64,000 nucleotides of DNA from Auritidibacter ignavus (GTDB lineage: Bacteria > Actinomycetota > Actinomycetes > Actinomycetales > Micrococcaceae): positions 62,001 through 126,000 of the forward strand of contig NZ_RDQR01000004.1 of the NCBI RefSeq assembly GCF_003703835.1, in the 5' to 3' direction. Below are positions 1-64,000 of the stretch, one piece after another. Below the pieces are notes generated by a model. That model saw only the letters and a program-made list of their open reading frames with translations, searched no databases and was not told the DNA's origin. Positions within the stretch are counted from its first letter, which is position 1, and the number at the start of each line of letters is the position of its first letter. The translations under genes and the position numbers were made by a program.

Positions 1-3000
1 GGCGCCTTCGACTTCTGGTCCAAAGCCAAAAACGCCGGCATCAAACCCATTATCGGGTTAGAAGCGTATTTGGCCCCCGGCCAGCAGTCCCGCCACGACA
101 AAACGAGGGTGCGGTGGGGCGAACAGGGCCAGCGTGGTGACGATGTTTCGGGCGGTGGCGCCTATACGCACATGACCATGTTGTCGAAGAACAACACCGG
201 CATGCACAACTTATTCAAAGCTGCCTCGATCGCATCACTGGATTCGGTCTACTCTAAATGGCCGCGCATCGACCGAGATCTGTTGAGCCAATACTCGGAG
301 GGCATTATTGCCACCACCGGGTGCCCGTCCGGGGAAGTGCAGACTCGATTGCGACTGGGCCAGAAACAAGAGGCGCTGGAGGCCGCTGCGGAATTCCGCG
401 ATATCTTCGGTAAGGAGAATTTCTACCTGGAAATCATGCAACACGGCCTCGATATTGAGCGCCGGGTGTTTACCGATCTGCTTGAGATCGGCAAAAAACT
501 CAATCTACCCATGGTCGCTACGAACGACCTGCATTACACCCACGAACACGACGCCGGTCACCATGAAGCCCTCTTAGCCTTGCAATCGGGGTCCCGACTG
601 GATGAGCCCACCTACGATCAGGGCGGTTCCCGTTTCGCCTTTTCAGGCAACGAGTATTATTTGAAGTCATCGCGTGAAATGCGCACTCTGTTCAAAGAGT
701 TCCCCGAAGCCTGCGATAACACCTTGCTCATTGCCGAACAGTGCGATGTCAGCTTCAACACCGATGCCAACTACATGCCGGCCTTCCCCACGCCCGAGGG
801 GGAAGACGAGACCAGCTGGTTGATCAAAGAGGTCAATAAAGGCCTGCGCAATCGTTATCCCCATGGAGTCCCCGACTACGCCCAGAAGCAAGCCGACTAT
901 GAGCTTGACGTGATCATCTCCATGGGTTTCCCCGGTTACTTCCTGGTCGTGGCAGACTTCATCAACTGGGCAAAGAATAACGGCATCCGCGTCGGCCCAG
1001 GCCGTGGGTCTGGTGCAGGCTCGATGGTCGCTTACGCGATGCGGATTACCGAGCTGGATCCCATCAAGCACGGGCTGATCTTCGAGCGGTTCTTGAACCC
1101 GGACCGTGTCTCGATGCCTGACTTCGACGTCGACTTCGACGATCGCCGTCGTCCTGAGGTTATTGACTATGTGACCGAAAAATACGGGGACGAGCGGGTG
1201 GCAATGATTGTCACCTACGGCACCATCAAGACCAAGATGGCGTTGAAAGACTCTGCCCGTGTGAAGGGCAAACCGTTCTCGATGGGGGAGCAGCTCACCA
1301 AAGCACTCCCACCGGCAGTGATGGCTAAGGACATTCCGCTCAAAGACATTGAGAACCCCGAGGCGCCTCGGTACAACGAGGCTGCAGAGTTCCGCGAATT
1401 GCTCCAGACCGACCCGGAGATGGTAGATGTCTTCGAAACGGCGAAGGGCCTAGAAGGTTTGAAGCGGCAGTGGGGTGTGCACGCCGCCGGGGTGATCATG
1501 TCCTCGGCGCCGGTGATTGATGTAGTCCCCATTATGCGCCGACTCCAAGACGGCCAGGTCATCACCCAGTTTGATTACCCCACCTGTGAAGGCCTGGGGC
1601 TGATCAAAATGGACTTCTTGGGTTTGCGCAACCTAACCATCATCTCGGATGCCCTGGACAACATTGAGGCCAACCAGGGAACCCCACTGGATCTGGAAGC
1701 TCTCACCTTAGACGACACCGAATCCTATGAGTTGCTGGCGCGTGGAGAAACCCTCGGAGTCTTCCAGCTCGACGGTGGCCCTATGCGCCAGCTACTAAAG
1801 ATGATGCGCCCGGATAACTTCGAAGATATTTCCGCGACCATCGCGCTATATCGCCCGGGCCCGATGGGTGCCAACTCGCACATCAACTACGCGTTGCGCA
1901 AGAACAACCAACAAGAGATTACCGCGATCCACCCGGAGCTAGCAGAACCACTGGCAGACATTTTGGACACCACCTACGGTCTGATTGTTTACCAGGAGCA
2001 GGTGATGGCCATCGCCCAGAAGGTCGCCGGCTACTCGCTGGGTCAAGCGGATATTCTCCGTCGCGCAATGGGTAAGAAAAAGAAAGCCGAGCTGGACCGA
2101 CAGTACGTGGACTTCCACCAAGGCATGCTGGACCGTGGCTATTCGGAAGAGGCGGTGACTGCGCTCTGGGACATTCTGCTTCCATTCTCTGACTACGCGT
2201 TCAATAAGGCCCACTCGGCTGCCTACGGACTCGTCTCGTATTGGACCGCGTACCTGAAGGCTCACTATCCGGCTGAATACATGGCAGCCCTGTTGACCTC
2301 GGTGGGCTCGGATAAAGACAAGATGGCAATGTATCTCAACGAGTGCCGTCGCATGGGTATCACAGTGCTTCCGCCCGACGTCAATGAATCAGCTTTGCAG
2401 TTCACACCGGTTGGTAACGATATTCGTTTCGGCCTGGGGGCGGTGCGCAACGTGGGCGACAATGTCGTGCACGGGATCGTGAACGCCCGTGAAGAGCAAG
2501 GTCAGTTCACCAGCTTCCAGGACTTCTTTAAAAAGGTCCCGCAGGTGGTGTGCAATAAGCGCACCATCGAATCCTTGATTAAAGCCGGGGGCTTCGATTC
2601 GATGCGTCACCCCCGGCGCGCGTTGTTGGCGGTGCATGAAGAAGCCGTAGACGCCTCGGTGGTGCAGAAACGGCAAGAGGCCAATAACCAATTCGACTTC
2701 TTCTCCCTGCTTGACGACAGCGACACCTCAGCCGCTGACGTGGGCCTGGGTATCTCTGTGCCGGACGTGCCGGAATGGGATCGTAAGACCAAGCTCAGCT
2801 TTGAACGTGGCATGCTGGGACTCTACGTCTCGGATCACCCGTTGCAAGGCCTAGAATCGGTGCTGTCGCAATACGCTGACCACACCATCACCCAGATCCT
2901 GGATGAAGATGGCCCTGCTGACGGGGCCCAAGTCACCATTGCTGGCCTGATCAACACCCTGGAGCGCAGGATCGCGAAGAACTCGGGTAATGCCTATGCC

Positions 3001-3426
3001 CGTACCGAAGTCGAAGATCTCAACGGGTCGATGGATGTGATGTTTTTCGGACAGGTCTATGCACCGATTGCCACCGTACTGGCCGAAGATCTCATCGTCT
3101 CGGTCAAAGGCAGAGTCCAACGACGTGACGACGGGTCGGTCTCGCTCTCGGCCCAAGAGATGACGCTGATCGACGCACAGGAAGCCAGTGTAGGCCATGG
3201 GGGACCGGTGAACCTCAGCATCCCGCATTTCAAGGCCACCGAAAGTCTGATGCGGGAGCTTGGCGAAACCCTGAAGAACCATTCCGGGTCGACCGACGTG
3301 CGGGTGAAACTGATGGGCAATCTCGGCATTGACGTGATGCAGCTTGGCCCAGATTTCCGCGTGTCACCTAATCCAGCCCTATTTGGTGACCTCAAGGTGC
3401 TGCTGGGAGCCTCCTGTCTGGACTAA
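1..3426 (+). CDS. dnaE: DNA polymerase III subunit alpha (5' end outside window)
   Basis: Replicative DNA polymerase catalytic subunit. The reading frame is open from the first base, so the gene starts upstream of the window; about 1,141 residues are present against roughly 1,180 usual, so only the first 40 or so residues of the PHP domain are missing. The catalytic aspartate motif PDFDVDFDD lies at 1117-1143, and the C-terminal part carries the helix-hairpin-helix and OB-fold regions. A TTG at position 70 is an internal codon, not the start, because homology (GAFDFWSKA) continues to base 1. It is followed by a 123-bp gap and nrdR on the same strand. Confidence 0.97.
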   Translation, partial: GAFDFWSKAKNAGIKPIIGLEAYLAPGQQSRHDKTRVRWGEQGQRGDDVSGGGAYTHMTMLSKNNTGMHNLFKAASIASLDSVYSKWPRIDRDLLSQYSEGIIATTGCPSGEVQTRLRLGQKQEALEAAAEFRDIFGKENFYLEIMQHGLDIERRVFTDLLEIGKKLNLPMVATNDLHYTHEHDAGHHEALLALQSGSRLDEPTYDQGGSRFAFSGNEYYLKSSREMRTLFKEFPEACDNTLLIAEQCDVSFNTDANYMPAFPTPEGEDETSWLIKEVNKGLRNRYPHGVPDYAQKQADYELDVIISMGFPGYFLVVADFINWAKNNGIRVGPGRGSGAGSMVAYAMRITELDPIKHGLIFERFLNPDRVSMPDFDVDFDDRRRPEVIDYVTEKYGDERVAMIVTYGTIKTKMALKDSARVKGKPFSMGEQLTKALPPAVMAKDIPLKDIENPEAPRYNEAAEFRELLQTDPEMVDVFETAKGLEGLKRQWGVHAAGVIMSSAPVIDVVPIMRRLQDGQVITQFDYPTCEGLGLIKMDFLGLRNLTIISDALDNIEANQGTPLDLEALTLDDTESYELLARGETLGVFQLDGGPMRQLLKMMRPDNFEDISATIALYRPGPMGANSHINYALRKNNQQEITAIHPELAEPLADILDTTYGLIVYQEQVMAIAQKVAGYSLGQADILRRAMGKKKKAELDRQYVDFHQGMLDRGYSEEAVTALWDILLPFSDYAFNKAHSAAYGLVSYWTAYLKAHYPAEYMAALLTSVGSDKDKMAMYLNECRRMGITVLPPDVNESALQFTPVGNDIRFGLGAVRNVGDNVVHGIVNAREEQGQFTSFQDFFKKVPQVVCNKRTIESLIKAGGFDSMRHPRRALLAVHEEAVDASVVQKRQEANNQFDFFSLLDDSDTSAADVGLGISVPDVPEWDRKTKLSFERGMLGLYVSDHPLQGLESVLSQYADHTITQILDEDGPADGAQVTIAGLINTLERRIAKNSGNAYARTEVEDLNGSMDVMFFGQVYAPIATVLAEDLIVSVKGRVQRRDDGSVSLSAQEMTLIDAQEASVGHGGPVNLSIPHFKATESLMRELGETLKNHSGSTDVRVKLMGNLGIDVMQLGPDFRVSPNPALFGDLKVLLGASCLD

Positions 3427-3445
3427 GCGCCACAAACCCTTCGGT

Positions 3446-3459
3446 TACTACATGTAGTA
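3446..3459. promoter_or_regulatory. 14-bp perfect palindrome upstream of nrdR
   Basis: TACTACATGTAGTA is a perfect inverted repeat in the dnaE-nrdR gap. It sits just upstream of a possible promoter (TTGAAA at 3469-3474, TATTGT at 3493-3498, 18-bp spacing). It has the form of a repressor site. It contains TACATGTA, the type of core bound by BlaI/CopY proteins, but the spacing between its CTAC and GTAG halves is 2 nt, against 5 nt in the dyads near blaI in this window. The cognate regulator is unknown. Confidence 0.4.
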
Positions 3460-3549
3460 GCTGTGTATTTGAAACACGCCTATATGTGGGAGTATTGTGG
3501 GGGATGTCTAACGTCGATACCGTGACACGGTGAGAAAATCGGAGCGAAG

Positions 3550-4035
3550 ATGCACTGTCCTTTCTGTCGACACGAGGAGTCCCGGGTGGTCGATTCTCGT
3601 TCCCTCGACGACGGCTCTGCAATTCGTCGCCGTCGGCAGTGCCAAGCGTGTGGTAAACGTTTCACCACGTTAGAAACCACGTCATTGATGGTGGTGAAAC
3701 GTTCCGGAGTCGCTGAGCCCTTTGACCGCAATAAGGTCATCAACGGTGTCTCGAAAGCTTGCCAGGGTCGCCCGGTATCAAAAGACGACTTGGCTGTCTT
3801 GGCGCAAGAGGTTGAAGAGGCCATTCGATCGACCGGTAATTCGGAGGTCGATGCCCACGAAGTCGGGTTGGCCATTCTGGGACCATTGCGCCGATTGGAC
3901 CAGGTGGCGTATCTGCGATTTGCCTCGGTGTACCAGGACTTTGATTCTTTGGACGATTTCGAGAAAGCCATTAGCGAGCTGAGAGAGCATCCTTTCGCGG
4001 TAGAACCCCTACAAGCGAAACTCTTTACTCGATAA
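3550..4035 (+). CDS. nrdR: Transcriptional repressor NrdR
   Basis: ATP/dATP-sensing repressor of ribonucleotide reductase genes. The 161-residue protein has the N-terminal zinc ribbon with Cys3, Cys6, Cys31 and Cys34, followed by an ATP-cone domain, which is the normal length and architecture of the family. The ATG start is preceded by GGAGCGAAG. No nrd genes lie in the window, so its targets are elsewhere. A strong hairpin terminator follows directly. Confidence 0.96.
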
Positions 4036-4044
4036 AATAGTTTT

Positions 4045-4086
4045 CCGGTGGGATTGCGGAGGGGAAGCCGCGATCCCACCGGTTTT
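4045..4086. terminator. Hairpin terminator between nrdR and ppgK
   Basis: Inverted repeat with 15-nt arms at 4045-4059 and 4068-4082 (one G-T pair), an 8-nt loop, and TTTT immediately after. It lies between two convergent genes and has TTTT/AAAA flanks on both sides, so it probably works in both directions. Confidence 0.75.
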
Positions 4087-4149
4087 CAACTCAATGGACC
4101 GCGGCACTGCGTCGTCGCGGTGCAGACTGCGGTGTGAAACCGGCCTCGA

Positions 4150-4962
4150 CTACATCGATGTGTCGGCGATCGAGGCGAACAACGCTGCGCCAATAATGCC
4201 AGCGTTATTGACCATCTGTGCCGGGATAGTTCGTGCGCGGAGCTTCACATAGGGCAGGAACTCTTCGGCACGTTGCGATATGCCACCGCCGATCACGAAC
4301 AGTTCCGGGGAAAATAGTCGTTCCAGGTAGGAGAAATAGGGCTGTAACCGTTGCTCGGCATACTCCTGGAAACTTAGCTCAGCACGCTCCCGCGCCGACG
4401 CAGAGGCATCGCGCTCGGCCATATTTCCCCGGAACTCGAGTGAACCCAGTTCGAAATTGGGCACCAACACTCCGTTATGGATCATGGCCGAACCGATGCC
4501 GGTGCCCAGTGTAACCACCAGCACCGAACCAGACACCCCGCGGGCAGCACCGAAACGGGCTTCAGCCAGCCCGGCAGCATCTGCGTCGTTGATGACTCGC
4601 ACATCGCGGTGCAGGTGATCGGAGAACAGCTCGTGAGCATTCGTCTCAATCCAGGACGGGTCGATGTTGTTGGCAGACAGCGCCAGCCCGTGGTGAATCA
4701 CTGACGGAAAACAAATTCCCACCGGGCGATCCCGGGCCGGGGCCATTTCACGGCTGTCAAGTTCATCGATGATCTCAGCGACGGTGCGGGCGACCGCCTG
4801 GGGAGTCGCTGGTTGCGGGGTGGGAATCCGGAACCGCTCACCGGAGAGTTCACCGGCCTGCTGGCCGGAGGCTGAGATTGCGACGATGCCACCCTTCATC
4901 CCGGTGCCGCCAATATCCACGCCGATATAGGTTGGGGTGTTGTTACCAGACATCGCTACCAC
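4150..4962 (-). CDS. ppgK: Polyphosphate glucokinase (ROK family)
   Basis: Phosphorylates glucose using polyphosphate, and usually ATP as well. The N-terminal phosphate-binding motif GVDIGGTGMKGGIV, followed by TLGTGIGSA and VIGGGISQ, is characteristic of actinobacterial PPGK; 270 residues is the family length. The start may be this GTG, with AAGGGA four bases upstream, or the ATG three codons downstream (4953). It follows map on the same strand with a 30-bp gap, so the two are probably co-transcribed. Confidence 0.93.
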   Translation of the reverse strand: MVAMSGNNTPTYIGVDIGGTGMKGGIVAISASGQQAGELSGERFRIPTPQPATPQAVARTVAEIIDELDSREMAPARDRPVGICFPSVIHHGLALSANNIDPSWIETNAHELFSDHLHRDVRVINDADAAGLAEARFGAARGVSGSVLVVTLGTGIGSAMIHNGVLVPNFELGSLEFRGNMAERDASASARERAELSFQEYAEQRLQPYFSYLERLFSPELFVIGGGISQRAEEFLPYVKLRARTIPAQMVNNAGIIGAALFASIADTSM

Positions 4963-4992
4963 GGTTCCCTTGTACTCGTCTTCCGATCGTGT

Positions 4993-5958
4993 CTACTCGG
5001 CTAGGGTCAAAATTTCGGCGCCATCTTCGCGTACCACGAGTGTGTGCTCGAACTGAGCGGTGCGTTGACGGTCCTTGGTCGTGACCGTCCAGTCGTCATC
5101 CCACATCTCCCAGGAAATATCGCCCAGTGTGATCATCGGTTCGATGGTGAACACCATGCCCGGAACCATCACGGTGTTATGGTCAGGGGCGGTGTCGTAG
5201 TGGGGCACAATCAGCCCGGAGTGGAACTCCCGGCCCACGCCGTGGCCGACAAAGTCGCGGACGACACCGTAGCCAAACCGGTTGGCATATTTTTCAATCA
5301 CACGACCAATCACGTTGATTTCGCGTCCGGGCTTGACCGCCTTGATGCCGCGCATCATGGCTTCGTGGGTGCGCTGGATGAGCAACCGGGACTGCTCGTC
5401 GGTGTCACCGACGGTAAAGGTCTTATTATGGTCGCCGTGGTAACCATCCAGGTAGGCGGTGATATCGATATTGATGATGTCACCGTCTTCAAGCACGGTG
5501 TCATCGGGGATCCCGTGGCAGATGACCTCGTTCAGCGAGGTACACAGTGATTTTGGGAAACCCCGGTAGTCCAAACATGAGGGGTAAGCCCCGTGATCGA
5601 TCATGTACTGGTGGCCGATGCGGTCCAACTCGGCAGTGGTGACACCGGGTTGAATCGCAGCTTCGACCGCGTTCATCGCCTCCGCGGCCAGCCGTCCGGC
5701 AGCGCGGATTTTCTCGATAGCTACCTCATCATAAACATCGCCGTGCTGACCCTCATTCGGGTCTTTTTTGCCGACATAATCGGGCCGGGGAATTTCGGCG
5801 GGTACGTGCAAGCGTGGGGCAACATACCCCGGGGCGAGTCGTCCCACCGGCGCCAGCGAGCCGGGCCCAGGCCGTGCCGGACCATCGACCGGAAGATTAT
5901 GGGAACCCTCGGTACCGGGTTCTGGGGCAGGATGAAGTGTCACTGAATTGCTGGGCAT
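4993..5958 (-). CDS. map: Methionine aminopeptidase, type I, with N-terminal extension
   Basis: Removes the initiator methionine from new proteins. The M24 metallopeptidase fold is clear: GHGVGREFH, then FTIEPM and the C-terminal glutamate region, with the metal-binding aspartates in [14 protein letters not shown]. At 321 residues it has a roughly 70-residue proline-rich N-terminal extension ending in PRPDYVGK, typical of the second Map of actinobacteria. An ATG start with AAGG close upstream. Confidence 0.95.
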
Positions 5959-6040
5959 ACCTTGATCCTAACGCTGAATAGCATGTGCGGGGTAGTTCGC
6001 CCCCGACGCTCAGCTCGGGACCATATGAGAGGATGGAGCC

Positions 6041-6223
6041 ATGACTGACAGCGCGACACAGTACTGGTTCAATGTTGAGACTCACGAGGTTGAAAAGGGT
6101 CCCCAATCGAACTGGCGCAAATTGTTGGGCCCCTTCGAGACGGCGGAACAGGCTCGTCGGGCCTTGGAGAAGGTCCAGGAGAATAATGAGCGGTGGGAGG
6201 CCGAGGACGAAGCCGAGGACTAG
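6041..6223 (+). CDS. Small SPOR-like protein, unknown function
   Basis: A 60-residue acidic protein with the pattern YWFNVETHEVEKGPQSNW and then GPFETAEQARRALEKV. This small family is widespread in Micrococcaceae and is usually labelled SPOR domain-containing because of the short repeat-like GPFxTxxxA motif, but there is no membrane anchor and the role is not known. It is divergent from map (82-bp gap) and convergent with panB. Confidence 0.8.
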   Translation: MTDSATQYWFNVETHEVEKGPQSNWRKLLGPFETAEQARRALEKVQENNERWEAEDEAED

Positions 6224-6297
6224 CCGTCTCGCCCCGCCTGCTGGCGCGCGCTCGACCGCGCTACGTGCTCCCCGTTGCACGCTGATCCATCACGGAC

Positions 6298-7152
6298 CTA
6301 ACGGGCGAAGGAGTAGTCCTCGTCCGGGAATGCCCCCGAGCGCACCTCATCGGCATAGGTCTTGGCCGCCTGGGAGAGCTGTTCCGCAAGGGTGGCGTAT
6401 TGCTTGACGAACCGAGGCAGACGCCCCGTACTAAGTCCGAAAGCGTCCTGCCAGACTAAGACCTGACCGGTGGTGGCATTGCCGGCGCCAATCCCGATGG
6501 TCGGTACCTGCAAGGCCTCGTCGACTGCGGCGGCCACCTCAGTGGGCACCATTTCCATCAACACGGTAAACGCCCCAGCTTCTTGAAGTGCTAGTGCGTC
6601 CTGGATCATCTGTTGGGTGGCGTCCTGGCCACGCCCTTGGACCCGAAACCCACCGAGCACATGTTCTGACTGCGGTGTGAACCCGATATGGCCCATGACC
6701 GCCACGCCCGCTGAGGTCATCGCAGCCACGTGTTCGGCATACCGGGCGCTACCCTCGAGCTTGACCGCCGCGACCTGAGATTCTTTAACCAGCCGAACCC
6801 CGCTGTCCACGGCCTGCTGCACCGAGGACTCATAGCTACCAAATGGCATATCCGCGACCACCAGGGACCGTCCGACGCTACGAGCGACCGCCTGGGAGAA
6901 CAGCACCATTTGATCTAAGGTGACCGGGATGGTCGTGTCATAGCCGAGCACCGTGTTCCCCACGGAATCACCAACGAGCAACACCTCGATACCGGCCTGG
7001 TCGAAAATCCGGGCGGTCAGGGCGTCATAGCTCGTGAGCATCGCAAACCGGTGGCCGGCGTCTTTGAGCTGCTGGAGGTGGTGGGTGCGAACACGTTTCG
7101 GGTTCGGGCTCTCGGTGGCGTAGCTGATATTCTCTGAACTCGACATGCTCAC
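6298..7152 (-). CDS. panB: 3-methyl-2-oxobutanoate hydroxymethyltransferase
   Basis: First committed step of pantothenate synthesis: transfers a hydroxymethyl group from methylene-tetrahydrofolate to 2-oxoisovalerate. The metal-binding motif LLVGDSVGN, then TIPVTLDQM, VKLEGS, MGHIGFTPQ and GIGAG are all present; 284 residues. The start could be the GTG at 7152 or the ATG two codons later (7146). No panC or panD lies nearby. Confidence 0.95.
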   Translation of the reverse strand: MSMSSSENISYATESPNPKRVRTHHLQQLKDAGHRFAMLTSYDALTARIFDQAGIEVLLVGDSVGNTVLGYDTTIPVTLDQMVLFSQAVARSVGRSLVVADMPFGSYESSVQQAVDSGVRLVKESQVAAVKLEGSARYAEHVAAMTSAGVAVMGHIGFTPQSEHVLGGFRVQGRGQDATQQMIQDALALQEAGAFTVLMEMVPTEVAAAVDEALQVPTIGIGAGNATTGQVLVWQDAFGLSTGRLPRFVKQYATLAEQLSQAAKTYADEVRSGAFPDEDYSFAR

Positions 7153-7196
7153 AGTCTAGGGGATCTAGATCACAGAGGATGTTCTAAGATCGAGGC

Positions 7197-7697
7197 ATGA
7201 CAACACCACTGAACACCACAGACCTTGCAGATCACCTTGGAGAGTCGGTCCGGAGCTGTCCGATTCAACTACGGAACTTCGGCGGAGTGCAGAAATTCGC
7301 CGGCCAGATCGCCACGGTGCGTTGCTTCGAAGACAACACCGAAGTCCGGGCTACGCTGTCCACGCCAGGAGAGGGGCGGGTACTTGTTGTCGATGGGGGC
7401 GGAAGCCTGAACCGGGCGTTGCTCGGAGACAATATTGCTCAACTGGCCATCGACAACAACTGGGCCGGGGTGATCGTCCATGGCGCCATCCGCGACTCGG
7501 CCGAGATCGCCGAGATGGCGATCGGTGTTAAAGCCTTGGGCACCAACTCCCAAAAATCCCGCAAAGAAGGACTGGGTGTCACGAATGTTAACCTGGTGAT
7601 CGGTGGGATTGAGTTCATTCCGGGAGAGTACGTTTACTCCGATGCCGACGGGATCGTGGTCACTAGTGACCCGGTGGAACTAGACGACACCGAGTAA
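7197..7697 (+). CDS. rraA: RraA family protein (regulator of RNase E activity / oxaloacid aldolase fold)
   Basis: The GGVQKFAGQIATVRC region and the GDNIAQLA and GVIVHGAIRD motifs place it in the RraA/HMG aldolase family; 166 residues, normal length. Members either inhibit RNase E or act as class II 4-hydroxy-4-methyl-2-oxoglutarate/oxaloacetate aldolases, and sequence alone does not separate the two. Divergent from panB with a 44-bp gap, followed by glnA2 on the same strand. Confidence 0.9.
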   Translation: MTTPLNTTDLADHLGESVRSCPIQLRNFGGVQKFAGQIATVRCFEDNTEVRATLSTPGEGRVLVVDGGGSLNRALLGDNIAQLAIDNNWAGVIVHGAIRDSAEIAEMAIGVKALGTNSQKSRKEGLGVTNVNLVIGGIEFIPGEYVYSDADGIVVTSDPVELDDTE

Positions 7698-7775
7698 GCG
7701 GTGACGTAGACTTGCCGAGGTAGCTCGTCACCGGCGAGCCCCACCACCTCACGACGCTGATGCAGGAGAGCGACC

Positions 7776-9143
7776 GTGGAACGATTGGACCGGCAGCAAG
7801 AATTCGTGTTGCGCACCCTTGAGGATCGAGACGTCCGCTTTGTGCGACTGTGGTTCACCGATGTGGTCGGTGCCCTGAAATCAGTGGCTCTGGCCCCGGC
7901 TGAAGTGGAGTACGCCTTCACTGAGGGCCTGGGGTTCGATGGCTCCTCGATCGATGGGTTCACCCGGATTTTCGAATCCGACATGCTCTTACAACCGGAT
8001 CCCTCGACCTTCCAGGTTTTGCCCTGGCGGGGTGAAGATGAACAAACCTCACGCATGTTCTGCGACGTGAAGATGCCCGATGGGGAACCGGCGGCCGTTG
8101 ACCCCCGCTACGTGCTCCAACGCAGTATCGACAAGGCCGCGGATTTGGGATTCACGTGCTACCTGCACCCGGAAATCGAGTTTTATCTGCTCAAGGCAGA
8201 TCTGGAAGAACGCTCGGACCCGAAGCGGATGATGCACAACCCCGAACCGGTGGATGCTGCCGGGTACTTTGACCACGTGCCCGGTGGGGTCGCCCAAGAC
8301 TTCCGCCGTCATGCGGTGTCCATGCTGGAGCAGGTCGGAATTTCCGTGGAGTTCTCCCACCACGAAGGGGGCCCGGGCCAGAACGAGATTGATCTACGTG
8401 CCATGGATGCGATGGCTACCGCGGATAACATCATGACATTCCGCACCGTGGTCAAAGAAGTCGCCACTTTGCAGGGTTACTACGCGACCTTCATGCCCAA
8501 GCCCTTTGGCGAACACCCCGGCTCAGCGATGCACACACACTTTTCGTTATTCGAAGGGGACGTCAACGCCTTCTATGCCCCCGGAGCCGAGTACCAGCTG
8601 TCGACCACCGCCCGTCGTTTTATCGCCGGACTGCTAAAACACTCCGCGGAGATCACCGCGGTAACCCACCAGTTCGTCAACTCCTATAAACGGCTCTGGG
8701 GCGGGGGAGAAGCACCACCTTATGTCTCCTGGGGCCACAACAACCGCTCCGCCCTGGTCCGTGTTCCCTTATATAAGCCGGATAAGGCCGGATCCGCTCG
8801 GGTGGAATACCGCGGTATTGATGCCGCGGCCAACCCCTATCTGACCTATGCGTTGCTACTCTCTGCCGGTCTGAGGGGTATTCAGGAAGAATATGACCTA
8901 CCTGAGGCTGCCCAAGAGGACATCTCACAGTTGACCTCACACGAACGCCGACTCTTGGGGCACTCACCGTTGCCATCCACCCTCCACGATGCCTTGGGGG
9001 TGATGGAAGAATCTGAATTCGTTGCCGAGGTGCTCGGCGAACAGGTCTTTGAGTCCTTTCTGCGCAATAAACGCGAAGAATGGGAACAATACCGGGTCAA
9101 TGTGTCCCCGTTCGAGCTCTCCCGTTACCTCGGGGCGGTGTAG
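7776..9143 (+). CDS. glnA2: Type I glutamine synthetase-like protein GlnA2
   Basis: Glutamine synthetase fold enzyme of 455 residues. The GS motifs GFDGSSIDGF, EFSHHEGGPGQNEID and the ATP-binding FMPKPFGEHPGSAMH are present. It groups by position and sequence with actinobacterial GlnA2, which is dispensable for glutamine supply in mycobacteria and acts as a gamma-glutamylpolyamine synthetase in Streptomyces. The Tyr of the adenylylation loop (DLYELPPEE in GlnA1 here) is absent, replaced by a DISQL segment. A GTG start follows AGGAG. glnE begins four bases after the stop. Confidence 0.93.
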   Translation: MERLDRQQEFVLRTLEDRDVRFVRLWFTDVVGALKSVALAPAEVEYAFTEGLGFDGSSIDGFTRIFESDMLLQPDPSTFQVLPWRGEDEQTSRMFCDVKMPDGEPAAVDPRYVLQRSIDKAADLGFTCYLHPEIEFYLLKADLEERSDPKRMMHNPEPVDAAGYFDHVPGGVAQDFRRHAVSMLEQVGISVEFSHHEGGPGQNEIDLRAMDAMATADNIMTFRTVVKEVATLQGYYATFMPKPFGEHPGSAMHTHFSLFEGDVNAFYAPGAEYQLSTTARRFIAGLLKHSAEITAVTHQFVNSYKRLWGGGEAPPYVSWGHNNRSALVRVPLYKPDKAGSARVEYRGIDAAANPYLTYALLLSAGLRGIQEEYDLPEAAQEDISQLTSHERRLLGHSPLPSTLHDALGVMEESEFVAEVLGEQVFESFLRNKREEWEQYRVNVSPFELSRYLGAV

Positions 9144-9147
9144 CTCC

Positions 9148-12100
9148 TTGACCAAACGTACCCCCACCTCCGCATCCGGTTCACGATCCCGGTCCTCACG
9201 CGGGCGCACCCTGGCCGGAGCGGGGTTCACCGACCTGTCGCGAGCGGAAAGCCGGCTACAAGCGCCCGAGCTCGCTGAGCTGGATCGAGACCAGTTGCTC
9301 GATGTCATCTCGGTGGCTGCCAATCCTGACCAAGCGCTAATCCTGCTAATCCGACTCGTGGAGGCCGAAGCCAGTGTCCAAGAGCTCTTCAACCAAGCTG
9401 AGCAACACCAGATCCGCTCGCTGATTCGGCTGTTGGGCACCTCGGAAGCCCTTGGTGAATTTCTGATCCGCTACCCTGAGCACCTGGACGTCGTCACCGG
9501 GTCCGAGGACGCTGTGGCCAGCGCACCCGCAGTTGCTGGGATCTACGAGCCTGACGCGCACGGAGAAGCACGCTATGCTCCCGAGGCTTTGCGTTGCCTG
9601 TTACTGGAGGCTGTGGGAGCTGATCCACAGCAGGAAGAACCGGTGGCCACCCAGGGTGGTAAAGAGGCGGCGGTGGCGCTACGGGTTATGTATCGGCGAC
9701 AAATTCTCAGCATTACCGTCCAAGACCTCAATGCCCCCGATCCCATGGGTGCCCAGCCGATTATTTCCCGGTGGTTGGCTGACCTGGCTGCTGCGGCCCT
9801 GGAGGCCGCTCTGGCGGTGGCGAGATTCGATGCTGAGTCGAAGTTTAGTCGCGAAGAAATCGATGGCACGAGCCTGACCGTGATGGGGATGGGCAAATGC
9901 GGTGCCCGAGAGCTGAACTACCTTTCGGATGTCGACGTGATTTTTGTGCACGGACCGGCAGCCTCGGAGCATGTGGAGTCTTTGTCGGAGGAAACCATGA
10001 CCGCGGTGGCCCGAGAACTGGCCACCGGGATTTCACACACCATCCAGTCTCCCGCCCCAGAGCCCGGGCTGTGGGAGGTCGACGCCAACCTGCGCCCCGA
10101 AGGCAAAGATGGAGAACTGTCGCGCACGGTAGCGTCACACCGCACGTACTACAACCGGTGGGCCCATACCTGGGAGTTCCAGGCCTTGCTGAAGTGTCGT
10201 CGACTGGCCGGTAACCACCGCTTGGCTGAGGAATATCTCAACGCCATCTACCCCCTGGTCTGGCAGGTCTCCACCCGGCCAGGCTTCGTCTCTCAGGTCC
10301 AATCGATGCGACGCCGGGTGGTAAAGAATATTCCGGCGAAACAGCGTCACCGTGACATCAAGCTCGGCAGTGGGGGACTGCGTGACATTGAATTTCCGGT
10401 CCAGCTGTTGCAACTGGTGCACGGAAAAACGGATTCGAGCCTGCATGTGCGCTCCACCGAAGAAGCTATCCAGGCTTTGGAAGCCGGCGGATACGTGGGA
10501 CGGGCCGACGCGCGCTCGATGACGGACTACTACCGGTTCTTACGCGTGATGGAGCACCGGTTACAACTTGCCCAGATGCGTCGCACCCACCTGCTACCCG
10601 AAAAAGAACAACATCTCCGGGTGCTAGCCCGGGCCGTCGGCTCAGGTGCGCAGGAACATCCGCATAACGCTGATGAGTTGCTGAGCAGCTGGAAGAAGAC
10701 GGCTCGAGCCGTCGCCGAGGTCTTTGAGCGGTTGTTCTACCGGCCGCTCCTTCCTGCCACCGCGGCCCTGCCGGCCGACCAGGTCAGACTCTCCTCTGAA
10801 GCTGCCCAACAGCGGCTGGTCGCCCTGGGGTACCGAGACCCCAAGGGCGCGATCCGCCATATTGGGTTCCTTACCGAGGGCGTGTCTCGCTCGGCGGCGT
10901 TGCAACGTCAGCTCCTACCGGCCATGTTGGGCTGGCTGGCTGCCGGTCCGGACCCCGATGGTGGTCTGCTGAGTTTCCGGCGTCTGTCGGAATCGATCAG
11001 TCGCTCAGGATGGTACCTGCGTATGTTGCGGGACTCCTCCGATGCTGCCGAGCGACTCTGCACCGTGTTGTCCAGTTCCCGGTATGTCTGCGACTTGCTG
11101 GAACACTCTCCGGAGGCCACCGCCTGGCTAGACCGTGACCAGGACCTGGTGCCCTTGAGCCTGGACGCCATCCTGACCGAGATGCGCTCGGTGCTGTCGC
11201 GTCACCCTGAAGTCAACGAAGCGATGCGCCACATCCGGCTGATTCGTCGACGCGAAATTCTGCGTACCGCAATGGCTGACGCCTTGGAACTGATCGACCA
11301 AGATGAGATCTCTCACGCGCTATGCCGGGCCGACCAAGCCAGCGCGATGGCCGGACTAGATTTGGTGGAACGCGAACTTGCCGACAGTGGTGAGAAACGA
11401 CTGGCGAACCTGGTGGTGGTGGCCATGGGGCGCCAAGGCGGACAGGAATGCGGCTATGGCTCGGATTTGGACGTGATGTTCGTTCACCAACCCACCGAGG
11501 CAGCCACCGACGAGCGTGAGGCCCACCAACAGGCCGTCAGCCAAGCCAAGAAACTCACCCACTACCTGAAGATGCCGCTGAAACCGGCCATCCCGTTGGA
11601 ACCGGTACTGATGATTGACGCGGACCTGCGCCCCGAAGGTAAACAGGGTCCCTTGGTGCGCTCGATGGAGTCCTATCGGAACTACTACCAGCAATGGGCT
11701 GAGATTTGGGAAATCCAGGCGCTGTTGCGGGCCCGGACGCTAGCTGGAGAACAGGCTCTGCAGGATGAATTCACGAACTGGGCAGACTCGGTGCGCTATC
11801 ACACCGAGCTGACCCCGCAACGGTTACGGGCGATCCGTCGAATGAAAGCTCGGGTGGAATCCGAGCGACTACCCCGCGGGGCTGATCCTAACCGGCATGT
11901 GAAGCTCGGGCGTGGGTCGCTGTCGGATGTGGAGTGGCTGGTGCAGACCTTCCAGTTGCGCTACGCCGGTCAAGCAGAGTCATTGCGCACCACCTCCACC
12001 GTGGAAGCGTTGGAGGCATTGCACGAGCTCGGGCACCTTGATGCCCACGAGGCCCAAGCCTTGGAAAACTCCTGGAGACTGTGCTCTAGGATCCGCTCGG

Positions 12101-12282
12101 CGAATATGATCTGGTCGGCCCGTGCCTCCGACACGTTGCCCACCAACCGAGATGACCTAGAAGCGGTCGCCCAGTGGTGCGGGTATGAGTCGGGCAATGC
12201 GGGTGTTTTCGAAGAGGACTACTTGCGCATCACCCGCCATGCTCGGCAGGTGTTCGAACATCGGTTCTATGGGATGAACTAG
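9148..12282 (+). CDS. glnE: Bifunctional glutamine synthetase adenylyltransferase/deadenylase
   Basis: Adds AMP to and removes it from glutamine synthetase according to nitrogen status. About 1,044 residues, with two nucleotidyltransferase domains: the first has NYLSDVDVIFVHG and the second GSDLDVMFVHQ, each followed by a DADLRPEGK or DANLRPEGK segment and a GLRDIEF- or LSDVEWL-type motif. A TTG start at 9148 was chosen because it lies just after the glnA2 stop and leads directly into the conserved AGAGFTDLSRAE; the frame is open further upstream inside glnA2. Its likely target is GlnA1 at 13528-14952. Confidence 0.93.
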   Translation: MTKRTPTSASGSRSRSSRGRTLAGAGFTDLSRAESRLQAPELAELDRDQLLDVISVAANPDQALILLIRLVEAEASVQELFNQAEQHQIRSLIRLLGTSEALGEFLIRYPEHLDVVTGSEDAVASAPAVAGIYEPDAHGEARYAPEALRCLLLEAVGADPQQEEPVATQGGKEAAVALRVMYRRQILSITVQDLNAPDPMGAQPIISRWLADLAAAALEAALAVARFDAESKFSREEIDGTSLTVMGMGKCGARELNYLSDVDVIFVHGPAASEHVESLSEETMTAVARELATGISHTIQSPAPEPGLWEVDANLRPEGKDGELSRTVASHRTYYNRWAHTWEFQALLKCRRLAGNHRLAEEYLNAIYPLVWQVSTRPGFVSQVQSMRRRVVKNIPAKQRHRDIKLGSGGLRDIEFPVQLLQLVHGKTDSSLHVRSTEEAIQALEAGGYVGRADARSMTDYYRFLRVMEHRLQLAQMRRTHLLPEKEQHLRVLARAVGSGAQEHPHNADELLSSWKKTARAVAEVFERLFYRPLLPATAALPADQVRLSSEAAQQRLVALGYRDPKGAIRHIGFLTEGVSRSAALQRQLLPAMLGWLAAGPDPDGGLLSFRRLSESISRSGWYLRMLRDSSDAAERLCTVLSSSRYVCDLLEHSPEATAWLDRDQDLVPLSLDAILTEMRSVLSRHPEVNEAMRHIRLIRRREILRTAMADALELIDQDEISHALCRADQASAMAGLDLVERELADSGEKRLANLVVVAMGRQGGQECGYGSDLDVMFVHQPTEAATDEREAHQQAVSQAKKLTHYLKMPLKPAIPLEPVLMIDADLRPEGKQGPLVRSMESYRNYYQQWAEIWEIQALLRARTLAGEQALQDEFTNWADSVRYHTELTPQRLRAIRRMKARVESERLPRGADPNRHVKLGRGSLSDVEWLVQTFQLRYAGQAESLRTTSTVEALEALHELGHLDAHEAQALENSWRLCSRIRSANMIWSARASDTLPTNRDDLEAVAQWCGYESGNAGVFEEDYLRITRHARQVFEHRFYGMN

Positions 12283-12308
12283 CCTCAACCCATCGGGGTG
12301 ACTGGAGT

Positions 12309-13313
12309 TTATCGGTTGATGACCGAGGAGCCGACCAGGTCCAAGGTGGTCAAGCGACTCTGCAACGACGGGGCCAGATTAGTCATGATCAGCTCATCGG
12401 CTGAGACCCGTTCGGCAAACTGATCCATGTACTCGCGTACCACTGAGGCGGTGCCCACCGCAGTGTACTTCAACATGCTCAACACCTGTTCGCCGGCCGG
12501 AGAGTGGATCAGCAAGGACACCTCATCGTCGCTGAGGTTCTTACCGCGACCCAGGAAGGACCGAATCCGGGAGCGCTGAGCGGCCTCCAAGCTGGCCTGG
12601 GCGCCCTCTTCGGTCTCATCGGCAATGACGTTCAGGGCCGCAATGAAGTAGGGCTCCGGGTGCTGTTCAGAGGGCTCGTAGTGCTCCCGGTACAAGCTGG
12701 CAGCCGATTCCAGCATCTGCGGAGCGAAATGAGATGCGAAGGTGTAGGGCAGGCCCAGTTTGGCAGCTAGCTGCGCGCCGAAATGTGAGGAGCCGAGAAT
12801 GAAGATGGGCAAGTTGGTGTCCTTACCCGGGTAGGCTTCCACCCCGGGAATCTGGGAGTCCCCACTTAAGTAGCCCTGCAGCTCCACAACGTCTTGGGGG
12901 AACCGGTCAGCGGACTGAGGATCGCGACGCAGTGCCCACAGGGTCTTCTGGTCGGTTCCTGGTGCACGGCCCAAGCCGAGGTCGATGCGGGGGCCGTAGA
13001 GTTCCTGCAACATCCCGAACTGTTCGGCAATCAGCAACGGAGCGTGGTTGGGCAACATCACGCCACCAGAGCCCAAGCGGATCGTGCAGGTGTGGGCGCC
13101 GATGTGAGATAGCAACACGGAGGTTGCCGACGAAGCGATCGAGGGCATGTTGTGGTGCTCAGCGAACCAAATACGGTGGAAACCTCGTTCTTCGGCCCGC
13201 TGGGCCAAAGTCAGCGATTCACCGACCGCGTCACCAATCGACTGCCCATGGCGGACGGTGGCTAAGTCGAGAATGGAAACCCGGTAGTTCGTTGAAGCGC
13301 CAGCTTCAGGCAT
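12309..13313 (-). CDS. Luciferase-like monooxygenase (LLM class, flavin-dependent)
   Basis: A TIM-barrel flavin-dependent oxidoreductase of 334 residues in the MsnO8/YhbW-like group, with [32 protein letters not shown] and [10 protein letters not shown]. The substrate cannot be told. The ATG at 13313 was chosen over an upstream start at 13367 because AGAAGG precedes it by 6 bases and the family begins at VSILDL. It is convergent with glnE (26-bp gap). Confidence 0.9.
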
Positions 13314-13430
13314 TCGAAACCTTCTTTCAGTGAGCAGGATCTGTGTTTCTGTCGCGTATAGCTCCAACCGAGAGACAAATATTCCTTGGCGGTGCTACGA
13401 CGCGTGTCAGATTCACCACGGTATTAACCG

Positions 13431-13471
13431 ACGGTGCTGGTGGGGATCACTGTGATCCCCACCAGCACCGT
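13431..13471. terminator. 41-nt near-perfect hairpin downstream of glnA1
   Basis: Twenty-base arms (13431-13450 and 13452-13471) are exactly complementary around a single central T. It lies 57 bp beyond the glnA1 stop on the minus strand, so it is most simply the glnA1 terminator. There is no T-run after it, as is common in actinobacteria. Confidence 0.7.
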
Positions 13472-13527
13472 TGCACTTACCTGAGTCGCCAGGTAGAAGG
13501 TCGAAGCCGTCCTTGATGGCGTAGGTG

Positions 13528-14952
13528 CTAGATCGAGTAGTAGAGCTCGAATTCCTTCGGCGAAACGTAGGCGCGCAACACATTGATTTCGTACTCACGC
13601 TTATAGTCAATCCAGGTGCTGATCAGGTCTTCGCTGAACACATCACCGGCCAGGAGGAATTCGTGGTCCTCTTCCAGAGCGTCGATCGCTTCTTCCAGAG
13701 TGCGTGGCGCCTGCTTCACATCGGCGGCTTCCTCCGGAGGCAACTCGTAGAGGTCCTTATCCACCGGCTCCGGTGGCTCGATGCGATTACGAATTCCGTC
13801 CAGACCGGCCATCAGCTGAGCTGCAAAAGCGAGATAGGGGTTCTGGGAGGGATCCGGCGCACGGAACTCCAGTCGCTTGGCTTTGGGGTTGGTCCCGGTA
13901 ATCGGAATGCGGATAGCTGCCGAGCGATTGCCCTGCGAGTAGAGCATGTTGATCGGTGCTTCGTGACCTTTGACCAGACGCTTATAGGAGTTCACCGTCG
14001 GGTTGGTGAAGGCCATAATGGCTGAGGAGTGCTCCAGCAGTCCGCCGATGTACCAGCGGGCCAGATCAGACAGTGAAGCGTAGCCCTTTTCGTCGTAGAA
14101 CAGCGGTTCTCCGTCCTGCCACAGGGACTGGTGGCAGTGCATGCCTGAACCGCCATCACCGTAGACCGGCTTGGGCATAAAGGTCGCGGTTTTGCCGAAC
14201 AACAAGGCGGTGTTTTTCACGACATACTTGAACACCTGAGCCTTATCGGCCGAGTGCAACAAAGAATCGAAGCGGAAATTGATCTCGGCCTGCCCGGGCG
14301 AGCCCACCTCGTGATGAGAGCGCTCGACTTCGAGCCCAACCTGTTCCAAAAGTAAGCAGATTTCATCACGCACATCGGCGATTTGGTCAATCGGGGAGAC
14401 CGGGAAGTAGCCACCACCGGACGGAGTCTTGTGTCCTAGGTTGCCACCGGGCTCTTCACGACCGGTGTTCCACCAGGCTTCTTCAGCATCAATTTCGAAG
14501 AACGATTTATGTGCCTGATTCTCGTAACGGACGCCATCCAGCAGGTAGAACTCGGCTTCAGAGGCGAAACTGGCAGTGTCGGCGATACCGGTGGAGGCTA
14601 AATAATCCTCTGCTCGCGTGGCCACACCGCGGGGATCCCGGTGGTAGGGCTCCCCGGTGCGGGGATTAATGATAGAGAAGAACATCGCCAGAGTCTTCTG
14701 CTCCCGGAAGGGATCGATAAACGCGGTGGTCACATCGGGAATCAGTTGCATATCGGACTCTGCGATGGTGGCGAAGCCGGGAATCGACGAGCCGTCGAAG
14801 AGCTGGCCACTTTCAAAAAAGTCGTTGTCGACAGCCTTGGCCGGCAGGTTGAAGTGGTGCATTCCACCGAAGAGGTCGGTGAACCGCACATCAACAAAGG
14901 CCACATCCTCGTCTTTGAGATAGGCGAGAATTTCTTCTGAGGTGGAGAACAT
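13528..14952 (-). CDS. glnA: Glutamine synthetase type I (GlnA1)
   Basis: The main ammonia-assimilating enzyme: ATP-dependent synthesis of glutamine from glutamate. 474 residues from the ATG at 14952, which has AGGAG 7 bases upstream; an 80-residue upstream extension of the frame is not conserved. The motifs [25 protein letters not shown] and [15 protein letters not shown] are present. The adenylylation tyrosine is in [14 protein letters not shown] near residue 400, so it should be a GlnE substrate. Confidence 0.97.
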
Positions 14953-15142
14953 TCTTACTCCTGTCATAGTTTCCGCGATGCAGACTTTCCGCGATGGCAT
15001 TAACCCTACAGAAAGCGCGCTTTGATCGGGGGAAAGCCGTCGGGAATTTCTGCAATAGCGCAACGGAGAAAGGGTCTTGGTCAGGCGGAGCCGTGCCTGC
15101 CACACACTGAGGATGACAAGACCGAACCGATAGAGTTGTCTT

Positions 15143-15619
15143 ATGTCCGCAGAACACCGTCGCGAAGACAACGCCGAGGACCCGTTGATCACCCGGAAAG
15201 ATCTTGCTTCCTGGGTGGAAGGTCCCCCGGGAGAGCAAGATACCTACCCCGGTGAACGATTAGGGCTCCCCAGAACCGGGCCGAGCTCGGTTGCCTCGCT
15301 GGGACGCCGTGTCGGAGCACTGTTTAGCGACTGGTTTATCTCCGTAGGATTGGCTTGGCTTGTTGGCAGTGATCAGCCCTGGCTTCCCCTGCTGTTTTTC
15401 GTGATGATGCACTGGCTGTTGGTAGGACTGTTGGGAGCTACCATCGGCAAAGCCCTATTCCGCATTCAGGTGGTTCGCGTTGGCGGGGCCTCCGTGGGAC
15501 TATGGCAGGCAGCAATTCGTGCGCTACTCCTGGGCCTGTTTATCCCGGCGATCGTGATGGACAAGGACCAGCGTGGAGTCCACGATCTGCTCGCCAAAAC
15601 GGTCGTGATCACCGCCTAG
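15143..15619 (+). CDS. RDD family membrane protein
   Basis: 158 residues: a charged N-terminal tail of about 55 residues, then an RDD domain with the typical [14 protein letters not shown] start, helices near residues 60-75 and 80-100, the [15 protein letters not shown] segment, and a final helix before [14 protein letters not shown]. Its function is unknown. The pairing with glnA1 and a DUF4191 gene is the same as in mycobacteria. Divergent from glnA1 and convergent with the DUF4191 gene. Confidence 0.9.
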
Positions 15620-15649
15620 TTAGTGTATCCACGCTCGAGCTCCGGGGCT

Positions 15650-16438
15650 TTAGCGCCCTCGCATCGCCCGACGATCTGGACGGGATTTGAAAGGATCCAC
15701 ACCCTTAGGAATCGGGAGCTTATTACTAGGCAAGGACGCCAGACGGTTCTCAATGGCCCGAACTTCGTGCTTATTGAGGGTTTTTTTCATCCGTTTGATG
15801 GTCTTTCTCAGCTGGTGTAGTGACACTTCATTCTTTCCATGACCGACCTGCAGAATACGGATCTCGACATTAGGCAAATAACGGCTCATGTGGCGACGCT
15901 CTTTTTCAGCCAGCTGACGGGCCTTGTTATACGAGCCCTCAGCCACCAGGACCACACCAGCTTTCCCGGTGGCACGGTACACCGCTTCCTGAGACTTAGC
16001 GTTCATGGCGACCGGCTCCTGGGGTACCACCCAGCCGCGGCCTAACGTTGACAAAGCCGCGCCCGTAGCACCAGGACGTCCGTCGATGCGCGCAAAAGCC
16101 GCGCGTTCAGCCCGCCGGTTCATGATAATCAAGGCGGTCAGCAAACCGAACGGGATAGCAATCAAGATCCACGTCACCCAGTTGCCGGTGAGACCGGCAA
16201 GGATGACACCGATCAGAATCGGCACCGCAAAACCAAGTAGCATCCACCACACCACGGCGGGATCGTATTCTTTGGTGTCTTTAAAGACTCGCCCAATACG
16301 TTTGAAAAAACCGTCCTGGTTCTTTTTGCGGCTCTTCTTGTTCGCCTTCGCTTCGGCTCTCTGCTGTCGCCGACGCTCTTTCTGCTCGGCTTTGACAGTC
16401 TTGAGATCTTTAGTGGGAGAAGAATTATCTGAGGCCAT
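15650..16438 (-). CDS. DUF4191 family membrane protein
   Basis: 262 residues from the ATG at 16438, with AGGTG upstream. The N-terminus is a highly basic stretch rich in Lys, Arg and Gln (about residues 8-45), followed by two membrane helices around residues 70-115 and a soluble C-terminal domain that ends in another basic segment. Conserved next to glnA in actinobacteria; function unknown. Confidence 0.88.
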   Translation of the reverse strand: MASDNSSPTKDLKTVKAEQKERRRQQRAEAKANKKSRKKNQDGFFKRIGRVFKDTKEYDPAVVWWMLLGFAVPILIGVILAGLTGNWVTWILIAIPFGLLTALIIMNRRAERAAFARIDGRPGATGAALSTLGRGWVVPQEPVAMNAKSQEAVYRATGKAGVVLVAEGSYNKARQLAEKERRHMSRYLPNVEIRILQVGHGKNEVSLHQLRKTIKRMKKTLNKHEVRAIENRLASLPSNKLPIPKGVDPFKSRPDRRAMRGR

Positions 16439-16584
16439 AATGACACCTATACTACCGAAAGTTATCTGTGGATAACTCACCCCGTGAGGGGAGCGATTCC
16501 GGCAGAATCAGGGGCAGACATTGTCACCTTTGTCCTCGCACACCCGCATCGCACACCGCGTTGTTACGAGCCCAGGATTATTTG

Positions 16585-18036
16585 ATGACCTATCCCTCAT
16601 CGCACACCTCCGACGCACTACCTCAGCCTCCACAGCCGCTCTCGGGTGAGGTCGGCGAGCTGTATTGCACCGGCGAACGCTTTAACCTCTGGCGGTTTCG
16701 TCCCCCGGGATTTAGCTCACGAGATGCGCCCGCCGTGCTAAAAATTCCAGACCTCGGGCAGGTAGGGGAGGAGAGACACTCACAGATTATCGACCGGGCC
16801 CAACGGTTTAGCCATCCGCACGTGGTGCCACTGATTGGCGCCGTCGAGCTCCGCGACGATTCGGCGCCACAGGTGGGATGCTGGCAACTGATGCGAGGTT
16901 CTCATGCCGCTAAACTCGTCAACACCATGGGTCCGCTGGAACTCGAGCAATGTTTGACCATTGTCATCCCGGTTGCTCAGGCTTTATCTGAACTACACCG
17001 ACAAGGGCTCAGTCATGGCGGGTTGGGCCCGGCCGAGGTGGTTTTTGACCTCAACGGGGCGCCCTATCTCACGGATGCAGGACCGGGCCAACCGGTGCAC
17101 GGTTTTGCAGCACCAGAACAGCACGCTAAGGCGTCAGCCGTGACATCGGCGACGGACGTGTATAGCTGGGCGGCGCTGTGCTGGTATCTTCTGACCGGAC
17201 GAGTGCCGGGCAAAACATACGTGCGCGCTCCGCTCCCGTCCTTGGTGCCCAACATTGATGAACACGTGGTAGATGTTCTGGAGGCGTGTCTGGACGATGA
17301 TCCGACACAACGCCCCACTATGCGTCATTGTCTGGAAGCTGCCGTGCATTGGGGCGAGCCCAGGGCGCTGGAGTTGCATTCGATTGTGGCTGCAGACTTG
17401 AGGATCTTACTTCCCACCAAATTGTCGGAACCACCGTCGGAGAAGAAAAACCGCCCCCGACGCCCCGCCCGAAGAAGGTTACCGAAAACGCGTCGTGGCC
17501 TTCGGCAACGGGCCCAACGACGATTCATCGCTGGAGCGGGTGCCATGGCGGTTGGTTTAGCGCTGATTAGCGGGTCGCCGTCGTTGACGGCAGAGTCTCA
17601 AGAACCAGCCAGGGCCACACAGGACACTGTCTCGGTCACCGACCACATGGATCCGGAACGTTTGGATGAGCGGTTGGAACAGATTGTGCAACAACGCTCA
17701 GCGGCGTTTCGTACCACCGATCCGGACATGGTGGATCGTTATGCGGTCGGGGAATCTGAGGTGGCGGTTCACGATCGAGAAATGATTGAGGGCTTGGCGG
17801 AGCAGGGATTGAACTTGGAGGACTTTTCAATGCGCGGACAACGCACTGGCGAGGTTGAGATCCTGGATGATACGACAGTGCGTATTCCCGTCCAGTGGGG
17901 GTGGCCGCAACAGGAGGTGACGGACGAAGGTGCTCACGGCGTGGTCAGGGCGTCGGTACAAGAGTCACACGCTGATCTCGTGGTCACGTTGCAGTATGAC
18001 CAGGAATGGAAAATAAGCCGGGTCCATGAGCACTAA
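16585..18036 (+). CDS. Membrane-anchored protein kinase-like protein (predicted pseudokinase)
   Basis: 483 residues from the ATG at 16585 (AGGA 8 bases upstream); the frame is open back to 16468. Residues 25-255 follow the protein kinase fold: AVLKIPD with a possible ATP-site Lys53, a catalytic loop reading HGGLGPAEV at 144-152 where active kinases have HRDLKPxN, TDAGPG at 163 in place of ADFGxA, then APEQ and DVYSWAALCWYLLTG. The catalytic Asp, Lys and Asn are all lost and there is no glycine loop. A very basic linker (288-312), one membrane helix (about 313-330) and an extracytoplasmic domain of about 150 residues follow. Its partner is unknown. Confidence 0.8.
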   Translation: MTYPSSHTSDALPQPPQPLSGEVGELYCTGERFNLWRFRPPGFSSRDAPAVLKIPDLGQVGEERHSQIIDRAQRFSHPHVVPLIGAVELRDDSAPQVGCWQLMRGSHAAKLVNTMGPLELEQCLTIVIPVAQALSELHRQGLSHGGLGPAEVVFDLNGAPYLTDAGPGQPVHGFAAPEQHAKASAVTSATDVYSWAALCWYLLTGRVPGKTYVRAPLPSLVPNIDEHVVDVLEACLDDDPTQRPTMRHCLEAAVHWGEPRALELHSIVAADLRILLPTKLSEPPSEKKNRPRRPARRRLPKTRRGLRQRAQRRFIAGAGAMAVGLALISGSPSLTAESQEPARATQDTVSVTDHMDPERLDERLEQIVQQRSAAFRTTDPDMVDRYAVGESEVAVHDREMIEGLAEQGLNLEDFSMRGQRTGEVEILDDTTVRIPVQWGWPQQEVTDEGAHGVVRASVQESHADLVVTLQYDQEWKISRVHEH

Positions 18037-18050
18037 CGGCGCACACAGGC

Positions 18051-18101
18051 TTCGGGGCCACCGTCAGGATCCTCCTGGCAGGAATTGACGGTGGCCCCGA
18101 A
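18051..18101. terminator. Bidirectional hairpin between convergent genes
   Basis: Perfect 16-bp arms at 18051-18066 and 18086-18101 with a 19-nt loop. It lies between the pseudokinase gene (plus) and a small membrane protein gene (minus) and probably terminates both. Confidence 0.75.
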
Positions 18102-18127
18102 ACGTTGGGGATGATCTGCTTAGGGTA

Positions 18128-18475
18128 TTACTGCCATAGCACAGCTACTAAAGCGGTAATGAGCGCGGTCCCGCCGGTCGCGTGGGCAATGCCAGTGGGG
18201 ACCAGCTCACCCTTATTGACCTTGCGTTGGCCCACCCAGGCAACCACCAGCACCGTAATGCCCAGCACCAACTTGATAGTGAGCTTGATGCGGTTTGGTT
18301 CGCCCATCATTTCGGCCAATCCAAAGAGTACTAGTCCGGACAGCACAATCACGATGGCGCCCCAGAACTGCGACTTGGTTACCGTCGGTCGCTTGAAATG
18401 CGCGAACCATCCACCGACCACCGCTGCGAAACCGAGCAAGTGAATTGCAAGAAAAATGAGACGAACAATTTCCAT
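18128..18475 (-). CDS. Small integral membrane protein, unknown function
   Basis: 115 residues with four predicted membrane helices: near the N-terminus (IVRLIFLAIHLLGFAAVVGG), then about residues 38-55, 67-82 and 98-114. It lies 20 bp downstream of the E2 gene on the same strand, so it may be the last gene of that operon. I do not recognise a named family. Confidence 0.75.
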   Translation of the reverse strand: MEIVRLIFLAIHLLGFAAVVGGWFAHFKRPTVTKSQFWGAIVIVLSGLVLFGLAEMMGEPNRIKLTIKLVLGITVLVVAWVGQRKVNKGELVPTGIAHATGGTALITALVAVLWQ

Positions 18476-18495
18476 AATGGTGGGGTCAAGCTCCT

Positions 18496-20295
18496 TTAGT
18501 TCAGACCAAGCTCAGCGCCGAATTCCGCATTTTCAAGGCGGTTCTTCAACGTGGTCATGAAACGACCTGCGTCGGCACCATCGATGATCTGGTGGTCGTA
18601 GGTCAAGGACAGATACATCATGTCGCGGATCGCAATGCTGTCGTTACCTTCAGCATCCGGAACGATCATTGGTCGCTTGACGATGTTCCCCGGACCCAAG
18701 ATGGCCGACTGCGGCGCGTTGAGCACCGGGGTGTCGAACAGGGCGCCGAAGGACCCTAAATTGGTGATCGAGAAGGTACCACCTGAGAGTAGATCTGGCG
18801 AGATCTTGCCGGTCCGGGACTTCTCAGCCAGCTCAGCGATCTGGGAGGCGATGCCGGAGAGGTTCAGGTTGCCAGCGCCCTTGATAACCGGCACCAGCAG
18901 ACCCTTTTCGGTATCAACGGCGATGCCGATGTCCTCGGAATCGTGGTAGGTGATTTCCTTGGACTCGGAGTTGTACTCGGCGTTGATGACCGGGTGAGCA
19001 CGCAGTGCCTCCGCAGTTGCCAGAGTAATGAAGGCCAGGTAGGTCAGCTTGACACCGTGCTGGGCCTGGAACTGTTCCTTGGCGGCATTGCGCAGGGCGA
19101 CGATACGGGTCAAATCGACCTCGTGAACCTGGGTGAGCTGGGCAGTGGTGTGCAGGGAATCCGTCATGCGCTGGGCAATCACCTGGCGGGTGCGCGAAGC
19201 CTTCTCGGTGGAACCACGCTTGGACGGATCGACCGAGGACTTCGGCTCCGGAGGAGAGGATTGTGCAGGAGCCTGAGATGGTGTCGTTGCCGAGGAAGAC
19301 TTCTGAGCCTGCTTCTCTTCGTACTTCTGAGCTTCAGCGGCAGTGAGCACGTCTTGACGACGGATCCGACCACCCACACCGGTACCGGTCACATCATTGA
19401 GGTTCACACCGGACTCACGGGCCAGACGACGTACCAGCGGGGTGACGTAGCCACCGCTACTCTGAGTCGCAGTGTCGGATTCCGCATCAGAAGCCGGTGT
19501 AGCCGGTTGTTCAGCGGGTTCTGCGCTCTGGGTGTCTTCGGTCTTGGCCTCGGCTTCGCCCTGATCCTGTGGCTCGGCCGGTGCCGGCTCCTCATCAGCT
19601 TGTTCGTCTGCGGTCTCGTGGGTGGACGAGTCGTCTGACGGCGTCTCGGAGGGGGACTCGGTGGCATCGCCGGAGCCCACGATAGCCAGGACATCACCGA
19701 CCTCGGCAATATCGTCTTCGTTGACCTTGATCTCTAATAGAGTACCGGCGACTGGGGAGGGGATCTCCGTGTCGACCTTATCGGTGGAGATCTCCAACAG
19801 AGCTTCGTCCACCTCGACGGTGTCGCCGATGTCTTTCAGCCAGCGAGTCACGGTACCTTCGGTGACCGATTCGCCGAGTTCTGGCAGGGTTACCTCTTCG
19901 CCCTCGCCGGAACCGCCGGAGGAAGCAGCCGGAGCCTGCTGGTCAGCGGAGTCGTCACCGGACTCCTCCGGTTGCTCTTCCTGCTGTTGATCTTCAGGTT
20001 TCTCTTCAGTTTCGTCTGCGGCGCCCTCGTCGTTGGAGGAAGAACCGCTGGCTTCATCGGCATCGCCAATCTGGGCTAAAGCCTGACCAACCTCAACGGT
20101 CTCGTCCTCGTCAACCAAAATCTCGACCAGGGTTCCGGCCACTGGGGAGGGAATTTCGGTGTCGACCTTATCGGTGGAGACTTCCACAATGGGTTCGTCG
20201 ACTTCGACGGTGTCGCCAATTTCTTTGAGCCAACGCGTTACCGTTCCTTCGGTCACGGACTCGCCCAGCTCGGGCAGGTTCACGGTTTCTGACAT
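18496..20295 (-). CDS. sucB: 2-oxoacid dehydrogenase E2 (dihydrolipoamide acyltransferase), two lipoyl domains
   Basis: Core subunit of the pyruvate and/or 2-oxoglutarate dehydrogenase complex. 599 residues: lipoyl domain 1 with Lys43 in STDKVDTE, an acidic Glu/Gln/Ser linker, lipoyl domain 2 with Lys173 in the same motif, a second Ala/Pro/Glu linker, an E1/E3-binding domain at about 285-320, and a catalytic domain with DHQIIDGADAGRF (His568, Asp572). It is commonly annotated sucB. In corynebacteria and mycobacteria the equivalent protein serves pyruvate dehydrogenase, so the substrate is uncertain. Downstream of lpdA with a 139-bp gap. Confidence 0.94.
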   Translation of the reverse strand: MSETVNLPELGESVTEGTVTRWLKEIGDTVEVDEPIVEVSTDKVDTEIPSPVAGTLVEILVDEDETVEVGQALAQIGDADEASGSSSNDEGAADETEEKPEDQQQEEQPEESGDDSADQQAPAASSGGSGEGEEVTLPELGESVTEGTVTRWLKDIGDTVEVDEALLEISTDKVDTEIPSPVAGTLLEIKVNEDDIAEVGDVLAIVGSGDATESPSETPSDDSSTHETADEQADEEPAPAEPQDQGEAEAKTEDTQSAEPAEQPATPASDAESDTATQSSGGYVTPLVRRLARESGVNLNDVTGTGVGGRIRRQDVLTAAEAQKYEEKQAQKSSSATTPSQAPAQSSPPEPKSSVDPSKRGSTEKASRTRQVIAQRMTDSLHTTAQLTQVHEVDLTRIVALRNAAKEQFQAQHGVKLTYLAFITLATAEALRAHPVINAEYNSESKEITYHDSEDIGIAVDTEKGLLVPVIKGAGNLNLSGIASQIAELAEKSRTGKISPDLLSGGTFSITNLGSFGALFDTPVLNAPQSAILGPGNIVKRPMIVPDAEGNDSIAIRDMMYLSLTYDHQIIDGADAGRFMTTLKNRLENAEFGAELGLN

Positions 20296-20434
20296 GGTGT
20301 CCCGTTTCCTCTCTCAATTTCCCACTGATCTTGGGCCAATGATGTGCTGATGTCTTCGCTGCAGATCAGTAGTTGTCGGTGGTTCAAGGGTGGACGACGG
20401 TCGGTGCCTGCCAGCCACCCGGTGGGGTGGATGA

Positions 20435-21808
20435 TTAGGCGTGCAGGGGGTGACCGAACAGCATCATGGCTGCTTCACCCAGCGATTCGTTCTGCGTCGG
20501 GTGAGCGTGCACCAGCGAAGCCACATCCTCAGGGTAGGCTTCCCAGTTGACGATCAACTGGGCTTCACCGACCTGCTCGGAAATGCGGGCACCAACGCCG
20601 AAGACTCCAACAATCGGGCCGTGCTTCTGGCGCACCAGCTTAATCAAACCCTTCGTACCCAGGATCGAGGACTTACCGTTACCGGCCAGGTTGTACTCGG
20701 CGACTTCCACGTTGTCTTTACCGAAGCGCTCTTCAGCCTTGGGCTGGGTCAAACCAACCGAGACGATCTCGGGGTTGGTGAAGGTCACTGCAGGGATCCG
20801 TTCATCGGGAACGACCATCGGGTTGTTGCCAGCGATTTCTTCGGCCACGAAAATACCCTGCTGGTAACCACGGTGGGCCAGTTGCTTGCCCGGGACGATG
20901 TCACCGATGGCGTAGATGTTGCCCACGCCGGTGTGCAAACGTTCATTGGGGGTCACGAAGCCACGGTCCATCGGGATACCGACCTCTTCATAGCCCAAAC
21001 CTTCAGTGTTGGGTCCACGGCCCACCGCGACCAAGCAGACTTCGGCTTCAAATTCTTTACCGTCCACCAGGGTGACCTTGACACCGTTGTCAGTTTCTTC
21101 GACCTTGTCGAAGAAGGTCCCCAGGTTGGACTTGATGCCCTTGGACTTGAACTCACGCTCTAGGACCTTGATGATGGCCGGATCCTCGTTGGGGACCAAG
21201 TGGTCCAGGCCTTCGATGATGGTCACCTCAATGCCGAAGGAATTCCAGGCGGAGGCGAACTCAGAACCGATGACACCGCCACCGAGCACGATCGCTGACT
21301 TGGGCAAATAGTCCAGCTGTAAGGCCTCGAAGCTGGTCATAATCTTGTTGCCGATCGGCAGGCCCATGGTCTTGGAGTAGGAACCGGATGCCAGGATGAT
21401 GTTCTCGCCCCGGTAGCGGGTACCATCGACCTCAATTTCGGACTCGGACACCAGCTTGCCTTCGCCCTCAATCACCGTGATCTTGCGCATCTTCATCAGG
21501 CCCTGTAGACCCTTGAACTTGCCGGAGACGATTTTGTCCTTGTAGTCACGGACCTTGGACATGTCGATGGACTCCAGGTTGGAGTTGACACCGATCTTGG
21601 AACCGCCGCGTGCTTCATCGGCTACCTCTGCAGCGTGCAGGTATGCCTTGGTCGGGATGCAACCAAAGTGCAAGCACGTCCCACCGAGTTTCTCTTTTTC
21701 GATCAGACCTACGCTGAATCCGTGCTGCACTGCTCGTAGAGCGGCACCATAACCGGCGGAGCCACCGCCGAGGATTAGGACGTCGAATTCTGTGGCGTTT
21801 TCGGTCAC
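20435..21808 (-). CDS. lpdA: Dihydrolipoyl dehydrogenase (E3)
   Basis: Flavoprotein that reoxidises the dihydrolipoyl groups of E2. 457 residues with the N-terminal FAD motif LGGGSAGYGAA, the redox-active disulfide in GGTCLHFGCIPTK, the NAD-binding GGGVIGSEFAS, and the C-terminal active-site HAHPTQNE. A GTG start is preceded by GAGGAG at 8 bases. It lies upstream of the E2 gene it serves. Confidence 0.96.
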   Translation of the reverse strand: MTENATEFDVLILGGGSAGYGAALRAVQHGFSVGLIEKEKLGGTCLHFGCIPTKAYLHAAEVADEARGGSKIGVNSNLESIDMSKVRDYKDKIVSGKFKGLQGLMKMRKITVIEGEGKLVSESEIEVDGTRYRGENIILASGSYSKTMGLPIGNKIMTSFEALQLDYLPKSAIVLGGGVIGSEFASAWNSFGIEVTIIEGLDHLVPNEDPAIIKVLEREFKSKGIKSNLGTFFDKVEETDNGVKVTLVDGKEFEAEVCLVAVGRGPNTEGLGYEEVGIPMDRGFVTPNERLHTGVGNIYAIGDIVPGKQLAHRGYQQGIFVAEEIAGNNPMVVPDERIPAVTFTNPEIVSVGLTQPKAEERFGKDNVEVAEYNLAGNGKSSILGTKGLIKLVRQKHGPIVGVFGVGARISEQVGEAQLIVNWEAYPEDVASLVHAHPTQNESLGEAAMMLFGHPLHA

Positions 21809-22034
21809 GTTGAGTTCTCCTCATCTAGGTCAAGCCTGTTTGGCTCGACAAATATCGACTTTTCGTCAGCGGTGCACCGTGCAGGACCGCACACTGATCC
21901 TCGATGCCTTTGATAACCAGCTTATCGCTGACAACCAGGCTGTTGCCACACATTGTCTGCGGTATTAACGACTGCGGTGTAAAACTCGTCACAGCTGATC
22001 TTGGAGCGCTGTTTTCGGGGCTGTCTTCGAATGT

Positions 22035-23660
22035 TTAGCTCTGCTGAGCGTTCTGGCGCAGGTATTCCACCAGGGTTCGAAGCATGACTCCGGTGGCATC
22101 TTTGGGCGTGTAGCCAAAGGGTGCCTCTTCGTTGAAACTGGGGCCGGCGATATCCAGGTGTGCCCAGGGGGTCTCGCCGACGAAGTCTCGAAGGAACGCC
22201 GCGGCGGTGAGCATTCCGCCAAACTTCGAGCCCATATTAGAGATATCAGCCACGCGTGAATCCAAGGACTCCCGCTGGTTCTCTGGTATCGGCATCGGCC
22301 AGATCAGCTCTCCGGCCCGTTGGGCGGCCTCGACCAGCTGGGTGCGGACCTGGTCGTGCCCCATGACGCCGGTGGTTCGTTGCCCCAAGGCCACCATTTG
22401 AGCGCCGGTGAGAGTGGCAATGTCAATTACAGCAGCGGGGGCTTCTTCGGTGGCGGCTACCAGCGCATCGGCCATCACGACGCGACCTTCGGCGTCGGTG
22501 TTCATGATTTCCACGGTCTTTCCGTTACGGATGGTCACGATATCGGAGGGCTTGACGGCCGTGCTGGAGGGCATGTTTTCGGCCATGGCCAGCCAGCCGG
22601 TGACCTTGATCGGCAGGTTCAGTGCCGCCACCGTGTTGATCACCGCGGCCACGGTGGCAGCTCCGGTCATATCGGTTTTCATGGTCAGCATAGAATTGGC
22701 GGGCTTGAGCGAAATCCCTCCGGTGTCGAAGGTGATGCCTTTGCCCACCAGGGCAACGTGAGTCGGCTGGACGTGCGAGTCCGTGGCGGGCTGATAGGAG
22801 AGCCTGACTAGCCGGGGCGGGTGGGCCGATCCCTGACCGATACCCAGAATGCCACCGCACCCTTCGGCGTGGAGTTGTTGTTCATCCCAGATCTCGCACC
22901 TGATCTGTGGCTGATCGGAGACCAGCTGGGTGACGAACTCGGCGAAAGACTCGGGGTAGAGCACCGAGGCTGGAGTATTGACCAGGTTCATCACGGTGTG
23001 CACACCACGACTGATCTGAGACGCCTCAGTCACAATACGTTCGGCTTGTTCTTCCTCCACTGCGGTGCGGATCACGAATTCGTCAGCGACCAAGCGATCC
23101 TGTCGCTGCCCGGTCGCATCGTGCGGAGTCTCGTCGTTGCTGGTACGCGTTGAAAAGGCGGTGAACCGGTAGCTTGCAATGGCAGCACCTTCGGCAACGG
23201 CCTGGAGCAGCTCGGGCGAATCAGCGCCCATCTCAAACACCACGGTGGACACCGGGTGCTGGTCCAACAGGTGGCGAACCGCAGCACCGGCGGCGCGACG
23301 GTAGCTTTCGGGTCCCAGAGTATCCGGTGTGCGCTGATCGGGGACCGGCGTGCCCTGCGGGGCTGGTTTGGCCGAGCCTAAGCCAACGAAGGCGATCTTG
23401 CGGGCGGCAACATCTTCTGGAGCGGGGAAGACCAGAACCTTCTCGGCAGCACCGGTGACGTGGAAATCACTCAGCAGGCGATGGAGACTCTCCGGGGCGT
23501 CGGAGGCCACCAATGTTCCGGATTCTTCTCCGACGGCGACCCCGTAGATCACCAGATCGGCTTCCGGTGCAACGGTGGCATAACGCAGGTGCGGTTCGGC
23601 GCAGAACTTGCTCATGAGTTCGGTGATTTCAGTCAACGACATCACTTCCCGGTGATTCAT
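22035..23660 (-). CDS. pepA: Leucyl aminopeptidase (M17 family)
   Basis: Cytosolic metallo-aminopeptidase that removes N-terminal residues from peptides. 541 residues; the M17 signature NTDAEGRVVMADAL and the metal-binding VGKGITFDTGGISLKP and MKTDMTGAA segments are present. The start is either the ATG at 23660 or the ATG six codons on (23642), which has GGGAAG very close. Same strand and order as lpdA and E2, as in other actinobacteria, with a 226-bp gap before lpdA. Confidence 0.94.
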   Translation of the reverse strand: MNHREVMSLTEITELMSKFCAEPHLRYATVAPEADLVIYGVAVGEESGTLVASDAPESLHRLLSDFHVTGAAEKVLVFPAPEDVAARKIAFVGLGSAKPAPQGTPVPDQRTPDTLGPESYRRAAGAAVRHLLDQHPVSTVVFEMGADSPELLQAVAEGAAIASYRFTAFSTRTSNDETPHDATGQRQDRLVADEFVIRTAVEEEQAERIVTEASQISRGVHTVMNLVNTPASVLYPESFAEFVTQLVSDQPQIRCEIWDEQQLHAEGCGGILGIGQGSAHPPRLVRLSYQPATDSHVQPTHVALVGKGITFDTGGISLKPANSMLTMKTDMTGAATVAAVINTVAALNLPIKVTGWLAMAENMPSSTAVKPSDIVTIRNGKTVEIMNTDAEGRVVMADALVAATEEAPAAVIDIATLTGAQMVALGQRTTGVMGHDQVRTQLVEAAQRAGELIWPMPIPENQRESLDSRVADISNMGSKFGGMLTAAAFLRDFVGETPWAHLDIAGPSFNEEAPFGYTPKDATGVMLRTLVEYLRQNAQQS

Positions 23661-23787
23661 ACATCTTTACAATGACAACGCAGTTAATCCTAGACAGTCA
23701 CCGCTATCTTGTCGCCCGTCACAGGGGCGTAACGTGAAGGGTTCCTCTCAGAGCGCAGACGAGTAAAGAGCTGCCTGACCCGGTCAA

Positions 23788-23817
23788 GGGAGGATGGAAT
23801 TAAAGGGAGGTTGGAAT
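23788..23817. repeat. Two 13-bp direct repeats upstream of the PAC2 gene
   Basis: GGGAGGATGGAAT (23788-23800) and GGGAGGTTGGAAT (23805-23817) differ at one base and start 17 bp apart. A TATAGT that could be a -10 element is at 23839-23844, so the repeats lie where an activator or sigma contact could be. Confidence 0.4.
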
Positions 23818-23904
23818 AGATCGGGTAGGGAACACAGTTATAGTGCACAAGATCGATAGAATCGACAGAACACTTGATATTCCAGGACGTGAGGAGGCTT
23901 CTGG

Positions 23905-24966
23905 ATGCAGGATCCGCATCACCTAATCCAGTTCAGTCCCGCCGGTCGTGACCTCATGACCGGGTCCGAGGACGATCCCTCACCGTTGCGAGGAACCAAG
24001 CTACTACTGCTTTTCGGTGGTCATCTGGATGCCGGGCACCTTACCGAACAGATCCGGTACCTTTTGTTCAACCGGCTCAATCACGAGCAACTGATCACCT
24101 TTGATACTGATCAGCTCATTGATTACCGGGCTCAACGCCCCCATATTACCTTTGACGGGGAAAAATTCACCGACTATCAGCGTCCAGAAATCTCACTGGA
24201 TGTCTTTACCGATGAAATGGACCAGCCGTTTTTGGTACTGTCCGGCCCTGAGCCGGACTACCAGTGGGAACGTTTCTCCGATGCGGTCATGTCCATCGTG
24301 CGCGAACTGGACCTGTCACAGGTCGCGATAGTGGACGCTATTCCGCTTCCGGTTCCACACACTCGTCCCTTGGGCGTGACCACGCACGGTAGCCGGGAGG
24401 AATTACTCGAAGGACTGTCCACCTGGTCTCCTCAGGCCCAGATGTTGGCCGGTATGTCGCAATTACTCGAGGTCAAGCTCACCGAGAACGGCCGAAAGGT
24501 CACCGGGTTCACCCTGCACGTGCCACATTATCTGGCCGATGCAACCTACCCGCAGGCGGCCGTGGCCGGACTGGAATACCTTTCAGCGGCGATGGGCATC
24601 GTGGTGCCCACCGATGAGTTGCGTGAAGCAGGACGTCAGGTTGATCGGCAACTGGCCCAACAAACCGAGAACTCCCCCCAGATTTCACACATGGTTGCGG
24701 CCCTGGAAGCTCAGTTCGACCGGTATACCGAAGACCAGGAACAGCCGCGTTCTTTGCTTCTGCCGCCGAACCAGCACATTCCCGACGGCGAAGAGATTGG
24801 TGCTCAAGCCGAGGACTTCCTTAATACCCAGTCGCAGCATAACGCCGAGCGACTCGGGTTGAGCTCAACTGCACACGACGAGGACGAGTCGGCCGAAGAA
24901 TCCAATGGCGCGGAGTCGGGTTCGGAAACTGACGGAGACAACCCTCAGGACTCGGACGGGCGCTAG
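23905..24966 (+). CDS. PAC2 family protein
   Basis: 353 residues. The core resembles proteasome-assembling chaperone 2: LLLFGGHLDAG, FDTDQLIDYRAQRP, LVLSGPEPDYQWERF, LPVPHTRP and HVPHYLADATYPQAA. The C-terminal 60 residues are acidic and disordered. Actinobacterial members are common near sigA; the function is not established. An ATG start follows GGAGG. Confidence 0.9.
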   Translation: MQDPHHLIQFSPAGRDLMTGSEDDPSPLRGTKLLLLFGGHLDAGHLTEQIRYLLFNRLNHEQLITFDTDQLIDYRAQRPHITFDGEKFTDYQRPEISLDVFTDEMDQPFLVLSGPEPDYQWERFSDAVMSIVRELDLSQVAIVDAIPLPVPHTRPLGVTTHGSREELLEGLSTWSPQAQMLAGMSQLLEVKLTENGRKVTGFTLHVPHYLADATYPQAAVAGLEYLSAAMGIVVPTDELREAGRQVDRQLAQQTENSPQISHMVAALEAQFDRYTEDQEQPRSLLLPPNQHIPDGEEIGAQAEDFLNTQSQHNAERLGLSSTAHDEDESAEESNGAESGSETDGDNPQDSDGR

Positions 24967-25080
24967 ATCCCCAAGCACTAAGTCGGGCTGGTTCTCCACA
25001 ATGTCGGTCCTGCGCTGGAACCGTCCACAGTTCATCTCGCTGGATAGTGTCGTCTCCGATGATGGGCTGATGCTGGGTAC

Positions 25081-26358
25081 ATGACAGAAAATAATCAGCA
25101 TTCAGTAGCCCTTGGAACCACCGACTCAACACCACCAGTCCGGTCGCAAGGACCACGACAGTTTCTCGCCAGAACTGAAGAAGATGTCCTGGCCTTCGTG
25201 CAGAATACGTTGGGATTCGTCCCCCAACGAAGTTGCGTGTTAATTAGCACCTGCGGGTCCAGCTTCCGCGCCGTACTGCGTGTCGATCTGCCAGCGCTAG
25301 ATGACCCCGTCGGTGAGGACGAATTCCCTATTTCCACCGGATTCTTCGATCGCGTGGCGACAACCCTGCGCACCGATCCAAAGGCCGACGGTTGCTTTAT
25401 GCTCTTGCAATCCGAAGATGACACGGTGGGCGATCCCGGTCCGGTCGACCGGCTAGCTGGATACCGACGCTTTGCTGCAAACCTGCAAGAGCATTTGCGC
25501 CACCACCAATTACCGGCTCAAGAAGTTTGGGTGCTCAGCCCACACCGAGTATGGCACCTGGACTGCGCGCACGGAGCCGAATGCCCCGTCCAGGGTGCGA
25601 CGTTGGACGCGACCGAAAACAGTTTCTTAGACCTCTCAATGCGCGCCGACGGTGTTGACACACCCCGAGGCCCGAACGATTTGGTGTTGCCGTTTAATAC
25701 CCAACGACTGGCCGAACAACTTGAAACGTGGCCAGCAATGGACCCCACACAGCGCCATCAGGTCGCTGAGGCAAACACGCCCGAGCAAATTCGTGCCTTA
25801 TACGCGGACCTTCAGGCGTGGGACCGCCTGCTGTCTGGCGAGACCCTACCGCAGTCGCTGGAATCTACTGAATGGTGTGATCTCGTCCGTGGGCTGGGCG
25901 AAGACCGTTACCGTGACATGGTGCTCAATATCGCCTGTTTTGGTCTTGAGCCTGCCTTGGCGGGAGCCATCCACCTGGGCCTGATCCCTCAAGGCTATGC
26001 CGATGAGTTCGACGTGATCCCCACAGCAACCAGTGGCACACAGTTCAGTCAAGCATTTATCGGTGCTTCGGACACCGTGGCAGACTGGACCCGGATCCAG
26101 CGGTTTGAAGATTGTGCACGGTATGCAATGAGTATCTACGACGGTCCGGAAGTCCTTGTTTTAGGGATTTACCTTGTCTATATCGAGTGGGTGAGAGGCC
26201 GAGGGAGCATTGCAGCCAATTACCACCGCCAGCTACAACATGCCGGGGGAGACGGATATGAACTGTTGAACCTACTGGGCAAGACTCTGGACCGTGGAAT
26301 GGTCTGTGATTGGGCCAAAGATGCCCAGCGGGCATGGTCTTCCAGCGGTCGTACCTGA
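25081..26358 (+). CDS. DUF4192 family protein
   Basis: 425 residues with the characteristic opening EEDVLAFVQNTLGFVPQRSCVLIS and, later, VWVLSPHRVWHLDC. A soluble protein of unknown role, usually encoded beside sigA in Micrococcaceae. It starts 114 bp after the PAC2 gene and may be in the same unit. Confidence 0.88.
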   Translation: MTENNQHSVALGTTDSTPPVRSQGPRQFLARTEEDVLAFVQNTLGFVPQRSCVLISTCGSSFRAVLRVDLPALDDPVGEDEFPISTGFFDRVATTLRTDPKADGCFMLLQSEDDTVGDPGPVDRLAGYRRFAANLQEHLRHHQLPAQEVWVLSPHRVWHLDCAHGAECPVQGATLDATENSFLDLSMRADGVDTPRGPNDLVLPFNTQRLAEQLETWPAMDPTQRHQVAEANTPEQIRALYADLQAWDRLLSGETLPQSLESTEWCDLVRGLGEDRYRDMVLNIACFGLEPALAGAIHLGLIPQGYADEFDVIPTATSGTQFSQAFIGASDTVADWTRIQRFEDCARYAMSIYDGPEVLVLGIYLVYIEWVRGRGSIAANYHRQLQHAGGDGYELLNLLGKTLDRGMVCDWAKDAQRAWSSSGRT

Positions 26359-26674
26359 TGTTCATCTTCTGGGCAGGACTGTGTTCGCTGTCATGGTGCA
26401 AAAGACCAGCGAAAAACATGTAATAATGAGTGCCTAGTTCGACGATGACGTCTGCTGGGTGAAAAGCGAAGAACTTTTTGCCCGGTTTAGGGAATAAGAC
26501 CTCGACTGTGATCGTTGCACCTGCTATGGACCCTGTTTCTGCGGGACAGAACCGGTTGGCTTTCCGATGCGAAAGAACAGCGAGATTCTGTCCATTGCAA
26601 CGCAGACTTGACAGGGTCATAGGTGTGTAGACCACTGTCTGTTGAACGGGATTGACCCGTAGGAAAGGTATCGA
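26359..26674. other. Intergenic region upstream of sigA
   Basis: 316 bp with no supported gene. It should contain the sigA promoter; a TTGACA at 26608-26613 and a TAATAATG stretch near 26421 are candidate elements, but no well-spaced -35/-10 pair is convincing. AGGAAAGG precedes the GTG start of sigA. Confidence 0.5.
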
Positions 26675-28171
<1,497 letters not shown>

Positions 28172-28210
28172 GAACTCTGCCGTCGCCTGAGACAGCAGGT
28201 CTGAGCAGAT

Positions 28211-28256
28211 AACAGCGGGGCGGTTCTCATGATCTGGGGAGAACCGCCCCGCTGTT
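28211..28256. terminator. Bidirectional hairpin between sigA and DUF7455
   Basis: Perfect 18-bp arms (28211-28228 and 28239-28256) with a 10-nt loop, 39 bp after the sigA stop and just before the end of the convergent DUF7455 gene. Very stable; no T-run. Confidence 0.8.
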
Positions 28257-28276
28257 GCTGTTTGTGCGTTGGAGTC

Positions 28277-28495
28277 TTATTCGCTACTGGCACCTTCGTG
28301 CAGACGCTGGGTCTCATCGTGCCAGGTGCTGGTTTGAGGACGCAACTGGTCCTCGACCTGGCGCGCATGGTGAGCGCAGAACAACAACACGCCACCGGAG
28401 GCGAGAACTGCCCGAACGTAGGCCTGTGCGCCGCACCGATCGCAACGATCGGCACCGGTCAAGGTCGGTGACTCAACTGTTGTTGCTGTGGACAT
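28277..28495 (-). CDS. DUF7455 family small zinc-ribbon-like protein
   Basis: 72 residues from the ATG at 28495, with GAGGAG 5 bases upstream. Contains CDRCGAQA and CAHHARQ, a Cys-x2-Cys plus Cys-x2-His arrangement that suggests a bound metal. This small protein lies downstream of sigA, on the opposite strand, in many actinobacteria; function unknown. Confidence 0.87.
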   Translation of the reverse strand: MSTATTVESPTLTGADRCDRCGAQAYVRAVLASGGVLLFCAHHARQVEDQLRPQTSTWHDETQRLHEGASSE

Positions 28496-28849
28496 TGGGC
28501 CTCCTCTGTGTGGTCCAAGCGAAGTTGGGCGGTTGGTACCACCCTCGCAGGTACATGCTGTCTTTGACAAGTTCAACACAAGCATCTCGCCTTTTAGTCC
28601 CGGCACACCCCTGAGTGGACAACGCCGTGGGCGAAACGCCATCGAACGGGTGCTGGACCTGACCAATGATTGCATTGATTTCCGGACATGGTCGCGTTTC
28701 TGTCAGAGCTTAAGCGAAAGGCGAACCAAGAACATGTGCTGGAACGCCAAAATACTTCCGGCGAGACAAAAAACGGCTAGTGTCAACAGGAGAGAAAATC
28801 CAAGCTCTTAAGCGCCCATCACTCAGCAGATGAAAGGTCAGCGGATTCC
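28496..28849. other. Divergent intergenic region, DUF7455 / parE
   Basis: 354 bp with no supported gene. It should hold promoters for both divergent genes. On the minus strand a TTGAAC lies near 28575; on the plus strand a TAGTGT lies near 28779. Neither has a clear partner element. Confidence 0.4.
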
Positions 28850-30955
28850 GTGTCTCGAAACAGTGAATACAATGCCCATCAGCTTTCCGTACTCGAAGGA
28901 CTTGAGGCGGTTCGTAAGCGGCCGGGCATGTATATTGGCTCTACCGATTCCCGGGGGCTGATGCACTGTCTCTGGGAGATCATCGATAACTCCGTGGACG
29001 AAGCTCTGGCCGGCTACGGGCAGTCCATCACCATCACGTTGGATGCCGATGGCAGTGTGGAGGTTGAAGACCACGGACGCGGTATTCCTGTCGACCTCGA
29101 GCCCCGTACCGGCTTGTCTGGTGTCGAAGTGGTGTTTACAAAGCTCCACGCCGGCGGAAAATTTGGTAGTGGTTCCTATAACGCCGCCGGTGGCCTCCAC
29201 GGTGTGGGCGCGTCAGTCGTTAACGCGCTGAGCTCTCGTCTGGACGTGCACGTTTTTCGTGGTGGCAAGACTTACCAGATGTCGTTCCAGCGCGGGAAGC
29301 CAGGGACCTTTGAAGATCATCGGGTTCCCAGCCCCGAGGCGCCGTTTAGTCCGAAAACAGAAGCCGGAGATATCCCCGTGGTGGGCAAGGCGAAGCGCGG
29401 ACACACCGGTACGAAGGTGCGCTATTGGGCCGATGAACAGATTTTCACCCCGGATGCCACCTTCCAGTACCAAGAACTTGAAGACCGTGCCCGTCAGACC
29501 GCATATCTGGTGCCCGGCCTGAGGATTACGATCCGAGATTTGCGTCGGTTGCCGGGTACTGCCGGAGCCGAGGGGCCCCACGAACAGGTCTTCCAATACG
29601 ACGGGGGTATCTCGGAATTCGTCGACCACCTCTCTACACTGAATCCGGTTACCGATATTTGGCGGTTGCAGGGATCAGGGTCCTTTACCGAACGCGTGCC
29701 GGTTCTCGACGAGGAGGGACATGCCCAAATGCAGGATGTGGACCGTGATTGCGATGTGGATGTCGCTCTGCGTTGGGACATTGGGTACGACACTCGGGTG
29801 AAAACTTTCGTGAATATCATTGCTACCCCGAAGGGCGGTACTCACCTCTCCGGTTTTGAACAAGCTATGACGAAGGTGTTCCGGAAAGCGATTCAGGCCA
29901 ATTCCCGGAAACTGAAGCCCGGTCAGGACAAAATCGAGCGCGACGATATCCTGGCGGGACTCACCGCGGTGCTCACCGTGCGTCTGGCCGAACCGCAATT
30001 CGAAGGTCAAACCAAAGAGGTGCTGGGTACTCCGGCTGCCAAACAAATCGTCAATAAGGTGGTCACCGAGCAACTGGGTGCCATTCTGAAGTCCACGAAA
30101 CGCCAGGACAAACAACAGACCACCCAGCTGTTGGAAAAGATCGTCGCGGAGATGAAATCTCGCGTATCTGCCCGAACTCATAAAGAAAATCAGCGGCGCA
30201 AGAACGCACTAGAAACCTCGACCATGCCGGCCAAGCTGGCCGACTGCCGCACCAATGACGCCATCGGGTCAGAATTGTTCATTGTTGAGGGTGACTCAGC
30301 GCTGGGGACGGCGAAAATGGCTCGTTCCTCGGAGTTCCAGGCCCTGTTTCCGATTCGTGGCAAAATTCTCAATGTTCAAAAGGCCTCAGTGGGGGATATG
30401 CTCTCCAATGCTGAGTGTTCAGCGCTGATTCAAGTGGTCGGCGGTGGCTCGGGGCGGTCCTTTGATTTGAACGCGGCCCGCTACGGCAAGGTGATTTTGA
30501 TGACCGATGCTGACGTGGACGGGGCTCATATTCGCACCTTGCTGTTGACCTTATTCTTCCGCTACATGCGCCCGATGGTGGAAGCCGGCCGGATTTACGC
30601 CGCTGTTCCACCGTTGCACCGGGTTGAAATTATCAACTCTGGCTCGAAGGAGAACGAGGTCATGTACACCTATTCCGAACAAGAGCTCAAAAACCTGCTG
30701 GGCTCGCTGGAAGCCGATGGCCGGAAGTATAAGGAGCCAATTCAGCGGTATAAGGGTCTGGGCGAGATGGATGCCGACCAGCTCTCAGAAACCACGATGG
30801 ATCCGCGCTACCGCACGCTGCGGCGGGTGAATATTTCCGAATTTGAGGCGGCCGAAGAGATCTTTGAGCTACTGATGGGGTCCCATGTGGCCCCGCGCAA
30901 GGATTTCATTATCTCTGGGGCACAAGAGCTCAACCGGGAACAGATTGATGCCTAG
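28850..30955 (+). CDS. parE: DNA topoisomerase IV subunit B
   Basis: ATPase subunit of a type IIA topoisomerase, 701 residues. GHKL ATPase motifs: EIIDNSVDEALAG, DHGRGIPV, and GLHGVGASVVNALS; TOPRIM motifs: VEGDSALG and DADVDGAHI. It pairs with the A subunit at 43910-46477. A gyrase pair is normally near oriC in this group, so this is taken as the second (topo IV) pair; that assignment is by context. GTG start. Its stop codon overlaps that of oleD on the other strand. Confidence 0.92.
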   Translation: MSRNSEYNAHQLSVLEGLEAVRKRPGMYIGSTDSRGLMHCLWEIIDNSVDEALAGYGQSITITLDADGSVEVEDHGRGIPVDLEPRTGLSGVEVVFTKLHAGGKFGSGSYNAAGGLHGVGASVVNALSSRLDVHVFRGGKTYQMSFQRGKPGTFEDHRVPSPEAPFSPKTEAGDIPVVGKAKRGHTGTKVRYWADEQIFTPDATFQYQELEDRARQTAYLVPGLRITIRDLRRLPGTAGAEGPHEQVFQYDGGISEFVDHLSTLNPVTDIWRLQGSGSFTERVPVLDEEGHAQMQDVDRDCDVDVALRWDIGYDTRVKTFVNIIATPKGGTHLSGFEQAMTKVFRKAIQANSRKLKPGQDKIERDDILAGLTAVLTVRLAEPQFEGQTKEVLGTPAAKQIVNKVVTEQLGAILKSTKRQDKQQTTQLLEKIVAEMKSRVSARTHKENQRRKNALETSTMPAKLADCRTNDAIGSELFIVEGDSALGTAKMARSSEFQALFPIRGKILNVQKASVGDMLSNAECSALIQVVGGGSGRSFDLNAARYGKVILMTDADVDGAHIRTLLLTLFFRYMRPMVEAGRIYAAVPPLHRVEIINSGSKENEVMYTYSEQELKNLLGSLEADGRKYKEPIQRYKGLGEMDADQLSETTMDPRYRTLRRVNISEFEAAEEIFELLMGSHVAPRKDFIISGAQELNREQIDA

Positions 30956-31968
30956 CGGTTACCGTAATACTCGGCGGTGAGTTCTAGCCCGCGGTCAATG
31001 CTGATCTCGGGTTTCCAGGCCAAAACCTCACGGGTACGACGCTGGTCGAACCAGTGGGCGGTGGAGAGCTGTTCGGCGAGAAACCGGGTCAGTGGGGGCT
31101 CATCGTCATGTTCTCCGGTGAGGTCCCAGATCTTTTCAATCACGGCTCCAGCGACGGTGGCCAGCCCGGCCGGTAATCGCAAGGTGGGTTCTACAGCGCC
31201 ACCGGCGATGGCAATCTGACGAATCAGTTCACCGACCGGACGGGGTTCCCCGTTGGTGACGACCAGGGCTTCACCGTGGTGGTTTTCGATAGCTGACACG
31301 GCTGCGAGCACCGCCGAGATAGCGTTGTCGATAAACAGCGTGTCGATCGGTGGGGCACCGGAACCCAGGATGGGCATACGGTGGCTGCGGGCGCGATCGG
31401 TGATGCGTTCGGTCAGCTGGGTATCACCAGGGCCCCACATCAGATGGGGGCGAAGCACCAGCACACGGAAGTCTTCGCGGTCAGCTGCAAGGACCAGGCG
31501 CTCACCGGCTGCTTTGGTTGCGGCGTAGTGCCCGCGTGCCTGGTCGGGGTCGGCCGGTTGGGCGGTGGTACCCACCAGAGAGCGACCGGCGTGAGCGACC
31601 GAGGGAGAGGATATGTGAATCCAGCGGTTCACCGTTCCCGCCCGGTGTGCAGCATCTAGCAGGTTGCCCGTGCCCTGAATGTTGACGTTACGGTACGCTT
31701 CGGCCGGACCCGAAACAGAAACCTTGGCGGCTACGTGGATGATGGTGTCTACACCCTGGACCGCGCGGGCAACCAGTTCCGGGTCGGTGATCGATCCCAG
31801 CACGTCGTAAGCGCCGGCGATCCCGCTTCGGCGACGCTGCAACGTGGTTAGCTGTGCGCCGGCAGCGACCAGCGCGGATGCGACACCGGAACCCAGCAGT
31901 CCCGAGGCTCCGGTGACCAGGACATGACGCGTGCTGAGATTGGGCAGAGCAACGGCGAAACGATTCAT
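30952..31968 (-). CDS. oleD: OleD-like NAD(P)-dependent 2-alkyl-3-oxoalkanoate reductase
   Basis: In olefin synthesis OleD reduces the beta-keto acid made by OleA to a beta-hydroxy acid. 338 residues, an extended short-chain dehydrogenase: nucleotide-binding VTGASGLLGSGVA, and the catalytic Tyr and Lys in GHYAATKAAGE. The reading frame is intact and of normal length. Its ATG overlaps the oleBC stop by 4 bases, so it was translationally coupled. With oleBC and oleA broken, its original substrate is probably not made. Confidence 0.85.
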   Translation of the reverse strand: MNRFAVALPNLSTRHVLVTGASGLLGSGVASALVAAGAQLTTLQRRRSGIAGAYDVLGSITDPELVARAVQGVDTIIHVAAKVSVSGPAEAYRNVNIQGTGNLLDAAHRAGTVNRWIHISSPSVAHAGRSLVGTTAQPADPDQARGHYAATKAAGERLVLAADREDFRVLVLRPHLMWGPGDTQLTERITDRARSHRMPILGSGAPPIDTLFIDNAISAVLAAVSAIENHHGEALVVTNGEPRPVGELIRQIAIAGGAVEPTLRLPAGLATVAGAVIEKIWDLTGEHDDEPPLTRFLAEQLSTAHWFDQRRTREVLAWKPEISIDRGLELTAEYYGNR

Positions 31969-34629
31969 GGCTTGCCAACCTTTCCTCCGGTGAGGACTCG
32001 ATCGGCCCAGCGGGCCAACCGGGAGCGGTCAATCTTGGAGTTATGGCGGGTATCCACCGGGATGCTGTCGACTACCAATACGGCGGCGACCGGAACATCT
32101 CCCGGTGTGGTGACCGCGCTGCGCACGGTTGCCGTCAGTTGGGTGGGAGCCAGTCCAGGCTTGATTGGGCCAGTGACCTCACGCTCGGGTTCGATAATGA
32201 CCACCAGCGCTTGGGTGCCGGCCGGTCCGTGTCCGACAGCTGCAGCCCGGTATACCTCTGGTAATGCGGCGACGTTTTCTTCGATGTGCACCGGACCCAG
32301 GGGTCCAGCCGGGGTGGAGATGACGTGGTGGGTGCGTCCTTCGATCCAGAGTCGGCCGTGCGCATCCAGGTGCCCGATATCGCCGGTGCGGTGCCAGCGT
32401 AACCCGTCGAGCTGATCGTGGGAGGCTTGAGCGGTGATGTACCACAGTGCGTCATAGCCTTGGCGCATATGGGAGGCCGACACCACGATTTCGCCCAGCT
32501 GGTCCACCGAATCCTCGGGGTTATACAGTGTTTCGGCCGGGATACCATGGTCATCCAGCGGGGCCATGGTAAGGCGGACTTCACCGGCCGGGGTGCCCAC
32601 CAGTACACCGGGGTTGCCAGCGGCTCGGTCATGCCATACGGGGAGTGGATCTCGGCTTGTGGCATCAACACCTGAATATCTCTGACTAGGTCCTGGGACA
32701 CCGGAGCCCCGGCCGAGAGCATCATGGTAATCCCGGCCAGTGCTTCGCGCTGGGCACGGGAGAGTTCCCGGGCGGTTGCTGCCACATTGCGCAATGCCGC
32801 CGGGGAACCAAAGGCGATCGTGGACTGACCGGCAATGGCCGCATCGGCCAGAGCAGAGGCGGTCAGGGTTGCCGGTTTGGTGACCGACATGCGCGGGGTG
32901 ACCGAGGTCGCACCAATGGCCGGGCCCAGCAGCGCGAAGGGCGCGAACCCAGCCAAAAGCGAGGCGCCGGGAGTGACGCCGAAGGTATCGCGCAACAGCT
33001 GGGTGAGGTGGGAGAGCCCGGTGTGGGTGTAGCGCACACCCTTGGCCGGCCCGGTGGAGCCGGAGGTGAACAGGATGGCGGCCAGACTCTCGGGGTCCGG
33101 GGTGGGAGCCTGTAGGGCTGAAAGCCGGGTAGTGGTTTTCTCGCGCAGTGCCATACCATAGAGCGAGTCTTCGACGCCCAGTACGCCAGCCAGCGGAGTG
33201 GACAGGGTGGACACCGAGATGCGACGGCCTGGCCATCCCTGGGCGCGAGCCAGGATCAGTCCGGGGGTTTCACCAATAATCCAGTCCGGGTTGGCGCTAC
33301 GAACAGCTCGGGTCATACCGGTGATCCCCAGCCCTTGATCGGCAATTACCGCGACACCGCCGATGCGCAACAGTGCGTAAAGTCCCGCGGTCAGATCACG
33401 TCCGGGAGGAACCAGGATGCAGACCCGGTCCCCGGGGCGCAGTCCAAGATCCCACAGCCCCTGGGCTATGGCGGCCACGAGCTGGGAAAGCTGAGCCCAG
33501 GAAACGGTGAAGGGTTTTCCGCGGTCGCTGACCGACATATCCACCAGGGCCGCAGCTGCGGAGTCTTCGCCACGGTACAGGAACTCCCACAGTGGCTGGT
33601 AGGGCACCTCGTGGGCTGAGCCGGCGGGGCGGGGTTGGTTGGCAGAGTGACCACTGTGTGTGATGGTGGCGGTGGTGTTGACGGTAGGAGAGTTGTCGTC
33701 GGCGGAGAGTTGTTGGGAGACCCATTCCAGGACGATAGCGGCGTAGTCGACGTCTTCGACGATCAGGTGCCCGCCGGTTTCCACTCGGTGCACATCGGCT
33801 TGAGGCAGGCGTTGGCGCAAATCGTTGAGGTAGCGATCCTGGAATACCGGATCTGTAGCACCCCAGATGATCAGGGCCGGTAACGAGGTCTCGCTGAGTG
33901 CTGTGGCCACTCGGCGGAGCGCAGGAGCACTGCGGTGGGTGGCATCAGTGGGGATGTCGGCGACGAACCCGCCCACACCGCCACGGTCGGCTTGGCGCCG
34001 GTAAGGCAGGTTCAGTGGATCGCGCACCGCAGGGGAGCAGGAAGGGGATCGTCCTCGGACTGGTGCACGGCCGTGTTCAGTGTCATCAGCCCGGCGAGGT
34101 GATGGGATCCAGCCTGATGCGCTCGCAGAGCAGCGCCCAAGGAGATGACCCCGCCCCAGTCGTGGCCGAGGGTGAAGACCGGGTGCTCAGCTTCCGGGAT
34201 GAGAACTGTGAGCAATTCCTGCAGATCGGTGATCCGATCCTCCAGGGCCAGGTAGTCGCCACCATTGCCGCTGTGACGAGGCAGTCGCCGGTGGGCTAAC
34301 CGGTCGGAGAGTCCCATGTCCCGCTGGTCGGGGGCGATCACCCGGATGACTGGGTATCGTTGTGGGTCGGAGACGGCCCGGTCGTAGGTGGTGTTGAGCA
34401 ATGCGCGCCACAGATACGACCAGGTGGGGTTGCCGTGTACGGCCACGATGGTGGCGTGGGGGGTCAGTCCCTGGGCTTCGAGAGCCGGGCCGGTGTCCAT
34501 GACGTGGAAGCCGGCGGGATGTTCTGCTCGTGCGAGAGTGACCAGGTGAGAAAACTCTGGACGGAAACCGGGAAGCTCGGTCTGCATGGTCTCGGAGTCG
34601 GGTTGATGGGCGGCACGAGTCACAATCAC
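31965..34629 (-). pseudogene. oleBC: Broken oleBC fusion (OleB hydrolase + OleC ligase)
   Basis: Remnant of the OleB-OleC fusion described in Micrococcus: an alpha/beta hydrolase (beta-lactone decarboxylase) joined to an AMP-dependent beta-lactone synthetase. Three frames are needed to read it. The first carries VAVHGNPTWSY and the nucleophile motif LGHDWGGV and stops after PLPAPLRCAIH near 34012. The second resumes at VRDPLNLPYRR and carries GGHLIVED and the ligase motif LFTSGSTGPAKG, up to SPYGMTEPLA near 32610. The third carries GVLVGTPAGEV to the end. At both breaks residues are missing relative to known homologues, so these are out-of-frame deletions. Confidence 0.85.
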
Positions 34630-34672
34630 AGCAACACTCTTCTTTCTCGAGGGTGTGGACCGGGTGGGGCTA

Positions 34673-35467
34673 TTACCACTGCAGATCGAGCATGGCCACG
34701 TTGAGTCCGGAGCCAACACCCATGCACAACACAGAATCGCCGGGGCTCAGCATGTCTTTTTCCCGGGCCAAGGTCACCGGTAGCGCGGCGGGTCCGATAT
34801 TGCCCAAATCCGGGAACGTGACCGGGATCTTGTCTGGGTCAATCCCGGCGGCCTGAATAATGGCGTTGGTGTGCTGGGAGGAGACCTGGTGGGTGATGTA
34901 GCGGTCGGCCTCGGACCACTTCCATGCCGGGTCGGCGTCGTTCCAGGCAGCCATGACCAGGTCGAGACCATTGGCTAGCAGAGCCGCGGAGTCGGTGCTC
35001 ATGCCCTTATGGTCTCCGGCGCACAAATGGTTGAACTCGGTACCTGCCCGGGTGACGCTGTGCAGGATGCGGTGCCCCTCGGGGTGACGGTCGCTCGGCC
35101 CAATAACCGCAGCGGCGGCCCCTGATCCCAGGGTCAGGGTGGCGAATTGGGAGAGGAAGGCATCGCGGTTGGTGGCTTCGTGTACCTTGGAAGCATCTTC
35201 TCCGGCAACGACCACCACCTAGTCCACTTGTCCTGAATCAATCATGGTCGCGGCCAACCCCATCCCGTTGACAAATCCCAGGCAGGCGTTGGTGATGTCA
35301 AAGTTCATGGCCGAGCTCGGCAGTCCCATTTTGTCGTGAACCACCACGGACACCGCTGGTTCCAGGTGGGTGCGGATGACCGAGGTGTTGATCAAAAGCC
35401 CCACCTGGTCTGGGGTAGGGCACGATGACGCGGAGACTTCAGTTTCGCGGAACCAGGTCTGGGGCAA
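34673..35467 (-). pseudogene. oleA: Broken oleA (thiolase-fold condensing enzyme)
   Basis: OleA condenses two fatty acyl-CoAs head to head. The catalytic Cys in TNACLGFVNGM, the His in ITHQVSSQH and the NIGPA motif remain, but a TAG stop interrupts the frame at 35219-35221, exactly where homologues have Tyr in GxIDYALVVDGE. The 5' part is also missing: only about 22 residues precede VGLLINTSV (90 or so are usual), and the same frame meets a stop at 35519-35521. A downstream GTG could give only a fragment lacking the active-site cysteine. Confidence 0.87.
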
Positions 35468-35575
35468 TCGCGATGATAGGGTTCGCGACGACCGCTCGCC
35501 TAGCCATGTCTTCTTACTCTATCGGTCACGAAGAAGTTGACGGCATTTGGCCTTAATGAAAGCCTGTTAGTTTTC

Positions 35576-36571
35576 TTACACCCCGCACAGCGTCAGGGCT
35601 GCCGGGACAATCAACAGGCAGGCTGCCAGGGTGATGATCAGGGCTTGTTGCCAACCGGGTAGAGGGGGGCGGCTGGAGAGGAGCCGTTTGAGTCGTACCG
35701 CGGTTACCGAGGTAGTGCGGTCGGCCGGCTGGTCCGAGGAGAGGGGTTTGGCGATGGTATGTGGGGAGTCGTGGCTGGCAACCATGGCCATAGACCGGAT
35801 TAAGGTCGCGCGATCGATGCGCGCCAGAGCTGCATCATCGGCAAGCATCTCGGTGAGCGTGGTCACCGCAATCCGTGAGGTCTCGGTGGCGACCAGCCAG
35901 GATGCCGCCCGGTGCCAGGCCTCAAACCCCACCCGCAATAGGTCGTGACGCTGACGCAAATGGGCCTTTTCATGTTCGATCACCGCTGACAATTCGGCCT
36001 CGGTTAGTCGCTCCATCAATCCCTGAGAGATCACGGTATACGAGCCGGACAGTGCGGGAATGCAGTAGGCCAGCGGGTGCTCGGAGGGGAGCAACAAAGT
36101 GGTGACGCCACCGGAATTGCGTTGGTATGGGGTCAGGGTCTCAGAGGCCGTGGGGTCGTGGATGACTTCGGAGAGTAACTGCACCGTCTCGCGGTGGCGA
36201 CGACGCTCCAGGGTGGTTCGCCATGCGGAGTACACCAGGCTCAGCACCAGATGTACGCCGATGGCGACTGCCAGGGTTCCAGCCACGATCTCTAGCCCAC
36301 CCCAGCGTGGGTCGAGGTGGAGAGCGAATAAACCGTGGTTGGTGATCGCCTCGAATATTTCTGTCCCGGCAGGGATGAGCCCGGAGCCGAATTTGCGGAC
36401 TGCATAGAGCAAGGGTGCTGAAATCAGGGCTAGACCGCCACCGAGCCCCACCGCTTGCCATAAAATCATCGCTGCCACGGGAGCGCGAGCAGGCCACTGG
36501 GCGCGCCCCAGAAGCACAGGTACGGGCCAGGCCAATAGCACGGCCACGAGGGCGAGAAGAATGGGGGCCAT
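35576..36571 (-). CDS. M56 family membrane metallopeptidase (BlaR1-like, no ligand domain)
   Basis: 331 residues with membrane helices near both ends and in between, and the zinc-binding motif EHEKAHLRQRHD between them. BlaR1/MecR1 proteins use such a protease domain to trigger cleavage of the BlaI repressor. Here the C-terminus ends with a single last helix, so the extracellular penicillin-binding sensor is absent and the signal is not evident. Encoded 69 bp downstream of the BlaI-type regulator on the same strand. Confidence 0.88.
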   Translation of the reverse strand: MAPILLALVAVLLAWPVPVLLGRAQWPARAPVAAMILWQAVGLGGGLALISAPLLYAVRKFGSGLIPAGTEIFEAITNHGLFALHLDPRWGGLEIVAGTLAVAIGVHLVLSLVYSAWRTTLERRRHRETVQLLSEVIHDPTASETLTPYQRNSGGVTTLLLPSEHPLAYCIPALSGSYTVISQGLMERLTEAELSAVIEHEKAHLRQRHDLLRVGFEAWHRAASWLVATETSRIAVTTLTEMLADDAALARIDRATLIRSMAMVASHDSPHTIAKPLSSDQPADRTTSVTAVRLKRLLSSRPPLPGWQQALIITLAACLLIVPAALTLCGV

Positions 36572-36640
36572 AACAACGTGGGTCGAGAATGCGACGAATG
36601 GGCGGACGGCGTTGCGGTTAAGGGACTGAGCCCCTCTAGT

Positions 36641-37030
36641 TTACTGACTGAGTGATTCGTCGCGAGCATTCAGGATGCTCCGAAGAGTCGCGAGTTCCTC
36701 AGAGTTAATGGAGCCCACAAATTGAGCAAGCACCGCTTGACGATCTGGCGCCTGGTTGAGGACCTCGTGCAAAACATCAGCGGTGTGGGCTTCCCGGGTT
36801 GCTCGGGCGGTGAAGGTGTGCGGACGCTGTTGCTGGTCCTTATTCACAAAACCTTTTTTCGTCAGCCGGGTCAGCACCGTCAGGATCGTGGTGATCGCCG
36901 GAGTATTCTTGGTGGAGCCGGTACGCTGCTCTAATCGCTCGCGTAAGTCATTAGCGGTCATCGGCGCAGAGGAATCCCACAGCAGATTCATGACGGCTTG
37001 TTCCAGCTGTCCTAATGAACCAGTGTTCAT
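36641..37030 (-). CDS. BlaI/MecI/CopY family transcriptional repressor
   Basis: 129-residue winged-helix repressor: LGQLEQAVMNLLWDSSAPMTANDLRERL, then TILTVLTRLTKKGFV for the recognition helix and wing, and a C-terminal dimerisation helix. It pairs with the M56 peptidase downstream and is divergent from cydA. Three dyads of the form TTCTAC-N5-GTAGAA lie in the intergenic region, one just upstream of this gene, which fits autoregulation and control of cydABDC. Confidence 0.92.
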   Translation of the reverse strand: MNTGSLGQLEQAVMNLLWDSSAPMTANDLRERLEQRTGSTKNTPAITTILTVLTRLTKKGFVNKDQQQRPHTFTARATREAHTADVLHEVLNQAPDRQAVLAQFVGSINSEELATLRSILNARDESLSQ

Positions 37031-37072
37031 ACTCTGTACTCCTTGGGGCTGACGGTCACGGTAGTAGATTTA

Positions 37073-37089
37073 TTCTACGCATTGTAGAA
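37073..37089. promoter_or_regulatory. Predicted BlaI operator 1 (blaI side)
   Basis: TTCTACGCATTGTAGAA: 6-bp arms with 5-nt spacing, starting 43 bp upstream of the blaI start. Same TTCTAC-N5-GTAGAA form as the two dyads nearer cydA. Confidence 0.6.
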
Positions 37090-37229
37090 GTTTCGGTGCA
37101 CTATGACGACATAGTGGCCTGATGCCATATCCACGACCGTTGCTCTCGGGTGCTTTTCACGGGGCGCGCCTGCTTGATCTGCGTCATACGCTACCGGGGC
37201 ACCGTGTGTTGACCTCAGTCTAGGCGAAT

Positions 37230-37248
37230 TTTCTACAACGTGTAGAAA
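37230..37248. promoter_or_regulatory. Predicted BlaI operator 2 (cydA side)
   Basis: Inverted repeat TTTCTACA/TGTAGAAA with a 3-nt centre. It contains TACA-N3-TGTA, the general core of BlaI/CopY sites, and the TTCTAC-N5-GTAGAA form shared with the other two dyads. Confidence 0.65.
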
Positions 37249-37250
37249 TC

Positions 37251-37271
37251 TTTTCTACGCAGCGTAGAAAA
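37251..37271. promoter_or_regulatory. Predicted BlaI operator 3 (cydA side)
   Basis: Nine-bp arms TTTTCTACG/CGTAGAAAA around CAG. It begins 2 bp after operator 2; the two centres are about 22 bp apart, two helical turns, so bound dimers would lie on the same face. Confidence 0.65.
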
Positions 37272-37276
37272 GTGGT

Positions 37277-37282
37277 TATGAT
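37277..37282 (+). promoter_or_regulatory. Possible cydA -10 element
   Basis: TATGAT lies 5 bp after operator 3. The -35 region would then be inside operator 3 (no good TTGACA is present there), so a bound repressor would block it. The leader to the cydA start would be about 185 nt. Confidence 0.4.
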
Positions 37283-37471
37283 GGTGGTAGCTTATCCGGC
37301 GATCAAGCGTTGTACGGAGTGAGTCTCACTGCGAGCATCGTGTCGTATCACCGTTTGAGCCTCGAGTTTGAGGCCTTGGCGACAGGGTTTTGACCGAGGT
37401 CGACCACAGCCGAACTCGACCCATCTCTTGCATTCGTCGGCGCGTTAGGCGCTCGTGAGGAAGGAATCCTG

Positions 37472-39058
37472 ATGGATCCACTTGAGGTAGCCCGGTGGCA
37501 ATTCGGTATCACGACCGTTTACCACTTCCTGATGGTTCCATTGACAATCGGCCTCGGTATTGTGCTGGTGTCAATGCAGACCATGTGGCATCGCACCGGT
37601 AAAGAACACTATTTACGCATGACGAAGTTCTGGGGCAAGATCTTTTTGATCAACTTCATCATGGGTGTAGCCACCGGTATTGTCCAGGAGTTCCAGTTCG
37701 GAATGGCCTGGAGCGAATACTCCCGGTTCGTTGGCGACGTTTTCGGTGCCCCGCTGGCCATGGAAGCTCTGATCGCATTCTTCTTGGAATCGGTCTTCCT
37801 CGGTATCTGGATTTTCGGCTGGGGCAGAATTTCCCCTCGTTTGCATTTAGCGACTCTGTGGGCCGCGGTGATTGGTTCGGTGGTGTCGGCCTATTTCATT
37901 CTGGCCGCAAACGCCTTCATGCAGCACCCAGTCGGCATTGAATACGCCGATGGTCGAGCTCAGATGATCGATATCTGGGCCGTGCTAACTAACCCCACCT
38001 TGTTGGTGCACTTCCCCCATACCATTTTCGGCGCCCTGTCCGTGGCCGGCTCCATGCTTTTCGGTGTGGCCTGGTACCACCTGTGGAAGCGTCGCAAAGA
38101 CGGTATCGACTCCGTCAACACCAACGGCGAAGTGATCATTGGTGCCACCGGCTCCAAAGCTCGTGACGGTATTGACCATACCGTGTGGCGGACCTCGTTC
38201 CGCTGGGGTGGTTGGATCGCCCTGGGTGCCTTCCTAGGCACGGCCTTTACCGGTCACGCTCAAGCTCAAATGATGATCGAACAGCAACCGATGAAAATGG
38301 CAGCCGCTGAAGCTGCCTGCCACGACGGGACCGGTTTCTCGGTGCTGACGGTCGGAGATATTTCCAATACCGACGGAGCCACCACCTGTGATGACGTGGT
38401 GGGCGTCTTTGAGATTCCGGGCCTGCTGTCCTACCTGGCCTACGGCGACTTCAACACCGACGTCCCCGGTGTGAACACCCTGATCCCGATTTATGAAGAA
38501 AACTTCGGTACCCACCTGCCCGACGACCCCATGTACGGTGAACGTGCCGGGTCAGAGATTGAGTACCTGCCGGTCATGGAAGTCACCTACTGGGGCTTCC
38601 GGCTGATGATCACCTTTGGTGGTCTGGCGGCCTTGGCAGCCGCTATTGGACTCTTCCTGGGGCGCAAGGGCACCGTGCCGCAAACTCCGTGGCTGATGCA
38701 CGCCGCCTGGCTGTCGATCCTGGCACCGTTTGGCGCCAACGCGGCCGGTTGGATCTTCACGGAAATGGGGCGTCAACCCTTCACGGTCGCCCCCAACCCC
38801 GACCCCACCGGAGTGGATCAGGTCTGGCAGTTTACCGCTGCCGCGGTGTCACCGGGAGTCGACGGGCGTGAGATTTTGTTCTCGCTGATCGTCCTCACTC
38901 TGGTTTATGCGGTGTTGCTGGTGGTCGAAGTGGTTCTGTTGGTCCGTTACATCCGCGGTGGTGTGCCGGCAGGTATGCCGGAGCTGACTGCAGATGAAGA
39001 AAACGACGGGGATGACCAGAACAAAGATTCCTCTGATGTTCTGTCCTTCGCGTACTAA
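37472..39058 (+). CDS. cydA: Cytochrome bd quinol oxidase subunit I
   Basis: Haem-bearing subunit of the high-affinity terminal oxidase in the cytoplasmic membrane; oxidises menaquinol and reduces oxygen. 528 residues. Shows RWQFGITTVYHFLMVPLTIG at the N-terminus with a haem-ligand His, and GWIFTEMGRQPF next to the quinol-binding loop. ATG start with GAGGAAGGA. First gene of cydA-cydB-cydDC. Confidence 0.97.
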   Translation: MDPLEVARWQFGITTVYHFLMVPLTIGLGIVLVSMQTMWHRTGKEHYLRMTKFWGKIFLINFIMGVATGIVQEFQFGMAWSEYSRFVGDVFGAPLAMEALIAFFLESVFLGIWIFGWGRISPRLHLATLWAAVIGSVVSAYFILAANAFMQHPVGIEYADGRAQMIDIWAVLTNPTLLVHFPHTIFGALSVAGSMLFGVAWYHLWKRRKDGIDSVNTNGEVIIGATGSKARDGIDHTVWRTSFRWGGWIALGAFLGTAFTGHAQAQMMIEQQPMKMAAAEAACHDGTGFSVLTVGDISNTDGATTCDDVVGVFEIPGLLSYLAYGDFNTDVPGVNTLIPIYEENFGTHLPDDPMYGERAGSEIEYLPVMEVTYWGFRLMITFGGLAALAAAIGLFLGRKGTVPQTPWLMHAAWLSILAPFGANAAGWIFTEMGRQPFTVAPNPDPTGVDQVWQFTAAAVSPGVDGREILFSLIVLTLVYAVLLVVEVVLLVRYIRGGVPAGMPELTADEENDGDDQNKDSSDVLSFAY

Positions 39059-39095
39059 ATGAGAGAACCCAGTAGAGAAAGGTAATCACGCCATC

Positions 39096-40115
39096 ATGGA
39101 ATTTCTTCCCACCCTGTGGTTCATCCTCATTGCAGTGCTCTGGACCGGATACCTCGTGCTTGAGGGTTTCGACCTCGGTGTCGGAATGCTCATGAAGTTC
39201 TGGGCTCGCAACGAGTCCCAACGTCGTGTGTTGCTGAACACGATTGGCCCCGTGTGGGACGGCAACGAAGTGTGGTTGATCACCGCCGGTGGCGCCACCT
39301 TCGCGGCTTTCCCAATGTGGTACGCCTCGTTGTTCTCAACCCTCTACATCCCGCTGACCCTGGCCCTGCTGGGGCTCATCTTCCGCGCGGTCGCGATCGA
39401 GTATCGGGGCAAAGCCCACACCACACGAGTGCGTAACTTGTGGGATTGGGCACTGTGTCTCGGGTCGTTGACGGCAGCCTTCTGTGTCGGGGCGATGCTG
39501 GCCATCACCACCACCGGTCTGCCACTGAATGAGAACGGTGACCGAGTGGGTCACGCCTTCGTCTGGCTGAACTCTTGGGCTGTGATCGGCGGACTGGCCG
39601 TGGTTGGTTTCGCCTTGGCTCAGGGATGGGCCTTCCTCGGCCTGAAGACCATGGGCGCTCCACGAGCAGCCGCCAAACGCCACCTGTCCCGGTGGCTGTG
39701 GGTCTACCTGTTACCGATGGCCGGCTGGGCTGTCGGTGTCCTGATCCTCTACCCGAAGGTGATGCCGTGGATCCTGCTTGTTGTCGCCGTGGCAGGCATG
39801 ATTGCCGCACTGGTTTTTGCGGCCCAGGAACGTGAAGGTTGGGCCTTCTTTGGGATGACGGTCTTCGTTGCCGCCGGTGTGGCAGCGATCTTCTGGGCGC
39901 TGTACCCCAATGTGTTGCCCTCTACGCTCAACGACGCGTGGAACCTTACCGTCAACAACGCCTCCTCCTCGGATTACACGTTGACCGTGATGGCCGTGGT
40001 CGCAGCGATCTTCGTGCCGATCGTTTTGGCGTACAGTAGCTGGAGTTACTGGGTGTTCCGCAAGCGGATCGCCGAAACCCATATCCCTGAATCCAAGGTC
40101 GTGACTCCGGTCTGA
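39096..40115 (+). CDS. cydB: Cytochrome bd quinol oxidase subunit II
   Basis: Partner of CydA. 339 residues, mostly membrane helices; the start LWFILIAVLWTGYLVLEGFD and GPVWDGNEVWL are diagnostic. 37 bp after cydA, preceded by GAAAGG. Confidence 0.97.
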   Translation: MEFLPTLWFILIAVLWTGYLVLEGFDLGVGMLMKFWARNESQRRVLLNTIGPVWDGNEVWLITAGGATFAAFPMWYASLFSTLYIPLTLALLGLIFRAVAIEYRGKAHTTRVRNLWDWALCLGSLTAAFCVGAMLAITTTGLPLNENGDRVGHAFVWLNSWAVIGGLAVVGFALAQGWAFLGLKTMGAPRAAAKRHLSRWLWVYLLPMAGWAVGVLILYPKVMPWILLVVAVAGMIAALVFAAQEREGWAFFGMTVFVAAGVAAIFWALYPNVLPSTLNDAWNLTVNNASSSDYTLTVMAVVAAIFVPIVLAYSSWSYWVFRKRIAETHIPESKVVTPV

Positions 40116-40177
40116 AACCAGAACTACCAACCTCTGCGACAGGACGCCGTGCTCTGATAGGGCTCGGCGTCCTCGCC

Positions 40178-43100
40178 GTGGTGAAAGCTCTCGGATGGAT
40201 CCTGATTGCCATCGGGATCGCCCGAGGCATCTCGCAGCTGGCTGCCTCACTGCCCACCCAGGACGCAGCCCAACTCATTGACCTCTTCTTCAATCCTCCG
40301 GCCACCTCACCGGGCATCGTCGAATCACTAGCCCAAGCTGCCTTCACAGCCGAATTCCTCGCTCCCGTGGTGACTGGCTTCGGGGGAGCGGTGTTGCGCG
40401 GTGTCGCCGTCTGGGGCCAACAGGTGTTGGCCTCCCGGGCCGCGCTGGGCGAAAAAGAATATTTGCGCGCCCAGCTGGTCACTCATCGGCTCAACGCCGC
40501 CGGCGAACACGCCGATCGAGCCGGCGAAGACGCGGTACTGGCCTCCAAAGGTCTCGATGGGTTGGATAAGTACTACACCGAGTTCCTGCCGGCCCTACTT
40601 TCCGCCCTGGTCATTCCCGTTCTGCTTGGCGGCTGGATTCTGCTACACGACTGGGTTTCGGCACTCATTTTGGTCATCACTGTGCCCCTGATCCCGGTCT
40701 TTATGATCCTGATCGGTCGGTATACCGAATCCCGGGTCGATGACGCCACCGCGGGGCTCAATCGGCTCTCGCATCACTTATTAGAGCTCGCCCGCGGTCT
40801 GCCCGTGCTCGTTGGGTTGCGCCGTGCTGGGGTGCAGCGGAAGTCCTTGGCGACGGTGTCAGAAAAATACCAACGCACCACCATGTCCACCCTACGAGCC
40901 GCGTTTATGTCCAGCCTGGCTCTGGAACTCATCGCGACCCTGTCGGTGGCGGTGATCGCGGTGTTGATCGGGGTGCGTCTGGTCTACGGGGGACTAGAAC
41001 TCAACGTGGGCCTGATGGTGCTCACCCTGGCCGCGGAAGTATATTTGCCCTTCCGTGATGTTGGCTCTGCCTTCCACTCTTCCGAAGACGGTGTGGACGC
41101 CCTGCGACGCGCTCGCGAACAGATCAACCAGCCCGAAGCCAAAACCCTCGCCGAATCCCTGCGGGCTGAGTCAACCTATGAAACGGGCACTGTCTCCATC
41201 GACAACCTCAGCATTGCCTACCGCTCCTTCACCGAAATCACAGCGGAAAAACTCCCCGATATTCGGGCGCTCCACCACGATGACCCACGACGGGCCAAAG
41301 TGCTGGCCCACAAGAACCATGCGGGCCCGACCCATCGGATGCAGGTGTTAGACCCGGTGGTCACCGGGTTGAGTTTGAGCTTGGCACCGGGAGAAATCAC
41401 CGTGTTCGGTTCGGCCTCGGGGACCGGAAAATCTACGGTGCTCAACGCCTTGGCCGGAGTACTCACCGAGGCCGAAGCAGAATTCCGTGGCAGGGTGAGC
41501 GGCCTCGATGAGCTCCATGTGGCCTGGTTGGCCCAGCACCCCAATTTCAGTGAACCCACCGTGGCCGAGGAATTGGAGTTCTATGTCCGACTGGACCGCC
41601 CTGAGGCCACCGCCGATACCGTCGAGTCCTTGGTGGCTCACGCCTTGGCTACGAGCGGGCTGGTCGACTATCAATCCCGCATCGTCAACGATCTCAGCCC
41701 CGGGGAGCGCCGGCGCCTGGGCTTCGCCCGCGTGGTCATCCGGTTACTCGCCGCCGGTGACGACGCCCGTGGCTGGCTACTGATACTGGATGAGCCCACC
41801 GCCCACTTGGATCCAGCCTCCGCTGACGCCGTCCGGGAGACGCTGGCCACGCTGAGACAACGACGTCTCCCTAAAGCGACCGATCGCACGCACCACGTCG
41901 GCGAGACACCACTGCTTCCACCGATCACGATGGTGGTGGCCTCCCACGATCCCGAAGTGCACCACCTGGCCGACCATTTGGTGGACGGTGCCAGGGTGAC
42001 GACCGATGCCACGACCGTTCAGACCGTGACACACGCTGCGACCACACCGGTAGCAGATACCGTGTCTGCCGGTGCACGAATCACCGACCAGGCGGAGCAT
42101 AGCGCTACCACGCCCCAGAGGTCTTCCCCAGACCACCACAGGGCGCACCAGCCACACGACACCGAGAACCACCGGCTCAACCTGGGACAGTGGTTCCGGT
42201 TCTTGCCGTTGAACCGCGGAAAATTCCTGGCCGGAGTCTTTTGGTCGGCCGCTGCCGTGCTTTCCGCCGCGCTCCTATCGGCCCTGTCCGGATGGCTCAT
42301 TGTGCAGGCCTCTTACCAGCCCCCGATCCTCTATTTGCTGGCCATCATTGTCGCGGTTCGCTTCTTTGGCATCGGCCGGGCCGTGTTTCGTTACGCCGAA
42401 CGCTTGGCGGTCCACGACGCGGTGCTGTCCTGGGCTGATGACTTGCGCCTGAAGATTTGGGACGCTCTAGGCTCCCAGGCGCAACAGTGGACCCGACTGA
42501 CCCGCACCGGTGGCGCCCTGTCGGTGCTGATCTCTGACGTTGACGAACTGCGCGATGCAGTTCCGCGCGTTATCGTCCCCATTCCTGCCGCTGTGATCGC
42601 GTGGTTGGCGACGCTGGGGATAACCATGTACTTCGCCCCCGGAGCCTGGTGGCCCGCCCTGGTTGCCGGACTTTTCGGCATCGTCGTCATCCCGGGCTTG
42701 GTTGCTCTCAGCGATGCGCGGTCGACGGCGATCCTGGCCGATCACCGCACCCAGGTGATGTCGCAAACCTCCCGACTGTTGACAGCGGCCGCAGATTTGG
42801 CCGGCAATGGGGGCGCAACGGTGGCCTCGGAACGCTTTGCCCGCTGGGATCTCCACCACCAGCGCCCCTTGAAACGCCATTCGATGGTTGCCGGCCTCGG
42901 CCAGGGGCTATCCTCATTGGTCTCCGGCTGGGCCGCCATCCAGATCATGTGGGAATGCGTCCAACACGGCATCAACGCCCCTCATACCGCGCTGGTGGTG
43001 ATGATGATGCTCGCCCTCGCCGAGCCCTTCGGACTGTTGAACCAAGGGGTTCAAGAGTTCTCAATTCTCCGCCGGCAACTGCAGAAGATCGGTCCATTAC

Positions 43101-43891
43101 TGCAGACCTCGCAGACCGCCACTGGTGGTTGGGTGCAGGTCGAGGCAGTGCCCACCCCACCGGCGACTGACGACGTGGCTGAACAGAAGCGCGCCCACCA
43201 TCGCGATGTGGTCGTCAGCGCGGTGGAGGTTGACCAGATTGACGTGGCTTATGCGCCACACGGACCGTTAGTACTGGCAGATTTGAGCTTGCAGGCCACC
43301 CGCGGTGACTTTTGTGTGGTTACCGGACCGTCAGGGTCTGGAAAGTCCACGCTGTTGGCGGTACTGCTGGGTTTCTTGCGACCACAATCCGGGCGCATGG
43401 TCCTGCATGCCACCCGGCGCACAGACGCCACCGAGTCCGGTACTGACAGCATCATCGGCCCGGAATCTGCCCTGGGCGCGATCGCCTGGTGCCCGCAGGA
43501 GGCGTATCTTTTTGACTCCACGCTACGCTCCAACCTGGCTCTGGCCCGCGACCCGGATGACCGACCCGAGGATGCCGAGCTCATCCGTGCCCTGAAAACC
43601 GTGGGACTGGCCGACTGGCTCGAGGTGGCCCCGAACGGGCTCGACACTCGACTGGGCCCCTCCGGACATTTTGTCTCCGGCGGTCAACGTCAACGCATCG
43701 CTGTCGCCCGGGCTCTCATCGCTCGTGCTGACGTCGTGCTCTTGGATGAACCCACTGCACACCTAGGTGCCGATGAAGCAGCGCACCTCGTAGCGGATCT
43801 CAAGAGGGCCTTGGCTGATCGAACCGTGGTGATGGTCACCCACGATTCCCGATTCGCCACCGCTGGAAACCAGGCGGTGACGCTGGGTTAG
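40178..43891 (+). CDS. cydDC: Fused CydD-CydC ABC transporter (cytochrome bd assembly)
   Basis: Heterodimeric thiol (cysteine/glutathione) exporter needed to assemble cytochrome bd, here one chain of about 1,237 residues. CydD half: membrane domain, Walker A GSASGTGKST, signature LSPGERRR, Walker B LLILDEPTAHLD. A His/Thr-rich linker follows. CydC half: membrane domain, Walker A GPSGSGKST, signature VSGGQRQR, Walker B VVLLDEPTAHLG. The first conventional start is the GTG at 40178, but the frame is open back to 40091 and the residues RRALIGLGVLAV before it look like part of the first helix. A CTG at 40154 with AGGA 9 bases upstream could be the true start. Confidence 0.93.
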   Translation: MVKALGWILIAIGIARGISQLAASLPTQDAAQLIDLFFNPPATSPGIVESLAQAAFTAEFLAPVVTGFGGAVLRGVAVWGQQVLASRAALGEKEYLRAQLVTHRLNAAGEHADRAGEDAVLASKGLDGLDKYYTEFLPALLSALVIPVLLGGWILLHDWVSALILVITVPLIPVFMILIGRYTESRVDDATAGLNRLSHHLLELARGLPVLVGLRRAGVQRKSLATVSEKYQRTTMSTLRAAFMSSLALELIATLSVAVIAVLIGVRLVYGGLELNVGLMVLTLAAEVYLPFRDVGSAFHSSEDGVDALRRAREQINQPEAKTLAESLRAESTYETGTVSIDNLSIAYRSFTEITAEKLPDIRALHHDDPRRAKVLAHKNHAGPTHRMQVLDPVVTGLSLSLAPGEITVFGSASGTGKSTVLNALAGVLTEAEAEFRGRVSGLDELHVAWLAQHPNFSEPTVAEELEFYVRLDRPEATADTVESLVAHALATSGLVDYQSRIVNDLSPGERRRLGFARVVIRLLAAGDDARGWLLILDEPTAHLDPASADAVRETLATLRQRRLPKATDRTHHVGETPLLPPITMVVASHDPEVHHLADHLVDGARVTTDATTVQTVTHAATTPVADTVSAGARITDQAEHSATTPQRSSPDHHRAHQPHDTENHRLNLGQWFRFLPLNRGKFLAGVFWSAAAVLSAALLSALSGWLIVQASYQPPILYLLAIIVAVRFFGIGRAVFRYAERLAVHDAVLSWADDLRLKIWDALGSQAQQWTRLTRTGGALSVLISDVDELRDAVPRVIVPIPAAVIAWLATLGITMYFAPGAWWPALVAGLFGIVVIPGLVALSDARSTAILADHRTQVMSQTSRLLTAAADLAGNGGATVASERFARWDLHHQRPLKRHSMVAGLGQGLSSLVSGWAAIQIMWECVQHGINAPHTALVVMMMLALAEPFGLLNQGVQEFSILRRQLQKIGPLLQTSQTATGGWVQVEAVPTPPATDDVAEQKRAHHRDVVVSAVEVDQIDVAYAPHGPLVLADLSLQATRGDFCVVTGPSGSGKSTLLAVLLGFLRPQSGRMVLHATRRTDATESGTDSIIGPESALGAIAWCPQEAYLFDSTLRSNLALARDPDDRPEDAELIRALKTVGLADWLEVAPNGLDTRLGPSGHFVSGGQRQRIAVARALIARADVVLLDEPTAHLGADEAAHLVADLKRALADRTVVMVTHDSRFATAGNQAVTLG

Positions 43892-43909
43892 CCGGTGCGT
43901 GGGCAGGGG

Positions 43910-46477
43910 CTAGAACAATCCTTCCGGTTGCTGGTCGGATGGTTCGGACGGTGCCGACGCGCTGTTTACGGTCACCGGTGAGCTGGCGGTCCCCACGGTC
44001 TCTACGGCCGAATCCAATAGCACACCGGAGGCATCCCGGTCACTGTGCTCAGTGGGCAGGTTCCGAGCCGTACCACCGCTGGTACTACCGCGCGGATCGC
44101 TTCCGGCCCAGGCGAGTTTCAGCCCGGTCTCGCCACGTAGCATCCGGTGAGCGCGCACGCCCCTGGTCGCCCGGCCTTTGGCCGGGAACTGACTGAGCAG
44201 GCTACGCTTAGCTGACCCCACCGCGCCTAACAGGTCTTCCTCTGCCTCGGTGACGGTCACCACCTCCGCCTGCTCGGTTGCGACAGCCGGTATGACGCCC
44301 AGGGCAATGACCTCATCCTCCTCGGAGAGCTTGATGCCGGCCACCCCACCGGCGTGGCGCCCTTGAGGGCGCACCTTGCTGGCTTCAAACCGCAAGAGCT
44401 GTGCTTGGGCGGTGATTAACACGATCGTGTCGTCGTCACGGTCGGCCACGGCGACTGCCACCACCTGATCGTTGGTCTTTAGGCTAATGGCATCAAATTC
44501 GTCCTGGTTCAACGGCCACTCATCCCGCACCCGCTTGATGACACCCTGGCGGGTCGCCAGTGCCAGCACCTTATTGAGTGGCACCAGGCCGACGAGGTCT
44601 TCTCGGTCCGGTAAGGGAAGGAACTGCGAGACCTTCACCGCATCGGTCATTGTCGGCGATTCGGTAGGTTGACTGAGCACCGGTACATCGACCGTATTGA
44701 ATCGAATAATCCGCCCCGTGGAGGTCACCGCGCCCACTTCGCCGCGGGCGGTGGTCGCGACCACCGACTGGAAGACATCATGGCGTTTCCGTCGCCCGGC
44801 GGCCACGAGCGGGGTTCGATCCACAGTGCGCACCAGCTGACCAGAGGTCGACAAAATTACCCAGCACGGGTCATCGGCGATCATCATCGCCGAGGCAGCT
44901 TTCTCCGGGGACTTCTTCGCCTGGGCGGTCGAGGGGACCGGCGCCAATTCCTCGGACTTCAGCAAGGTTGTGCGGCGCGGGTCGGAGAAACTCTCTGCGA
45001 TCTGCCCCAGCTCGTCCGAGACAGTTTCGCGGAGCTTGTCATCAGAAGCCAGAATCGCTTCCAGTTCGGCGATCGCTGCCGTAAGCTCTGCCTGTTCAGA
45101 TTCGAGTTCGATCCGGGAGAACTTTGTCAGCTGTCGTAGTCGCAACTGCAGAATATGGTCGGCTTGTACCTCGGTGAGGTCAAAGACCATCATTAGTCGT
45201 GACCGGGCCGTTGCAGCGTCATCGCAGGAGCGGATGATCTCAATAACCTCGTCAATATCGACGAGTGCCAACAGTAGTCCCTGGACCAAATGCAGCCGGT
45301 CCCGGCGTTTGCCTAACCGGTATTCGGTGCGCCGACGCACCACGGTGAGTCGGTGGTGTACATAGACGTGAAGCAGTTCTTTTAGTCCCAGCGTGCGCGG
45401 CTGGCCATCGACGAGGGCCACGTTATTGATCCCGAAGGATTCCTCCAACGGAGTGTGCTTATACAGCTGAGCCAACACTGCCTGCGGATTGAACCCGGAC
45501 TTCAGCTCAATGACCATCCGTAGCCCGTGATGCCGGTCGGTGAGATCCACCACGTCGGCCACGCCGGTGACTTTTTTGTTATTGACCGCGTCCTTGACCT
45601 TATCGATCACCTTTTCCGGCCCCACCCCGTAGGGGAGGGCGGTGATCACCAAACCGGTCCGGCGAGCACTGACCTGCTCCACGGTGATGCTGGCCCGCAT
45701 CTTGAACGAGCCACGGCCGGTTTCATAGGCCTCTTTAATGCCCTCCAGCCCCACGATCTTGCCACCCGAGGGCAGGTCCGGGCCGGGCACAAACTTCATC
45801 AACGCGGCGGTATCGGCCTCAGGGTGGGCCAGCAGGTGTTGGGCGGCAGCAATAACCTCACCTAAGTGGTGGGGTGGCATATTGGTGGCCATCCCCACCG
45901 CAATACCGGAGGCGCCGTTGACCAACAGGTTCGGAAAGGCCGCTGGCAACACCGAGGGCTGGAAGATCTGATTATCGTAGTTGGGCTCAAACTCTACGGT
46001 GTCTTCACCAATATCGGCGGTCATCGCCACCGCGGCCCGGGTCATCTTCGCCTCGGTGTACCGAGAGGCCGCTGGACCGTCATCGACCGAGCCGAAGTTC
46101 CCGTGACCATCCACCAGTGGCAGGCGCATATTAAAGTCCTGAGCCAACCGCACCATTGCGTCATAAATGGCCCCATCACCGTGCGGGTGGAGCTTACCCA
46201 TCACTTCGCCCACCACGCGCGCCGATTTCACGTGCCCTTTCTCTGGGGTCAGCCCCATCTGGCTCATCATGTACAGGATGCGACGTTGCACCGGTTTTAG
46301 TCCGTCCCGGGCATCGGGCAGGGCGCGAGAATAAATAACCGAATAGGCATATTCCAAAAAGGACTGTTCCATCTCGGCAGACACATCGATATCGATGATC
46401 TTCTGTTCCTGGTCCGGCACGGTTTGGGGCGCCAGCTTGCTGTCAGCGGTGGAACGCGGTGTCGACTTTTTCGCCAT
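43910..46477 (-). CDS. parC: DNA topoisomerase IV subunit A
   Basis: DNA cleavage subunit of a type IIA topoisomerase. 855 residues; the catalytic Tyr lies in AASRYTEAKMTRAA, with LPDARDGLKPVQRRILYMM at the N-terminus and beta-propeller repeats in the C-terminal half. Pairs with parE at 28850; the ole and cyd loci lie between them. Convergent with cydDC (18-bp gap). Confidence 0.92.
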   Translation of the reverse strand: MAKKSTPRSTADSKLAPQTVPDQEQKIIDIDVSAEMEQSFLEYAYSVIYSRALPDARDGLKPVQRRILYMMSQMGLTPEKGHVKSARVVGEVMGKLHPHGDGAIYDAMVRLAQDFNMRLPLVDGHGNFGSVDDGPAASRYTEAKMTRAAVAMTADIGEDTVEFEPNYDNQIFQPSVLPAAFPNLLVNGASGIAVGMATNMPPHHLGEVIAAAQHLLAHPEADTAALMKFVPGPDLPSGGKIVGLEGIKEAYETGRGSFKMRASITVEQVSARRTGLVITALPYGVGPEKVIDKVKDAVNNKKVTGVADVVDLTDRHHGLRMVIELKSGFNPQAVLAQLYKHTPLEESFGINNVALVDGQPRTLGLKELLHVYVHHRLTVVRRRTEYRLGKRRDRLHLVQGLLLALVDIDEVIEIIRSCDDAATARSRLMMVFDLTEVQADHILQLRLRQLTKFSRIELESEQAELTAAIAELEAILASDDKLRETVSDELGQIAESFSDPRRTTLLKSEELAPVPSTAQAKKSPEKAASAMMIADDPCWVILSTSGQLVRTVDRTPLVAAGRRKRHDVFQSVVATTARGEVGAVTSTGRIIRFNTVDVPVLSQPTESPTMTDAVKVSQFLPLPDREDLVGLVPLNKVLALATRQGVIKRVRDEWPLNQDEFDAISLKTNDQVVAVAVADRDDDTIVLITAQAQLLRFEASKVRPQGRHAGGVAGIKLSEEDEVIALGVIPAVATEQAEVVTVTEAEEDLLGAVGSAKRSLLSQFPAKGRATRGVRAHRMLRGETGLKLAWAGSDPRGSTSGGTARNLPTEHSDRDASGVLLDSAVETVGTASSPVTVNSASAPSEPSDQQPEGLF

Positions 46478-46532
46478 GGTCCTCTTCGGTCTATACTTTC
46501 GCTGATATCGGTCCAGAGTCTAAGCTGAGTCT

Positions 46533-49283
46533 ATGGGAGAGCTCACCACAGACCGTGCATATCCAGCTCATTGGGAAGCAGATGTCGTACTCGCCGATGG
46601 TGCCACTGCCCGGATGCGCCCGGTGTCACCTCATGATGCGCAGGCGCTACAACAGATGCACCAGCATCAGTCCCAGGACTCTATCTACTTCCGCTATTTT
46701 ACGTATAAGTCCTCGCTGTCAGCCAAAGAGCTCGAGCGTTTTACCGTCGTGGACTATCGCGACCGGGTCGCGTTCGTGATCTTGCACGGCGACGAACTGC
46801 TTGGCATTGGCCGATATGATCGCTTGCCCAACTCCTATGACGCCGAGGTTGCCTTCAATATCGCCGACCGGCACTCCGGTCGCGGACTGGCCTCGATTCT
46901 GATGGAACACCTGGCCGAAGCCGCCCGCGAGAACGGGATCCGACGTTTCGTGGCCGACGTGTTGCCGGAGAACCAGAAGATGCTCTCCGTTTTCCAGGCC
47001 GCCGGCTTCGATATCAAACGCTCTTTTGAAGACGGTGTCATTGTTGTGGAATTTCCGCTGGACGAGACCGCCAAAACGCGTGCGGTCATGGAATCGCGCG
47101 AACACCGCGCCGAAGCTAAGTCCTTGGGTGAGTTGCTACGGGCCGAATCCATTGCGGTGATCGGTGCCTCGCGGGACTGGGGGTCGGTCGGTTACGCGCT
47201 GATGGAAAATATCATTGAAGGCAAGTTCACCGGACCGGTCTACGGCATCAACCCCGAAGCACTCGAGCTGGCCGGGATGATCTCGTTGGGGTCCATCGCT
47301 GAGGCTCCCGGCGATGTGGACGTCGCGGTGATCGCGGTGCCGGATCACCAGCTTGATAAGGTCATTCGTGACTGTGCGGCCAAAGGTGTGCGCGGTCTGG
47401 TGGTGGTCTCCGATCTGAGTGCCCAGGACACTTCGGCCTTAGACCGCCAGCGCCAGCTGGTCTCCTTGGCTCGCTCCTACGGGATGCGTCTGATCGGGCC
47501 CGCCTCGGCCGGAATTATTTCCACCGACCCCGAGGTTTCGCTCAACGCCTCGGTGGCTGCGGCGATGCCCAAACGTGGCTCCATCGGACTGTTCTCCCAA
47601 TCGGCTGCGCTCAGCGCTAATCTCTACACCGAATCCAGCCGACGTGGCATCGGGGTCTCCTCGGTGATTTCGGCCGGGAACCGTGCCGATGTGTCCGGTA
47701 ACGATGCGATGCAATACTTCGAAGACGATCCCTACACCTCAGCGGTGGGTATTTATCTGGAATCCTTCGGTAATCCGCGGAAGTTCTCCCGTATCGGACG
47801 GCGTCTCTCGCGGAAGAAACCGGTGGTGCTGGCCAGTTCACCGGCCATGGGACGCCGGTTGCCTCCCGGTCACTCCACCCGTACCACCCAGGCTCCGCTG
47901 GGCACCGTGGAATCGATGCTGGACCAGGCCGGGGTGATTCAGACCAACTCCACCGCCCACATGATGGACGTCCTCCAGGTGCTGGCCTGTCAGCCGGTCC
48001 CTGGTGGCGACCGGCTCGGCGTGATCGGCAATGCGGTTGCTATCAATGAGCTAGTTGCCGAATCGGCCGAAATGCAGGGTCTGAAGGTTACTCGCCGGGA
48101 CGCGGTGTCGGGACTGCCCGAAGACCATACCGTCGAGCAGGCTTTCGGTGCCTTCTCCGAGGCCATTGAACAGGCCGTGGAATCGCAACAGGTCGATACC
48201 GTACTGGTCTGCGTGCAGTCAGCCATGACTCAGTTGCCTGGCGATGCCCGAGAATTGGCCAATCAACTCGGTGAGATCGCTGCCGACACTGATGTTACCG
48301 TGCTGGCCTGCTTTACCGCGGTGCTGGACCAGGCCTTTACCCCGACCGGCGTTTTCGGTGCGGGCACCTACCGGGAACGCACCGAAGCTGAAGCCGCGGA
48401 AGAAATCACACTGTCGGCCCAGCACGGACTACCGGTCTTCAGTACTCCGGAAAGCGCGCTGAAAGTCATTGCCCAGCTGACTCGCTACCAGGCTTGGCGG
48501 GACGCCGATCAGGGCAAAGAACTCGAATACTCTGATCTTGATCGGCACCGTGCCGTTGATCTGGTCACCGAATGGGCCCAAGAAGCCGTCGGCACCGACC
48601 TGCTGGCTCTGGATCAGCACCAAACCGCCGAGCTGTTGGCGTGCTACGGGATCTCGGTGTTGGAATCCCGGGGATTTAGTACCGCAGACGAAGCTGTGGC
48701 CGCTGCTGAAGAACTTGGCTTCCCGGTCGCCCTAAAAGCCGTGGACGCCAATCTGCGCCACCGCTTGGATCTTGGCGGGGTGCGCCTGAATATTGTCGAT
48801 GCTGAATCACTGCGAGGCAATGTCGCCCAAATGCGTGAGGTGCTCACCCGCTACGGTAGCCCTGAACTCGAGGTGCAATCGATGGCACCGGCCGGTCAAG
48901 GTTGCACGGTTGTGGCCGTGGAAGACCCGCTGTTGGGACCGGTGGTGTCCTTCGGGATCTCCGGTGACGCCGTAGAACTCCTCCACGACTGGGTGCATAT
49001 GGTGCCACCGCTAACCAGCGCAGATCTGGAACGGATGGTGCGCACCCCGCGGGCGGCCGCCAAACTCTTTGGCTACGGTGGGCTTCGTCCGGCCGATATT
49101 CACGGGGTGAAAGAAGTACTCGGACGGCTGTCGATCTTGGCCCATGACTTACCCCAGGTGGTGCGGGTGCGGTTCTCGCCACTATTGGCCTCCGAAGACA
49201 ACGTCAGCGTGCTCCAAGCAGAAGTCCAGCTGGCCAACGCAGCTCGCCGGACCGACTCAGCCCGCCGGGCCTTGAGCGGATGA
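46533..49283 (+). CDS. Fusion of GNAT acetyltransferase and NDP-forming acyl-CoA synthetase-like domains
   Basis: 916 residues. Residues about 20-175 are a GNAT domain (acetyl-CoA loop NIADRHSGRGLASILM). Then come the CoA-binding domain (AVIGASRDWGSVGYALM), the succinyl-CoA ligase-like domains (GLFSQSAALSANLY), and a C-terminal ATP-grasp domain from about 690. This is the architecture of Pat-type protein lysine acetyltransferases, with GNAT at the N-terminus rather than the C-terminus as in enteric PatZ. The usual GLFSQSGGLG-type loop reads SQSAALSA and lacks an obvious catalytic His, so the synthetase part may be regulatory only. Confidence 0.88.
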   Translation: MGELTTDRAYPAHWEADVVLADGATARMRPVSPHDAQALQQMHQHQSQDSIYFRYFTYKSSLSAKELERFTVVDYRDRVAFVILHGDELLGIGRYDRLPNSYDAEVAFNIADRHSGRGLASILMEHLAEAARENGIRRFVADVLPENQKMLSVFQAAGFDIKRSFEDGVIVVEFPLDETAKTRAVMESREHRAEAKSLGELLRAESIAVIGASRDWGSVGYALMENIIEGKFTGPVYGINPEALELAGMISLGSIAEAPGDVDVAVIAVPDHQLDKVIRDCAAKGVRGLVVVSDLSAQDTSALDRQRQLVSLARSYGMRLIGPASAGIISTDPEVSLNASVAAAMPKRGSIGLFSQSAALSANLYTESSRRGIGVSSVISAGNRADVSGNDAMQYFEDDPYTSAVGIYLESFGNPRKFSRIGRRLSRKKPVVLASSPAMGRRLPPGHSTRTTQAPLGTVESMLDQAGVIQTNSTAHMMDVLQVLACQPVPGGDRLGVIGNAVAINELVAESAEMQGLKVTRRDAVSGLPEDHTVEQAFGAFSEAIEQAVESQQVDTVLVCVQSAMTQLPGDARELANQLGEIAADTDVTVLACFTAVLDQAFTPTGVFGAGTYRERTEAEAAEEITLSAQHGLPVFSTPESALKVIAQLTRYQAWRDADQGKELEYSDLDRHRAVDLVTEWAQEAVGTDLLALDQHQTAELLACYGISVLESRGFSTADEAVAAAEELGFPVALKAVDANLRHRLDLGGVRLNIVDAESLRGNVAQMREVLTRYGSPELEVQSMAPAGQGCTVVAVEDPLLGPVVSFGISGDAVELLHDWVHMVPPLTSADLERMVRTPRAAAKLFGYGGLRPADIHGVKEVLGRLSILAHDLPQVVRVRFSPLLASEDNVSVLQAEVQLANAARRTDSARRALSG

Positions 49284-49329
49284 TGAGATATCCAGTAGCA
49301 GACCACCGGTTACGCTTTATGATGGGATC

Positions 49330-49935
49330 ATGACAGACCTCTCCTCGGACATCGATACCTCGCTGTCACCCTGGTCAGACATTTACCACGCTGGGTTCTA
49401 CCCCGAACTGGTGATCAGTGCGCTGTACGATCAACTCGATTCCCGTGAGATCCTCGCTTCGCTAGTCCACGTGGAGACCCACGTGGACTACAACGACCTA
49501 CACCGCCACCTGACGGTCTTGGCACTGACCGACACCGCACTGGCTGCCGTGCACCTGACCGACTTCGTCGCCGAAGAATACGCAGGTGCCACCCGGGCGC
49601 AAGTGACCACCGAGATGGTCCCGCTGGATGCGCTGGACTCGGTCTCGGTCACCACCGTCCACGACCAGCCGGCCACGTGGACCCCGGACCTGCCGGTGGC
49701 TGAGGTGACCCTGAGCGTGTTGTGGCGTGGCAATCAGCGCCTGGAGCTGGTCCCGGCAGTCTGCCCGGATCCCGACTGTTCTGCCGACCACGGGGTGACC
49801 GGAACCAGTACACCAGAAGATCTTGCTCTGCGGGTCGCTGCCGAAGCCGAGGGCCAACAGGCTGTGGACCAGGCCCTGGCCTTTGCCCGCACCCTGCGGA
49901 CCACCTTTTTGACCGCTCGGGACCAGCATCGCTGA
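49330..49935 (+). CDS. DUF5998 family protein
   Basis: 201 residues, soluble, with the pattern AGFYPELVISALYDQL, LVHVETHVDYNDLHRHLTVL and VSVTTVHDQPA. An actinobacterial family of unknown function that is regularly encoded beside the phosphodiesterase gene that follows. Its stop overlaps the next start by one base. Confidence 0.85.
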   Translation: MTDLSSDIDTSLSPWSDIYHAGFYPELVISALYDQLDSREILASLVHVETHVDYNDLHRHLTVLALTDTALAAVHLTDFVAEEYAGATRAQVTTEMVPLDALDSVSVTTVHDQPATWTPDLPVAEVTLSVLWRGNQRLELVPAVCPDPDCSADHGVTGTSTPEDLALRVAAEAEGQQAVDQALAFARTLRTTFLTARDQHR

Positions 49936-51122
49936 TGATCGATCGTCATACGCACTACCCCCAGTCTCCGGGGATCTGGGACGTTGTTCCGGCCCTGCTG
50001 AATTCGCTGAGGCCCTCGTCTGATGCCCAGCCGGTCGCGACGACGAGCCTGCAGCTTCCCCAGGCTGGGTCTGGCATGGTGATTCTGGTCGACGGGCTAG
50101 GAATCCGCCAGCTGGTGGCCTACTCTTCCTACGCTCCCACCTTGCGCCAGATGCTCACCCGCCAAGGAGATCACGCTGCTGCTACCGGTGGTGCCCCAAC
50201 CGAAATCTCTACGGTGTTACCCACCACCACGGCGAGCGCTTTGACTTCGATGGCCACAGGGTTGTTACCCGGCCGACACGGACTAGTGGGCTATGACAGT
50301 TTCGACCCGGATCGTGGCCAGGTTATTAACCAGCTGGGCAACTGGGACCCGGAGGTTAATCCCGAACAATGGCAACCCCATCCCACACTTTTTGAGAGTG
50401 TGCAGGCACCGCTGGAGGCCGTCACGGTCTCCTTGCCGGAGTTTGCTGACAGCGGGCTGACCCGGGCTGGTTTGCGCGGTCCGCGCTTTGTGGGGGCACG
50501 GTCCCTGGGAGCCCGCTTTCATAAGGCGTTGACGGAGTTGCAACGACCCGGCGCGCTTGTCTACCTGTATATCCCGGAACTGGATAAAGCAGGGCACCGT
50601 CACGGGGTCGGTTCTGCCGAATGGATTGAGGTACTGGAAGCGATCGATAGTCACATGCGTCGGCTACGCAGAAAACTATCGACGATCGGCCACCCGGTGA
50701 ACGTGCTCCTGACGGCCGACCACGGTATGGTCACCATTGCCCCGGCAGACCGGTTGGACACCCGAGAACATTCCGAACTCTACGACGGCGTGCTGCACAC
50801 GGCCGGGGAACCTCGCTTTTTCCAGTTGTATTTCGCTCCCGAGGCCGACGACAGTCACCGGCGCGAGATCCAGCAACGGTGGGAGAAAATCTATGGCGAA
50901 GTAGCCATCGTCATTAGTCGCGACCGAGCAGAACACGACGGCTGGTTCGGGCCCTTAGAACCCCGGGTGGTGCCCCGTATTGGAGACCTGCTGGTGGTAG
51001 CCCAGAGCGATATCGCACTCTACGACTCACTCCGGGCTTCAGCGATGTCCTGGGAGATGTGGGGCCACCACGGATCGACCACCGACGATGAACGCCTGGT
51101 GCCACTGCTGGTGATCGACTGA
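49935..51122 (+). CDS. Alkaline phosphatase superfamily / nucleotide pyrophosphatase-type phosphodiesterase
   Basis: 395 residues from the ATG at 49935. The metal-binding VILVDGLG and TVLPTTTASALTSMATG (nucleophile Thr), then IPELDKAGHRHG and LTADHGM, match the type I phosphodiesterase/nucleotide pyrophosphatase family. Translationally coupled to DUF5998. Substrate unknown. Convergent with sepH. Confidence 0.9.
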   Translation: MIDRHTHYPQSPGIWDVVPALLNSLRPSSDAQPVATTSLQLPQAGSGMVILVDGLGIRQLVAYSSYAPTLRQMLTRQGDHAAATGGAPTEISTVLPTTTASALTSMATGLLPGRHGLVGYDSFDPDRGQVINQLGNWDPEVNPEQWQPHPTLFESVQAPLEAVTVSLPEFADSGLTRAGLRGPRFVGARSLGARFHKALTELQRPGALVYLYIPELDKAGHRHGVGSAEWIEVLEAIDSHMRRLRRKLSTIGHPVNVLLTADHGMVTIAPADRLDTREHSELYDGVLHTAGEPRFFQLYFAPEADDSHRREIQQRWEKIYGEVAIVISRDRAEHDGWFGPLEPRVVPRIGDLLVVAQSDIALYDSLRASAMSWEMWGHHGSTTDDERLVPLLVID

Positions 51123-51164
51123 GAAATCTCACAACGAGCGGAGGCTGTAGAGTAGCGCTTCGTC

Positions 51165-52478
51165 TCAGTCGTCTTTGCGGGTGCCGAACATAATCTCGTC
51201 CCAGCTGGGCACCCGGGGACGCTTGCGTGTGGACTTAGACGCGGAGCTACCGCTCCGCCCGTCTTTGCCGTCCTGGTGGTGTTGGGTGGATTGCTGGTGC
51301 AAGGCGTTACCGCGAGAGGCCTCATCCATCCCGTCAAAGGCATCGGTTTGACCCTCATATTCAGAGGATGAGACAGAAGACAGTGATGATGTAGACTTCT
51401 CTGGTTGGCTTGACTCGTCCTCGACCCCTGCCCGCGTGGACGGCTCCGGCTCCTGCTGCCCCGGTTGTTCCGTATCCGGATCGGTCTGATCAGCTGTCTC
51501 AGACTCAGCAGGTTTAGCGGAATCGGATTCCCCGCTGACCACCAGACGTGGTCCAGTCCAGGAGGTGGGGTGCTCCTCGCGAGTGATCATCATCGCTAGC
51601 TCGTCATCAGCGTCTTCATCGACGCCCAACCGTTGCCCGCGTCGGGCGTGCAGGACCTCGAGTAACTCTTCTTGCGCATCGGAATCAAAATGCCGTCGCG
51701 GTCGCGGGTCAGGCTTTTCGGTGGATTCCACGTCAAAAACACGTTCCGCTGATGACACTGCGCTCAGCCGTCGGGTGGGTGTCGCGGTAGGAGTATCGAG
51801 TGGTTCGAGTTCGGAGAGCACCTGGGCCCACCGGTTGAGATTATCGACATGCTTGGCGGCGGGACGGAAACTCCAGCGGGCCACCGGCTCGTCGCCGATT
51901 TGGGTTTGGGCGCCGTTATCTTGGAAACTGGCCGAGATGGTCCAGTGGTTGGAGCCCTCTTCCTTCCACGCGTCCCATTCCAGGGTGGAGGTGTCTAAGC
52001 CCAGTGCCGCCAGCCGGTGTCGCACCATGGGTTCCAGCAGAGCCGGTTCTTCACCAAAAACGGCCCGGTAAATATCGTGACCTAATTGCGGAGAAGAGAC
52101 TTCGATCGCGCGGGCCTGATCAACAATCCAGCGGCGTTCGGCTAGCACCGGGGCCTCGTAGATCTTCAACCGGTCCAGGCTGACGTCGTACCGAGAAGCC
52201 AGCTCGTCCACAGAGTAGCCGGCGCGGATCTTGGATTGAATATCTCGGGGAGACAACGTCACCGCTGCTGCCTCGTCGGCTGCGGCCGCCGAGGGCCGGC
52301 CAATGGGGCGGGTGGTGGCATGACGTAAAGCATCGGTGATCGGCAGGGAGAACTCTTCGCCAGCATCATTGGACAGAATCAGGTGGTCACCGGCATCATC
52401 GACACCAACGAGGCGCAACGGTTGGGCGCGACGTGCACCGGACGCGGTGGTATGGTCTGGTGACTGCGGTGAATCCAT
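51165..52478 (-). CDS. sepH: Septation protein SepH
   Basis: Actinobacterial cell-division protein that stimulates FtsZ assembly. 437 residues from the ATG at 52478 (GGAGG 7 bases upstream): an N-terminal DUF3071 domain (PLRLVGVDDAGDHLILSNDA) with a helix-turn-helix (SPRDIQSKIRAGYSVDELASRY), and a long, acidic, probably disordered C-terminal half ending in the basic segment KRPRVPSWDEIMFG. A 50-residue upstream extension of the frame is not conserved. Confidence 0.92.
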   Translation of the reverse strand: MDSPQSPDHTTASGARRAQPLRLVGVDDAGDHLILSNDAGEEFSLPITDALRHATTRPIGRPSAAAADEAAAVTLSPRDIQSKIRAGYSVDELASRYDVSLDRLKIYEAPVLAERRWIVDQARAIEVSSPQLGHDIYRAVFGEEPALLEPMVRHRLAALGLDTSTLEWDAWKEEGSNHWTISASFQDNGAQTQIGDEPVARWSFRPAAKHVDNLNRWAQVLSELEPLDTPTATPTRRLSAVSSAERVFDVESTEKPDPRPRRHFDSDAQEELLEVLHARRGQRLGVDEDADDELAMMITREEHPTSWTGPRLVVSGESDSAKPAESETADQTDPDTEQPGQQEPEPSTRAGVEDESSQPEKSTSSLSSVSSSEYEGQTDAFDGMDEASRGNALHQQSTQHHQDGKDGRSGSSASKSTRKRPRVPSWDEIMFGTRKDD

Positions 52479-52860
52479 AAATTGCCTCCAGAATAGTCCT
52501 AGTTCTGTGCTGAACTCTGCCACGTCAGCCCCCACTACACCAGAATCTCGCCCGGTGTGGCGACACATCGCAGGGGGATCGACGAGTGTGAGCGATCCCA
52601 TAAAGCGGTCAACACGGCGCTTCAAGGCACTTCAAGATGTGTTCACTGTTGGCGATTTGAAATTTTGGTCGGGGACAGTAGGATTCTCTGCGAAATGATA
52701 CTCGGTGAGCGCGTTGTCACGAGGGTCATTCCAGGGATCATGCACCGCGGTAAGCCATCGGTTTGGGCCTGGAATAAAAGAACCAATCACCGAGATTAAC
52801 CTGTCAGACACTGACACCTGTGCGTTCAGTCGATGACTTAGTGGAGTGGATAGCAAATAT
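52479..52860. other. Divergent intergenic region, sepH / DUF4193
   Basis: 382 bp with no supported gene. A small dyad, TGTCAG-ACA-CTGACA, lies at 52802-52816 about 45 bp before the DUF4193 start and may be an operator. No clear promoter. Confidence 0.4.
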
Positions 52861-53160
52861 ATGGCAACTGATTACGATGCGCCCCGCAAAAACGACGATG
52901 AGGTCCGGGAAGACTCCATTGAGGAGTTGAAGAATCGTCGGACCGATACGCAGTCTGCCGCGGTCGATGAAGACGAGGCCGAAGCTGCTGAGGGGTTTGA
53001 GCTGCCCGGCGCTGACCTGTCGAATGAAGAACTGCAGGTTACTGTGCTGCCGGCACAATCTGATGAATTCACCTGCGCCTCCTGTTTTTTGGTGCGACAT
53101 CGATCCCAGGTGGCTTATGAAGAAAATGGTCTGCTGTATTGCACCGACTGTGAAGGGTAG
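52861..53160 (+). CDS. DUF4193 family protein
   Basis: 99 residues starting MATDYDAPRKNDDE, the family's usual N-terminus, which is why this start was preferred to the GTG five codons upstream. An acidic first half is followed by a C-terminal CASCFLV...CTDCEG pair of Cys-x2-Cys motifs, a probable zinc ribbon. Conserved between sepH and dut in actinobacteria; function unknown. Confidence 0.92.
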   Translation: MATDYDAPRKNDDEVREDSIEELKNRRTDTQSAAVDEDEAEAAEGFELPGADLSNEELQVTVLPAQSDEFTCASCFLVRHRSQVAYEENGLLYCTDCEG

Positions 53161-53196
53161 CAAGGTTCAGTTGAGCAACAACTGATCGACAACCAT

Positions 53197-53236
53197 GTAG
53201 TGGGCGGGCCCGGTTACACCCGGGCCCGCCCACTAC
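53197..53236. terminator. Bidirectional hairpin between DUF4193 and DUF3093
   Basis: Perfect 17-bp arms (53197-53213 and 53220-53236) with a 6-nt loop between convergent genes. Confidence 0.8.
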
Positions 53237-53308
53237 GTTGTTATGTCCCTGAGCTGACGTTCCTGCGTCGCGCCGGCAGTGTTGCTGAGCGCGGGGGCTG
53301 ATGTTGCG

Positions 53309-53920
53309 CTAATCGGTGTTGGAGTCGGTGGGGGTGTGACCTTCGGAATCGTCGCGCTGTTGTGCTTGTTGTGTTTCTCGTTCTTCGCGCAACCAGTCGG
53401 GGATGTTCTCATCCTCGAGATCTTCGGGACGGGCGTACATAGCCCCACCGAGGGCATCAACGAGTTGTTCAGGATTGCGGGTTGACGTCAGCCAATAGGG
53501 AGTGCGGTCCCGTTCGTCGGTAATTTGAATACGCACCACCGGCGAGGCCCAACTGCGCAGATTGGTGTAAGCCAAACCGTGAAGTTTCTGACCGCGCTGT
53601 TCGAAGGCGTCGTCACCGCGATATCCGGTCACGTTGCCCACGAATCGTCGTTCAATCCCGGCACGACCGACTTGTAAAAACTGTTTGGTGACAATAATTT
53701 CAGAGCCCATCCCGACCAAAATGGCCACGGTGATCAGGGCCAATACCACAGCGGAGCCGATTCCGGCCGCGACGTTGATCGGTGCCAGCACCATGTATCC
53801 GAGGACACCGAAAAGGACCACGAGTAGCCACATCCAGGGTGTGGCCCGAAGCTTTTCATGGTACAGCACCGGATCATCGGCGGAATCAAGACTGTGTGGA
53901 GTCGTCGGTGAAGAGCTCAT
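53309..53920 (-). CDS. DUF3093 family membrane protein
   Basis: 203 residues from the ATG at 53920. Two close membrane helices at about 29-70, then a soluble domain with RRFVGNVTGYRGDDAF and SWASPVVRIQITDERDRTPYWLTSTRNPEQL, and an acidic tail. Divergent from dut, as in mycobacteria. Function unknown. Confidence 0.9.
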   Translation of the reverse strand: MSSSPTTPHSLDSADDPVLYHEKLRATPWMWLLVVLFGVLGYMVLAPINVAAGIGSAVVLALITVAILVGMGSEIIVTKQFLQVGRAGIERRFVGNVTGYRGDDAFEQRGQKLHGLAYTNLRSWASPVVRIQITDERDRTPYWLTSTRNPEQLVDALGGAMYARPEDLEDENIPDWLREERETQQAQQRDDSEGHTPTDSNTD

Positions 53921-53952
53921 AATTCTAGGGTCCCATATTTTTGTTCTGTTCA

Positions 53953-53984
53953 TGTTTTCCCGGTGTTGTGTTTTCCCGGTGTTG
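53953..53984. repeat. 16-bp perfect tandem repeat upstream of dut
   Basis: TGTTTTCCCGGTGTTG occurs twice head to tail (53953-53968, 53969-53984) in the divergent region between DUF3093 and dut. Confidence 0.7.
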
Positions 53985-54137
53985 CAGTGACCTGCAGGTA
54001 AGGTGCTCGCCACCAGCCGGGGCCGAAAACAGGCCGAACCCTGGCAGAATACGTGCTGGAGCACACCGGTGCATCCAGTCTCGGGAGTCCAGCCCAGGAA
54101 ATAATCTCGGAAACGATCCAGAAAGGAACCTTCGACC

Positions 54138-54596
54138 ATGCCTCAGATCGATGTAGCCCTGCAACTCTTAGCCCCCGATGTCCCGGTCCCGCACTATGCT
54201 CAGCCCGGTGATGCCGGTGCCGATCTGGTCACGGTAGAAGATGTGCGTCTGGGTCCGGGGGAGCGCTACCTGGCTTCCACGGGGATTGCGATTGCTTTAC
54301 CGGAAGGATTCGTGGGGTTGGTACACCCTCGTTCTGGATTGGCTGCGAAAAAAGGCCTGAGCATCGTTAACGCGCCTGGCACCATAGATGCGGGATATCG
54401 TGGCGAGCTCAAAGTGGCCCTGATCAATACCGATCCTCACACCGAGATTGTGCTCAACCGGGGGGATCGTATTGCGCAATTGGTCATTCAGCCCGTCTAT
54501 CAGGCCTGTTTCCAAGTGGTCGAGGAGTTGCCGGAATCGGTTCGTGGCCAGCAGGGTTTTGGTTCTACCGGTGGGTTTTCGCACACAGAGAACTAG
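54138..54596 (+). CDS. dut: Deoxyuridine 5'-triphosphate nucleotidohydrolase
   Basis: Hydrolyses dUTP to dUMP, limiting uracil incorporation. 152 residues; the trimeric dUTPase motifs are present in order: AGDAGADL-like motif 1 (PGDAGADLV), [35 protein letters not shown], and the C-terminal GFGSTGGF. An AGAAAGGA site precedes the ATG. Confidence 0.97.
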
Positions 54597-54775
54597 AACG
54601 AACCCCCGTCGTGCTCTGAAACCGCGCGCGAATCCGCGTAGACTATCACCGGTGAGCCAGTCACGACGGCTAGTTCGCTCAGTCAGGACGACACCGCAGA
54701 ACGCCACGATAGGTGAACACTGCAGCAGATGGATGAACCAGAAACTGCCCCACCGCTGGAGAGAGGACAGGTTGA

Positions 54776-55516
54776 TTGAAGCTCTTTGGACGCAACCGCG
54801 ACGTGAAGGTCGAGCGTGTGACACTTCCAGAACACCTGCGGGAAGCGCCAGAGTCGACCGACCCCGACGCGCGCCCGGCAGGTCCCCGCGACATTTCGGA
54901 AATTGATCATGCCAAGGGCCTGGTCGATCTCGGCGCGTTGAAACTTGCTGCTGACCCTCAGATCGCTGTGCGACTGGACGTCGAAGAAAAGACCAAGGAC
55001 ATCATTGGTGTCACCTTGTCCCACGATAAGTCCAGCTTGCAGATCCAGACTTTTGCGGCCCCACGCTCGCAGGGACTATGGGACGAAATTCGGGAAGAAC
55101 TTACCGAATCGTTGACTTCTGCCAACAACGCCACTGTGACCGAAGAACAGGGACGGTTTGGCACCGAGCTCTTGGCCAAGATTCCGGCGAAATTGCCAGA
55201 TGGTCGTCCTGGCTGGCGCGTGGCTCGGTTTATCGGCATTGATGGACCCCGCTGGTTCGTTCGTGCCGTTGTGGGAGGCCCAGCGGTCTTGAAGTCCGAA
55301 CACGCTGAACGGTTGCTCGACGTGCTGGGTCGCTCTGCGATTGACCGAGGCCAGGAACCCCACCCCTCGCGGGAGATCCTGCGCCTGCACGCTCCGAAGA
55401 ACCTGCGTCGGGTCAAACCAGCCGCCGAACAATCGGAGGCAGGTCAAGCGGAGTCAACCCCGACCGATGCGAAGGGCATGCCCACACGCGGCCCTGAGAT
55501 CACCGAAACTCGCTGA
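54776..55516 (+). CDS. DUF3710 family protein
   Basis: 246 residues. Core motifs PRDISEIDHAKGLVDLGALKL, WDEIREEL and GPRWFVRAVVGG match DUF3710, which follows dut in many actinobacteria. A TTG start with GAGAGGA upstream. Soluble; function unknown. Confidence 0.88.
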   Translation: MKLFGRNRDVKVERVTLPEHLREAPESTDPDARPAGPRDISEIDHAKGLVDLGALKLAADPQIAVRLDVEEKTKDIIGVTLSHDKSSLQIQTFAAPRSQGLWDEIREELTESLTSANNATVTEEQGRFGTELLAKIPAKLPDGRPGWRVARFIGIDGPRWFVRAVVGGPAVLKSEHAERLLDVLGRSAIDRGQEPHPSREILRLHAPKNLRRVKPAAEQSEAGQAESTPTDAKGMPTRGPEITETR

Positions 55517-55635
55517 TACGTCGCGGACCGAAATGAGTCTTGTTATTCCCGGCGATCAGCGTATTCTGTTTTTGTGCCCTACCTGCTTAAATTTGAGGGT
55601 TCACACGGTACGCGCATGATGAAAGAGACCGGTGC

Positions 55636-57087
55636 ATGGTGAATGTGACTACCTTAGACGAGACTTCGACGCTCGGCGTCGGTGACACCGGTGATCCGGA
55701 AATCCTGACCCTTGAGGTGGGAGTCATGGCCCACGGTGGTCACTGCGTGGCCCGGCACGAAGGACGCGTTGTTTTCGTCCGCCACGCCATTCCTGGCGAA
55801 GTCGTGCGAGCCGTGGTGACTTCCGGTGGCGCGAAGGCCCGCTTTTGGCGGGCCGATACCGTCAACGTGATCCGGGGCTCCGAATTCCGGCGGGCACACC
55901 AGTGGAAATTGGCCGACTCCTTGCGCGCCTATCAGGCCGGGCGTCAGCCGATCGGTGGCGCCGAATACGGTCACATCACCCTGGAACACCAACGCCGGCT
56001 CAAGGCCCAAGTTTTTCGCGACACACTCAATCGGATTGGTCGCCTCGCCGTAGAGCCTCAGGTGACCTCAGTGCAAGCCGATGAGCCTACCGGTTTGCAC
56101 TGGCGGACCCGCAACCGTTTCGCGGTGACCGCCTCCGGGCGCTTGGCGATGTTCGTCCACCGATCCAAGACCATGATTCCGGTCCGCAATATTCCCCTGG
56201 CGGTGCCCGAACTCGATGAGCTACACCTGTGGGATATCAATTTCCTCGGGGCCTCCAGCGTGGACGTCATCACCCCCGGCTATAGCCAGGAAGTCATGGT
56301 CGTCATCCACCCGGCTACCGAGACGCTGGCGCACGAGCCCACGCTGAATAAGGCGATCAACGATTGGCGACGCCAACTCTCCGGGCTACCCGGTACCGTC
56401 TCGGCAGTGGTGTCTGTTCCTCAACTCCAACCGGACCAGAAGCCACGCACCATACGGTTGCGCGGTCGCACGTGGGTGAGTGAAACTGTGCGCAGTTTGC
56501 ACCACGGAACTTTTACATTCCGGGTCTCGGCCGAAGGCTTCTGGCAGTCCCACCGCGACGCCCCGCATATCTTGGTCGAGGCCGTCATGCAGGCGACGAA
56601 CCCGCAACCCGGTGATGTCATTGCCGACTTATATGCAGGAGCTGGGCTCTTTTCAGCGTTTCTGGCTCGGGCGGTCGGGGAGACTGGCCGGGTCTACTCG
56701 GTCGAACGGGCCCGTCAGGCCAGCAAAGACGCCCGGAAGAACCTGCACGAGATGAAGCAGGCCGTAGTGATCAATGGTCGCACTGAGAAAGTGGTCTCCT
56801 CGTGGGCGCACCGCCCTCAGGCCCCCAGCGGCCAAGGCGGACTGGAAGGTCGTGACATCGATACGGTGGTGCTTGACCCGCCACGCTCTGGTGCTGGCCG
56901 GGCTACCATCAAAGGCATCAACGCGTTACCGGCCTCCAAGGTCGTCTACGTCTCCTGCGACCCGGCCTCCCTGGCTCGAGATGCCAAACTGTTGGCCGAA
57001 CTGGGCTGGCAACACCAGAGCTCGGAGATTTTCGACCTGTTCCCCGACACCCACCACATGGAGTCGGTCAATATCTTCACCCGGTAG
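55636..57087 (+). CDS. Class I SAM-dependent RNA methyltransferase with TRAM domain (TrmA/RlmCD family)
   Basis: Predicted 5-methyluridine methyltransferase for tRNA or rRNA. 483 residues: an N-terminal TRAM domain (MAHGGHCVARHEGRVVFV...PGE), then the SAM-binding DLYAGAGLFSAFLA, VLDPPRSGAG, and the catalytic Cys in VYVSCDPASLARD. The Fe-S cysteines of RlmD are not evident. The exact target base cannot be told. Confidence 0.9.
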   Translation: MVNVTTLDETSTLGVGDTGDPEILTLEVGVMAHGGHCVARHEGRVVFVRHAIPGEVVRAVVTSGGAKARFWRADTVNVIRGSEFRRAHQWKLADSLRAYQAGRQPIGGAEYGHITLEHQRRLKAQVFRDTLNRIGRLAVEPQVTSVQADEPTGLHWRTRNRFAVTASGRLAMFVHRSKTMIPVRNIPLAVPELDELHLWDINFLGASSVDVITPGYSQEVMVVIHPATETLAHEPTLNKAINDWRRQLSGLPGTVSAVVSVPQLQPDQKPRTIRLRGRTWVSETVRSLHHGTFTFRVSAEGFWQSHRDAPHILVEAVMQATNPQPGDVIADLYAGAGLFSAFLARAVGETGRVYSVERARQASKDARKNLHEMKQAVVINGRTEKVVSSWAHRPQAPSGQGGLEGRDIDTVVLDPPRSGAGRATIKGINALPASKVVYVSCDPASLARDAKLLAELGWQHQSSEIFDLFPDTHHMESVNIFTR

Positions 57088-57136
57088 TGTCGCGCTGATC
57101 CGGGTACCGACGTCATCGTGACGCAGGTAACGACAT

Positions 57137-57150
57137 CTGATCCGGATCAG
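57137..57150. promoter_or_regulatory. 14-bp perfect palindrome upstream of acnA
   Basis: CTGATCCGGATCAG, 14 bp upstream of a TAGAAT that could be the -10 element (57164-57169), so it overlaps the -35 position. A half copy, CTGATCCGG, lies at 57095-57103. Confidence 0.5.
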
Positions 57151-57233
57151 TGGCTGCGCGTTGTAGAATAATTTTCTGGTCGCTGGATTTCGAGCCCAGC
57201 GACACTGGCATCGCACCGGTACCGAGTCGCACG

Positions 57234-57247
57234 TCGCTGATCAGCGA
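57234..57247. promoter_or_regulatory. Second 14-bp perfect palindrome upstream of acnA
   Basis: TCGCTGATCAGCGA, in the probable acnA leader, shares the CTGATC core with the palindrome at 57137-57150. Confidence 0.45.
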
Positions 57248-57318
57248 AGAGGGACTGCTGCCAGCGGCTTCGGCGAGATCGGTTGAGCGCCCCTTGATGG
57301 GCAGGAAGAGGAATCTCC

Positions 57319-60030
57319 GTGACTACTGTCGATAGTTTCGGCTCGAAGGGCGTATTGGACGTCAACGGCGCCGAGTATGAAATTTTTAGACTTAACAAGG
57401 TCGAAGGTGCACAGAACCTTCCCTACTCACTGAAGATTCTGCTCGAGAATCTGTTGCGCACCGAAGATGGCGCCAACGTCACGAAGAAGCAGATTGAAAC
57501 GCTGGCCCAGTGGGACCCGCAGGACGATCCCCGCCACGAGATCCAGTTCACCCCGGCCCGGGTGCTGATGCAGGACTTCACCGGTGTGCCCTGTGTGGTT
57601 GACTTGGCCACCATGCGTGAGGCCATCGCGGATTTGGGCGGTGACGCCAAGCGCGTGAACCCGCTGGCACCGGCCGAGCTAGTGATTGACCACTCCGTGC
57701 AAATCGATAGCTTCGGTAACCCTGACGCCATCGAGCGCAACATGGAAATCGAATACGAGCGCAATGGTGAGCGCTATCAGTTCCTGCGCTGGGGTCAGAC
57801 CGCCTTCGATAACTTCAAGGTCGTTCCTCCCGGACAGGGCATTGTCCACCAGGTCAACATCGAATACCTGGCACGCACCGTGATGACCCGCGAGGTCGAC
57901 GGCGTGTTGCGCGCCTACCCGGACTCCTGTGTGGGCACCGACTCCCACACCACGATGGTCAACGGCCTGGGCGTGCTCGGCTGGGGTGTGGGCGGCATCG
58001 AGGCCGAGGCCGCGATGCTCGGCCAGCCGGTCTCCATGCTCATCCCGCGCGTGGTGGGCTTCAAGCTCACCGGGTCCATCCCCTCAGGTGCCACCGCAAC
58101 CGACGTGGTGCTGACCATCACCGAGATGCTACGTCAGCACGGTGTGGTGGGTAAGTTCGTCGAGTTCTACGGTGAAGGTGTGGCCTCGGTGCCGCTGGCG
58201 AACCGCGCTACCATCGGCAACATGTCGCCCGAGTTCGGTTCCACCGCCGCGATCTTCCCGATCGACCAGGTGACCCTGGACTACCTGCGACTGACCGGTC
58301 GTACCGAAGAGAACATCGCGCTGGTTGAGGCCTACACTAAGGAACAGGGTCTGTGGCACGATCCGGCCAATGAGGCTCAGTACTCCGAGTACCTGGAGCT
58401 AGATCTATCCACTGTGGTGCCTTCCATCTCGGGTCCGAAGCGTCCACAGGACCGGATCGTGCTCTCTGACGCCAAGGAGCAGTTCCGCAAGGATATCCAC
58501 AACTATGCCACTGAGAGCGACGATGCGGGCGTAGGGCGTCCCTCGCACACCGTTGACGTGAAGATGGAGGATGGGCGTGAGTTCGAACTCGACCACGGTG
58601 CTGTGTCGATCGCCTCGATCACCTCTTGCACCAACACCTCTAACCCTTCGGTCATGATGGCCGCCGCGGTGCTGGCCCGCAATGCCGTGGACAAAGGCCT
58701 GTCCTCCAAGCCGTGGGTGAAGACCTCAGTGGCTCCCGGTTCCCGGGTGGTGACCGAATACTACGAGAAGTCGGGTCTAATCCCGTACCTGGAGCAGTTA
58801 GGCTTCAACATCGTCGGTTATGGTTGCACCACCTGTATCGGTAACTCCGGTCCGCTGGAGTCCGAGATCTCCCAGGCCATCCAGGAAAACGACCTGTCGG
58901 TGACCTCGGTGCTGTCGGGTAACCGTAACTTCGAGGGCCGGATTAACCCGGACGTGAAGATGAACTACCTGGCCTCCCCGCCGCTGGTGGTCGCTTACGC
59001 TCTGGCCGGTTCCATGGACTTCGACTTCGACAATGACGTGCTGGGTCAGGACCAGGACGGTAACGACGTCTACCTGAAAGACATTTGGCCGGACCCCACC
59101 GAGGTGCAGCAGATCATCGATGACTCCATCGACACCGAGATGTTCCACACCGAATACTCCACGATCTTCGATGGTGACCAGCGGTGGCAGTCGATCGATA
59201 CCCCGACCGGGGACGTCTTTGACTGGAACGATGAGTCCACCTATGTGCGCAAGCCCCCGTACTTCGAGGGCATGAAGGAAACCCCGGACCCCGTCCAGGA
59301 CATCTCCGGGGCCCGCGTGCTCCTGAAGTTGGGTGACTCGGTGACCACCGACCACATCTCTCCGGCAGGCGCCTTCAAGTCCGACACCCCGGCCGGTCGC
59401 TACCTGACCGAGCACGGTGTGGCCCGTAAGGATTTCAACTCGTATGGGTCCCGTCGCGGTAACCACGAGGTGATGATTCGCGGTACCTTTGCGAACATCC
59501 GTATCAAGAACCAGTTGCTGGATGGCGTTGAAGGTGGCTTCACGCGCGACTTCACCCAGGAGGGTGGACCGCAGGCTTATGTCTACGACGCCGCGATGAA
59601 CTACGCTGATCAAAACACTCCGCTGGTGGTGCTGGGCGGTAAGGAATACGGTACTGGTTCCTCCCGTGACTGGGCCGCTAAGGGGACCGCACTGCTGGGC
59701 GTCCGCGCGGTGATCAGCGAATCCTTTGAGCGTATTCACCGCTCGAACCTGATCGGCATGGGTGTGTTGCCGTTGCAGTTCCCGCAGGGGGAGTCCGCGA
59801 ACTCACTGGGCCTGGACGGCACGGAAACCTTCGACATCTCCGGTATCACCGAGTTGAACGAGGGCACCACCCCGGCCACCGTGCACGTGACCGCCACCCA
59901 CCCTGAGGGTAAGGTCACCGAGTTCGACGCCGATGTGCGTATCGACACCCCCGGTGAAGCTGACTACTACCGCAACGGCGGTATTCTGCAGTACGTGTTG
60001 CGTCAGATCGCTTCCTCCGAGAAGAACTAA
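57319..60030 (+). CDS. acnA: Aconitate hydratase A
   Basis: TCA-cycle enzyme interconverting citrate and isocitrate. 903 residues; the [4Fe-4S] cysteines are in [12 protein letters not shown] and [11 protein letters not shown], and the C-terminal swivel domain has [15 protein letters not shown] and [13 protein letters not shown]. Codon use is strongly biased, as in highly expressed genes. GTG start with AGGAAGAGGAA upstream. Confidence 0.97.
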
Positions 60031-60052
60031 CGCAACCAGCAGCCAAGCCAGT

Positions 60053-60102
60053 CCTCGGGGCCTGCGCCCACGACCCACGCGGTCACAGTGCAGGCCCCGA
60101 GG
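60053..60102 (+). terminator. acnA terminator hairpin
   Basis: Perfect 13-bp arms (60053-60065 and 60090-60102), 24-nt loop, 22 bp after the acnA stop. Confidence 0.65.
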
Positions 60103-60186
60103 CCATTAAACCGCTTTCTTGATCAGGTCACGGTTACGCTAAACTAGCAGGGTTATCAACCGGCCCGCGCGCAGGAGGTGCTCACC

Positions 60187-60690
60187 GTGTCCATTATCCG
60201 AGCCTATTTCTGCCCCGAAGATAGCACTCGTCCCACCCACTACCGGGAGGCGTGGTGGGATGAAGACCAGCACGAATTCGTGGTCCACTACGGCAAAGTC
60301 GGTGCCACTGGTGTAGACACTGCCGAGAAACTCGAGGACTGCGCGCAGGCCGAAGCGCTGCTGTCAGGCTTCAGCCAACAGTGCACCGAAGACGGCTACC
60401 AGCCCATCGACCCCGCCGAGATGGAACAGCTACAGATCACCTATACCTTGCGTGGCACCGAGCCGAGTGACGTGGAATCTCATCAAGCGCAGACTCTGGC
60501 AACCTTGACCACCCGCGAGCTGGCCTGGCGCGGACTCGGTGAGGCCGACTCGCCGGTCCTAAACGCCGGAGCCTTTACCATTGCGGTCGCCACCGTCCAC
60601 CCGGGCAGGTCCCGCGAGATCATCCCGACCGTAGTGAAAGCTGCCGGCGTGCAGGCCTCAAAAGTCACCGTCCGAAAGACCAACGCCTGA
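60187..60690 (+). CDS. WGR-like domain protein, unknown function
   Basis: 167 residues from a GTG with AGGAGG 8 bases upstream. The N-terminal 70 residues (HYREAWWDEDQHEFVVHYGKVG) resemble a WGR domain, which in other proteins contacts nucleic acid. The C-terminal part is not recognised. Its stop abuts the next start. Confidence 0.65.
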   Translation: MSIIRAYFCPEDSTRPTHYREAWWDEDQHEFVVHYGKVGATGVDTAEKLEDCAQAEALLSGFSQQCTEDGYQPIDPAEMEQLQITYTLRGTEPSDVESHQAQTLATLTTRELAWRGLGEADSPVLNAGAFTIAVATVHPGRSREIIPTVVKAAGVQASKVTVRKTNA

Positions 60691-60987
60691 ATGCTCGAAT
60701 CAGCCCTATGGTGGATTGTCTCCATCCTGGTCGTGGCCGTGATGGTGTGGTCAGTGATCAGCCTGCTACGGTCGCCTCTGGAACCACAGCGACGTATCGT
60801 CTGGGTTGTGGCGATCTTCTTATTGCCGGTGCTCGGGAGCCTGGTGTGGGCGTGGTGGAGGCTGTACTACTACCCGCGCCGGAAGGCAGAAACCCCCAAC
60901 TGGGATCCCAACCGTCCCGGCACCGGGCACGTGGTGCCCCGACGGTTACGTGCCGATCACCGGCAGCGCGGGGCGTGGAAACCTTAG
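60691..60987 (+). CDS. PLDc_N domain small membrane protein
   Basis: 98 residues. Two membrane helices (about 8-26 and 38-57) with the RRIVWVVAIFLLPVLGSLVWAW pattern of the PLDc_N domain, then a short basic tail. No phospholipase domain follows. Starts directly after the preceding stop, so the two genes are co-transcribed. Confidence 0.8.
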   Translation: MLESALWWIVSILVVAVMVWSVISLLRSPLEPQRRIVWVVAIFLLPVLGSLVWAWWRLYYYPRRKAETPNWDPNRPGTGHVVPRRLRADHRQRGAWKP

Positions 60988-61006
60988 AGACGAGCTCGAC
61001 GACCCG

Positions 61007-61507
61007 CTAGACCTCGACCCAAATGCCGCCGTCGCGGACCTCGGCGGGGTGACGTCGCAAGCCCCGGGGAGCCGGCCCGCCCAGCACATCACCGGTTTCG
61101 GAATCAAAGCGGGAAGAATGGCAGGGGCAGGTGAAATCCGGGGCGGGCTCCGACCCTTCACCGACACGTACGACGCATCCCTGGTGGGGGCAGATCGCGT
61201 GAAACGCCTGCACCGAACTCTCGCTGTCCCGATAGATCAGCAGGTCATAGTCGTCGGTATGGACCCCGGTGGCTTCCCCGACCGGCAACAGATCGGCGTC
61301 GAGGACTTCAGTGGGCTGACCGGAGAAGTCCTCGACCGTATCCGGCTGGGCCGGTGCACAGCTGGACAGTCCCAGCATGCTGGCACCACCTGCCACGATG
61401 GCTGCGGTGCCAGAGAGCAATTGGCGACGGTCGAGATGAGAGGAACCATCGGCACAGGTGGAACCTGTCTGTTCAGGATTCTCAGTCATGTCAGGGCTGC
61501 TCGTCAT
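61007..61507 (-). CDS. Rieske [2Fe-2S] protein, Tat-exported lipoprotein
   Basis: 166 residues. N-terminal twin-arginine signal (DRRQLLSG) followed by a hydrophobic stretch and a lipobox-like LGLSSCAP, then a Rieske domain with CPHQGC and CPCHSSRF. Probably an extracytoplasmic electron-transfer lipoprotein. Its start overlaps the end of the RNase D-like gene by 17 bases. Confidence 0.88.
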   Translation of the reverse strand: MTSSPDMTENPEQTGSTCADGSSHLDRRQLLSGTAAIVAGGASMLGLSSCAPAQPDTVEDFSGQPTEVLDADLLPVGEATGVHTDDYDLLIYRDSESSVQAFHAICPHQGCVVRVGEGSEPAPDFTCPCHSSRFDSETGDVLGGPAPRGLRRHPAEVRDGGIWVEV

Positions 61508-62816
61508 CGCTGTCCCATGGATCCGGGTCTAGTAATGCAACGGTAATGATTGCTGAGCAGGCCCAGACCTGCCAGTTACGGGCACCCCGGTCTTTGAGAT
61601 ACTCTTCGACGGTTTCCGGGGTAATGGGTGAGGGCGGACGCCAACAGAGATCTCGTAGCGTCGAGGGGAGTAAGAGGTTCTCTAACGGCACGCCCATCGC
61701 CTCGGCTTGGCGAGTCAATCGCACCTTACACGTGGCGAATCGCCGAGCGGCCAGCTCGTCGACAGACTTCCACCTTTTCACCGGCGGAGGGCCACCGGAG
61801 CCAGCCGGTTTCTTCTCCGGTCGCGTTGCGGGATCCCGTCCGTCGGCCACCCCGCGCCGAATCGCCTCCAACCACCGGTCCTTCTCCCGGCCGGCAGCCC
61901 GGCCGGTGAACCCCTTGGTGTTCATCAGCTCACCTGCGGTTGCAGGTTGTGCGGTCGCGGCGGCAATAATCGCCCGATCGGGTAGTAGCCGCCCCGGGAA
62001 GACATCTTCCTGACGGCCCAGTTCATCACGGGCATGCCACAGGGCACGGACAATGGCCAGCTGTTGTGGTGATTTCACCCGGTGAATACCGGAGGCTCTC
62101 CGCCAGGGCTCGTGAGGGGGCTCCGGGGGTTGCCAAGCGGTCAACGCTTCGAACTCTTCGGCAGCGATCTCCAGCTTGTCCTGCCGACGTAGTGTGTGAA
62201 TCATCTGTGCGCGTAACGGGACCAAAAATTCCACATCCAAGGCGGCGTAGTTACGCATCTGCTCGGGCAACGGGCGCTGCGACCAATCGGCAGCTGAATG
62301 CTCCTTGGCCAAGGTTATTCCCAACGTACGCTGTAGCAGTGCGGCCAGATTCACTTTCTGGAAGCCGCACAGGCGTCCGGCTAGCTCGGTATCGAAGAGG
62401 GCACAGGGACGTAATCCACAGTCAGCCAGACACCCTAAGTCTTGCGTGGCAGCGTGTAAGATCCACTCGGTGTCACCGATGGCTTGCTGAATAATGTCCA
62501 AATTCTCCAAGGGTTCGGGGTCGATGAGCCAAATGCCGGAGCCTTCACGCTTGAGTTGGACCAAGAATGCTCGCTGACCGTAGCGAAATCCGGAGGCGCG
62601 TTCGGTATCGATGGCCACCGGTCCGCTACCGGCGCGGAGCGCTTCAGCGCATTCGGTGAGCCCTTCGGGCGTGTCGGTAAGTTCTGGGATGCCCTCGGCC
62701 GGCTCGGTGATCAGAACCGGTGCCTCAGATTCTGCGTTTGTGGTCAGGATGATGTTACGTCCTTCGTGCTCGAGGGAGAACTGTGACGCCTTCAGGAACC
62801 GGTGGTAAACCAGCAA
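61491..62816 (-). CDS. rnd: Ribonuclease D-like 3'-5' exonuclease with HRDC domain
   Basis: Up to 441 residues. The DEDD exonuclease domain shows VAIDTERASGF, HAATQDLGCLADCG and NYAALDVEFLVPL; the HRDC domain begins at ALWHARDELGRQEDVFPGRLLPD. The only conventional start near the expected N-terminus is a TTG at 62816, inside the upstream DUF3000 gene. AAGGA lies just before ATC-ATC-CTG at about 62750, so a rare start there is possible. Confidence 0.88.
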   Translation of the reverse strand: MLVYHRFLKASQFSLEHEGRNIILTTNAESEAPVLITEPAEGIPELTDTPEGLTECAEALRAGSGPVAIDTERASGFRYGQRAFLVQLKREGSGIWLIDPEPLENLDIIQQAIGDTEWILHAATQDLGCLADCGLRPCALFDTELAGRLCGFQKVNLAALLQRTLGITLAKEHSAADWSQRPLPEQMRNYAALDVEFLVPLRAQMIHTLRRQDKLEIAAEEFEALTAWQPPEPPHEPWRRASGIHRVKSPQQLAIVRALWHARDELGRQEDVFPGRLLPDRAIIAAATAQPATAGELMNTKGFTGRAAGREKDRWLEAIRRGVADGRDPATRPEKKPAGSGGPPPVKRWKSVDELAARRFATCKVRLTRQAEAMGVPLENLLLPSTLRDLCWRPPSPITPETVEEYLKDRGARNWQVWACSAIITVALLDPDPWDSDDEQP

Positions 62817-63417
62817 AGGCGCAGACCATATCTGCCCAGGCCTCCAGGTGGTTCTCCATCGATTCGCCCATCAGGTTGGTAGGACTCCACGAGGCCCGCA
62901 TTTCAATGTCAATGGCATCGGCCCGATCATCCAACACTCCGAAACTTTCCGACAGCACCCGCGTGGCGGTCCCACCGGCTTGGTCATAATCCACCTGGTG
63001 ACCATCTAAGGCTTCCACCAGCCATGTCCACGCCACCTCAGCGGCCATCGGGTCCACGCCCATTTCGGCTTCAACCGACGCCCGAATGAAGGTCACAATG
63101 CGGAACGTGGATTTCCACACGGCCGAACCGGCCGGGTCATGCAAGAGAATAAAACGCCCGGTGGCTAGTGGCTCATTGGGGTCCTGGTCTTCAACCGCTC
63201 CGAGTGTGGTGACGGTTGAGGTGATCGGGGCCGGAAGCACGGCCGGGTAAACATCGGCGGCCATAGCCACCGCATAGGGTGCGATTCTCTGCGGTGCCGG
63301 GATTTCAGTCAGCCGGACTTCCGCTCGGGGCTGGGCCATCCGCAGTCCCGATAGCGCCCGACGAAAAGTCACAGGCGCCGAAGCCAAGGTTTCTGCACTC
63401 GACCGATCAATGCTCAC
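62755..63417 (-). CDS. DUF3000 family protein
   Basis: 220 residues: FRRALSGLRMAQPRAEVRLTEIPAP, GRFILLHDPAGSAVWKSTFRIVTFIRASVE and EAWADMVCAFAGLPPVPEGV are family hallmarks. Soluble, unknown role; paired with the RNase D-like gene in many actinobacteria, with which it may overlap by up to 62 bases here. Confidence 0.9.
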   Translation of the reverse strand: MSIDRSSAETLASAPVTFRRALSGLRMAQPRAEVRLTEIPAPQRIAPYAVAMAADVYPAVLPAPITSTVTTLGAVEDQDPNEPLATGRFILLHDPAGSAVWKSTFRIVTFIRASVEAEMGVDPMAAEVAWTWLVEALDGHQVDYDQAGGTATRVLSESFGVLDDRADAIDIEMRASWSPTNLMGESMENHLEAWADMVCAFAGLPPVPEGVTVLPRARRT

Positions 63418-63478
63418 CCCTCAAGGTTAAAGCGCTACCTGAAGGATGGGGGGCAGGCCACGCCGAGAACCCTCGAGC

Positions 63479-63940
63479 TTATCGGTCTGAGCGGGGGACT
63501 TTCTCCAGGGAAATGGAGTTCATGCAGTAGCGCAGGTCCGTCGGGGTATTGAAGCCCTCACCTTCGAACACGTGGCCCAAGTGGGACTGACACTGGGCAC
63601 ACAAGACCTCGATGCGGGTCATCCCCAAGGAGGTGTCTTTGCGGTATTCCACCCGATCTTCAGCCAACGGGGCAAAGAATGAGGGCCAACCGCAGTGGGC
63701 ATCAAACTTCTGATCCGAACGGAACAGCTCAGCCCCACAGGCCCGGCACCGGTAGATCCCTTCGCTGAAATCATCCCAGTATTCCCCGGTAAAGGGTCGT
63801 TCAGTGGCCGCCTGGCGAAGCACCTGGTACTCCGCAGGACTGAGGCGTTGTTTCCACTCGTCCTCGGAGAGCTGACCGGAGCGGGTAGTGGTGGTTTGTG
63901 TGGTGTCGTCTTGGTGGTGAGAGGTATCTGAAACTGTCAT
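63479..63940 (-). CDS. msrB: Peptide-methionine (R)-S-oxide reductase
   Basis: Repairs methionine-R-sulfoxide in proteins. 153 residues; two zinc-binding pairs, CRAC and CAQC, the conserved CGWPSF, and the catalytic Cys in RYCMNSISL. Cytosolic. Confidence 0.96.
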
Positions 63941-64000
63941 ATCCGCTATAACGTCACAGGCCAGGGGATTGTTCCCGACCCGACGTTTGAGAAACTGGAA

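Follow-up and report, generated by a model that had tools for sequence, protein, structure and literature searches.

Among the described systems closest to the locus presented here is PetR/PetP of Synechocystis, a BlaI/BlaR1-type pair which swaps electron carriers with copper (PMC7896320, PMC12292863; statements carrying a PMC number follow the extracts of these papers that we consulted). It is described as consisting, like the pair studied here, of a BlaI-family factor and a BlaR1-family protease, with electron-transfer genes rather than antibiotic resistance as its neighbors and targets (PMC7896320). The likeness is one of description, and the two systems differ in that PetR/PetP acts on plastocyanin and cytochrome c6, with copper as the signal and a regulon of four proteins, whereas here a terminal oxidase and heme genes are concerned. 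In M. tuberculosis, BlaI is stated to bind promoters of the genes for cytochrome bd and for ATP synthase (PMC5473688, which cites Sala 2009); the link between BlaI and cytochrome bd is thus not new. Binding to the promoter of Rv1303 (atp operon) is described on the basis of EMSA and qRT-PCR, with BlaI lowering the M. smegmatis homologue (PMC12565901, 2025). Other regulators are also reported: cydB is placed under SenX3-RegX3, cyd and atp transcripts are up in a sigC mutant in copper-poor medium, and blaI is assigned to the IdeR regulon (PMC7924339). On cholesterol, cydA, cydD and blaI are all down in a published table (PMC7771538), which neither supports nor excludes the model proposed below.

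In the 64-kb window (the whole stretch of DNA that was analyzed), the M56-blaI genes on the - strand (35576-37030) and the cydA-cydB-cydDC genes on the + strand (37472-43891) form a divergent pair of gene groups, and the 441-bp gap between blaI and cydA holds three exact dyads of the form TTCTAC-N5-GTAGAA (Table 1). All three had been named in the original prediction, in which the start of the first (37073) and the 22-bp start-to-start spacing of the other two were right, while the starts of the second and third were 1-2 bases off (37231 and 37253 are the true positions). Domain searches agree with the neighbors named there, namely blaI, the BlaR1-like membrane metalloprotease, cydA and cydB. 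The cydDC gene is a single ORF of 1237 aa, scoring above the cut-off with both the CydD model TIGR02857 (557 bits) and the CydC model TIGR02868 (480 bits). Elsewhere in the window, two overlapping long ORFs of the - strand (31965-34027) resemble, on a reading of the ORF list, one frame-split gene of an AMP-ligase (OleC-like); they are adjoined by hydrolase-like and ketosynthase-like ORFs (34012-35218), making an olefin-hydrocarbon cluster possible.

Table 1. Features of the blaI-cydA region, in window coordinates
Feature	Position	Strand	Basis or remark
Dyad O1, blaI-side predicted BlaI operator	37073..37089		exact TTCTACN5GTAGAA, TTCTACGCATTGTAGAA
Dyad O2, distal predicted cyd operator	37231..37247		exact match, TTCTACAACGTGTAGAA; 22 bp from O3
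Dyad O3, proximal predicted cyd operator	37253..37269		exact match, TTCTACGCAGCGTAGAA; first half coincides with the hexamer located 18 bp upstream of TATGAT
TATGAT, putative -10 of the cyd promoter (tentative)	37277..37282	+	sequence; 7 bases past O3
blaI-type winged-helix regulator, 129 aa	36641..37030	-	PF03965 Penicillinase_R, 76.6 bits
BlaR1-like integral membrane zinc metalloprotease (M56/M48 type), 331 aa	35576..36571	-	HEKAH, PF01435, fold matches
cydA, cytochrome bd subunit I	37472..39058	+	PF01654, E 2.7e-149
cydB, cytochrome bd subunit II	39096..40115	+	PF02322, E 2.2e-96
cydDC, fused ABC exporter for cytochrome bd assembly	40178..43891	+	TIGR02857 and TIGR02868

The dyads overlap promoter-like elements on both sides of the gap, tentatively so on the cyd side. 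O1 covers two -10-like hexamers of the - strand, TACAAT (37086-37081) and TAGAAT (37077-37072), which are located 50 and 41 bp, respectively, before the blaI ATG; the former is the -10 of a promoter-like site on the same strand, TCGTCA-17-TACAAT, and sits within O1. The consensus scan listed no full sigma-70 promoter at TATGAT, and the cyd promoter placed there is therefore tentative. The leader from TATGAT to cydA has 189 bases (37283-37471), which exceeds the ~30-65 bp separating the nearest dyad from cydA in several relatives.

With up to one mismatch allowed, the window contains exactly these three dyads, whereas 100 dinucleotide-preserving shuffles of the window average 0.03 (sd 0.17, maximum 1); at up to three mismatches the count is 22 against 10. 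A genome-wide motif search, suggested in the original prediction, yielded 4 exact copies in the 2.59-Mb genome and 1 copy of the pattern read backwards. At up to two mismatches the backwards pattern is the commoner one (104 vs 52), and loose matches to the dyad are thus background; a one-mismatch dyad within a sodA-like ORF of this genome was treated in the same way. The fourth exact dyad (C48:63343; L221 5344) lies between a gene for a MarP-like protease and a crp-like gene, 124 bp before the latter, a placement present in 1 of the 13 genomes looked at. It is kept only as a possible BlaI target, and with it a possible tie of the pair to a CRP regulator, one chance copy being enough to explain it. 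Upstream of hemQ in the same genome no dyad was found even at up to three mismatches, so the regulon there seems to be a small one, made up of blaI, cyd and perhaps crp.

The regulator belongs to the winged-helix repressors of the BlaI/MecI/CopY type, with 76.6 bits for PF03965 against a gathering threshold of 22.6 (E 2.5e-21), and is the only match in its genome at E <= 0.001. Its sole PDB match at E <= 0.001 is 2g9w, titled conserved hypothetical protein, which we take to be M. tuberculosis BlaI. The M. tuberculosis pair, BlaI (Rv1846c) and BlaR (Rv1845c), is thus like the one described here in having a regulator homologous to 2g9w and a membrane protease without an extracellular sensor, but is set apart by the divergent linkage of the present pair to the cyd operon and by a regulon predicted in relatives that includes heme synthesis, Hmp and oxidase assembly. 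With NF012168 (BlaI sensu stricto), a narrow, exception-type NCBIfam model, the score is 39.3 bits, below the cut-off of 180. The copper-responsive CopY repressors share the PF03965 superfamily and some TIGR02698 (CopY/TcrY) similarity with the window protein, which however reaches only 32.5 bits against the cut-off of 121.95 for that model; no protease partner is known in the classical CopY operon.

The partner protein has four TM-like stretches and a zinc motif, HEKAH, at residues 200-204, with both histidines and the glutamate of HEXXH kept in 79 of 81 aligned proteins. Both the sequence and an AF2 model (pLDDT 86.9) end after the transmembrane helix at residue 331, with no C-terminal penicillin-binding sensor domain and, since the chain stops after this last helix, with no room for one. 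The first five Foldseek matches of the model are S. aureus BlaR1 (probability 1.00, E 1.6e-3 to 7.3e-3, TM score on the query 0.34-0.38), followed by Ste24p/ZMPSTE24. The modeled protease thus resembles the membrane part of BlaR1, minus the beta-lactam sensor. With PF05569 the window protein is not listed at E 0.001, and among three relatives one scores above the threshold (33 vs 31) and two below. Compared with S. aureus BlaR1-BlaI, the regulator family and the fold of the membrane and zinc domain are the same (8exq and 8exr are among the best matches), but S. aureus BlaR1 has a penicillin-binding sensor domain, which the window protease lacks. The staphylococcal BlaI operator is TACA-N2-TGTA (TAC-N4-GTA), and the corresponding spacing here is TAC-N5-GTA. 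A cysteine (Cys170, in AYC-x-P) is invariant in the 81 aligned proteases and a membrane histidine (His107) is kept in 75 of 81; the two residues are leads for a sensor, no more.

The same two proteins could belong to a classical beta-lactam-responsive BlaR1-BlaI system that is a neighbor of cyd by chance. The PF03965 regulator and the BlaR1-like protease fit this, and the BlaR of M. tuberculosis is sensor-less too, yet blaI-blaR transcripts are stated to rise with amoxicillin-clavulanate (PMC5473688). We nevertheless consider it very unlikely, as the 331-aa protease leaves no space for a penicillin-binding domain, the regulator falls far under the NCBIfam BlaI cut-off (39 vs 180), and inspection by eye of the cluster representatives printed for 69 putative target proteins recognized no beta-lactamase.

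The arrangement is conserved in relatives. In the 29 top-ranking BlaI loci of other family species (48-58% identity), M56 and blaI are without exception accompanied by a divergent cydA, and each locus has at least one exact dyad, placed between blaI and cydA. From a scan of named genomes with a BlaI alignment the best 80 of 571 relatives were retained (the named loci), which presumably represent 62 Micrococcaceae (including Arthrobacter, Pseudarthrobacter, Glutamicibacter, Micrococcus, Nesterenkonia and Sinomonas), 16 Microbacteriaceae, one Brevibacterium and one unplaced MAG; on this basis the family of the window is taken to be Micrococcaceae. Among these best 80, an exact dyad is found beside blaI in 79 (L158 has one mismatch) and cydA adjoins in 75. 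The five loci without cydA keep the dyad beside blaI, exactly in L143, L186, L189 and L211 and with the one mismatch in L158. In eight Microbacteriaceae the neighboring cydA is just 44-48% identical to that of the window, with an identical dyad. Three Nesterenkonia loci with no cydA beside blaI (L143 10016, L186 9985, L189 10412) carry a second exact dyad ~3 kb from blaI.

The spacer has five bases in 200 dyad cores of the 80 named loci, where all other lengths from 2 to 9 total 5 cases; the flanking TT/AA are 98-100% fixed, and 71 of 120 gaps between neighboring dyads measure 21-26 bp. In family f6 of the same order the letters are the same and the operator geometry is different: in the two stretches examined, two dyads abut head to tail before cydA, 17 bp apart (L281 2531-2564, L283 2520-2553), with blaI and M56 on the other side. 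As inverted repeats upstream of genes, the dyads might also be RNA hairpins or terminators. This is hardly conceivable, given that no terminator-like site is present, that an Rfam search of 36900-37600 returned no family match, and that the letters of the arms are fixed, not covarying, as is the five-base spacer.

The distribution of the dyad follows that of BlaI (BlaI-positive meaning a match at E <= 0.001, as in 248 of 295 family genomes, with four genomes of genus g12 included). The dyad occurs in 247 of the 248 BlaI-positive genomes and in 5 of the 47 BlaI-negative ones, counts which come from related genomes and hence are not independent observations. The sole BlaI-positive exception, G089 (L301), has a one-mismatch copy in the right place. 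In the five BlaI-negative genomes the dyad is a single copy and never precedes cydA or another recurrent target; these copies either fall within an ORF or at its end, or have no recurrent target for a neighbor, one being near a YceI gene, past its 3' end. Within genus g6 the dyad is present in 9 of 9 genomes with BlaI, in each case between blaI and cydA, vs 0 of 15 without. A cydA match exists in 29 of the 47 BlaI-negative genomes (28 full length, one a fragment), and none of these 29 loci has the dyad, not even CTAC-N5-GTAG, which rules out that the dyad is tied to cydA regardless of blaI. An earlier draw gave exact dyads in 18 of 21 family genomes (the three others are among those without BlaI) and in 0 of 10 genomes of other families; a wider draw found the dyad in 30 of 229 genomes of other families in the order (f6 13, f19 11, f15 4, f8 1, f20 1).

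The prediction that BlaI controls its own gene and the cyd operon gains from this co-occurrence across and within genera, and from the lack of the dyad at cydA where BlaI is absent. The dyads could also be sites of another, unlinked transcription factor governing blaI and cyd. Genus g12 (4 genomes) speaks for this: the sole BlaI match is distant (37-38% identity) and lies with an M56 gene away from cydA, with no dyad at the blaI promoter, while the single genomic dyad of each of the 4 genomes is ~104 bp before cydA (L047, L311, L312 and L313; position 1501). That the dyad comes and goes with BlaI, also within genera, and stays beside blaI where cydA is missing makes another factor highly improbable. 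In g12 the cyd genes have kept the site even as blaI moved and diverged, which fits action of BlaI in trans; the diverged BlaI may act on cyd in this way, the binding protein being less certain there, and the separation of dyad and BlaI offers a natural test of such action. The dyad does not mark every BlaI-M56 pair, since none of the 7 distant pairs located elsewhere than at cyd has a dyad at its own promoter, among them three second, distant pairs in g6 genomes.

Taken as sites of the adjacent BlaI, the dyads point to a wider regulon in relatives. From 13 of the 18 motif-bearing family genomes 48 non-cyd sites were fetched (those of G012 in part only), and 45 of them fall between genes, in loci with a coding share of 89% according to a simple codon-usage script, some of whose ORFs are doubtful. 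The motif is accordingly not scattered without relation to promoters, an outcome that would have spoken against the original prediction, and together with the shuffle expectation of 0.03 this placement rules out chance or a scattered repeat. Heme, oxidase, copper, NO or energy genes adjoin 31 of the 48 sites, as judged from BLAST clustering and reading and with a divergent pair counted if either gene qualifies; the names of targets come from Pfam/NCBIfam for some proteins and from BLAST clustering or reading for the rest. The most frequent is hemQ (9 sites, in 9 of 13 genomes), followed by flavohemoglobin hmp (5 sites: L053, L064, L075, L078 and L083) and copC or copD-ctaG (5 sites, the second gene in two). 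An ABC transporter follows three sites, with ctaA next in L069 (by Pfam) and L088 (by reading), the third being L096. Two sites each belong to a thioredoxin-like gene of the cytochrome c maturation type (one called inside an ORF by the script) and to the hemE/hemA divergent pair, and one each to ctaC, ATP synthase, SURF1, sdhC and sucC. The remaining 17 sites adjoin six small membrane proteins, three pyridoxamine-oxidase-like proteins, YceI, a DedA-like protein, PPK2, a BlaI-type gene and crp, or fall inside genes (two), and one has no plausible target.

The hemQ site was followed in 35 hemQ loci, none of them from BlaI-negative genomes, and the exact dyad is upstream in 23 and a copy with up to two mismatches in 29, against 0 of 35 for the reversed motif, which was the sole control; it commonly lies ~46 bp before the inferred start. 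The ATP synthase site occurs in G008 only, where the dyad is 107 bp before an ORF without a Pfam match, followed by atpB (PF00119) and a c-subunit-like ORF; in the genome of the window an ATP synthase dyad was not seen. The respiratory role proposed in the original prediction, with ATP synthase in M. tuberculosis as its precedent, is a stronger theme than could be known from the window: in relatives the dyads precede genes of heme synthesis, oxidase assembly and NO detoxification, and in one genome the ATP synthase operon. In L064 and L075 the dyad is flanked by an Rrf2/NsrR-like gene and hmp, an arrangement suggestive of control by BlaI together with an NO-type sensor. The dyad is also upstream of a small membrane protein in 4 of 13 genomes (L052 2667-3014, L059, L085 and L093), a candidate respiratory protein, one member of which gave no Pfam or NCBIfam match. 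Outside the family, where many dyads lack such neighbors, 6 of 16 loci (L251-L266) have no neighbor from the target set and 4 more have just an ABC ATPase; in a second set this holds for 5 of 9 stretches, with one more having just an ABC ATPase.

On the grounds of the co-occurrence with BlaI, the conserved placement beside blaI and cydA, and the fixed N5 spacer, we consider it very likely that the BlaI-type repressor encoded next to the three dyads uses them as operators, thereby controlling blaI-M56 and cyd. Conserved at the places expected for a BlaI/MecI/CopY-type system, they are predicted operators. We infer the binding, the repression (rather than activation), the cleavage and the signal alike, and propose the following sequence of events. 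A BlaI dimer would bind each dyad; at O1 it would shut blaI-M56, and at O2 and O3, which are about two helical turns apart, it would shut the promoter of cydAB-cydDC. The M56 zinc protease, devoid of a beta-lactam sensor, would inactivate BlaI in response to an internal signal, probably the failure or remodeling of the respiratory chain (low O2, NO or CN, heme or copper state). The loss of BlaI would then derepress cytochrome bd and the blaI-M56 pair itself, and in relatives the predicted regulon would add heme synthesis, NO detoxification and oxidase assembly.

On the same dyads BlaI might instead be a dual regulator of the PetR kind, activating cyd or some targets and repressing others, with M56 removing it at sufficient copper. 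PetR is described as repressing petE and activating petJ, and PetP as degrading PetR with copper (PMC7896320, PMC12292863), and copC and copD-ctaG are found near dyads in relatives. Such a dual role seems unlikely, as O3 lies over the putative -35 and O1 over the -10-like region, positions at which a dimer on the DNA would ordinarily obstruct RNA polymerase.

The system is best described as a variant linked to cyd whose predicted respiratory regulon is wider. Among the matches listed in a literature search that left out most subscription journals, no paper was found on this dyad or on a Micrococcales BlaI-cyd regulon; a Brachybacterium paper matching both words concerns, in the extract consulted, the gene blaIII, not BlaI (PMC10581053), and PMC12140626 and PMC8125079 contain no mention of BlaI. 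Apparently new, in that they were not found in print among the matches listed, are thus the operator, its linkage across Micrococcales to a BlaI clade adjacent to cyd, and the regulon of heme, NO and oxidase-assembly genes.

A regulator that carries the annotation penicillinase repressor is easily taken for a resistance gene. For the cyd-linked BlaI clade the comparative evidence suggests that respiration and heme supply are run by it, and the sharp predicted operator should allow targets to be foretold by sequence. The conserved system, which occurs in harmless bacteria and is open to experiment, also bears on what sensor-less BlaR-like proteases detect, a question raised for M. tuberculosis as well (PMC5473688). 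A broader interpretation, which we regard as doubtful, is that in Micrococcales the sensor-less BlaI/BlaR-type pair acts as the master switch that selects between terminal oxidases. The protease would then sense copper or heme supply, or respiratory flux, in the membrane (through Cys170 and His107), and the repressor would coordinate the copper-free cytochrome bd with HemQ/HemE/HemA, heme A and SURF1, copper delivery and Hmp. If this were true, the pair would be a respiratory counterpart of cyanobacterial PetR/PetP, and it would suggest that the ancestral role of the family was in electron transport, not in beta-lactam resistance.
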